Positions 1 through 42,721 of a DNA stretch of 42,721 nucleotides are shown piece after piece. Each line of letters starts with the position of its first letter. Within the stretch, counting starts at the first letter, position 1. The notes beneath the pieces were generated by a model. It made no database searches. It saw nothing but the letters and a program-made list of their open reading frames with translations, and was not told the origin of the DNA. The DNA comes from Candidatus Vogelbacteria bacterium (lineage in GTDB: Bacteria; Patescibacteriota; Minisyncoccia; Phycocordibacterales; XYD1-FULL-46-19). The DNA lies in contig CAIPHT010000004.1 in the NCBI GenBank assembly GCA_903864935.1, positions 1 through 42,721 on the forward strand, written 5' to 3'. Position numbers and translations under genes: made by a program.

Positions 1-140
1 TGCGGATTTGCAAAAGAAATTAAAAAGGTGGAATATATACTACAACAATCTAGAACATTGCGGTTTAAACGGCAAAACGCCAAACGAATTCTTGAAAGAT
101 TATCAGCTAATTAAACCGCCAAATGTGTGTGCCTAAAACA
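1..140 (+). mobile_element. 3' end of an insertion sequence (IS481/IS3-like, DDE integrase-core type), truncated by the window edge
   Basis: Frame 2..136 reads ADLQKKLKRWNIYYNNLEHCGLNGKTPNEFLKDYQLIKPPNVCA*, typical of an integrase-core transposase C-terminus. The 140 bp is repeated exactly in inverse orientation at 42581..42720. Homology stops at ...AAAACA / TGTTTT..., consistent with a TG...CA IS terminus. Confidence 0.85.
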
Positions 141-284
141 ATTCGCTATGTCGTGGCGATCCCGACCAATATCCACGTCCTCAAGATCTACAAGCTTCGC
201 AAAAGCGACAAGAACCTGCGGACGAGATTGCAGGAGAAGGTCGACGAGGCCGTTGCCGAGACAAACAGACTCCTTCAGGAGTAG
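141..284 (+). pseudogene. 3' remnant of a gene disrupted at the IS junction (charged helical C-terminus)
   Basis: Open frame immediately after the IS end: IRYVVAIPTNIHVLKIYKLRKSDKNLRTRLQEKVDEAVAETNRLLQE*, no start codon, followed by a terminator. Confidence 0.55.
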
Positions 285-308
285 CCCTATCGCTCCACCA
301 AAGAGAAT

Positions 309-345
309 CGCCCCATCGGGCTCCTCTTGGTGGGGCGGTTTTATT
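309..345 (+). terminator. Rho-independent terminator
   Basis: CGCCCCA...TGGGGCG stem followed by GTTTTATTTTA. Confidence 0.75.
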
Positions 346-367
346 TTACTTGTTGTATAATAATCAA

Positions 368-1099
368 ATGAGTGTCTTTTCAGTGATAATAATTTTTTTG
401 GTGCTAAAGATATTTCAGTATTTTAACGGTTTTGTCTTGGCTCAAATTTTTACTTCTAACGGTGGTTCTCTCCTAGCCTTTAGCTCGTTGGCTTTTGTTT
501 TGGCGATATTCTTTTTGGGCTTTTTGTTAAAAAAAGTATGGCCACAAGCGCTAAGTTGGTCATGGATTTTTGTTGTTTTGACAATCGGAGCTTCTTCGTT
601 GATAAATCTTTCCTTGCCGGTAGCTTTTATTTCAGGTCTATTTTTGTATGCGTTGATTGGCGCAGAAGCTCAAGTTTTTAAAACTATTGAAGTTTATAAG
701 AAAATTCCTCGTCCAGTATTGCTTATTTTTTCTTTGGTGCCCGCTTTGTTTCTTCTTTTCCCCGTCAAAGCGTTACAAGTGGGGATTGTCTCTCCTTGGT
801 CGTTTTATGTTGTCAGTACCGTTTTTGCCTTCCTTGCCTCTTATTCAGCCGAAATTTATGGGGGAGGAAGATTCATTTCTCAACCCAAAGGGCAGAAGTC
901 TATGCCAATCTGGTTTGGTTTAATCTTTATGATTGGTGCTGGTTTGCTATACATTTTTACTTATGTATTCTCTTATTTGGACCTTACGGACCTTGTCGGT
1001 ATCTCATCGACGGTTATCCTTGCTCCCATCTTGGGTTTTTATGCTGCCGGAGCCATGTCCGTCTATATTTCAATTGACGCTAGCTTGAGAGGGGAATAG
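368..1099 (+). CDS. Polytopic integral membrane protein, unknown function
   Basis: Long hydrophobic ORF. TATAAT at 356-361 lies 6 nt before ATG 368. Confidence 0.75.
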   Translation: MSVFSVIIIFLVLKIFQYFNGFVLAQIFTSNGGSLLAFSSLAFVLAIFFLGFLLKKVWPQALSWSWIFVVLTIGASSLINLSLPVAFISGLFLYALIGAEAQVFKTIEVYKKIPRPVLLIFSLVPALFLLFPVKALQVGIVSPWSFYVVSTVFAFLASYSAEIYGGGRFISQPKGQKSMPIWFGLIFMIGAGLLYIFTYVFSYLDLTDLVGISSTVILAPILGFYAAGAMSVYISIDASLRGE

Positions 1100-1189
1100 A
1101 CAAGGCCCCGCCTATAAATTAAGGAAATTCATGTAATTAAACGTCTTTGAGGCGTCTTTATTTCTATACGTGGTATAGTGGGTGTGAAT

Positions 1190-1558
1190 ATGAATAAATC
1201 TAAAAAAATCTTAATTATTGAAGATGAGAAAACTCTCGCTCGAGCGCTCGAAATGAAGCTCGCGCGGGCCGGCTTTGAGGTTGTCGCCGTTTTTAACGGT
1301 GAAGAAGGTGTGGCTCTACTCCAAAAGGAGGAATTTGCCCTTATTCTTCTCGATTTGATAATGCCGAAGATGGATGGCTTCATGGTCCTCGCGGCTCTCA
1401 GGGAAGAAAAAATTAAAACGCCGGTCATGGTGCTGACTAACTTGAATCAAGCCGACGATATTAAGCGCACCAAAGAATTTGGTGTGAAGGAATTTTTTAT
1501 CAAATCCAACACTCCGATTATCAATATCGTCGAACGGGTAACAAAAATTCTGAAATAA
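1190..1558 (+). CDS. Response regulator receiver domain protein (CheY-like)
   Basis: KILIIEDEKTL ... LILLDLIMPKMDGF ... PVMVLTN ... KEFFIKS receiver motifs. Confidence 0.92.
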   Translation: MNKSKKILIIEDEKTLARALEMKLARAGFEVVAVFNGEEGVALLQKEEFALILLDLIMPKMDGFMVLAALREEKIKTPVMVLTNLNQADDIKRTKEFGVKEFFIKSNTPIINIVERVTKILK

Positions 1559-1567
1559 ATATTCTAC

Positions 1568-2893
1568 ATGGAAATTAAAAAACCAATAACTTCAGCCGCG
1601 AGCAAACTTGTCCTTAGGTTAAAAATTTTAGCGAAGGAAAAAGAAATTACTCGACGCAAGTTGGTGGTGACCGCGCGACAATTGGCGGTGACGGCCAGAG
1701 AAAAAGAAATTACTCGGCGCAAGTTGGCCGTGACGGCTCAAGAACTCAGAAGGTTGCATGCAACGCTAGAAAAGAAGGTCCTGCGTCGAACTAAAGATCT
1801 TGAGCAAATTCGCTCTAAGAATGAGGCCATCCTCACGAGCATTGGTGATGGCTTAGTGGTCGTCGATAAAGAGGGAAGGATAACTTATATCAATAAGTCC
1901 TTCGAAGAGATGCTGGGTTGGAAGTCGCAAGAGATATTGGGCAAGAGCATGGTTCAAGTCGTACCGCGAGAAGATCAAAATGGGATCGGGGTATTATTTA
2001 AAGAAAGAATTTTAACTCAAGTTTTGGCGGGGCAAAAATTTGTGGCCGATTTAACTAATCCCTTCTACTATATTCGCAAAGATAAGAGCCGTTTTCCTGT
2101 TAGTAGTATTGTCGCGCCGGTAATTCTTAATAAAAAAGTGGTGGGCGCGGTTGAGGTCTTCAGAGATATCACTAAAGAAAAAGAAATTGATAAAGCTAAG
2201 ACGGAGTTTGTCTCTCTCGCTTCGCATCAGTTGCGGACTCCGCTCTCGACCGTCAATTGGTATAGCGAGATGCTCTTGACCGGAGATGTTGGTGAGGTCA
2301 CCATCGATCAAAAAAAATATTTGGAAGAAATTTATAATGGCAACCAGCGCATGGTCGATCTGGTTAACACCCTTCTTGATGTCTCGCGCATTGAACTAGG
2401 GACTCTTGTTATTGAATTGAAGCCGACTGATATTGTGAAGCTCGCTCAGAATGTGATTAATGAACACAAACTTCAAATTATTGAGAAAAAAATTAAACTC
2501 CTGCCTTCATTTGAAGACAATATCCCGCTGATTAAAACTGACCCCAAACTGCTTCGTATGGTAATCCAAAATCTCTTGTCTAACGCTATCAAGTATACCC
2601 CCGATGGGGGGAGAGTCTCGATATCTCTTGCCTTGGAGGAAGAAGCCAACGTTGTCCTGACAATTGCTGATACCGGTTATGGCATACCAAAGAATCAGCA
2701 AAACAAAATATTTACCAAACTCTTTAGGGCTGACAATGTTATTGGGCGAGATACTGAGGGTACCGGCTTGGGCTTGTATATTGCCAAGTCAATTGTTGAG
2801 CAAGCGGGGGGGAAGCTGTGGTTCGAATCAAAAGAAAATCAGGGTTCGACATTCTATGCCACATTACCCTTAAGGAAGATTAAAAAGCATTAA
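1568..2893 (+). CDS. PAS domain sensor histidine kinase (HisKA + HATPase)
   Basis: PAS region (LTSIGDGLVVVDKEGRITYINKSFEEMLGW), H-box (LASHQLRTPLSTVNWYSEML), N/G boxes (NLLSNAIKYTPDGG, DTGYGIP, GTGLGLYIAKSI). Confidence 0.95.
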   Translation: MEIKKPITSAASKLVLRLKILAKEKEITRRKLVVTARQLAVTAREKEITRRKLAVTAQELRRLHATLEKKVLRRTKDLEQIRSKNEAILTSIGDGLVVVDKEGRITYINKSFEEMLGWKSQEILGKSMVQVVPREDQNGIGVLFKERILTQVLAGQKFVADLTNPFYYIRKDKSRFPVSSIVAPVILNKKVVGAVEVFRDITKEKEIDKAKTEFVSLASHQLRTPLSTVNWYSEMLLTGDVGEVTIDQKKYLEEIYNGNQRMVDLVNTLLDVSRIELGTLVIELKPTDIVKLAQNVINEHKLQIIEKKIKLLPSFEDNIPLIKTDPKLLRMVIQNLLSNAIKYTPDGGRVSISLALEEEANVVLTIADTGYGIPKNQQNKIFTKLFRADNVIGRDTEGTGLGLYIAKSIVEQAGGKLWFESKENQGSTFYATLPLRKIKKH

Positions 2894-2912
2894 GGTGATA
2901 TAGTGAAATTAT

Positions 2913-3308
2913 ATGACTAATAAAATTAAAGAAAAAAAGACAATCCTGGTTGTTGAGGATGAACGGCCCTTGGTTCAAATCATCCAGGCCAAACTTGAGA
3001 AAGTCGGTTTTGACGTTATTACGGCCCGAACCGTCGACCAGGGTCTAGATTATTTGGAGGAAGTGGGAACCATCGATGCCGTTTGGCTTGACCACTATTT
3101 GCCAGGACAGAAGACTGGTCTAGATTTTGTGGTTCAGATGAAGAAAGAGGGGAGCAAATGGGCCAAGATACCAATTTTTGTGGTTTCTAATACGGCCAGT
3201 AATGGTAATTTGCGATCCTACCTGCGCTTAGATATTAATAAATATTCGGTTAAAGCGGAGCATCGGTTGGATGAGATAACAAATGACATAATGCTATTCC
3301 TTAAATAA
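2913..3308 (+). CDS. Response regulator receiver domain protein
   Basis: TILVVEDERPL ... IDAVWLDHYLPGQKTGLDFV ... IPIFVVSNTAS ... KYSVKAEHR. Confidence 0.88.
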   Translation: MTNKIKEKKTILVVEDERPLVQIIQAKLEKVGFDVITARTVDQGLDYLEEVGTIDAVWLDHYLPGQKTGLDFVVQMKKEGSKWAKIPIFVVSNTASNGNLRSYLRLDINKYSVKAEHRLDEITNDIMLFLK

Positions 3309-3311
3309 TAT

Positions 3312-3770
3312 ATGAAAGAAAAATTGATAAGAAAGAGAACGATTTTGGTCATCGAGGATGAGCGAGCCCTACTTAAGGTTGTTAATACACGTTTAGAAAA
3401 AAAAGGTTTTGGGGTTATGACGGCGCGGAGTGTCGATCAAGTTTTCAATGCGACGTTAGAAAAAAATGATTTAGGCGTCATTGCTGCTAGTAGTATCCGG
3501 CAAGCTCTAGAGTATCTCTCGGATTTAGAAAAGATTGACGCTATCTGGCTCGACCATAATCTTATTGGGAAAGAAGATGGTCTTGATTTTGTAAAAAAGA
3601 TAAAGGCTAATGGTGGCCGCTGGAAGAAGATCCCAATTTTTGTTGTCTCTAATACCGAGAGTTCGGCCACGATAAAGTCCTATGTCAATTTGGGAATAAG
3701 CAAATACTATGTCAAAAGTAATCATCGACTCGATGAAATTATTGATGACATAAACTTATCTTTAAAATAA
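3312..3770 (+). CDS. Response regulator receiver domain protein with an internal duplicated segment
   Basis: TILVIEDERALL ... IDAIWLDHNLIGKEDGLDFV ... IPIFVVSNTES. About 21 aa longer than its neighbour because of a repeated segment. Confidence 0.87.
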   Translation: MKEKLIRKRTILVIEDERALLKVVNTRLEKKGFGVMTARSVDQVFNATLEKNDLGVIAASSIRQALEYLSDLEKIDAIWLDHNLIGKEDGLDFVKKIKANGGRWKKIPIFVVSNTESSATIKSYVNLGISKYYVKSNHRLDEIIDDINLSLK

Positions 3771-3775
3771 ATTTT

Positions 3776-4084
3776 ATGAGTAAAGAGTATCTCGCTTATC
3801 TAAAAGATAATCCCAAGGGTTATTGGTTCAAGGTCAAATGTTATGGCTGGGGTTGGGTGCCGGTGAAGTTGCAGGGATGGGGCGTTGTCTTTATCTACAT
3901 TGTTCTCATTATCGGCCTCGTCCTCGCTAGAGAGAAGGATATTCCCGGCAATCCTGATTCAGGGAGCAATTTTCTGATCTTTGCCCTCCCGATTATTCTG
4001 TTGACCACCCTTCTTATTTTTATCTGTTACAAAAAAGGGGAGAAGCCACGTTGGCAATGGGGGAGGGCTAAGGGTAAGAAATAG
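3776..4084 (+). CDS. Small membrane protein (two predicted TM segments)
   Basis: Two hydrophobic stretches. Tightly linked after the response regulator gene. Confidence 0.7.
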   Translation: MSKEYLAYLKDNPKGYWFKVKCYGWGWVPVKLQGWGVVFIYIVLIIGLVLAREKDIPGNPDSGSNFLIFALPIILLTTLLIFICYKKGEKPRWQWGRAKGKK

Positions 4085-4202
4085 ACCTTGCTCAAGCATT
4101 AAAAATGTGCCAGAAATAGGGACGGAATAGTTGCTTGGCCTACTGTGGGTCGAGATGACAAAATTCTTTGTGTTTGGGTTGAGCAAAAAAAGGAGGCCCA
4201 TC

Positions 4203-4817
4203 ATGGACCTGTTCCAAAAAAACAAACGTTTTTTGTCTTACTGGAAGCTGCTGACCAAGAGGGTGGAGACCCTGTTGAAGTGTCTCATCCTGTTCTCTTA
4301 TCCTCTTCTCACTGTGGCCATCATCACTCCGCTCTGGTACTTCGTGTTATATCAGAATGGGATATGCCTCAGCCCTCAGACGGAGGGGATTGTTTCCGCG
4401 GCCTGGATCCCGACCTTTGGGATTTTGTACAGCATTATGGCCTCGGTCGTGATGTCTACGGTCTGGGCCGAGTATAAGAAGGTGCGGGTCGCAGTGAAGC
4501 GATACGACTTCGAGGCCTTCTGTGATCTTCGAGACGAGCGAATGTCACCGCTCGTCTACGCTCTGATGAGGATGCTGTCGTTTGCTGTCTTGGCGGCGTT
4601 CGCTTCCCTCAAGTATTCTCGGGCCATTGACGGGGCCATCCTCGTCTCGGGGATGACCTACATGTTCTCATTGGTTATGTGGGTAATCAAAGAGATTGAT
4701 GACCCGTTCTCGGGTCTCTGGTTTATCAAACGGATGCCGGATGGCTGGCTGACCCTTGACGTGAAGGCCTACCGCCAGCGCCGGTGGGACAAAATGAAGG
4801 AAGTATCCCCCCAGTAA
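4203..4817 (+). CDS. Membrane protein, possibly bestrophin-like (DUF4239-type)
   Basis: AAAGGAGG Shine-Dalgarno before ATG 4203. Multiple TM segments; EIDDPFSGLWFI resembles the family motif. Family call tentative. Confidence 0.6.
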   Translation: MDLFQKNKRFLSYWKLLTKRVETLLKCLILFSYPLLTVAIITPLWYFVLYQNGICLSPQTEGIVSAAWIPTFGILYSIMASVVMSTVWAEYKKVRVAVKRYDFEAFCDLRDERMSPLVYALMRMLSFAVLAAFASLKYSRAIDGAILVSGMTYMFSLVMWVIKEIDDPFSGLWFIKRMPDGWLTLDVKAYRQRRWDKMKEVSPQ

Positions 4818-4831
4818 CAGGAGACAGCTCT

Positions 4832-4882
4832 AGCCCGGCAACAACAATGAGTAAAAACGTTGTTGTCGCCGGGCTTGTTTTA
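4832..4882 (+). terminator. Rho-independent terminator
   Basis: AGCCCGGCAACAACAA ... TTGTTGTCGCCGGGCT followed by TGTTTTATT. Confidence 0.85.
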
Positions 4883-5011
4883 TTAATTTTTTGACCAATA
4901 GTGATATTGGTAATTAAAATATCTCTCATCCGTCTATATTTATAGGGGCTAAGAATTGGCCGGTATCTTGGCTTAATGTATGAGTATTAAATAATCTAAA
5001 AAATATATAAA

Positions 5012-5212
5012 GTGATTAAAGGAATAAAATCAAAGATTGGTAAAACGGCCAAGTCGGTCCAAAAAGAGTGGAAGGCTGAGAAGCCCAAACGGATTAAGTT
5101 AAAAAGGGAATTAAGCGCGACCGCCAGCAAGATGTTTCGTAATGGCTTTAGAATTGGGGAGGACGTGATTAAGGTTATAAAAAAAGACATCAAAGAAATT
5201 AACAATAAATAA
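5012..5212 (+). CDS. Small Lys-rich protein, unknown
   Basis: 66-aa ORF with GTG start: MIKGIKSKIGKTAKSVQKEWKAEKPKRIKLKRELSA...; no SD seen. Confidence 0.5.
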   Translation: MIKGIKSKIGKTAKSVQKEWKAEKPKRIKLKRELSATASKMFRNGFRIGEDVIKVIKKDIKEINNK

Positions 5213-5224
5213 TATATTAAAAAA

Positions 5225-5389
5225 ATGCAAAAAAATACCATTATCATTGCGAGCATCATCATAGTGCTCATCGGTATCATTGGTTTGGTCTCAAGCTTCT
5301 CCACCTTCTTGATGTGGGCCTTAATAATTTTGGGTATTCTTGGTTTGGCCTGGGGTTATATGGAAAAAGGTAAGAACATCGAGAAATAG
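5225..5389 (+). CDS. Small two-TM membrane protein (54 aa), absent from the ORF track
   Basis: Manual translation: MQKNTIIIASIIIVLIGIIGLVSSFSTFLMWALIILGILGLAWGYMEKGKNIEK*. Confidence 0.6.
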   Translation: MQKNTIIIASIIIVLIGIIGLVSSFSTFLMWALIILGILGLAWGYMEKGKNIEK

Positions 5390-5491
5390 ACTCTTCCAAA
5401 CAGAGTCCCTCTTTTAGTTTGATAAAAACTTCTGGCCTTAGGGTTGGATGTTTTTATTTTTTCAAAAAATTACACATGTTATAATAAGATT

Positions 5492-6178
5492 ATGATCCCC
5501 AATCAATATGTTTATCTTACCGGCTGTTTAATCCTTTTTGCTATTTGGCTGTTAATCTTTTGGCGGAGAAAAGATTTGCGCCGAGAAATGCTTTGGGCAA
5601 GTTGCTTGGGGCTACCCTTTGGTATCGTTGACTATTTTTTGGTTCCTGAATATTGGCATCCTGATTCGCTTTTCGGCTTGATGAAAGTTTATGGAGCGGG
5701 GCTAGAAAGTTTCTTCTTCCTCTTTGTGATGGCGGGGATTGCCTCGGTGGCTTATCAATCTTTACACAAAAGGAGGTCACTAAGACGAATCTCTGGCGAG
5801 AAGAAAAGAGGACGACACCTTGGCCTTCTCTTGTTGGTCGCTTTGGTTTATGTGCTTGCTTCTGTCTTGTCTCCCGCTAAGTCTGTCTATTATCTGATGA
5901 TGGGTGGCGGATTGGGAGCTCTTGCGACGAGCTATTACCGTCCTGATTTGCGCAAGCAAATGTTTGCCAGCGCCTTTCTTTTTAGTTTGGTATATTTTGC
6001 GGTTTTTGTTTTTCTTAACCTGATCTTTAAGGGCTGGGTGCAGGAATTTTATAATCTGAATAATACCTGGGGCATCTTAATTCTCGGTGTCCCGCTAGAG
6101 GAGATTGGTGTGGCCTTCTTTGCCGGCTCCTTCTGGTCTACGCTCTATGAATACACCAAGTCCTATCGAGACGGGTGA
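5492..6178 (+). CDS. Integral membrane protein with lycopene-cyclase-domain-like features
   Basis: Multiple TMs; WGILILGVPLEEIGVAFFAGSFWSTLYEY resembles the LPLEE motif of lycopene cyclase domains. TATAAT 5480-5485 lies 6 nt before the ATG. Confidence 0.55.
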   Translation: MIPNQYVYLTGCLILFAIWLLIFWRRKDLRREMLWASCLGLPFGIVDYFLVPEYWHPDSLFGLMKVYGAGLESFFFLFVMAGIASVAYQSLHKRRSLRRISGEKKRGRHLGLLLLVALVYVLASVLSPAKSVYYLMMGGGLGALATSYYRPDLRKQMFASAFLFSLVYFAVFVFLNLIFKGWVQEFYNLNNTWGILILGVPLEEIGVAFFAGSFWSTLYEYTKSYRDG

Positions 6179-6209
6179 GGCCCTTTTGTTTTTTTGGTAT
6201 AATAAGAAA

Positions 6210-6572
6210 ATGAACATCAAGCATTTCAAAAGTTTGTTTAAGTCAGAGGAGAAGTTTTTAAGAACGCCGGTGGGCATCTTCCTCTTGGGCGCCTTCTTGG
6301 GCGAATTGTCTCCTGACCCGACAGACGCTGTCCACTTCTGGTTGCAAGAGTCTGTTTTGAATAATCCACATTTTGCTAGCTCCACACGCGCTTTCTTGCA
6401 GATTTTTGATTGGTATTTTATGAGTGCTTCTTATTTTCTCTTATTGTTAATCCTTGCTTATTTTCTTCATATCCGTAAGGTTGGCACTGTGCGCCGGATA
6501 ACACTCATCGGCGGAGTTATTGGTATTGGCATCGTCGTCGGTATTATTGCCCGTTTCTTTTTTGTTTCTTAG
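6210..6572 (+). CDS. Small membrane protein, unknown
   Basis: MNIKHFKSLFKSEEKFLRTPVGIFLLGAFLGELSPDPTD...; TATAAT 6198-6203 six nt before ATG 6210. Confidence 0.65.
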   Translation: MNIKHFKSLFKSEEKFLRTPVGIFLLGAFLGELSPDPTDAVHFWLQESVLNNPHFASSTRAFLQIFDWYFMSASYFLLLLILAYFLHIRKVGTVRRITLIGGVIGIGIVVGIIARFFFVS

Positions 6573-6674
6573 AGACAGTTTCTTCCTTGGATGAGACTCG
6601 CTTATTTTTGTATTTTCTGTTAAACTTGAGAAATAATTAATCACCCGCTAAGCGGGATAATCAAAAAAATAAAT

Positions 6675-6788
6675 ATGGGAAAAAGAGCAACTGGGGTAGG
6701 TAATATGAAGACTTCACGTTCTAAGAAGACCAAGAAACGTTTGGCCACTAAGAAAGTGATGCTCGAGGCCAAGAAGAAAAAGAAATAG
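6675..6788 (+). CDS. Very small, highly basic Lys-rich protein (37 aa)
   Basis: Manual translation: MGKRATGVGNMKTSRSKKTKKRLATKKVMLEAKKKKK*; not in ORF track; ends 1 nt before the next ATG. Confidence 0.45.
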   Translation: MGKRATGVGNMKTSRSKKTKKRLATKKVMLEAKKKKK

Positions 6789-6789
6789 A

Positions 6790-7206
6790 ATGGAACCACA
6801 CATCCCAAATTCGCGCATTGAAGAAAGGGCGAAAGTCGGACCACATCTAACCAGCCATGAGCACTTAGGCCTCAATGGCCGTTTAGCTTTGATTATCACT
6901 AATATGGTCGGCACTATGTGGTGTGCTTATATCTTTGCTATTATCGCTCTTATTAGTTTGCCGGCCGCTATCAACGGAGGAACAGCCACCCTTGTCTCTT
7001 GGGTGGCTCAGACTTTCCTTCAGCTGGTTTTGCTCTCAGTTATTATGGTGGGGCAGAAGGTCTCGGCCGAGGCGAGCGACAAGCGAGCCTTGCAAACATT
7101 CCAAGATACTGAGGCGTTGCTAAAAATTCAAGACGATATCCATCGTTTGATCAAAATCAATAATGATCAAACTGAAGAAATTCGCAAATTTGTGATTAAG
7201 GGTTAG
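6790..7206 (+). CDS. Membrane protein, DUF1003-like
   Basis: Two TM segments followed by a charged helix (DIHRLIKINNDQTEEIRKFV). Family call tentative. Confidence 0.6.
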   Translation: MEPHIPNSRIEERAKVGPHLTSHEHLGLNGRLALIITNMVGTMWCAYIFAIIALISLPAAINGGTATLVSWVAQTFLQLVLLSVIMVGQKVSAEASDKRALQTFQDTEALLKIQDDIHRLIKINNDQTEEIRKFVIKG

Positions 7207-7981
7207 TGCTCGAAGCGGTCGAGGTGCCAGTGGTGCCAGGGAGCTTGAAGGCCTTGAGACCCTTAAGAATTTTGTTGATATCTTGGCGAGCGGTGACAAG
7301 ATCTTGTTGCCCAACTTTAATGTCGGAGTGAGACAACTTCAGAGCGTCTTTGTTGCTGGCGACAATGGTGGCGTCATCATTATCGGGGGTAAGGTTGACA
7401 ACGTGTGAGACGGCGGCGGTGGCTTGAGTCTTAGCGTCACTTATCTTGGCGGTCAATTCAGTAAAAATTGTATTTAGGCTCGTGATATCTTTACCCGCGT
7501 TTTGGGCTTCGGTGAGACGAGTTTGTAGTTTGTTGGCCACAACGCTTAAGTCACCGGCGACAGTATTGAGACGGTCGGCGGAGGCGATAATGCGTCCCTG
7601 GGGGATAACGAGCGCAAAGATGCGGAAGGATCCGGTAATGGACTTAACATCAGTCTTTAGAGTGGCAAGATCAGTATCGGCATCAATCTTAGACTTGAGT
7701 GTATTGAGATTAGTAATTTGGGTTTGAATTTGGCTAGCGAGCGATGCCTTGTTGTCGGCGGAGACAAGTTTCATATCTTGGATACGGGTGTTGAGCTCGG
7801 TCAAGGCGTCAATGCGATTGGCGATAGCCTTGTCGCCACGGTCAATCAAGCGGGCCACGGCCGCATCAAGTTTCTTGGCCTTAGGGCTTGAGCTGGCTGC
7901 TGTCTCGGCAGAAGCGATGCTTGTGGAGAGAGTAAGAGCAAGGAGCAAGCTGGCGATAATGAGGAAGTTTATTTTTTTCAT
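7196..7981 (-). CDS. Exported helical/coiled-coil protein
   Basis: Signal peptide MKKINFLIIASLLLALTLSTSIASAE followed by an Ala/Lys-rich helical region. Overlaps the convergent gene by 11 nt. Confidence 0.7.
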   Translation of the reverse strand: MKKINFLIIASLLLALTLSTSIASAETAASSSPKAKKLDAAVARLIDRGDKAIANRIDALTELNTRIQDMKLVSADNKASLASQIQTQITNLNTLKSKIDADTDLATLKTDVKSITGSFRIFALVIPQGRIIASADRLNTVAGDLSVVANKLQTRLTEAQNAGKDITSLNTIFTELTAKISDAKTQATAAVSHVVNLTPDNDDATIVASNKDALKLSHSDIKVGQQDLVTARQDINKILKGLKAFKLPGTTGTSTASSTNP

Positions 7982-8020
7982 AGTTTTTTGTCTTGTCTAA
8001 TGAGTTTAGCTATTAATAAT

Positions 8021-8329
8021 TTATTGAACAGGGGCTTCAGTTTGGTTCTTCAAACTTTGGTCGACACTGGCGGCATCGGTTCCGAGATTTTTTAACTGAG
8101 AGTCAATGGCCGTGAGATCTTGATCGATTGAGGCATCAGAGCTATCGGTTGTGGAGATAATGTCAGGGGACTGATTGACCGCGGTGGTGGTAGCGACCCC
8201 CGTGTCTGTTGTGGTGGCGATGTTGGATTTATCTCCAGCCACATTTTTGCTGGCATACCACCAGCCGAGACCGGCTAAGATTATGACGATAATAATGACG
8301 ATGAGGACAATTTTTGCGGTTGTAGACAT
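8021..8329 (-). CDS. Membrane-anchored Ser/Thr/Asp-rich protein
   Basis: N-terminal TM (KIVLIVIIIVIILAGLGWWY) then a low-complexity extracytoplasmic region. Confidence 0.6.
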   Translation of the reverse strand: MSTTAKIVLIVIIIVIILAGLGWWYASKNVAGDKSNIATTTDTGVATTTAVNQSPDIISTTDSSDASIDQDLTAIDSQLKNLGTDAASVDQSLKNQTEAPVQ

Positions 8330-8441
8330 AATAATTAATTTTTAAACTAAACGAATAATTACTCTTAATCATATGCCACTTTGGCCTAAATCACAATAAT
8401 CTACCCATTTTCTAAAATTTGTGTTACAATCCTATTTCTTT

Positions 8442-9890
8442 ATGGCTGGCGAAACAATTATCAATTTTGACCAAGTGTCCTTCAAATATGGACATAACCA
8501 CCCCATCTTAGATGAGGTGGACTTTTCGGTGCGCCGAGGGACTAAGATTACTCTCATGGGGCAGAACGGGGCAGGCAAGAGCACCATCTTCCAACTCTTG
8601 ACCGGAGTCGCGAGACCCGATGAGGGGATTATTAATGTCTCAGAAAAAATCAGTATCGCGACGGCCCGCCAAGTGATCCCGCGCGACCAGTTGGAACTCA
8701 CTGTACGCGAATTCTTCCAAAAATGTTTTAAGCAAAAAGTTTATGATATTGATCCCCGGATTGATGCGGTCTTAGAGACCGTCAATCTTAGCGCTCCTCA
8801 CGACCGCTTGGTAAAATCTTTTTCTGGTGGACAGCAGGCGCGCTTGCTCTTGGCGGGGGCCTTAATTCAAGATCCCGACCTCTTGCTTCTAGATGAGCCG
8901 ACTAATAATCTCGATAAGGCTGGTATTGCTCACCTGACTGACTTTCTCAAAAATTATGAGAAGACTTGTATTGTAATCTCGCACGATGCTGATTTCTTAA
9001 ACGCTTTTACCGATGGCATTCTCTACCTCGATGTCTTCACTAAGAAGGTTGAGCAATACGCTGGCAATTATTTTGATGTGGTTAAACAAATCACGGCCAA
9101 GATTGAGAAAGATAATGCCAAGAATGCTCAACTCTCTAAGACCATTCAAGAGAAAAAAGATAAGGCCAATTTCTTTGCCAATAAGGGTGGTAAGATGCGT
9201 ATCCTGGCCAAGCGTATGCGTGACTTGGCTGAAGAGATGGAGGAAGACAAGGCCGATATCCGCCGTGAGGACAAAACCATTAAACCTTTTATTATCCCGG
9301 CTCAAGCCGATTTGTCTGGTGAGATTCTTAATATCAGTTCGTGCTCGGTGATTAAGAATCATAAATCAACGACAAGGAAGGTGAATATTTCGCTTAAGAA
9401 AAATCAGCACCTACTTTTGTCTGGTCCGAATGGGATTGGGAAGAGCACTTTGCTTGAAGCGATTGCTAGTGGCGAGTCTAAGGGCTCGGTGATTGCCCCA
9501 GGGATAAAGGTTGGTTATTACCGTCAAGATTTCTCGACTCTAAATTTCGAAGACACTGTGAGGGAGTCTTTGCTCTCGGTGATGACAGAACAGATTGAGG
9601 AGAGACTGCGCGCTACAGCGGCCAGTTTCTTGATTGGAGCGGACCTAATTAATTCTAAAATTGGCAATTTGTCTGAAGGGCAAAAAGGTCTCGTGGCCTT
9701 TGCTCGACTTGTTTTGCAAAAGCCCGGTCTTCTTATTCTTGATGAGCCAACTAATCACATTAACTTCCGTCATTTACCGGTTATTGCCGAGGCACTTAAT
9801 AAATATCAGGGTGCGATGATTCTCGTTAGCCACGTGCCCGAATTCGTGGCCCAGATTCGCATTGATGAGACCCTTGATTTGGGGAAATAG
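8442..9890 (+). CDS. ABC-F family ATP-binding cassette protein
   Basis: Two nucleotide-binding domains: GQNGAGKST/SGGQQARLLLAGAL/LLLDEPTNNLD and GPNGIGKST/LSEGQKGLVAFARL/LILDEPTNHIN. Confidence 0.93.
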   Translation: MAGETIINFDQVSFKYGHNHPILDEVDFSVRRGTKITLMGQNGAGKSTIFQLLTGVARPDEGIINVSEKISIATARQVIPRDQLELTVREFFQKCFKQKVYDIDPRIDAVLETVNLSAPHDRLVKSFSGGQQARLLLAGALIQDPDLLLLDEPTNNLDKAGIAHLTDFLKNYEKTCIVISHDADFLNAFTDGILYLDVFTKKVEQYAGNYFDVVKQITAKIEKDNAKNAQLSKTIQEKKDKANFFANKGGKMRILAKRMRDLAEEMEEDKADIRREDKTIKPFIIPAQADLSGEILNISSCSVIKNHKSTTRKVNISLKKNQHLLLSGPNGIGKSTLLEAIASGESKGSVIAPGIKVGYYRQDFSTLNFEDTVRESLLSVMTEQIEERLRATAASFLIGADLINSKIGNLSEGQKGLVAFARLVLQKPGLLILDEPTNHINFRHLPVIAEALNKYQGAMILVSHVPEFVAQIRIDETLDLGK

Positions 9891-9896
9891 AATCCG

Positions 9897-9925
9897 TTGA
9901 CTTGTTGGCAGATGTATCCTATACT
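9897..9925 (+). promoter_or_regulatory. Sigma-70-like promoter of the cold-shock gene
   Basis: TTGACT (9897-9902) - 17 nt - TATACT (9920-9925). Confidence 0.75.
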
Positions 9926-10006
9926 AGGGGTAACAAAAGTTGCTATCTAAACAAGTCGATTTATATATCTCTATTGTACATTATCAAGTTTAAGCCAAAC
10001 AATTAA

Positions 10007-10204
10007 ATGACTGGTACTATCAAAAGACTCACCCCCAACGGTTTTGGTTTCATCGGAGTTGAAGGTATGGAGAAGGATCTCTTCTTCCATAGCAATGCTC
10101 TTGTTGGCGTTACCTTCGAAGAGCTTCGTGAAGGTGATCTCCTCAGCTTTGAAACTGAGCAAACCCAGAAGGGTCCTAATGCTGTCAACGTTCAGCGTGC
10201 CTAA
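10007..10204 (+). CDS. Cold-shock domain protein (CspA family)
   Basis: MTGTIKRLTPNGFGFIGVEGMEKDLFFHSNAL ... GDLLSFETEQTQKGPNAVNVQ. Confidence 0.93.
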   Translation: MTGTIKRLTPNGFGFIGVEGMEKDLFFHSNALVGVTFEELREGDLLSFETEQTQKGPNAVNVQRA

Positions 10205-10228
10205 ACGTTCTCGTTGATTTCAGTGCAA

Positions 10229-10261
10229 AAACCCCGCGCCTAACCGGCGCGGGGTTTTTGC
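10229..10261 (+). terminator. Rho-independent terminator
   Basis: AAAAACCCCGCGCCTAACCGGCGCGGGGTTTTTG. Confidence 0.9.
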
Positions 10262-10366
10262 TTGACCCACTTTCTCTCTGGTGTTATGACTAAGAAGGAA
10301 TTGTCGTCAGCTTGTTGCTGACTTGAAATATCCAAACTCAAACCCTAAGGGGAAAGGAAATAAGCC
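10262..10366 (+). promoter_or_regulatory. Promoter plus structured 5' leader, copy A of the TTGAAATA leader family
   Basis: TTGACC-17 nt-TATGAC; stem GTCAGC-TTGTT-GCTGAC (10306-10322) followed immediately by TTGAAATA; GGGGAAAGGA SD-like. Confidence 0.75.
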
Positions 10367-11080
10367 ATGGAACTTTTTGTTGAGTTGTCGGGTCTGGGGC
10401 ACTATGGTGTCTGCACTATTGTCCCGCCGGACCTTCTTCGTGCGCTTCGAGACATGATTGAGAATTCTGCTCATGCGGCGAAATTCAAAAGCTCAATCAG
10501 CGAGACTGGCCCCTTCGGTGTCGACGAAGCTCTCCGCCCCAACTTCTATGGGGACAAGGAAGAAGCTCTTAAGGTGATCTGGATTCCGGGGAAACTTGAG
10601 GGGGCCATGCTTTCGCACGAGATCTTGAGGCAGTGCGCTTCTCTGCTCGAACCTCAGTCTCCGCTGCCGGTTGATGACAAGACCTTGACTTTGGAGGTCG
10701 CCGTGGGGAGGTCTGGTAGTGATGGCTGGTATGTTCACGCTCGTTTCAGCGCTCCTGTCTGGGACGTGATCGAGGGACCCTTTTTCCCAGAGATCCTACC
10801 TCACATCAATCGGGAAATTCGTGACTGGTGGGAGGACTATAATGGGTGGAGGGGAAAGCGTGAGTGCACGACCCTCTTCAAAGGGAGAGATGGTCCGACT
10901 TTGCAAATCTACCAATCCTCTGGTAATGGCTTGTGGATCGCTGGCAGCCGGAAGGATCGGGAACTTGGCCAAGAATTCCAGTTCTACGACCATAACACCG
11001 ATTACCATGCACAGGCCTTTGCCCACATTATTGGCCTGTGCTTCGTCTTGAAACACTGCCGACAGTCTGTCGGTGCCTGA
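10367..11080 (+). CDS. Hypothetical protein (ORFan)
   Basis: 237-aa ORF with own promoter, leader, SD and terminator; no recognised domain. Confidence 0.75.
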   Translation: MELFVELSGLGHYGVCTIVPPDLLRALRDMIENSAHAAKFKSSISETGPFGVDEALRPNFYGDKEEALKVIWIPGKLEGAMLSHEILRQCASLLEPQSPLPVDDKTLTLEVAVGRSGSDGWYVHARFSAPVWDVIEGPFFPEILPHINREIRDWWEDYNGWRGKRECTTLFKGRDGPTLQIYQSSGNGLWIAGSRKDRELGQEFQFYDHNTDYHAQAFAHIIGLCFVLKHCRQSVGA

Positions 11081-11090
11081 GTTTGGTCCT

Positions 11091-11131
11091 GGCCCGCCCT
11101 CGCCTCCGGCGAAGGCGGGCCTTCTTTTTTT
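11091..11131 (+). terminator. Rho-independent terminator
   Basis: GGCCCGCC CTCGCC...GGCG AAGGCGGGCC followed by TTCTTTTTTT. Confidence 0.8.
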
Positions 11132-11143
11132 ATGCTACAATTC

Positions 11144-11177
11144 ACCCTGTGGAGTAGTTTGCTATACTCCACAGGGT
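11144..11177. promoter_or_regulatory. Perfect 13-bp inverted repeat overlapping a -10 box (putative operator)
   Basis: ACCCTGTGGAGTA - 8 nt - TACTCCACAGGGT; TATACT at 11163-11168; ATG at 11184. Confidence 0.75.
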
Positions 11178-11183
11178 AAACAC

Positions 11184-12440
11184 ATGAACAAAAATTCAGG
11201 AAATTATGATGTTATTGTGATTGGGGGTGGTCCCTCAGGGATGATGGCGGCGGGGCGAGCGGGCGAGCGCGGGCTCAAGGTTCTTCTCTTGGAAAAAAAT
11301 CGCGGGCTTGGCGACAAGCTCAAGATTACCGGTGGTGGCCGTTGCAATATTACCAACGCGGAGATGGATAAGGAAATTTTGCTCCGGCATTATGGTGCGA
11401 GCAAAGATTTTCTTCATTCGGCTTTTGCCCAATATGGCGTAGAGGATACTTTTAAATTTTTTGAAGCACGGGGTTTGCCTTTGGTGATTGAAGCGAGGAA
11501 ACGCGCTTTTCCTAAAACGCAACGCGCCGAAGATGTCTTCAAAGTGCTCGAAAAATATTTAAGTGACAATAATGTGGTAGTAAAAACTGGGGTGAGAGTC
11601 TCAGAGATTAGGCCTGGTGAAGGTAAGATTAAATCTGTCGTGGCTGGTGGTGTCGAATATGAAGCGCGAGCCGTCGTGCTTGCCACGGGTGGCTTATCGC
11701 ATCCAGAGACGGGGGCGACGGGCGATGGCTTCTCGTGGCTCACGCGGCTTGGCCACACTGTTAAACAGCCGACCCCTGATATCGTACCTTTGGCTGTCAA
11801 AGAGAAATGGGTTAAAGATCTCTCGGGACTTTCGCTGTCATTTATGAAAATTACTTTTTTCTTGGATAAGAAGAAGACTTTTTCTAAAACTGGCAAAATT
11901 CTCTTCACTCATTTTGGTCTCTCGGGGCCTTTGATTATGAATAGCGCTCGAGCGGTTAAAGATTTGCTTAAGGCTGGGGTGGTGACCGCCGAGATAGATA
12001 CTTATCCGGATACCGATTTGGGCGCGTTAGAAAAAAATATGATCAAAATTTTTGATCAGAATAAAAATCGCGATCTCAAAAATATTATGAAAGAGCTCAC
12101 GCCCGAGGGTCTGGACGAGACCGTAATGGTCCTGCTTAAAAATATTGATTTCAATAAGAAGGTGCACAGTGTGACAGTGGAGGAGAGAAAGCAACTTACT
12201 CACTTGCTCAAAGCCTTACCGCTCACCATCACCGGCCTCCTGGGCTTCGAGCGCGCCGTCGTCTCGGATGGGGGAGTAATGCTCACCGAGATGGATATGC
12301 GCACCATGCAATCTAAGCTTTTTAGTAATTTATACATTACCGGAGACCTTCTTAATATCACTCGCCCGTCGGGCGGTTATTCGCTCCAACTCTGCTGGAC
12401 GACCGGTTTTGTCGCGGGGGATAAGCTCTTGCCTAGCTAA
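11184..12440 (+). CDS. NAD(P)/FAD-dependent oxidoreductase, HI0933/BaiN-like flavoprotein
   Basis: DVIVIGGGPSGMMAAGRAGERG ... LLLEKN ... KITGGGRCNITN ... GGLSHPETGATGDGFSW ... NLYITGDLLNITRPSGGYSLQLCWTTGFVAG. Confidence 0.92.
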   Translation: MNKNSGNYDVIVIGGGPSGMMAAGRAGERGLKVLLLEKNRGLGDKLKITGGGRCNITNAEMDKEILLRHYGASKDFLHSAFAQYGVEDTFKFFEARGLPLVIEARKRAFPKTQRAEDVFKVLEKYLSDNNVVVKTGVRVSEIRPGEGKIKSVVAGGVEYEARAVVLATGGLSHPETGATGDGFSWLTRLGHTVKQPTPDIVPLAVKEKWVKDLSGLSLSFMKITFFLDKKKTFSKTGKILFTHFGLSGPLIMNSARAVKDLLKAGVVTAEIDTYPDTDLGALEKNMIKIFDQNKNRDLKNIMKELTPEGLDETVMVLLKNIDFNKKVHSVTVEERKQLTHLLKALPLTITGLLGFERAVVSDGGVMLTEMDMRTMQSKLFSNLYITGDLLNITRPSGGYSLQLCWTTGFVAGDKLLPS

Positions 12441-12502
12441 TTTGGGCAGTATCTGGTATAATTAGGGTATATTAGTAATTAACAATATTTTAATAAAGTA
12501 TT

Positions 12503-12757
12503 ATGGCTACAACTAATTCAGCTTTCATGAAGCCTATGACCATCAGCGAAGAACTCGCCGAGGTTGTTGGTAAGGGTCCAATGCCTCGTTCAGAGGTTGT
12601 TAAGGCTCTTTGGGTCTATATTAAGAAGCACGATCTTCAGGATCCTAAGAACAAGCGCAATATTGTTGCTGACGATAAGCTTAAGGCCGTCTTCGGTGGC
12701 AAGGATGTCGTCAACATGTTTGAGATGACCAAGCTCGTCTCCAAGCACCTTTCCTAA
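12503..12757 (+). CDS. SWIB/MDM2 domain protein
   Basis: GPMPRSEVVKALWVYIKKHDLQDPKNKRNIVADDKLKAVFGGKDVVNMFEMTKLVSKHL matches the SWIB fold. Confidence 0.92.
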   Translation: MATTNSAFMKPMTISEELAEVVGKGPMPRSEVVKALWVYIKKHDLQDPKNKRNIVADDKLKAVFGGKDVVNMFEMTKLVSKHLS

Positions 12758-12767
12758 GATATTTAAA

Positions 12768-12808
12768 CAAAACCCCGCGGCGCTTTTGCGTCGCGGGGTT
12801 TTGTTTTT
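12768..12808 (+). terminator. Rho-independent terminator
   Basis: AAAACCCCGCGGCGCTTTTGCGTCGCGGGGTTTTG. Confidence 0.9.
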
Positions 12809-12824
12809 ATCAAGAATGCCCAAC

Positions 12825-12863
12825 ATCAAAAATGTGCAACACCGAGTGTTGCACATTTTTGAT
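12825..12863. repeat. Perfect 18-bp palindrome (terminator-like), copy 1
   Basis: ATCAAAAATGTGCAACAC-CGA-GTGTTGCACATTTTTGAT. Confidence 0.85.
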
Positions 12864-12998
12864 TGACTTTATTTGTCGAACGGGGCAATCTGATAATGGA
12901 AACTAGGTCCGTGGACTGCTACATAAGCATCTTCTTACTTGGCAAGGGGTGTGATGCCATTCGGGCGTGTGTAGATAAGCGGATACAGGAGAATTGAC

Positions 12999-13715
12999 AT
13001 GAGAGTAGAGTTCCACCAGAGGGCGAATAGTTACGATGCCGCCAGAGCGGCAAGATCGGCAATCTCAAGGCACTTCCTTCAAGAGATTAAGCGCTCTGAT
13101 GAGCCGGGCGCAACGGGGAAAATTCGTCTTGGATCTATCGATGGAGTCTCGCTTGGAGAAGACTTTCCCCAATTGAAGGGCTGGAGCAGTGGACTTCAAT
13201 CAGTGATGGCGAGCTTTGCCGATCTTAAGAGTGGCCTAATGAACAGTTCTTTGGATTTGGTCATCGAGCACAATGGTCATCAGCCTGTCGCTATTGGAGG
13301 ATCCTTCTTCCTTCGTGTTCCTTTCGGTGACGGTATTTTTCTTGAAGTGAATTTTAGGGAAGAGCTTGATGGCTCGTGTGCTGACCCGATGGAAATTCTG
13401 GGACCGCCAACGTCAGAGAATCTCACTCTTTCTCGAGTTCTCATGGCTGGGCAGAGGAAGTTGACGGTCGTTGAGCCTAAGTTTCCAGACAGCGATTGCC
13501 GGTCCATGGCGAGCGCCTTGACTCGATCCTTGCAGAAGAGACAGGGATACTATGGCTGGGAGAAAGAGGGCACTCTTGATGGCCAGGATCTTCATTCCGA
13601 GCTTCCCCTCCGGGCAGCGAGGCTTGAGCTGACCCTGGTCGAAGAAGGGTTCCACTTCACCCACGGGACTCTCGGCCCGACATTGCGTCACCTGGCCGAG
13701 CAGTACCTGACCTAG
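12999..13715 (+). CDS. Hypothetical protein (ORFan)
   Basis: 238-aa ORF with upstream leader, SD-like ACAGGAGA and downstream terminator; no recognised domain. Confidence 0.72.
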   Translation: MRVEFHQRANSYDAARAARSAISRHFLQEIKRSDEPGATGKIRLGSIDGVSLGEDFPQLKGWSSGLQSVMASFADLKSGLMNSSLDLVIEHNGHQPVAIGGSFFLRVPFGDGIFLEVNFREELDGSCADPMEILGPPTSENLTLSRVLMAGQRKLTVVEPKFPDSDCRSMASALTRSLQKRQGYYGWEKEGTLDGQDLHSELPLRAARLELTLVEEGFHFTHGTLGPTLRHLAEQYLT

Positions 13716-13737
13716 ACGACACCGCTTCATCATAGAG

Positions 13738-13778
13738 AACCGCCCCACTAGGGCCTCTCTTGGTGGGGCGGTTTTTCT
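13738..13778 (+). terminator. Rho-independent terminator
   Basis: AACCGCCCCAC ... GTGGGGCGGTT followed by TTTCTTC. Confidence 0.88.
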
Positions 13779-13793
13779 TCTGGAAAAAAACAC

Positions 13794-13824
13794 TTGACAA
13801 AAAGATTATCTTAAGATAATCTTT
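13794..13824 (+). promoter_or_regulatory. Promoter with embedded 24-bp perfect palindromic operator of the TA module
   Basis: TTGACA (13794-13799) - 17 nt - TAATCT (13817-13822); palindrome AAAGATTATCTTAAGATAATCTTT (13801-13824). Confidence 0.85.
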
Positions 13825-13828
13825 AGAT

Positions 13829-14047
13829 ATGACTAAAATAATTGGTTTGAAGGAATTAAGGGAGAACACCGAGACTTATTTGACCCAGGTTAAGAAAGGT
13901 AATAGCTTTTTAGTTTTGCGTCGTTCTGAGCCAATCTTTAAAATCTCACCCGTTGATGAGGCCGAAGAGCTTTGGGAGAAGGTAATCGATTTTACTAAGA
14001 TCAAAAAGGGTGGTGTCTCTCTTGATCAGATTCTTGCCCGACTTTAA
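13829..14047 (+). CDS. Antitoxin, Phd/YefM family
   Basis: MTKIIGLKELRENTETYLTQVKKGNSFLVLRRSEPIFKISPV; directly followed by a RelE-like toxin. Confidence 0.88.
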   Translation: MTKIIGLKELRENTETYLTQVKKGNSFLVLRRSEPIFKISPVDEAEELWEKVIDFTKIKKGGVSLDQILARL

Positions 14048-14050
14048 TTT

Positions 14051-14293
14051 ATGGATAAAATAAGCAAAGCTCTGGCTAAGTTAACAGAAAAGGAAAAAGA
14101 AGCGATTGCCGAAATTTTTGTAAAAATTAAAGCTGGCAAAATTGCTGGCTTAGATCTTAAGAAACTTAAGGGCTACGATGATATTTATCGCGTGCGTTTT
14201 GGTAAATGGCGAGTGATTTATAGAACAGAAAAAGGGAATAAGATTTTTCTCGTCTGGTTTGAAAGACGAAGCGATAATACTTATAAATTTTAA
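14051..14293 (+). CDS. Toxin, RelE/ParE superfamily
   Basis: LKKLKGYDDIYRVRFGKWRVIYRTEKGNKIFLVWFERRSD, typical RelE-like core. Confidence 0.88.
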   Translation: MDKISKALAKLTEKEKEAIAEIFVKIKAGKIAGLDLKKLKGYDDIYRVRFGKWRVIYRTEKGNKIFLVWFERRSDNTYKF

Positions 14294-14333
14294 TCAAAAA
14301 ATGGCCAACACCGGGTGTTGGCCATTTTTTGAT
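14293..14333. repeat. Perfect 20-bp palindrome (terminator-like), variant of the 12825 and 14623 palindromes
   Basis: ATCAAAAAATGGCCAACACC-G-GGTGTTGGCCATTTTTTGAT. Confidence 0.85.
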
Positions 14334-14426
14334 AGACACAGGGGATTTTTGTTGTGCTAATAATGGCTCAGGTTTTGGACAAAGAATAGCAATGTCTCAA
14401 ATTCTCTACGGAGAGTAGGTGATTGT

Positions 14427-14570
14427 ATGACAGAGAAAAGATTGACCCCCAAACAACGCAAAGTGGTGATGGCCCTGGACCGGCGCATCTCTCTTTGCGA
14501 CGAGACCACCGTAGGGGAACGCACTCGAGAGCTACTAATCAAGCTCCGCCAACAACTTGCTCTGTCCTGA
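14427..14570 (+). CDS. Small hypothetical protein (47 aa), absent from the ORF track
   Basis: Manual translation: MTEKRLTPKQRKVVMALDRRISLCDETTVGERTRELLIKLRQQLALS*; SD-like GGAGAGTAGGTG. Confidence 0.55.
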   Translation: MTEKRLTPKQRKVVMALDRRISLCDETTVGERTRELLIKLRQQLALS

Positions 14571-14622
14571 TACTTCTCAGGACAAATCCACCTCGAGCCA
14601 GACGGCCCGGGGTGTTTTTTAT

Positions 14623-14653
14623 AAAATGTGCAACACCGAGTGTTGCACATTTT
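14623..14653. repeat. 14-bp palindrome (terminator-like), copy 2
   Basis: AAAATGTGCAACAC-CGA-GTGTTGCACATTTT, nearly identical to copy 1. Confidence 0.85.
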
Positions 14654-14656
14654 TGA

Positions 14657-14760
14657 TTGACCGTTTTTCTTTTTGGTGTTATGACTAAGGCAGAATTGCT
14701 ATCGGCCCAAGGCTGATTTGAAATATATGACCATCTAAACCCAAACCCCCGGAAGGAGGA
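14657..14760 (+). promoter_or_regulatory. Promoter plus structured leader, copy B of the TTGAAATA family (104-bp repeat)
   Basis: TTGACC-17-TATGAC; stem ATCGGCC-CAA-GGCTGAT then TTGAAATA; GGAAGGAGGA. 101/104 identical to 15816..15919. Confidence 0.82.
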
Positions 14761-14767
14761 TAGACTT

Positions 14768-15757
14768 ATGTTGCCTGATGTTGATGAGAAAAAACAGGCC
14801 TATAGGGCGATTGCCTCGTTACGTTATATCGATTGGGAGACGGTAGTCAAAGCCGCTCAAAAGTTTCTCCCCGAAGAGGAGAGAACCAGTGAGTACCTTC
14901 GCCTCGTTGACGCTGAAGTCTCTGATAGCCATACTCTTGGTCTTTTCAAGACTCTGGCCCTGTTGCCCGAAGCGGAACGGGTGGTAAAAGTCAAAGAGCT
15001 CATCCAGAACCCTCGACTTGTTAACCATATAGCTGAGCTGATTAATCTTCTGCCCGAGGCAGAGAAAGCCAATGAGAACAAACGACTGTTCGACTCTTAT
15101 CTCGCTAATGGCCACCTGTCTTCGGCTCAAGAGCTTGGTCGGGCAATTGGTCGGAATCTTACAGACAAGGATGTTCTTTTTGTCATTGAGGAAGCAAAAA
15201 GGTACCACTACGGCGAAGTCTATATGGCCAAGGCACTGGACTTTCTCTCGGAGCCTTCACGAAGCGAAGAACTGAACAAGCTTTTGGTGGGGATGATAAC
15301 CAAGAGCTCCCCCAAAGCGATCTTGGAAGTTGCCCTGATCGTTGGGCACGACCTTACCGATAAAGAAAAGGAGCTCATTCTCGAAAGCTGTCTCTCTCGG
15401 TCAGCGCTTTCTTATTCCAAGGAAGCCGCCAAACTTCTTGGCCGGGAATTAACGTTACTAGAGGTGGAGAGAATCTTTGAGGGCCAACTTGTCGTTCCTC
15501 ATTGCCTCGAGCTTGCTCTTGGCACCGCCCAAATTCTCCCCGAACCGAACAGGACCATTTGTCGGGAGAAAATCTTGGCAAGGGCTCTTCAAACGGAGAA
15601 TTACTTTGATTCGGTACAAAAAATAGTCAAAGTAATTGGCCGGGAATTGACACGACCAGAGCTTCTCGCTTTTCTTGAACGGATATCTGGCGAAGAGACG
15701 TATCGACAATCTTCTGTGGCCACCGTTGTCAACGAACTCCTAAAGGGAACTGACTGA
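14768..15757 (+). CDS. Hypothetical alpha-helical repeat protein (ORFan)
   Basis: 329 aa with recurring (I/L)GR(E/N/D)LT(D/L/R)xE units; own leader, SD and terminator. Confidence 0.75.
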   Translation: MLPDVDEKKQAYRAIASLRYIDWETVVKAAQKFLPEEERTSEYLRLVDAEVSDSHTLGLFKTLALLPEAERVVKVKELIQNPRLVNHIAELINLLPEAEKANENKRLFDSYLANGHLSSAQELGRAIGRNLTDKDVLFVIEEAKRYHYGEVYMAKALDFLSEPSRSEELNKLLVGMITKSSPKAILEVALIVGHDLTDKEKELILESCLSRSALSYSKEAAKLLGRELTLLEVERIFEGQLVVPHCLELALGTAQILPEPNRTICREKILARALQTENYFDSVQKIVKVIGRELTRPELLAFLERISGEETYRQSSVATVVNELLKGTD

Positions 15758-15777
15758 CCCCCCCACCAAGAACAAAG

Positions 15778-15817
15778 AGGCCCCGCCTCGAAGTTTGAGG
15801 TGGGGTTTCTTTTTTTT
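15778..15817 (+). terminator. Rho-independent terminator whose T-tract abuts the next -35 box
   Basis: GGCCCCGCCTCGAAGTTTGAGGTGGGGTTTCTTTTTTTT then TTGACT. Confidence 0.8.
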
Positions 15818-15919
15818 GACTCTTTTTCTTTTTGGTGTTATGACTAAGACAGAATTGCTATCGGCCCAAGGCTGATTTGAAATATATGACCATCTAAACC
15901 CAAACCCCCGGAAGGAGGA
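15816..15919 (+). promoter_or_regulatory. Promoter plus structured leader, copy C of the TTGAAATA family (104-bp repeat)
   Basis: TTGACT-17-TATGAC; same leader as copy B with 3 mismatches. Confidence 0.82.
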
Positions 15920-15926
15920 AGAAGAT

Positions 15927-16622
15927 ATGAATTTCGCCAGTGGCGCTATTACGCCTGGGTACTACTATTTGTATATGCCCAATACCTTGAGACGCTTGCG
16001 TCTTGAGATGGATGCTGACGGCATTGCTGCCGATGAGATTTTGGATCACACAAGCCCTGATATGTTTTGTGGCAGGGAGTATCCTCACTCGAGAAACCTT
16101 GATCTCGGCAACGACCAATTTGGGCAGAGCCTGTCGCCGGAACTTTCTGCCTCCGTTTGCAAAATGACCGAGCTCTTGAAGTTCGATGGTGCCAGGTGGT
16201 TCAGTCTTCACGCTCATTACTCCTTGTTCCCGGAGCTTGCCGAGTATCTAGTCCCCGAGCTGCTCTATGGGGAAGATGATCGTATTGATGAGGAGAGACA
16301 GCGGATGAAAAAAGAACTAAAGAAAAAGAAGTTCTCACGTCGCTCCGTGAAGATGCCCTTCCAAGAGCTTGATGAAGATTTTGGCTATCAGGATTACGCT
16401 TGTGATAACCCTGGTCGAACCATTCTTGAGCGGTTGAATTACGAACTTTGGGAAGGACGGTCACGCTTCGGGCAGGTCAATTCTCGCGAGATCCACTCAA
16501 TGGCCACGCCCTATCAGGTCGTCGAGTTCAAGAAGCTCGTCTTAGACGGCTATTTAAAAGAGTGCGAAGCAGCATCTCTTCTATCGAACGCCGGATTTCT
16601 TGAAGTTATTGAGAGCTTCTGA
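15927..16622 (+). CDS. Hypothetical protein (ORFan)
   Basis: 231-aa ORF with strong SD, copy C leader and terminator. Confidence 0.75.
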   Translation: MNFASGAITPGYYYLYMPNTLRRLRLEMDADGIAADEILDHTSPDMFCGREYPHSRNLDLGNDQFGQSLSPELSASVCKMTELLKFDGARWFSLHAHYSLFPELAEYLVPELLYGEDDRIDEERQRMKKELKKKKFSRRSVKMPFQELDEDFGYQDYACDNPGRTILERLNYELWEGRSRFGQVNSREIHSMATPYQVVEFKKLVLDGYLKECEAASLLSNAGFLEVIESF

Positions 16623-16642
16623 CTATTTTCATGGCTACACAA

Positions 16643-16690
16643 CAAACCCCGTCGCGCGCATGCGCGACGGGGTGTTTCTTTTTATTTTTT
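16643..16690 (+). terminator. Terminator hairpin
   Basis: ACCCCGTCGCGC-GCAT-GCGCGACGGGGT followed by a T-rich tract. Confidence 0.85.
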
Positions 16691-16694
16691 TTGA

Positions 16695-26197: not shown

Positions 26198-26614
26198 ATG
26201 AACAACACAACAAAAATAATCATTGGCGCTGTTCTCATTATTATTATCGCTGGCTTTGGTGGCTACAGGTATGGACAAAGTAGTGTGGCTGGTGGCCGAC
26301 AGAATTTTGGGGCCAGTGGTCCTCAAGGTAATTTTGCTCGCCGTGGTGTAAGCGGCGCGGGGGTTGGTATGGTCGCGGGGAATATTATTAAAAAAGACAG
26401 CCAAAGTTTAACCATTGAGCTTCGCACTGGGGGGTCAAAAATTATTTGGTTTGCCTCTTCGACCGAGATTAGCAAAATGGCCGCCGGGAGCTCAGCTGAC
26501 TTAAGTATTGGCCAGACAGTAACAGTGAACGGAGCAACAAATGCCGACGGTAGCGTTGTCGCTAAGACTATCCAGCTTCGCCCCGTGGGTGCTCGACCAG
26601 CTCCGATGAACTAG
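26198..26614 (+). CDS. Exported DUF5666-like protein
   Basis: N-terminal TM then GNIIKKDSQSLTIELRTGGSKIIWFASSTEISK...DLSIGQTVTVNGATNADGSVVAKTIQLRP. Confidence 0.65.
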   Translation: MNNTTKIIIGAVLIIIIAGFGGYRYGQSSVAGGRQNFGASGPQGNFARRGVSGAGVGMVAGNIIKKDSQSLTIELRTGGSKIIWFASSTEISKMAAGSSADLSIGQTVTVNGATNADGSVVAKTIQLRPVGARPAPMN

Positions 26615-26622
26615 TGGGCGTG

Positions 26623-26649
26623 CACTTCGTAGCCAAAGGCTACGAAGTG
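26623..26649. repeat. Perfect 12-bp inverted repeat (hairpin) with GCTACGAA motif
   Basis: CACTTCGTAGCC-AAA-GGCTACGAAGTG. Confidence 0.8.
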
Positions 26650-26660
26650 GATAACTTTTG

Positions 26661-26689
26661 TTGACAGTTAAATCAAAGTCTGATAAACT
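26661..26689 (+). promoter_or_regulatory. Strong sigma-70-like promoter with no downstream ORF before the next terminator
   Basis: TTGACA (26661-26666) - 17 nt - TAAACT (26684-26689). Confidence 0.75.
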
Positions 26690-26695
26690 CTTAGG

Positions 26696-26803
26696 AAGGT
26701 TAAGGATGTTGACGGTTAGATCGTAAGTGATAACTTTTCAATTTATTGATAGACATCCTTAGCCTTACAAAGAACCCAACCAGCAATGGTGGGGTTTTTT
26801 GTT
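26696..26803 (+). ncRNA. Candidate structured small RNA (~108 nt)
   Basis: Begins ~7 nt after the -10 box; stem AAGGTTAAGGATGT (26696-26709) / ACATCCTTAGCCTT (26753-26766) with one G-U pair; terminator ACCCAACCA-GCAA-TGGTGGGGTTTTTT; no ORF. Confidence 0.6.
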
Positions 26804-26816
26804 TCCCCGCTTCAGC

Positions 26817-26862
26817 CCCGCCAGACCTTGAGAGGCTGCCCAAAGGTCTGGCGGGTTATTAT
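26817..26862 (+). terminator. Hairpin with the same loop motif as the terminator at 26106
   Basis: CCCGCCAGACC-TTGAGAGGCTGCCCAAA-GGTCTGGCGGG then TTATTATTTT. Confidence 0.7.
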
Positions 26863-26905
26863 TTTATGTTATAATAAAAGTATTAATAAATAACCTAATA
26901 AAAAT

Positions 26906-27286
26906 ATGTCAGGATATATTGCAAACATCGAAGACAAGACCGCGGAGAACGAATACTTCCGCGAAGTATTATTCACTGCTCCTCACTCTCAGCTCGTGGT
27001 AATGAGTATTGCTCCCGGCGAAGATATTGGTGAAGAGGTTCACGATCTCGTTGATCAATTCTTGAGAATTGAATCGGGCGAGGGTAAGGCCATTCTTGAT
27101 GGCGAAGAGACCAGTCTTAGCGATGGCTACTGTGTTGTGGTCCCGGCTGGCACCCGTCACAATATTATCAATACCGGTAGCTCGGCGCTTAAACTCTACA
27201 CTATTTATTCTCCAGCCAATCATCCTGATGGCACCATCCATAAGACTAAGGCTGAAGCTTTAGCTGATGAAGATGACCACGTCTAA
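26906..27286 (+). CDS. Cupin domain protein
   Basis: APGEDIGEEVHDLVDQFLRIESGEGKAILDGEE ... VVVPAGTRHNIINTGSSALKLYTIYSPANHPDGTIHKTKAEA. Confidence 0.92.
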   Translation: MSGYIANIEDKTAENEYFREVLFTAPHSQLVVMSIAPGEDIGEEVHDLVDQFLRIESGEGKAILDGEETSLSDGYCVVVPAGTRHNIINTGSSALKLYTIYSPANHPDGTIHKTKAEALADEDDHV

Positions 27287-28544
27287 AAAAATAAAAAATT
27301 TTTTCCACAAACTTGGCCCCGGCTTTATTAGTGGTGCCGCTGATGATGATCCGACGGCGATTGCCACCTATACACAAGCTGGGGCGCAGTTTGGCTATGG
27401 GCAATTATGGACAGCCCTTTTTACTTTCCCCTTCATGGCGGTTATCCAGGAGATGTGCGGGCGCATTGGGTTGGTGACGGGCAAGGGCTTGGCCGGAGTT
27501 ATTAAGAAACACTATTCAGACTGGTTCCTTACCGGGGCGGTTATCCTACTATTGGTGGCGAATACAATAAGTATTGGTGCCGATCTTGGAGCGATGGCGG
27601 CGGCTGGCGAACTTATCTTTAAGACCTCATTTATTTTTTGGCTGATTGGGTTTACTTTTTTTATTTTAATCTTGGAGATTTTCTTATCTTACCGGGTCTA
27701 TTCTCGTTATTTGAAATATCTAACCTTAACTCTTCTGGCTTATCTCGCCGTTGCTATCTTGGTTAATCAGGATTGGGGTGAGGTTATTCGTCATACTCTT
27801 TTCCCGAGTTTTATTTTTTCTGAAGCTTTCTTCTTAAGTCTGATTGCGATTCTAGGGACGAATATTTCACCCTACTTATTCTTCTGGCAAGCGGGAGAAG
27901 AGGTTGAAGAAGAAGTCGCCAATGGCAAACTCAGGATTATGGGTCAGGGTCTACCCAAAATAACAAAAAAAGACGTCTTAGCTTTAAAGCAGGACACAAC
28001 CATTGGGATGCTTTTCTCCAATATAATTATTTTTGCCATTTGTTTGGCGGCCGCTAGTACTTTGGGACGCAACGGCTTCGTCTCTGTCACGACTCCGGTT
28101 GAGGCGGCTAAGGCTTTGGAGCCCTTGGTCGGTTCTTGGGCGAGTGTCTTGTTTGCCCTAGGGATTATTGGGAGTGGCTTGATAGCCGTGCCAGTACTTT
28201 CTGGCTCAGCGTCTTATGCCATTAGTGAGAGTTTCGGTTGGAAGGAGGGTCTCTATCGCAAATTCAATAAAGCGCATGGTTTTTATATTATTATTACTCT
28301 TGCCACTTTAGTGGGAGTCTTGGTTAACTTTTTATCAATCCCACCTTTCCAAATGTTAATTTATGCCTCGGCGATTAATGGATTACTCGCTCCGCCTCTC
28401 CTAATCCTCATCCTCTTCATTGCTAATGATAAAAAGATTATGGGCAAATATACCAACACTTGGCGCTCCAATCTCTTTGGTGTAATTATCATCTTGTTGA
28501 TGCTGGCCGCCGCCGGTTTCTTCCTCTGGCACTTGCCGTTCTAA
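27267..28544 (+). CDS. NRAMP family divalent metal transporter
   Basis: GPGFISGAADDDPTAIATYTQAGAQFGYGQLWTALFTFPFMAVIQEMCGRIGLVTGKGL; ~11 TMs. Start overlaps the cupin gene. Confidence 0.93.
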   Translation: MKMTTSKKIKNFFHKLGPGFISGAADDDPTAIATYTQAGAQFGYGQLWTALFTFPFMAVIQEMCGRIGLVTGKGLAGVIKKHYSDWFLTGAVILLLVANTISIGADLGAMAAAGELIFKTSFIFWLIGFTFFILILEIFLSYRVYSRYLKYLTLTLLAYLAVAILVNQDWGEVIRHTLFPSFIFSEAFFLSLIAILGTNISPYLFFWQAGEEVEEEVANGKLRIMGQGLPKITKKDVLALKQDTTIGMLFSNIIIFAICLAAASTLGRNGFVSVTTPVEAAKALEPLVGSWASVLFALGIIGSGLIAVPVLSGSASYAISESFGWKEGLYRKFNKAHGFYIIITLATLVGVLVNFLSIPPFQMLIYASAINGLLAPPLLILILFIANDKKIMGKYTNTWRSNLFGVIIILLMLAAAGFFLWHLPF

Positions 28545-28652
28545 TTTATTTACTAGGCAAGATAGATATTTTATGGTAAAAATAAAAGAGATCATTCTCG
28601 CTGTTGAGAGTGAGGTTTAGAATTGTCGCGACCAAGGAGAGAGGGTTTGAAA

Positions 28653-28982
28653 ATGAAGATTCCGGCGGGGATTCTGACGAACAAGAAAACGGGGCGTTTC
28701 CATCCAGTTTTCTTCCGGGCTGACCCGAGCGACGGTTGCTTCGGAGAGGACAAGAGACGGTATCGGGCTTTCTCGTATCATCCCGAGGGGTTCTCTGCGA
28801 TGACTGAAGCCGAAGACTGGCTCTCCAAGCAGGACACCGTCCGAGATATGGGTGTTGGCTCCCGGTGGGAGTGGAGGGGAGACATGGGTCCGGCGATAAC
28901 CTACTGGTATCGTCAATCGGAGATTGAGGCTCCCTTGACCACGAGCGATGAGGTTCTCGAACTTAAACCTCAGCTGGCCTGA
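28653..28982 (+). CDS. Hypothetical protein (ORFan)
   Basis: 109 aa (MKIPAGILTNKKTGRFHPVFFRADPSDGCFGEDKRRYRAF...) with SD-like AAGGAGAGAGGG and downstream terminator. Confidence 0.68.
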   Translation: MKIPAGILTNKKTGRFHPVFFRADPSDGCFGEDKRRYRAFSYHPEGFSAMTEAEDWLSKQDTVRDMGVGSRWEWRGDMGPAITYWYRQSEIEAPLTTSDEVLELKPQLA

Positions 28983-29006
28983 CTTCTGTTATTTTTCTTG
29001 TTTTTT

Positions 29007-29045
29007 TTATCCCGTCGCGCGCAAGCGTGGCGGGATTGTTGTTTG
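29007..29045 (+). terminator. Terminator-like hairpin
   Basis: ATCCCGTCGCGC-GCAA-GCGTGGCGGGAT followed by TGTTGTTTGTT. Confidence 0.75.
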
Positions 29046-29203
29046 TTGGGGATATTTGTGTTATACTCTCCCTGCTAGTGAACTCAATCGCTTTCATCTT
29101 TTAATTACTTAGAGTCTGGGCGTCCAGCACAATAAGAGGTGAGATGACCAAGTGATCGTGGGCCACGGTCGTCAAGCTAATTATTTCTTTAGAAAAAAAG
29201 TTA

Positions 29204-29485
29204 ATGAATAACAAATTGTTCGTCGGTAGCCTTCCTTTCCGTCTTACGGAGCAGGAATTTGCCGACCACTTCGCTCAAGCTGGGCAAGTGCTTTCTGCGA
29301 AAATCATCTTAGATAAGGCCACTGGTCGTTCTAAGGGTTTTGGTTTCGTCGAAATGGGTACACCTGAGGAGGCTGAGAAGGCTATCTCGATGTTGAATGG
29401 TAGCGACCTTGGTGGTCGCGCTGTCAGCGTTGATTTTGCCAAGCCTATGGAGCCCCGCGCTCCACGTCAGGGTGGTAGCTATTAA
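29204..29485 (+). CDS. RNA-binding protein with RRM domain
   Basis: KLFVGSLPFRLTEQEFADHFAQAGQVLSAKIILDKATGRSKGFGFVEMGTPEEAEKAISMLNG: RNP2 (LFVGSL) and RNP1 (SKGFGFVEM). Confidence 0.96.
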   Translation: MNNKLFVGSLPFRLTEQEFADHFAQAGQVLSAKIILDKATGRSKGFGFVEMGTPEEAEKAISMLNGSDLGGRAVSVDFAKPMEPRAPRQGGSY

Positions 29486-29580
29486 TCTCTTGCCCGCTAG
29501 GCCTCGGGAAATCTGAGGTCTAGCGGGAACGGGGAACAAAAACAAGAGAGACAGCCGACGCCGGTTGTCTTTTTTGTTTT
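29486..29580 (+). terminator. Two consecutive hairpins, second with T-tract
   Basis: CCCGCTAGGCCTC...GAGGTCTAGCGGG, then GACAGCCGACGCCGGTTGTCTTTTTTG. Confidence 0.75.
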
Positions 29581-29599
29581 TCTGGTTATACTAAGAAAG

Positions 29600-30178
29600 A
29601 TGGAGCCAAAAAGATTATTTATTGCTATCCCGGTAGAGGGGGTCTTGAGAGAGAAGGCTTTGGCTTGGCAGGCCGATCACGTGGGCTGGCCAGTCAATTG
29701 GACCTCTGGTGACGACTTCCATATCACTGTTGTCTCGCCTTGGCTGGAGAGTGATGTTCCTGCGCTCATCTCTAAATTGGACGAGTTTGCTCAATCTATT
29801 ATCGACGGCAAGCTTTCTATAAAATCTTTTGCCATTAGTTTTTTCAAAGTTGTTTTTGGTCCTAATCGTTTCTCACCTCGCTTGATTTGGGCCGAGGGTG
29901 AGCCACCTGTCCCACTTCTTGAATTGAAGAATCGCCTTGAGCAAACTCTCGCTAAGCCAGATAATCGTTTTTATCGTTTGCATCTAACTTTGGCTCGTTT
30001 CTTAGCCTCTGATTTTGGCCCGGCTGGTTTGCCCGATCTCTTTGACCGTGTCGACTGGAGTTCTAATATCAGTAGTTTTGTTTTGTTCGAATCAGTCATG
30101 AAGCCGGAGGGCCCCGAATATACTAAGATCAAAGAATTTTCTTTTGCTAATCAAGAGCAAAATCAGCAAGCCCTCTAG
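29600..30178 (+). CDS. thpR: 2'-5' RNA ligase / RNA 2',3'-cyclic phosphodiesterase family (LigT/ThpR)
   Basis: RLFIAIPV ... DDFHITVVSPW ... FYRLHLTLARF (two HxT motifs). Confidence 0.88.
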   Translation: MEPKRLFIAIPVEGVLREKALAWQADHVGWPVNWTSGDDFHITVVSPWLESDVPALISKLDEFAQSIIDGKLSIKSFAISFFKVVFGPNRFSPRLIWAEGEPPVPLLELKNRLEQTLAKPDNRFYRLHLTLARFLASDFGPAGLPDLFDRVDWSSNISSFVLFESVMKPEGPEYTKIKEFSFANQEQNQQAL

Positions 30179-30243
30179 GGCTTAATTACTCTATATTTTT
30201 AATAGTGTTCTCTTTATAAATTTATTTAATTTAAATTTTAACT

Positions 30244-32067
30244 ATGTGTGGAATTTTTGGTTATGTTGGTAAGAAAGAGGCTCCCGCAATTTTAATCGAT
30301 GGACTTAAGGCGCTCGAATATCGTGGCTACGATTCGGCCGGCCTCTATGTCGCCGGGGCCGGTCTCGTGAAGGCCGTTGGCCAGGTCAAGAATCTTGAAG
30401 CTAAACTTACCCCCGACTTTAAGGGAACTGTTGGTATTGCTCATACCCGTTGGGCCACTCACGGTGTGCCAACTGAGGTCAATGCTCACCCGCATACTGA
30501 TTGCGAGGGCAAAATTTATCTCGCTCACAATGGTATCATTGAGAATTATGGCGAACTCAAAGCAGAGTTAATCGGGAAGGGCCACAAATTTGCTTCGGCT
30601 ACTGACTCTGAAGTTGTGGCGCATTTGCTTGAAGATTTTGTTAAAGCGGGGAGTACTTTTAGCGAAGCTCTCACTAAAACTCTGGCCATGATTCGTGGGA
30701 CTTATGGTCTGGCGATTGTTAACACCTCGGAGCCTGATCGTCTTTATGTCGCGCGCAAGGGGAGTCCGATTGTTCTGGGCATTGGTGAAGGTGAGAATTT
30801 CCTCGCTTCTGATCCTTCAGCGATTGTCCCCCACACCAAGAAAGTTCTTTATTTGAATGATGGCGAATGGGCAATTCTCAAAACTGATAGCTATCAACTT
30901 TTTAGTTTGGCTGGCGAAGAAATCAAGCGCGAGCCAACGGTCATCGAGTGGAGCGTTGAAGAGACGAAGAAGGGTGGTTATGACCATTTCATGTTGAAGG
31001 AGATTATGGAGGGGGACAATGTTATTAAGAATTCCTTCCGTGGGCGTTTGCTTGAAGACTCGCTCGAGATCAAGCTTGATGAACTCAAAGAGGTGGAGGA
31101 GAAACTAAAGGGGATCAAGCGTATCATTATTACTTCTTGTGGCACCGCGCTCTACTCGGGGATGGTGGGCGAATATATGCTCGAAGAATTTGCTAAGATC
31201 CCCGTGGAGATTGAGTATGCCTCCGAGTTTCGTTACCGCTCGCCGATTGTCGAGGCGGGGACCATGGTAATGGCAATTACTCAGTCGGGTGAGACAGCCG
31301 ATACTTTAGCCGCTATTCGCGAGGCCAAGCGTCAGGGCGCGCTCATTGTCTCAATTGTGAACACGGTTGGCTCGACTATTGCTCGTGAGTCTGATGCGGT
31401 TATCTATAATCAAATTGGACCGGAGATTGGTGTGGCTTCGACCAAGGCTTTTATTTCTCAAGTTACTATCTTTTCTCTCCTTACTTTATACCTTGCGAAA
31501 CTGCGTGGAGTAGCGAGCGACGAAGAGACCAAGAAAATGATCAAAGAGATTGTCGCTCTGCCCGAGAAGATCAAATCTATTTTAGAGAGAAGAGAAGAAA
31601 TTAAAGAAGTGGCCACTAAGTATGCCGGCTTCACCGACTTTCTCTTCATGGGTCGCAAGTACACTTTCCCGATTGCCTTCGAAGGTGCGCTTAAGCTCAA
31701 AGAGATTTCTTATGTTCATGCCGAAGGTTATGGGGCCGGGGAGATGAAGCATGGTCCGATTGCCATGATTGATCCCAATTTCCCCACGGTGGCTCTCTGT
31801 CTCTCCGATTCTGTCTACGAGAAAATGATTTCGAATGTTGAGGAGATTAAAGCGCGTAGTGGTAAAGTCTTAGCCATTGCCACCGTTGGCAATGAGACCC
31901 TTAAGACTCTGGCTGACGACATTATTTATGTCCCTGAGACCGTTGAATTCTTAGAATCAATCATTGCCGTTATCCCACTCCAACTCTTCGCTTATTATAT
32001 CGGCATCGGCAAGGGTTATGATGTTGACAAGCCTCGCAACCTTGCGAAGTCGGTAACTGTCGAATAA
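30244..32067 (+). CDS. glmS: Glutamine-fructose-6-phosphate aminotransferase (isomerizing)
   Basis: MCGIFGYVGKKEA...YRGYDSAG ... two SIS domains ... C-terminal DKPRNLAKSVTVE. Confidence 0.98.
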   Translation: MCGIFGYVGKKEAPAILIDGLKALEYRGYDSAGLYVAGAGLVKAVGQVKNLEAKLTPDFKGTVGIAHTRWATHGVPTEVNAHPHTDCEGKIYLAHNGIIENYGELKAELIGKGHKFASATDSEVVAHLLEDFVKAGSTFSEALTKTLAMIRGTYGLAIVNTSEPDRLYVARKGSPIVLGIGEGENFLASDPSAIVPHTKKVLYLNDGEWAILKTDSYQLFSLAGEEIKREPTVIEWSVEETKKGGYDHFMLKEIMEGDNVIKNSFRGRLLEDSLEIKLDELKEVEEKLKGIKRIIITSCGTALYSGMVGEYMLEEFAKIPVEIEYASEFRYRSPIVEAGTMVMAITQSGETADTLAAIREAKRQGALIVSIVNTVGSTIARESDAVIYNQIGPEIGVASTKAFISQVTIFSLLTLYLAKLRGVASDEETKKMIKEIVALPEKIKSILERREEIKEVATKYAGFTDFLFMGRKYTFPIAFEGALKLKEISYVHAEGYGAGEMKHGPIAMIDPNFPTVALCLSDSVYEKMISNVEEIKARSGKVLAIATVGNETLKTLADDIIYVPETVEFLESIIAVIPLQLFAYYIGIGKGYDVDKPRNLAKSVTVE

Positions 32068-32183
32068 AAAGCCCCTTCTTCGCTAAAGCTACGAAGGGCA
32101 AGCTTATTTTGCGAAATCCAACCTGCCCGAAATGCCTTAAGCAGGCGGGCTTCGTAAACCCTAGTAAATAGGGGATTAAATCA

Positions 32184-32228
32184 CCAAAATCCCGCCCTGT
32201 TGACAGGGCGGGATTTTGGGTGTATAAT
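32184..32228 (+). promoter_or_regulatory. 16-bp terminator-like hairpin whose loop begins the -35 box of the next promoter
   Basis: CCAAAATCCCGCCCTG-TTGA-CAGGGCGGGATTTTGG; TTGACA (32200-32205) - 17 nt - TATAAT (32223-32228). Confidence 0.85.
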
Positions 32229-32307
32229 AAAAGATAGAAATGTAGGGGCTTGTCTGCCTCTTGAAATAAGGTTTAAGTAACTCAATTTCTCGGAAAGGAG
32301 AAAAATC
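32223..32307 (+). promoter_or_regulatory. Structured leader, copy D of the TTGAAATA family
   Basis: Stem GGGGC-TTGTCT-GCCTC (32245-32260) followed immediately by TTGAAATA; SD GGAAAGGAG. Confidence 0.72.
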
Positions 32308-32616
32308 ATGGAGACTTTGTTTGGAATAGTCGCCGGGGTTGTCTTATTCGCGTTGTACGACACCGCTCCTGTGCAGAAGGCCTGGCTGTGGTTCCTGTGG
32401 CAACTTAGCCCGAGAATTATCCTGTTCCTCCGCGCGGGATGGGCAGAGAAAATTGGAGAGATCGAAGGGGACATCATGGGCGGCTATCTCTTGATGGGTC
32501 TCACTCCCATCAGCAGCAAAGAAGGTAAGGAGTTTTCAAACACCTTCAGGGAGCTGAAGGTCTACCGCGAAAGGAAACTCGAACACCTCCGCTGGAAGCT
32601 GGAGGTGACACGCTAA
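32308..32616 (+). CDS. Small hypothetical membrane-associated protein (ORFan)
   Basis: 102 aa; N-terminal hydrophobic segment; strong SD; own promoter. Confidence 0.7.
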   Translation: METLFGIVAGVVLFALYDTAPVQKAWLWFLWQLSPRIILFLRAGWAEKIGEIEGDIMGGYLLMGLTPISSKEGKEFSNTFRELKVYRERKLEHLRWKLEVTR

Positions 32617-32621
32617 TCTCA

Positions 32622-32680
32622 ACCCGTCCCGACTTAAGCAGGTCAGAAACCTGCCTAGGTCGAGGGCGGGTTTTCTGATT
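32622..32680 (+). terminator. Terminator-like hairpin
   Basis: ACCCGTCCCGACTTAAGCAGG...CCTGCCTAGGTCGAGGGCGGGTTTTCTG. Confidence 0.65.
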
Positions 32681-32698
32681 CAAAAAATTTACCAATAT

Positions 32699-33086
32699 AA
32701 AATGTTACTCTTTTAGACGGTCGTCAAAAATGGTAACATTTTCAAATCAAAATTTATTAACACCAGTGACGGTCGTCTGAAAGTGTAATATTTTTTGATA
32801 GTAATCTGGAAGCTGTAATTTGGAAGCCGAGCTCCCAAAACGGGGGAGCGTGTGTTGTAATTATAAGCCGGTAACACTCGTGACGGTCGTCAGCAATGTT
32901 ACCTTTTTGCCTGCAAGTTAAAACTTATGCCACTAACGTGAGATTTTTTAGTGCCTGGTTTTTTACTGAACAAAATTTACAATTGTAAAAAATGTTCAGT
33001 GATTTTTGTTTCTAACTATAATCTAACGACCGCATCAAAATAGTTAGTCTTAACAAAATATGGACGGCCGTCTGAGGGATGTTAAG
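32699..33086. repeat. Array of nested palindromes with core GACGG(T/C)CGTC (4 clear copies plus 1 degenerate inverted copy) and additional palindromes
   Basis: Cores at 32716-32725, 32768-32777, 32882-32891, 33063-33072; degenerate AACGACCGCA at 33025-33034; each centred between inverted arms. Confidence 0.85.
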
Positions 33087-33257
33087 AAGAATTTCTCGAG
33101 CTCCCTAGACGAAATTTAGGTGATGTGGTAGAACTGGAGTTAGATTGGGTCTGGTGCCTGATCGTTGAAATCGGACAAAGATGGGCTAGGGCTCGTCTGA
33201 CTCCACAAAAGACTCTTTCTAGGGAAAGAGGGGGCACTCAAGCCCAAAGGAGCGAAG

Positions 33258-34241
33258 ATGCCAAACGAAGATAGTCGGTTGATGAAAAGGCTCAAGGAGA
33301 CGAGGAATTTCTCACTTCTCCATAGTCTTTCGAACCAAGGTGTATTCGAGCGACGAAAGGTCATCGAGGACATCATCTCCACCACCATGACTCCCTGCTT
33401 TGAATCGGAGGAGGTGAAGTACTTCGAGGGAGAACTACTGGAGTACTTGGAGTTGTATTCCTGTGCCCTGATGGACCTTGGGATGAGCCAGCTTGACTAC
33501 GAACGCGAGACTTACCGCTTTGCCTGGTCGAGGTACCAGACAATCTCTGTTCATCTTTCGACAACATCAGAAGTGCTCAAGAGGCTCATCTCAGACATCG
33601 TTCACTGGTGGTTCGAGACTCCAACTCTTGACGAGGCAATGGAAATCTTTGACTTTCTCTCCGATGAGGCAGACAGACTTGGCTTCGATGATGTCATGGC
33701 CCGTGAGTTTCGTCGCGAAGAACACGATGCAATTTTTACCCTTGTCCTCCACAAACTGAGTGCCGCCATGGAAACCTTGGGCAAGGACAGACTCTGGGAG
33801 AAAGCCCCTCGGCTGACACAGGTGATTTCCGCTCGCTGGCATCGGATGATTGGCCCCAAGGCGGCAATCTTTCTCTCCCGGGTCCTTCAGAGCTTCGAGG
33901 GCGAGATGTCTGTGGCAGAAGAGGTGACGGTCATTCATACGGCCACTCAGGTTTACGAACTGGGCGACCTGGTTCGGCAAGCCATCGAAGTCCTGAGGGG
34001 TAATCGAACAACCGTCAGTCAATTCGAATTGGGTATTGGCGAAGTCAACCTTGCGGGGCAATATGCGGTCGTCCAGGTGACACTAGAAGACAGTGACCCG
34101 CGCTTCGATGATCACCTTTCTCTTTTGAGCACGGTCGCGACCCTTCTTAGGAACGAGGGAGACGACTTGGATTGCCACAGGTTAAGGGTTTCCGTTGTCT
34201 GTGGAGAACATCGTGCCGAAGGCTCCGTCCTGCCTCTCTAG
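33258..34241 (+). CDS. Hypothetical protein, mostly alpha-helical (ORFan)
   Basis: 327 aa; SD-like AAAGGAGCGAAG before the ATG; no recognised domain. Confidence 0.75.
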   Translation: MPNEDSRLMKRLKETRNFSLLHSLSNQGVFERRKVIEDIISTTMTPCFESEEVKYFEGELLEYLELYSCALMDLGMSQLDYERETYRFAWSRYQTISVHLSTTSEVLKRLISDIVHWWFETPTLDEAMEIFDFLSDEADRLGFDDVMAREFRREEHDAIFTLVLHKLSAAMETLGKDRLWEKAPRLTQVISARWHRMIGPKAAIFLSRVLQSFEGEMSVAEEVTVIHTATQVYELGDLVRQAIEVLRGNRTTVSQFELGIGEVNLAGQYAVVQVTLEDSDPRFDDHLSLLSTVATLLRNEGDDLDCHRLRVSVVCGEHRAEGSVLPL

Positions 34242-34388
34242 TCCGTGAACCATCACGTTCAGCTTACAGAGGACTTGCCCTTCATGTTTTACCCGCTATT
34301 CGGGACAGCATCCGCTGTTTTAGGATGGCGGGTGTTTTGTTTATAAAAAACTTTTTGATTTTAATTTACGATAAGCTATACTCACCAT

Positions 34389-35060
34389 ATGAAATTATAT
34401 TTAATAGGCACACCAATTGGGAATTTGGGCGACATGACGCCAAGGGCAGTGGAGGTGATGAAAGAAGTACCAGTTTTGGCCGTGGAGAAGTGGACCGATA
34501 CGGTCAAGCTCTTAAAACATTTTGAGATTGGAGAGAAAAAGATTCTAAATTATGACGACAAGAATAGCCGACGCATGGCCCCGAAGATTTTGGATTTTCT
34601 TCAAGACCAAGACGTGGCGCTTGTGACCTCGGCCGGGATGCCCGGTGTCTCTGATCCAGGCGCTTATCTTGTTGAGCAAGCACGCGAAGCGGGGCATGAG
34701 ATCGTTCCGATTCCTGGACCCTCAGCGTTATCGACGGCTATCGCCGCGTCGGGCTTCTCGGGTAATTTTTGGTTTGTCGAATTCTTGCCTCGCACCCGTG
34801 GCAAGATTGTAAAAATTCTTAAACAGGCCGAAGAATTAGAAACTAACTTGGTTTGCTTCGAATCAACTTATCGCTTGGCCAAAAGTCTGGAGATTATTAA
34901 TGAACTTTATCCTGAAATTAAAGTTTTTGTCGGTAAAGAAATGACCAAGAAATTCGAGCAATATCTTGTGGGGACAGCGGGGGATTTTCTTGCTAGAATT
35001 AAGACGGATAAGGACTTTTCCCGGGGTGAATTCGCCTTAGTTATCCACTTTGGAAAATAG
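34389..35060 (+). CDS. rsmI: 16S rRNA (cytidine(1402)-2'-O)-methyltransferase
   Basis: LYLIGTPIGNLGDMTPRAVEVMKEV ... VALVTSAGMPGVSDPGAYLVEQAREAGHEIVPIPGPSALSTAIAASGF. Confidence 0.95.
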   Translation: MKLYLIGTPIGNLGDMTPRAVEVMKEVPVLAVEKWTDTVKLLKHFEIGEKKILNYDDKNSRRMAPKILDFLQDQDVALVTSAGMPGVSDPGAYLVEQAREAGHEIVPIPGPSALSTAIAASGFSGNFWFVEFLPRTRGKIVKILKQAEELETNLVCFESTYRLAKSLEIINELYPEIKVFVGKEMTKKFEQYLVGTAGDFLARIKTDKDFSRGEFALVIHFGK

Positions 35061-35135
35061 CCAGATTGTTGTTAAAATAGGATCACAAATATTGTATAAA
35101 TTATTATTAATCTTTAAGTCTAAAATCATAAAAAT

Positions 35136-35636
35136 ATGAAAAAAGATCAAGGTGACGAGGTTTCCTCTGAAGGAGTTGTTTCTTCTAAAGGTAAGAAGTG
35201 CTGCGGTATGAGTTATAAGTTTTGGGGTGGGGTAATTATTGTCGTTGTTATAATTATCGCCGGTTATTATGCTTGGGGAGCTCTCAAGCCAAAGCCAAGT
35301 CAAACTGAAGCCCAGAAGGCGGCTGAACAGCAAGTCCTGGCCATCGTTGCTAGAGTTAAGAAATTAATGGTTGTCCCAGATGGAGAGGTCCCTCAAGTTG
35401 CTGAGATTAAGGATGCTGCCTTGGCGGCCAAAGAACAACCTTTCCTCGCTGGTTCTCAGAATGGTGATGTTCTTCTTGTTTATGCGACAGCGGGCAAGGC
35501 GATCGTTTATAGTCCAGCGCGAAACGTTATCGTCAATGTTGGTCCGGTCCAAATGAATAAGGCTGACGCTTCGGCTCAGACTCCGGCCCCTGCTCCGGTT
35601 ACCTCTGATAACACCGCAACCACAAAGAAGAAATAG
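35136..35636 (+). CDS. Single-pass membrane protein, unknown
   Basis: Basic N-terminus, TM (FWGGVIIVVVIIIAGYYAWGAL), extracytoplasmic domain. Confidence 0.65.
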   Translation: MKKDQGDEVSSEGVVSSKGKKCCGMSYKFWGGVIIVVVIIIAGYYAWGALKPKPSQTEAQKAAEQQVLAIVARVKKLMVVPDGEVPQVAEIKDAALAAKEQPFLAGSQNGDVLLVYATAGKAIVYSPARNVIVNVGPVQMNKADASAQTPAPAPVTSDNTATTKKK

Positions 35637-35665
35637 TTCGATAAACTCACTATAAATAGTCCACT

Positions 35666-36241
35666 ATGAGCGAGTCGCTCTTCTTCTACTATCTAATTAT
35701 CTGGCCACCCCTAGGATATTTCCTGGGGGTTGTTGGTATGTTGATTGAGGGTGATATTACTTGGTTTACACTATCCTTTCTCACTAGCCAAGGCCTCTTC
35801 AATTTCTGGTTAATGTTGCCGGTCGTCTTCTTCGGGATGCTGGCGAGTGATTTAATCTTTTTCTTCATCGGTCGCAAGATTGAGTATTTCCCTCGTTTTG
35901 TTAAACTTTGGTCCAATAAGATCGCGGAGCCTTTTGACAGGCAACTTAATCGCCGTCCAAGACAAACGCTCTTCATTTCCAAATTTGCTTATGCTATCCA
36001 CAAGCCAATTTTGGTGCGAATGGGGATGACCGATAAGACGTATCGTGAATTTATTAAGCAGGATATCCCAGCCATTTGTTTTTGGGCGGTGGTCATTGGT
36101 AGTTTGGGTTATTTCTCGGGGGTCTCTTTTACCCTCGTCCAGCAATACTTGCATTATGCGGAGCTCGGGCTACTTATCGGGCTAATTATTTTCTTTGTTG
36201 TTATTAAGGTTGTGACAAAATATTCAATTAAAAAATTATAA
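35666..36241 (+). CDS. DedA/SNARE-associated-like membrane protein
   Basis: Multi-TM with FFGMLASDLIFFFIGRKI and FISKFAYAIHKPILVRMGM. Confidence 0.7.
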   Translation: MSESLFFYYLIIWPPLGYFLGVVGMLIEGDITWFTLSFLTSQGLFNFWLMLPVVFFGMLASDLIFFFIGRKIEYFPRFVKLWSNKIAEPFDRQLNRRPRQTLFISKFAYAIHKPILVRMGMTDKTYREFIKQDIPAICFWAVVIGSLGYFSGVSFTLVQQYLHYAELGLLIGLIIFFVVIKVVTKYSIKKL

Positions 36242-36251
36242 ATAATATAAG

Positions 36252-36956
36252 ATGAGACAAAACCGCTTTTATAGCCAAGAAGACTTAGGGGATAAGGACT
36301 TAGAAATTACTGATCCGCTTATTCTTAATCAATTAAGAAAAGTTTTGCGGTCCAAGCCGGGGGACGAGATCTCTCTTTTTGACGGACGAGGTTTAGAACT
36401 TCGGGCTAAGATTATAGAGTTTAATAAAAATTCTGTTCGACTCTCTGTTCTCGAGCGAGAACTTAGAGAAAAAGAAGAACCAGAGGTCTGTCTTTATCTT
36501 GCTTTGCTTAAAAAAGAGAATTTCGAATTAGCGGTGCAGAAGGCGGTCGAGGCCGGGGTTAATAAGATAATTCCGCTTGTCACCGAACGGACAATTAAGT
36601 TTGGATTAAAGACAGAGCGCTTGTCTCTGATTATTAAGGAAGCGACAGAGCAATCGGGGCGAGCCTTTTTACCAGACTTAAGCGAACCTGTTAATTTTTC
36701 TGTTGCCTTGGGTAAGGTTAAAGATTCTGATTCCCTAAATATCTTTTGTGATTTAGAGAAAGAAAATGATAAAAAGTTGTTGACGAATTCTCGCTCAATA
36801 AATCTTTTTGTCGGCCCAGAAGGCGGGTGGAGCGAGAAAGAGCAGGAGCTAGCTCAGTCTTCTGATTTCACTTTCTATTCTCTTGGTCGGTCTGTTTTGC
36901 GAGCCGAGACCGCGGCGGTTGTTGTAACTTGGTTGGCCGTTAACAACAAGCTTTAA
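36252..36956 (+). CDS. rsmE: 16S rRNA (uracil(1498)-N(3))-methyltransferase
   Basis: HxLxxVLR-like region ... LFVGPEGGWSEKEQELAQ ... LGRSVLRAETAAVVVTW. Confidence 0.94.
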   Translation: MRQNRFYSQEDLGDKDLEITDPLILNQLRKVLRSKPGDEISLFDGRGLELRAKIIEFNKNSVRLSVLERELREKEEPEVCLYLALLKKENFELAVQKAVEAGVNKIIPLVTERTIKFGLKTERLSLIIKEATEQSGRAFLPDLSEPVNFSVALGKVKDSDSLNIFCDLEKENDKKLLTNSRSINLFVGPEGGWSEKEQELAQSSDFTFYSLGRSVLRAETAAVVVTWLAVNNKL

Positions 36957-36975
36957 TTGTGTTAGAATCAAAAAT

Positions 36976-37638
36976 ATGAAATCTTGGTATCTATTTGCCA
37001 TCTTAGCTCTAGTTGTCCTTATTGAGGCTTTGGTGGTGGTACCTGTTGTCTCTAACCCGGGGCGTCGTTTTCTCGCTGCGGTGCTACCTTCTGTGGTTAT
37101 TAATTACGCCAACACCGATAGACAACAGGCCAGAGAAATAACTTTAAAAGAGAACCCCCTTCTGGCCAAAGCGGCAACCGAGAAGGCTCTTGATATGGCG
37201 GCGCGCGGTTATTTCTCCCATGTTGGCCCTAAGGGCGAGACACCTTGGACTTGGCTCGATAAGGTTGGCTATGATTACGTTTATGCCGGAGAGAATTTGG
37301 CGGTTAATTTCTTCGATTCTGGAGATGTTCATCGGGCTTGGATGAATTCGCCAGCGCATCGAGAAAATATTTTGGATAAGCGGTTTACGGAGGTTGGGAT
37401 CGGTACCGCCCCCGGCAAATTTAACGGTCGGGATAGCTTGTATGTGGTGGAATTTTTTGGTAGCACGGGTACCTCTCTTTCTCTTGCCTCAAGTACTCAG
37501 ATTATTTCTCAGAATAATTCTTCATTGCTCTCCGCTGTTGCCAGTATTCCCAACGGAGTCTTAAGTCTTAATCGTCGCTTCATACTCTCCCTTCTTGTCC
37601 TCTTGGGTTATGACTTGCCGAGTGGTAAGATTATCTAG
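36976..37638 (+). CDS. CAP (SCP/PR1-like) domain extracellular protein
   Basis: Signal/TM, then LAKAATEKALDMAARGYFSHVGPKGETPWTWLDKVGY...AGENLAVNF...HRAWMNSPAHRENILDKRFTEVGIGT. Confidence 0.93.
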   Translation: MKSWYLFAILALVVLIEALVVVPVVSNPGRRFLAAVLPSVVINYANTDRQQAREITLKENPLLAKAATEKALDMAARGYFSHVGPKGETPWTWLDKVGYDYVYAGENLAVNFFDSGDVHRAWMNSPAHRENILDKRFTEVGIGTAPGKFNGRDSLYVVEFFGSTGTSLSLASSTQIISQNNSSLLSAVASIPNGVLSLNRRFILSLLVLLGYDLPSGKII

Positions 37639-37644
37639 TAAATT

Positions 37645-38529
37645 ATGTTTTTAAAAATATTACGCCAAATATTTTGGCTCCTGGTTTATCTTTTTGCGCT
37701 AATTGGTTTTATTTTGGTGGCGGGTTTTTTTGCTTTGCGTTTTGGTTGGACGAATACTTCGGGGACGGTTGACTTCAACGACCGTTATTTTAAAGAGGTG
37801 ATTGGCCAAATTAGGCAAAATAACGCCACAAGTTCAGACCAAGAGATCTCTGATAGTAACAAGCAAGAGTTAGGAACAGTTTCGGCGGCTTGGATGGATA
37901 CTCTCGACTGGCCAGTGTTAAAAGAAGCGATTACTAAAGATGCGCCTCAGATTAAGAAGGTGAGTGGGGAGACCGGCGTGCCAGAGCGCCTGATTGTCTC
38001 AATGTTGGTGCCCGAGCAATTGCGACTCTATACCTCGGAGCGAGAAGTGTTCAAACAATTCTTCCAGCCACTTAAGATCCTTGGCGTCCAGAGCCAATTC
38101 TCTTGGGGGGTGATGGGGATTAAAGAAGAGACGGCCAAACAAATCGAGGCTAATCTTAAAGATAAGACCTCTCCTTTTTACCTTGGTCCTGATTATGAAA
38201 ATCGTTTGGACTTTAGCACGGAGGATATCTCGAGTGAACGCTTTAATAGATTGATTGATAGTAAGAATCATTATTACTCTTATCTCTATTCGGCTCTTTT
38301 TCTTAAACAAATTATGAGGCAATGGGACTTGGCCGGCTATAATATTAGCAATCGACCTGAACTTCTGGCCACGCTCTTCAATCTTGGTTTTAGTAAATCA
38401 ACACCCAAGGCTCTACCTCAGGTTGGGGGAGCGGAGATTGACGTGGGGGGAGAGAAATATAGTTTTGGTGGTCTAGCCTTCCAATTTTATTACTCCAAAG
38501 AATTATTAGATTATTTCCCTTGGCAATAA
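37645..38529 (+). CDS. Membrane-anchored protein, possibly lytic-transglycosylase-like
   Basis: N-terminal TM; SGETGVPERLIVSMLVPEQLRLYTSEREVF...SQFSWGVMGIKEETAKQIE. Family call tentative. Confidence 0.6.
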   Translation: MFLKILRQIFWLLVYLFALIGFILVAGFFALRFGWTNTSGTVDFNDRYFKEVIGQIRQNNATSSDQEISDSNKQELGTVSAAWMDTLDWPVLKEAITKDAPQIKKVSGETGVPERLIVSMLVPEQLRLYTSEREVFKQFFQPLKILGVQSQFSWGVMGIKEETAKQIEANLKDKTSPFYLGPDYENRLDFSTEDISSERFNRLIDSKNHYYSYLYSALFLKQIMRQWDLAGYNISNRPELLATLFNLGFSKSTPKALPQVGGAEIDVGGEKYSFGGLAFQFYYSKELLDYFPWQ

Positions 38530-38530
38530 T

Positions 38531-39043
38531 ATGGTCTTAACGCCTCATTCCATCGCCGGTGCGGCCATCGCTTCTTTCTTCAAACTTAATCCTTTCACCG
38601 CCTTTTTTGCTGGCTTCCTCAGTCATTTTTTTCTTGATGCTGTACCACACTGGGATTATAAACTTAAGTCCGAATATAAAGATTTAGAGAATCCGATGAA
38701 CGGCGATCTTATTATCGGTCGAGACTTTTATTTTGATTTGGTAAAAATCGGCTTTGACGCGCTTCTTGGTCTGTCCCTGGCCGTCTTTTTCTTTAATTTT
38801 GGATTAGGAGTTTCTCTTGAGATCGTGCTTGCCGGAGTTATTGGAGCCCTGGCGCCTGATGCGTTACAATTTGTCTATACCAAGTGGCGCAAAGAGCCCT
38901 TAATCTCTTTGCAAAGAACTCATCTTCTTTTTATCAATTTCTTTCAAAAGAAAATCGAGAGTCCTTTTTGGGGTCTCTCGATGTATTGCTTTGTTGTCGT
39001 TCTTTTTCTCTTTTTGGGGAGTTTGGGTGTCTTTAGTTTGTAA
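38531..39043 (+). CDS. Integral membrane protein, possibly YdjM-like metal-dependent hydrolase family
   Basis: LTPHSIAGAAIASF...FLSHFFLDAVPHWDY motif; multiple TMs. Confidence 0.6.
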   Translation: MVLTPHSIAGAAIASFFKLNPFTAFFAGFLSHFFLDAVPHWDYKLKSEYKDLENPMNGDLIIGRDFYFDLVKIGFDALLGLSLAVFFFNFGLGVSLEIVLAGVIGALAPDALQFVYTKWRKEPLISLQRTHLLFINFFQKKIESPFWGLSMYCFVVVLFLFLGSLGVFSL

Positions 39044-39605
39044 GAAGATCGTCAACTTTACCCACCATACCAGTAACGTCACCTTCAATACCCGTAACTT
39101 CACCCTCGAGACCTGAAGCATTGCCCGATAAGTTGGTGGTATTGCCTCTAAGTCTAGAGATATCCCCTGATAAGTTTGTAACGTTGCCGGAGATATTGGT
39201 GACATCACCTTGGATACTTGAGACATCGCCAATTAGGTCGCTAACATTGCCGCGAAGTTTGGTCGCATCGCCGCGAATATTGGTCACTTCGCCTCGCAAA
39301 TTGCTCATATCACCATAGAGGCCTGAGACGTCACCGGAGATATTAGTTACATCTCCGGTGAGATGTGTAACATTACCTCGAATGTTAGAGACATCCCCTT
39401 TGATATTAGAGACGGTGCCGAAGATGCCCGCAATGTTACCGCTAATATTACTCGCATTGCCGGTAATTTTGTGGATAGTCACGTCGCCATAAATTTTAGA
39501 GACATCGCCTCGGAGGTTGGCAAAGTCGCCCCAGATGGCTGGGTGGGGGTTCTCAATATTCTCAGTATTTTCTTTTATTTTTGGATTGATGCGTTGAAGT
39601 GTCAT
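39033..39605 (-). CDS. Heptad-repeat protein G-(D/N)-(V/A/I)-(S/T)-x-(I/L)-x
   Basis: About 20 consecutive 7-residue units, e.g. GDVTNISGDVSGLYGDMSNLRGEVTNIRGDATKLRGNVSDLIGDVSSIQGDVTNISGN. Confidence 0.8.
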   Translation of the reverse strand: MTLQRINPKIKENTENIENPHPAIWGDFANLRGDVSKIYGDVTIHKITGNASNISGNIAGIFGTVSNIKGDVSNIRGNVTHLTGDVTNISGDVSGLYGDMSNLRGEVTNIRGDATKLRGNVSDLIGDVSSIQGDVTNISGNVTNLSGDISRLRGNTTNLSGNASGLEGEVTGIEGDVTGMVGKVDDLLTN

Positions 39606-39650
39606 ATTTTTTTGATACTAGATAATAAATGCTATATACTAGCTACTAAT

Positions 39651-40454
39651 ATGACTATTATAACATCAATTGTCTTGGGAATAGTAGAGGGGATTACCGA
39701 ATTCTTGCCCATCTCTTCGACGGGGCACCTAATTCTCGCCTCACAGGTTTTGCGTCTTGGGCAAACAGAGTTTCTTAAGAGCTTCGAAATTATTATTCAA
39801 CTTGGGGCTATTGGCGCTGTTGTTGCTCTTTATTGGCGACAATTGCTTGTTAACTGGCAAGTGATGAAGCGCGTGGCCGTTGCCTTTATTCCCACCGCTA
39901 TCATTGGTTTGATTCTCTATAAAATAATTAAGTCTTATCTGCTAGGCAATTCTTGGGTGGTGGTTGTGAGTCTCTTTGCTGGTGGTCTAATTTTAATCTT
40001 TTTTGAATTATGGCTAACTAAAAAAGATACTAAATCACTTGGAGGCTTAGCCTCCAAGTTAAAGATTGATAGCCTAGAGAAAATTTCTTATAAAAATTCT
40101 GTGATTATTGGACTCTGCCAGTCCTTGGCCGTTATCCCCGGCGTCTCTCGTTCGGCGGCCACTATTGTTGGGGGGCTCGCCTTAAATATCAAAAGAGAAG
40201 CGATTGTCGAATTTTCTTTCTTGCTCGCGGTCCCGACAATGTTGGCCGCGACGGGTTTAGACTTGGTTAAATCTTCGCCCAATTTTACTGTTAGTGAGTT
40301 TGGATTGTTGCTTATTGGCTTTATGGTTTCCTTCTTAGTTGCCCTCATGGCCATCAAAACTTTCTTAGCTTATATCAAGAACAATAATTTTATTGCTTTT
40401 GGCATTTACCGTATTATCGTGGCCATTGTTTTTGCCCTCGTTTTTCTCGTTTGA
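39651..40454 (+). CDS. uppP: Undecaprenyl-diphosphatase (BacA/UppP)
   Basis: IVLGIVEGITEFLPISSTGHLILAS ... CQSLAVIPGVSRSAATIVGGL. The start at 39651 is preferred over the track start at 39363. Confidence 0.95.
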   Translation: MTIITSIVLGIVEGITEFLPISSTGHLILASQVLRLGQTEFLKSFEIIIQLGAIGAVVALYWRQLLVNWQVMKRVAVAFIPTAIIGLILYKIIKSYLLGNSWVVVVSLFAGGLILIFFELWLTKKDTKSLGGLASKLKIDSLEKISYKNSVIIGLCQSLAVIPGVSRSAATIVGGLALNIKREAIVEFSFLLAVPTMLAATGLDLVKSSPNFTVSEFGLLLIGFMVSFLVALMAIKTFLAYIKNNNFIAFGIYRIIVAIVFALVFLV

Positions 40455-40455
40455 C

Positions 40456-40484
40456 AGACTTTCAACCTGAGAGTTAAATAGAGT
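40456..40484 (+). promoter_or_regulatory. Promoter upstream of an ORFan gene
   Basis: TTGACA - 17 nt (GACTTTCAACCTGAGAG) - TTAAAT. Confidence 0.6.
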
Positions 40485-40530
40485 TAGGTGTTTTGTTTTT
40501 TATTTGGTGTCCGAACTGGAGGGCTAAGTC

Positions 40531-40917
40531 ATGGCAGTTGCCTTGTCGGCGAAGGTGGTAACCCTTTTTGTCTCAGGTGGAGTACGGTGCGAAGGAAAAA
40601 AGGAGGAAACCTGGTTTTTTGAACTTACCTATGTCTGTCCTGGGGATAATGTCCCTTACCCGGGGACTAGCTGTGAGAAGCCAAAAGCTATTCCGGCTGA
40701 CGAGTTTTTCTGGGATCGATTCGAGAAGTGGCTTCTTGACTACCGGAAGAGAATGGCTGGTGGCCGTCTGCTAGAGGGAGAAATCAGATTTTTTTCTTCC
40801 TTCAAGAAACCGATCGGGAGGGATTGGCCAAAGGTCAAGCAGATTGCTGTTCGGGTTTTCCCAGAACTGGAAGTTTGGGTCAGGAGGAAAAGGAAGAGAG
40901 GGAAAAATCTCTTCTAA
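40531..40917 (+). CDS. Hypothetical protein (ORFan)
   Basis: 128 aa with SD (CTGGAGGG), own promoter, and downstream CCGCGCGCTTGGAGAAGCGCGCGGTTTTTTC terminator. Confidence 0.7.
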   Translation: MAVALSAKVVTLFVSGGVRCEGKKEETWFFELTYVCPGDNVPYPGTSCEKPKAIPADEFFWDRFEKWLLDYRKRMAGGRLLEGEIRFFSSFKKPIGRDWPKVKQIAVRVFPELEVWVRRKRKRGKNLF

Positions 40918-40935
40918 TGGGAAGTCTGTCTGTCC

Positions 40936-40967
40936 CCGCGCGCTTGGAGAAGCGCGCGGTTTTTTCT
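40936..40967 (+). terminator. Rho-independent terminator
   Basis: CCGCGCGCTT-GGAG-AAGCGCGCGG then TTTTTTCTT. Confidence 0.88.
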
Positions 40968-41002
40968 TGCCCTGAGCCTCGTCGAAGGGTTATAATGCCC
41001 CC

Positions 41003-41752
41003 ATGACATATAAAATTGTATTAATTCGCCATGGCGAAAGTGTGTGGAATAAGGAGAATCGTTTTACCGGCTGGGTTGATGTTGACCTGACAGAATTAGG
41101 CGAGCATGAGGCCCATAGTGCTGGCCAATTATTAAAAGAGAAAGGTTTTGTCTTTGATCTGGCTTTTACTTCGGTGCTCAAGCGAGCCAACAAAACGCTC
41201 GGTATTGTCTTATCTGAGATGGGCGAGGAGGGGATAGAAATCAGAAAATCATGGAAGCTTAATGAGAGACATTATGGCGCGCTCCAAGGTCTTAATAAAT
41301 CTGAGACAGCGGCCAAGTATGGCGAAGAGCAGGTGAAGATTTGGCGTCGCGGTTATGATGTTGTCATCCCACCGCTTGATAAAGACAGTGAGATGTATCC
41401 AGGCAAAGATCCGCTCTACGCCAATTTAACCCCCGCCGAGATTCCTCTAACTGAGAATTTGAAAAATGTGGTTGAACGTGTGACGCCATATTGGGAGCAG
41501 GAGATTGCCCCAGCCATTAAAGAGGGGAGACAAATTATTATTGCCGCCTCCGGTAATAGCTTGCGCGCTCTAGTAAAATATCTAAGCAATTTTTCCGAAG
41601 AAGAAATTGTCGAATTCAATTTTCCTACCGGTATTCCGCTAGTCTACGAGCTAGACGAGAATCTCAAACCAACCAATCGTTATTTCCTTGCCGACGAAGC
41701 TGCCCTCCAAGCCGCTCTCGACAAAGTCGCCAACCAGGGCAAAAAAGCGTAA
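41003..41752 (+). CDS. gpmA: 2,3-bisphosphoglycerate-dependent phosphoglycerate mutase
   Basis: [40 protein letters not shown] ... [31 protein letters not shown]. Confidence 0.97.
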
Positions 41753-41828
41753 AAACTTAAGGGATTGACTTTTTGTGATATTTCCGCTAATATTTATGTA
41801 TACCTCCAGTCACTTCGGTGGCCGGACG

Positions 41829-41856
41829 CGAAACCGCAACTTTTGTTGCGGTTTCT
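41829..41856. terminator. Perfect 11-bp hairpin between gpmA and the NYN gene
   Basis: GAAACCGCAAC...GTTGCGGTTTC. Confidence 0.5.
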
Positions 41857-41880
41857 GCTGTTAATAGTAAAATTAATAGC

Positions 41881-42498
41881 ATGAAAATTTGTGTGTATAT
41901 TGATAGTTTTAATTTGTATTATGGAGCTTTGAAAGATACTCCCTATAAGTGGTTGGACGTATCAAAAATGTGTCAGTATCTTTTCCAAAAGCATGAGATT
42001 TCTAAAATTAAATATTTTACTGCTCGAGTAAAACTGAGACCCAATGAAAAGGATTTAGAAAAGCCCGTTAGACAACAAATATATTTTCGCGCTCTCAAAA
42101 CAATTCCCAATCTTGAAATGTACGAAGGAAGTTTTTTGGTCAATATGGTGCTGATGAAGAAAGCTGACAACTCTGGTTATGTAAAGGTTATCAAGACAGA
42201 AGAAAAAGGTAGTGATGTTAGTCTTGGGGCTCACTTGGTAAATGACGCGCATAAGAAAGAATTTGAAATGGCCGTCGTTATCTCTAATGATTCTGATTTG
42301 GTTGAGCCGATAAAAATAGTTACTCAAGAGCTAAATTATCCGGTGATTATCATTAGCCCCTATGGTACCAATACAATAAAGCTAAAAGAAATTTCTACCT
42401 CAGCCAGACAGATTCGCCGTGGTGTTTTGAAGATTAGTCAATTCCCAGATAAATTGTCTGATCAGTTTGGAGAATTTACTAAGCCCTCAACTTGGTAG
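41881..42498 (+). CDS. NYN domain protein (LabA/DUF88-like PIN-fold putative RNase)
   Basis: MKICVYIDSFNLYYGAL ... EEKGSDVSLGAHLVNDAHKKEFEMAVVISNDSDLVEPIKIV: conserved Asp/Asn positions of NYN domains. Confidence 0.9.
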   Translation: MKICVYIDSFNLYYGALKDTPYKWLDVSKMCQYLFQKHEISKIKYFTARVKLRPNEKDLEKPVRQQIYFRALKTIPNLEMYEGSFLVNMVLMKKADNSGYVKVIKTEEKGSDVSLGAHLVNDAHKKEFEMAVVISNDSDLVEPIKIVTQELNYPVIIISPYGTNTIKLKEISTSARQIRRGVLKISQFPDKLSDQFGEFTKPSTW

Positions 42499-42580
42499 AC
42501 TATAAAGTCGAAATCTCCCAAATTCCCTTATTTGTCGAAGTCCAACTTCGTAGACTATATAAAACAGGGGATATTATTTG

Positions 42581-42721
42581 TGTTTTAGGCACACACATTT
42601 GGCGGTTTAATTAGCTGATAATCTTTCAAGAATTCGTTTGGCGTTTTGCCGTTTAAACCGCAATGTTCTAGATTGTTGTAGTATATATTCCACCTTTTTA
42701 ATTTCTTTTGCAAATCCGCAA
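42581..42721 (-). mobile_element. Second copy of the same IS 3' end, inverted
   Basis: The reverse complement of 42581..42720 is identical to 1..140. The transposase C-terminal frame runs 42719..42585 on the minus strand. Confidence 0.85.

Follow-up and report, generated by a model that had tools for sequence, protein, structure and literature searches.

A probable stand-alone small RNA gene from an undescribed structured-RNA family of Paceibacteria

A predicted RNA of ~108 nt, encoded in the 42,721-nt window (the whole stretch of DNA analysed here), is probably the product of a stand-alone small RNA gene and, judged by comparison of sequences, belongs to a so far undescribed family of structured RNAs in Paceibacteria (CPR). 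The host is a CPR (Patescibacteria) genome of about 825–828 kb in 20 contigs, 98.8% complete. At least 11 copies of the RNA occur in nine genomes from six families of the class: the window RNA, a truncated copy in the sister species (G001), three paralogues in G054 (G054a–c) and single copies in six further genomes. This count is a minimum, as the multi-genome searches score only part of the candidates. The family architecture comprises a closing helix (P1), a P2 arm with a GNRA loop, a P3 arm with a G-(C/U)-A-A loop, UA(G), the returning strand P1′ and a terminator; the core spans 71–80 nt, to which the terminator is added. A sequence-only reading had proposed that a compact, structured ncRNA is flanked here by a promoter and a terminator of its own, and the comparison supports it: promoter, +1, fold and abutting terminator recur across families, and the pairs covary. 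The predicted three-way junction with GNRA-capped arms, absent from that reading, is visible by comparison only.

Promoter, fold and terminator of the window RNA

Table 1 Predicted features of the window RNA and its upstream region
Feature	Position in window	Strand	Basis or comparison
Upstream element GTGGATAAC, DnaA-box-like, 5 nt 5′ of the −35	26647–26655	+	Recurs in relatives
Sigma-70-type promoter TTGACA-17-TAAACT, extended −10 (TGA)	26661–26689	+	Site scan; G001 counterpart
ncRNA gene, predicted transcript ~108 nt	26696–26803	+	Folding, covariance models, genome-wide composite scan
P1, 5′ arm of closing helix	26696–26710	+	Pairing; covariation
Junction GAC	26711–26713	+	Comparison; GAY(A) or GAA in most relatives
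P2 hairpin GGUUAGAUC-GUAA-GUGAUAACU	26714–26735	+	GNRA tetraloop at 26723–26726; GNRA here in 11 of 11 copies
P3 hairpin UCAA-UUUA-UUGA, shortened	26738–26749	+	GYAA-containing loop here in relatives
Junction UA 5′ of P1′	26750–26751	+	UA or UAUA-like in 9 of 10 full copies
P1′, 3′ arm of closing helix	26752–26766	+	Pairing; covariation
Intrinsic terminator directly abutting P1′	26767–26802	+	Abutting terminator hairpin in 10 of 10 full copies

The promoter named in the sequence-only reading holds: TTGACA (26661–26666) and TAAACT (26684–26689), separated by a 17-nt spacer, give 10 of 12 consensus matches, the top site within the 1.4 kb scanned, and a TG one base 5′ of the −10 adds an extended −10. 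P1 starts ~7 nt downstream of the −10, at the predicted +1 as had been anticipated, and its far end abuts the intrinsic terminator; homologues have the same +1 position. The upstream element GTGGATAAC lies 4–5 nt ahead of TTGAC in the window, G001, G144 and G119, and takes the variant forms GTGCATAAC/GTGCACAAC in G731/G660. Promoters are harder to discern at G054a, G054b, G419 and G666, with the −10 present and the −35 weak or absent.

In other genomes of the order, GTGGATAAC or the DnaA-box-like TGTGGATAA sits just 5′ of a −35 at L004 (1490–1750), L012, L015 and L007, preceding another possible ncRNA (L004), rpoB (L015) and mraZ (L007). The DnaA-box-like box is perhaps a promoter upstream element in bacteria of this order. 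Only two GTGGATAAC-N-TTGAC sites were met in the host genome (G000), one at the window RNA and one at a second uncatalogued stand-alone RNA candidate (L228, G000:C16, ~2222–2323, minus strand; promoter region TGTGGATAACTTTTGAC). The latter has a three-way junction with a 10-bp closing helix, a GGG-CUUG-CCC arm, a CGGU/ACCG arm, UA before P1′ and an abutting terminator; a search with covariance model R3 (see below) did not recover it.

Pairing of the closing helix was correctly foreseen, but not its dimensions: P1 has 15 bp with two G–U pairs around an inner region of 41 nt, where 14 bp with one G–U pair and ~43 nt had been given. The fold of 111 nt reaches −45.9 kcal/mol (z = −7.3), equalled by none of 200 shuffles, and the 71-nt core without the terminator gives z = −5.9. 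Mid-helix, P2 of the window RNA is mismatched and non-canonical. A composite scan of the whole 828-kb assembly found 493 terminator-like sites, 13 of which have an abutting long-range helix; the window RNA is top by far among these 13 (score 14.8; runner-up, 10.2). The longest ATG frame has six codons, as reported earlier; its possible product, a leader peptide MLTVRS, was rejected, given that ATG becomes ATA in G001 and other families do not preserve the frame.

Two related hairpins of the type GGTC.GGCC(T)TTGAGAGGC.GCCCAAAG.CC.GACC flank the RNA region (window positions 26108–26148 and 26817–26855), and a similar hairpin lies at the equivalent place in G001; the element is repeated and terminator-like. 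Elsewhere in the window, the intergenic stretch 32700–33090 holds four copies of GACGGTCGTC / GACGGCCGTC, a near-palindrome, some within larger inverted repeats; these are possible operator sites.

Homologues and covariation

The sister species, Candidatus Vogelbacteria AlinenSediments bin-1675 (G001), has a syntenic homologue cut by a contig end. There the same neighbours, an ABC transporter permease and a 138-aa protein, precede GTGGATAACTTTTG-TTGACG-17-TATTAT and AAGGTTAAGGATATTGACGGT..., and the contig stops inside the RNA. The −35, the −10 spacing, the 5′ arm and the loop start persist, whereas the promoter spacer has diverged. The cupin begins another G001 contig, so synteny extends over the gap. 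A nucleotide search of 99 relatives gave nothing above noise except this sister species, and a GTDB scan with the cupin likewise returned the sister species only, on a contig starting just past the gap. Neighbour-protein synteny (138-aa protein and cupin homologues) revealed no adjoining RNA outside the genus, the conserved 5′-arm pattern matched no more often in 397 genomes than a reversed-pattern control, and an IMG/VR pattern scan produced a single match, within coding sequence.

The first covariance model (R1) found a match in G054, from another family. The G054 RNA folds unambiguously as P1–GACA–P2 (9 bp, GUGA loop)–AC–P3–UA–P1′, then a terminator, and the window RNA can be superimposed on this three-way junction with the same arms. 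R1 matches in G015 and G019 were rejected as carried mainly by the terminator, and later models were therefore built without it. R2, a model of the core with the terminator left out, matches three copies in G054, one in G144 and one in G119. R3 was built from G054a–c, G144 and the truncated G001 copy (a relative of the window's), with the window RNA and G119 withheld. With R3 the window RNA scores 30.9 bits (E 2.2e-6, in 58 kb) and the G119 copy 35.8 bits (E 7.9e-8). Across the complete host genome, this model matches the window RNA alone (E 3.1e-5), which is thus a single copy.

Over 384 genomes of the class, R3 adds G731, G660 and G666 (one family) and G419 (families f96 and f110 for the four), at modest per-genome E values of 0.002–0.05 that alone are insufficient over so many genomes. 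We accepted these four because each is intergenic and has an abutting terminator, a GNRA loop on P2, G-C/U-A-A on P3 and a wholly different closing-helix sequence. The host has roughly one terminator in every 3.4 kb of strand, so four abutting ones are not a matter of chance. All true matches have an abutting terminator and fold better than their own shuffles. Covariance-model matches at L202, L211, L212 and L213, inside coding sequence and without family features, were rejected. The distribution is patchy: no copy was detectable in most searched genomes, among them 14 of the 16 from the family to which the window belongs. Conservation in relatives, on which the sequence-only reading had staked its claim, is borne out by covariance-model homologues in six families and by recovery of the window RNA with a model built without it.

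The P2 loop is GUAA, GCAA or GUGA in all 11 copies, and the P3 loop, where known, contains GCAA or GUAA except in the window RNA. UGCAACA is identical between the P3 loops of G054 and G144; other families have other G-C/U-A-A loops. The window RNA shares P1, P2 with its GNRA loop, P3, the abutting terminator and the upstream promoter with the family, but its P3 loop is UUUA, outside the G-C/U-A-A pattern. As its P3 is 6 nt shorter while that of the sister G001 retains UUGUAAU, the window copy has lost the second loop; without the P3 GYAA loop and with mismatches in P2, it might be drifting.

The comparative alignment that had been suggested for this RNA favours the fold. In alignment A15 (nine sequences, fitted to R3 and hence biased towards structure), 84.9% of cells are paired and both sides change at 18 of 28 pairs; covariation scores 0.436, a value reached by 0 of 500 shuffles (0.223 ± 0.022), and slid partners give at most 0.170. 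Double changes affect 11 of the 14 P1 pairs and four of the five P3 pairs. In P2 the two ends (GG/CC and the loop-closing C–G) are conserved, and several members are non-canonical mid-helix.

Comparison with known RNAs

No Rfam 15 family matches the window RNA at gathering score, only chance-level matches, far short of the cut-offs, arising at E ≤ 10, and the same is true of G054a. This is the outcome of the Infernal search of Rfam that had also been suggested, and it agrees with the earlier statement that the RNA is not 6S RNA, SRP RNA, tmRNA or RNase P RNA. RNase P RNA was not met in the ~725 of 828 kb covered by the host Rfam scan. In the limited set of literature searched, we found no description of the family.

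Nearest in kind is LOOT RNA (RF03000), likewise a stand-alone structured sRNA, described from metagenomic sequence (PMC7779021). LOOT RNA has 121 positions in serial hairpins, whereas the window family forms a 71–80-nt three-way junction plus terminator; identity was rejected, the window RNA having no RF03000 match. The same genome does have an RF03000 match (74 bits) at L216 (G000:C3, 13392–13525, + strand). 6S RNA also stands alone with mutually paired ends, but it is ~180 nt long compared with 108 and has a central bubble in a long duplex in place of the three-way junction; RF00013 (6S) does not match the window RNA at any score listed.

Proposed mode of action and rival explanations

The next downstream gene is convergent in seven of the ten full copies (G054c, G144, G119, G731, G660, G419 and G666; judged in G119 from ORFs only); the window RNA, G054a and G054b are the only ones followed by a codirectional gene. 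Neighbours vary, among them cupin/Nramp, a P-type ATPase, a membrane protein, MiaA, ThrS and others. Since the downstream gene is so often convergent and the neighbours differ, a cis-regulatory leader is unlikely, and the RNA is probably stand-alone and trans-acting rather than a leader or riboswitch.

Sequence and comparison establish where the RNA begins and ends, its conservation, its independence from the adjoining genes and its fold, in which a three-way junction holds P2 and P3 and the terminator is stacked on P1. The RNA would be transcribed from the P1 5′ strand onwards and would act in trans. Its active part would be the fold and not an antisense stretch: the two tetraloop-capped arms may dock onto a protein or a larger RNA, giving a partner-binding or regulator-titrating RNA. 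GNRA loops are of a kind known to dock. We propose docking because both ends are sealed in helices, free bases are few and the loops persist while helix sequences turn over. Within the stand-alone reading, partner binding through the tetraloop arms has perhaps an even chance.

The main rival to partner binding is a base-pairing sRNA whose exposed seed, possibly the P3 loop, would regulate mRNAs. In well-studied bacteria, stand-alone sRNA genes with strong terminators usually encode base-pairing regulators. The present gene has this layout, and the P3 loop sequence common to G054 and G144 would suit such a seed. We nevertheless consider base pairing unlikely: elsewhere the loop is swapped for other G-C/U-A-A loops, in the window RNA it is lost, unpaired bases are few and structure is what stays conserved.

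It is very unlikely that the RNA is a cis-acting leader, either riboswitch or attenuator, for the cupin–Nramp operon that lies downstream (27 kb region), with P1–terminator as the off state. Same-strand genes do follow the window RNA (cupin and Nramp-like transporter) and G054a (cation P-type ATPase), and an aptamer-like three-way junction beside a terminator is reminiscent of the purine and c-di-GMP-I riboswitches, in which P1 closes such a junction. The c-di-GMP-I riboswitch also carries a GNRA arm. The window family, however, differs from these riboswitches in having no Rfam match and, with the downstream gene usually convergent, no cis target, which largely refutes a leader; G054b and G054c adjoin unrelated genes, the cupin has an extended −10 of its own (TGTTATAAT, near 26868–26876) and no antiterminator alternative is evident.

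That the RNA is a divergent SRP RNA with P2 as domain IV is improbable in the extreme. P2 of some members (GGACC-GCAA-GGAAAAGCC) resembles the SRP tetraloop hairpin, the small SRP RNA (RF00169) is likewise small and stand-alone with a GNRA-capped purine-rich hairpin, and RF00169 matches in none of nine genomes, G000 likewise showing no match. Yet the window family has no Rfam match, the P2 of G054a is fully Watson–Crick and so misses the invariant SRP internal loops, and G054 holds three copies within one genome. Moreover, tblastn searches of G000 (E ≤ 1e-3; one query species) found no match to E. coli Ffh and FtsY, whereas four control proteins (TrmD, SmpB, FtsE and a sigma factor) do match. 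SRP identity was rejected on these grounds, and the host CPR genome may lack a signal recognition particle. The idea that there is no gene here but a chance hairpin, terminator or mobile palindrome is of equally negligible probability, palindromic repeats being common in the host genome but the folding z-score, conserved promoter and terminator and single genomic copy all opposing it, and cross-family covariation refuting it.

On the stand-alone reading that we favour, the ncRNA family is new, but its general kind is known. A further-reaching version, which we regard as rather unlikely, is that of a widespread Paceibacteria-specific RNA, far commoner than the models detect, whose two GNRA-type loops at the junction are read by a dedicated partner, either a protein or the ribosome; if true, the RNA would serve housekeeping or regulation in this lineage specifically and have no counterpart in model bacteria. 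The CPR makes up a large share of bacterial diversity, is hard to culture and has scarcely described ncRNAs. An uncatalogued family now has a covariation-supported predicted fold, set boundaries and 11 sequences from six families, and reading raw sequence for a promoter, helix and terminator can reveal RNA families too diverged for sequence search.

Follow-up and report, generated by a model that had tools for sequence, protein, structure and literature searches.

The palindrome array at positions 32,699-33,086 of the window (the whole 42,721-nt stretch of Candidatus Vogelbacteria DNA analysed here) is probably made up of solitary, non-autonomous copies of sites from a gene-plus-palindrome element of Patescibacteria, in which the copy upstream of the gene is a putative autorepressor site. 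The autonomous form of the element would be about 600 bp long and would consist of a palindrome, a single gene for a 160-190-aa protein with a winged helix and a Cas2-like domain (PaaX_M), and a second palindrome.

The five palindromes described in the earlier note (P1-P5) were all found where they had been placed when the window was re-read, and each consists of a core and paired arms that are conserved as a whole unit, as had been proposed. A sixth palindrome had been overlooked. The features of the island that holds the array are as follows (a slash marks the centre of a palindrome).

32068-34388, no strand assigned: island holding the array, between glmS and rsmI, 2,321 nt
32308-32616, plus strand: orphan ORF of the island, 102 aa, followed by a terminator-like hairpin (about 32622-32676)
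about 32682-32708, plus strand: degenerate family B copy overlapping P1, AAAAAATTTACCAATATAAAATGTTAC, a direct repeat with the B palindrome, recognised by eye
32699-32742, plus strand: P1, family A palindrome, core GACGGTCGTC
32755-32790, plus strand: P2, family A palindrome
32870-32903, plus strand: P3, family A palindrome
32965-33000, plus strand: sixth palindrome, family B, ACTGAACAAAATTTACAA/TTGTAAAAAATGTTCAGT, core TTTACAA/TTGTAAA
33012-33047, minus strand: P5, family C palindrome, CTAACTATAATCTAACGA/CCGCATCAAAATAGTTAG
33049-33086, plus strand: P4, family A palindrome, core GACGGCCGTC
33258-34241, plus strand: island ORF, 327 aa, no family above threshold

The array itself has no coding potential, as had been stated, but this does not hold for the surrounding island with its two ORFs. 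Arms pair without gaps in P1, P3 and P4. Those of P2 match up only when shifted by one base (unshifted, 9 of 18 positions pair), and the core of P5 is inverted and degenerate. The arms of P1 are partly common to the degenerate family B copy on its left. Within the window, the core with up to two mismatches has 60 matches, compared with 34.6 ± 7.9 expected, and none of 100 shuffles reached 60. The palindromes are real and go beyond chance. Solitary copies of three families have accumulated in the cluster, with P1-P4 in family A, the palindrome at 32965-33000 in family B and P5 in family C. Genes of all three families are encoded elsewhere in the genome and none lies in the array. The suggestion of a centromere-like region does not survive this result, given that the six palindromes divide into three families, every one of which is linked to its own gene elsewhere, and that the island is missing in a genome of the same genus.

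The genome-wide search for the core that the earlier note had called for identified 22 distinct exact sites in the 825-kb genome, spread over seven contigs; the reversed control pattern has none. All but one of the 22 lie within paired arms, the exception (C17:83816, contig and position) having the appearance of a chance match. The solitary sites are nearly all intergenic, with several in convergent gaps or only 13-26 nt beyond a stop codon. None occurs in a divergent gap, though 50 of the 249 long gaps are divergent. P3 is identical to a copy at C18:25019 over 40 of 40 positions and 95% identical to one at C6:5205, with unrelated flanks. Similarly, C6:6008 matches the gene-flanking copy C6:69941 at 39 of 39 positions, again with unrelated flanks, and in both identical pairs the identity extends to spacers that vary among other copies. 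P2 is similar to the solitary copy C18:24875 and to a palindrome on the downstream side of the PaaX/Cas2-like gene C15:41658, and the P5-P4 tandem recurs at C6:6490/6528 (83% identity over 117 nt, including the B copy). The solitary copies behave like REP elements in that they are intergenic and have been copied to unrelated sites. Among themselves, the family A genes, three in number, share only 46-53% identity; thus, recent copying is seen for the palindromes only, and not for the genes.

At three places in the genome a pair of palindromes about 600 nt apart encloses one minus-strand gene. The encoded proteins match PaaX_M (PF20803), the Cas2-like middle domain of PaaX, with 53, 49.5 and 24.9 bits (Pfam cut-off 24), and a winged helix precedes this domain. 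One of the three genes is frameshifted. A search with a protein alignment identified six such genes in the genome of the window and others in 20 of 60 relatives, and most PaaX_M genes, both here and in the relatives, lie between two palindromes whose sequence is particular to the gene. The gene at C5:45064 is enclosed by a GGTAACATTTTTTACAA/TTGTAAAAAATGTTACC pair, which is family B, as in the overlooked palindrome of the window. The gene at C17:65845 is enclosed by a CTAACTATATTCTCACGA/CCGTGAAAAAATAGTTAG pair, which is family C, as P5. The predicted structure (pLDDT 86.6) has a winged helix ahead of a Cas2-like fold, and E. coli W PaaX (E 3.8e-5), Rv0674 and a number of Cas2 proteins are its best matches in the PDB. 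Sequence searches of solved structures were uninformative with a single protein; with the alignment they returned winged-helix regulators and Cas2.

Like PaaX (E. coli W PaaX, PDB 8a39; TIGR02277), these proteins combine a winged helix with the Cas2-like domain PF20803 and have a palindrome at the promoter. They differ from it in length (about 170-190 aa, compared with the 305-residue PaaX chain in the PDB) and in having a second palindrome behind the gene as well as solitary copies elsewhere. The score against the phenylacetate repressor equivalog (TIGR02277) is 20.4 bits, far from the cut-off of 264.6. With CRISPR Cas2 they share a Cas2-like domain with an invariant Asp and a Q-S-V-W/F stretch, but here the domain is fused to a winged helix and there is no repeat-spacer array. 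The Cas2 equivalog gave 18.5-18.9 bits (cut-off 24.5). No Cas1 was identified in the genome, and a CRISPR reading is therefore rejected. The earlier view that the array looks like neither CRISPR nor iterons nor attC was correct. A viral origin was also considered and set aside, as a scan of viral contigs found no relative and PHROGs gave only weak regulator matches.

The arrangement is general across Patescibacteria. A scan of 85,462 species genomes yielded 151 relatives, of which 80 were kept. Nearly all of these carry Patescibacteria names (e.g., Jorgensenbacteria, Nomurabacteria, Zambryskibacteria, Taylorbacteria), and one record is labelled Burkholderiales. Among genes with enough flanking sequence, and at a palindrome score of at least 9, palindromes are present on both sides of 49 of the 80 genes, compared with 4 of 269 control genes taken from these loci. 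A palindrome on one side only was found for 23 of the 80 genes and 63 of the 269 controls, and 8 of the 80 genes lack a palindrome at this threshold. After thinning to <60% protein identity, 24 of 33 genes are bracketed on both sides, and in a partly overlapping set of relatives the value is 23 of 35, with a background of 5.3% per flank. The cognate palindrome also occurs as one solitary copy in genome G010 and as two in the partly sampled genome G012. For pairs whose two palindromes resemble each other, to which this comparison was limited, the distance between left and right palindromes is 0.15 within one gene and 0.56 between genes. In the same set the palindrome distance tracks the protein distance (Mantel r 0.43, 0 of 2000 permutations), a correlation that is confounded by species relatedness.

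The palindromes are strongly self-complementary at distances of 3-7 nt and of 11-17 nt from their centre, with a dip between them (8-10 nt) and a fall to background by about 22 nt; because the profile was built from windows chosen for palindromicity, only its internal dips are informative. The half-site over all families is TNNNACANNNTNYGCNA, and 97% have C at position 3. The arrangement of two blocks per half, about one helical turn apart, is more readily explained by a protein multimer on double-stranded DNA than by a hairpin. Accordingly, the part of the earlier proposal of a multi-site operator that stands is its physical core, a site for a multimeric DNA-binding protein; a single local operator is not supported, since the palindromes belong to three families with genes elsewhere. 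The complementarity of a hairpin should be even, and the dip thus disfavours tandem RNA hairpins or terminators under selection at the transcript level, the other structural suggestion. P1, P3 and the B copy do fold at -11 to -14 kcal/mol, but P2, P4 and P5 are predicted to fold only weakly, the centre pair is often mispaired, several copies lie in convergent gaps, and the upstream copies precede the start of transcription. Rfam and tRNA scans found nothing. We consider selection on RNA hairpins to be highly improbable.

The position of the upstream palindrome relative to the gene is constrained. In 31 of 63 genes a -10 box lies 22-24 or 31-33 nt gene-ward of the palindrome centre, compared with 6% in shifted controls; both offsets were picked from the same data, so that the weight rests on the shifted and downstream controls. 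The start codon is mostly 35-38 or 44-49 nt from the centre. When the upstream palindrome is read away from the gene, only 4 of 63 have such a box. Downstream palindromes have it in 0 of 58 cases reading outward and 3 of 58 reading inward, and solitary copies in the genome of the window have it in 2 of 62 (background 2%). In the thinned set the box accompanies 10 of 28 palindromes on the upstream side and none of 28 on the downstream side. The fixed offset places the upstream copy on the gene's own promoter. Thus, to judge by this geometry, autorepression through the upstream copy is likely. By the same geometry, neither the downstream nor the solitary copies are operators of the kind seen upstream.

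These results bear on the simplest alternative, that the PaaX-like protein does nothing but repress transcription and that the solitary palindromes are operators of other genes in its regulon. The protein is nearest to PaaX, the upstream palindromes sit on the promoter of their gene at a constant spacing, and some copies on contig C6 are located directly upstream of a TTGACA-like box. Such a regulon, however, would not account for the near absence of -10 boxes at downstream and solitary copies, for solitary copies placed just past stop codons or in convergent gaps with none in a divergent gap, or for identity between copies even in unconserved spacers, and a second palindrome after the stop codon would be superfluous. 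We regard a plain regulator with its regulon as unlikely, though it deserves some weight.

Comparison with a genome of the same genus (G001; RsmI 89% identical) indicates that the units are gained or lost, a question that the earlier note had also raised. The exact core is absent from G001 genome-wide. Its glmS-rsmI gap is about 37 nt long, compared with the 2,321 nt that hold the array here. Also missing at the matching loci of G001 are the gene units on C5 and C17 and the solitary copies C15:7510, C16 and C18:24875. Presence and absence at matching loci of related genomes is one of the patterns by which transposable elements are recognised, and it was found in this comparison. Target-site duplications and junctions are unreadable because the intergenic DNA of the two same-genus genomes is too diverged.

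In another alternative, the palindromes would be recombination sites like those of integrons, separating small-ORF cassettes and acting as exchange points. Like attC, variable palindromes do occur between small gene cassettes, namely between small ORFs with common leaders and terminators (C6:4.7-6.5 kb, C15:45.7-47.2 kb, C4 and C16), and the cassettes are unlike those of G001 at the same locus. The palindromes differ from attC in their symmetric centre and in lacking an R-box consensus: the half-site table reads TNNNACA..GCNA, and there is no common GTTRRRY arm. Nor was an integron integrase identified, the better of two tyrosine recombinases scoring 116 bits against TIGR02249 (cut-off 265). 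Many palindromes, such as that at the ligA/rluB junction, are not between cassettes, and palindromes and cassettes may both simply collect in gaps where insertions are tolerated. An integron-like role seems rather improbable.

In its layout the system resembles REP/RAYT, REPINs and BIMEs (PMC2817692, PMC3116915), with a small palindrome-flanked gene, dispersed solitary intergenic copies and mosaic clusters. The linked protein is a different one, having a winged helix and a Cas2-like domain (PF20803) where RAYTs are Y1 HUH tyrosine transposases (PF01797). The palindrome has a layout for duplex binding and a CG-rich centre, unlike REPs, and copy number is low, about 3-22, compared with the usual >100 copies of REPs (PMC2817692). 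The system is thus a REP-like layout with an unrelated protein. Seven Y1_Tnp genes are encoded in the genome, one of which matches the model for REP-associated tyrosine transposases below its cut-off, and a REP/RAYT system is therefore present. This, together with the REP-like locations and copy number, could suggest that the palindromes are classical REP elements mobilised by the RAYT transposases of the genome. The hairpins of the RAYT genes examined, however, are different (e.g., AAAATGTCCAACATC..GATGTTGGACATTTT on both sides), and no family A, B or D site occurs in these loci; such sites bracket the PaaX_M genes. With these differing hairpins, and with Rfam empty, no match to a known transposon or att family emerged. 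Classical REP elements are a very improbable explanation.

In the reading that we prefer, that of a gene-plus-palindrome element with solitary copies, a multimer of the protein would bind the palindrome as duplex DNA and, on the upstream copy, repress its own promoter. The downstream and solitary copies would serve as REP-like element ends, and their spread may be aided by the protein itself or by host machinery acting on the bound site. That the winged-helix/Cas2-like protein itself moves the elements, which would define a minimal class of mobile element with a Cas2-like protein as its sole protein and palindromic ends, is a speculative extension to which we give limited credence. If it does, the functions of Cas2-like domains would extend to DNA mobility beyond CRISPR, and the elements would be a present-day relative of the kind of system that may have supplied Cas2 and the palindromic repeats of CRISPR. 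A whole bacterial branch seems to carry a selfish-looking gene-plus-palindrome system that was previously undescribed. No paper linking PaaX with Cas2 or Parcubacteria, or REP palindromes with the candidate phyla radiation, was found in a literature search whose coverage excluded most subscription journals and all preprints. Orphan proteins annotated only as PaaX-like or Cas2-like in many Patescibacteria gain a testable DNA target in the form of a matching site on both sides and scattered copies. The system also represents a second, independent protein fold tied to REP-like palindromes, beside classical RAYT/REP pairs in one genome.

Several other features of these genomes were recorded. At L012 1119-1631 (C6:137119-137631) a PaaX/Cas2-like gene is frameshifted while both palindromes are intact. 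At three loci (L126 4409-4966, minus strand; L148 4558-5079, minus strand; L097 606-1184, plus strand) a second, more distant winged-helix/Cas2-like gene adjoins the first and has a palindrome of another sequence (AACAAGTATTT..), as though one unit had inserted beside another. Three copies in G010 (L059 137 and 737, and L219 at about 210) have a 16-nt half core in common, but their outer arms differ, and every copy is perfectly self-complementary out to 27-28 nt. Seven RAYT-like genes occur in the one 825-kb genome (L191, L195 and L196 on C17, and other Y1_Tnp loci), and at least three have matching hairpins of their own on either side.

Small orphan ORFs also occur in arrays in which palindromes separate the ORFs and the leaders and terminators are nearly identical. 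Such arrays were identified at L008 900-3100 (C6:4400-6600), L015 5250-6750, window 32308-34241 and C16:13550-14260; at the C16 locus G001 carries a different cassette. Also present is a second dispersed repeat, with about 20 copies of GC-rich palindromes (e.g., CCCCCGCCAGACCTCAAGTG/AGCCCGAGGTCTGGCGGGGG and GAAGTCCAACTTCAAGTG/AGCCCGAAGTTGGACTTC) in which the stems are interchangeable around an asymmetric centre that stays constant, at C5:56181, C6:71382, C16:13515, C17:82604, C18:12620 and other sites. On the minus strand of the window, a 190-aa ORF (39033-39605) consists of short repeats of the GDVTNISGDVSxL type and overlaps the start of an opposite-strand uppP-like ORF, and a 155-aa ORF (16695-17162) is SET-domain-like by eye (FNHSCRPNAE).
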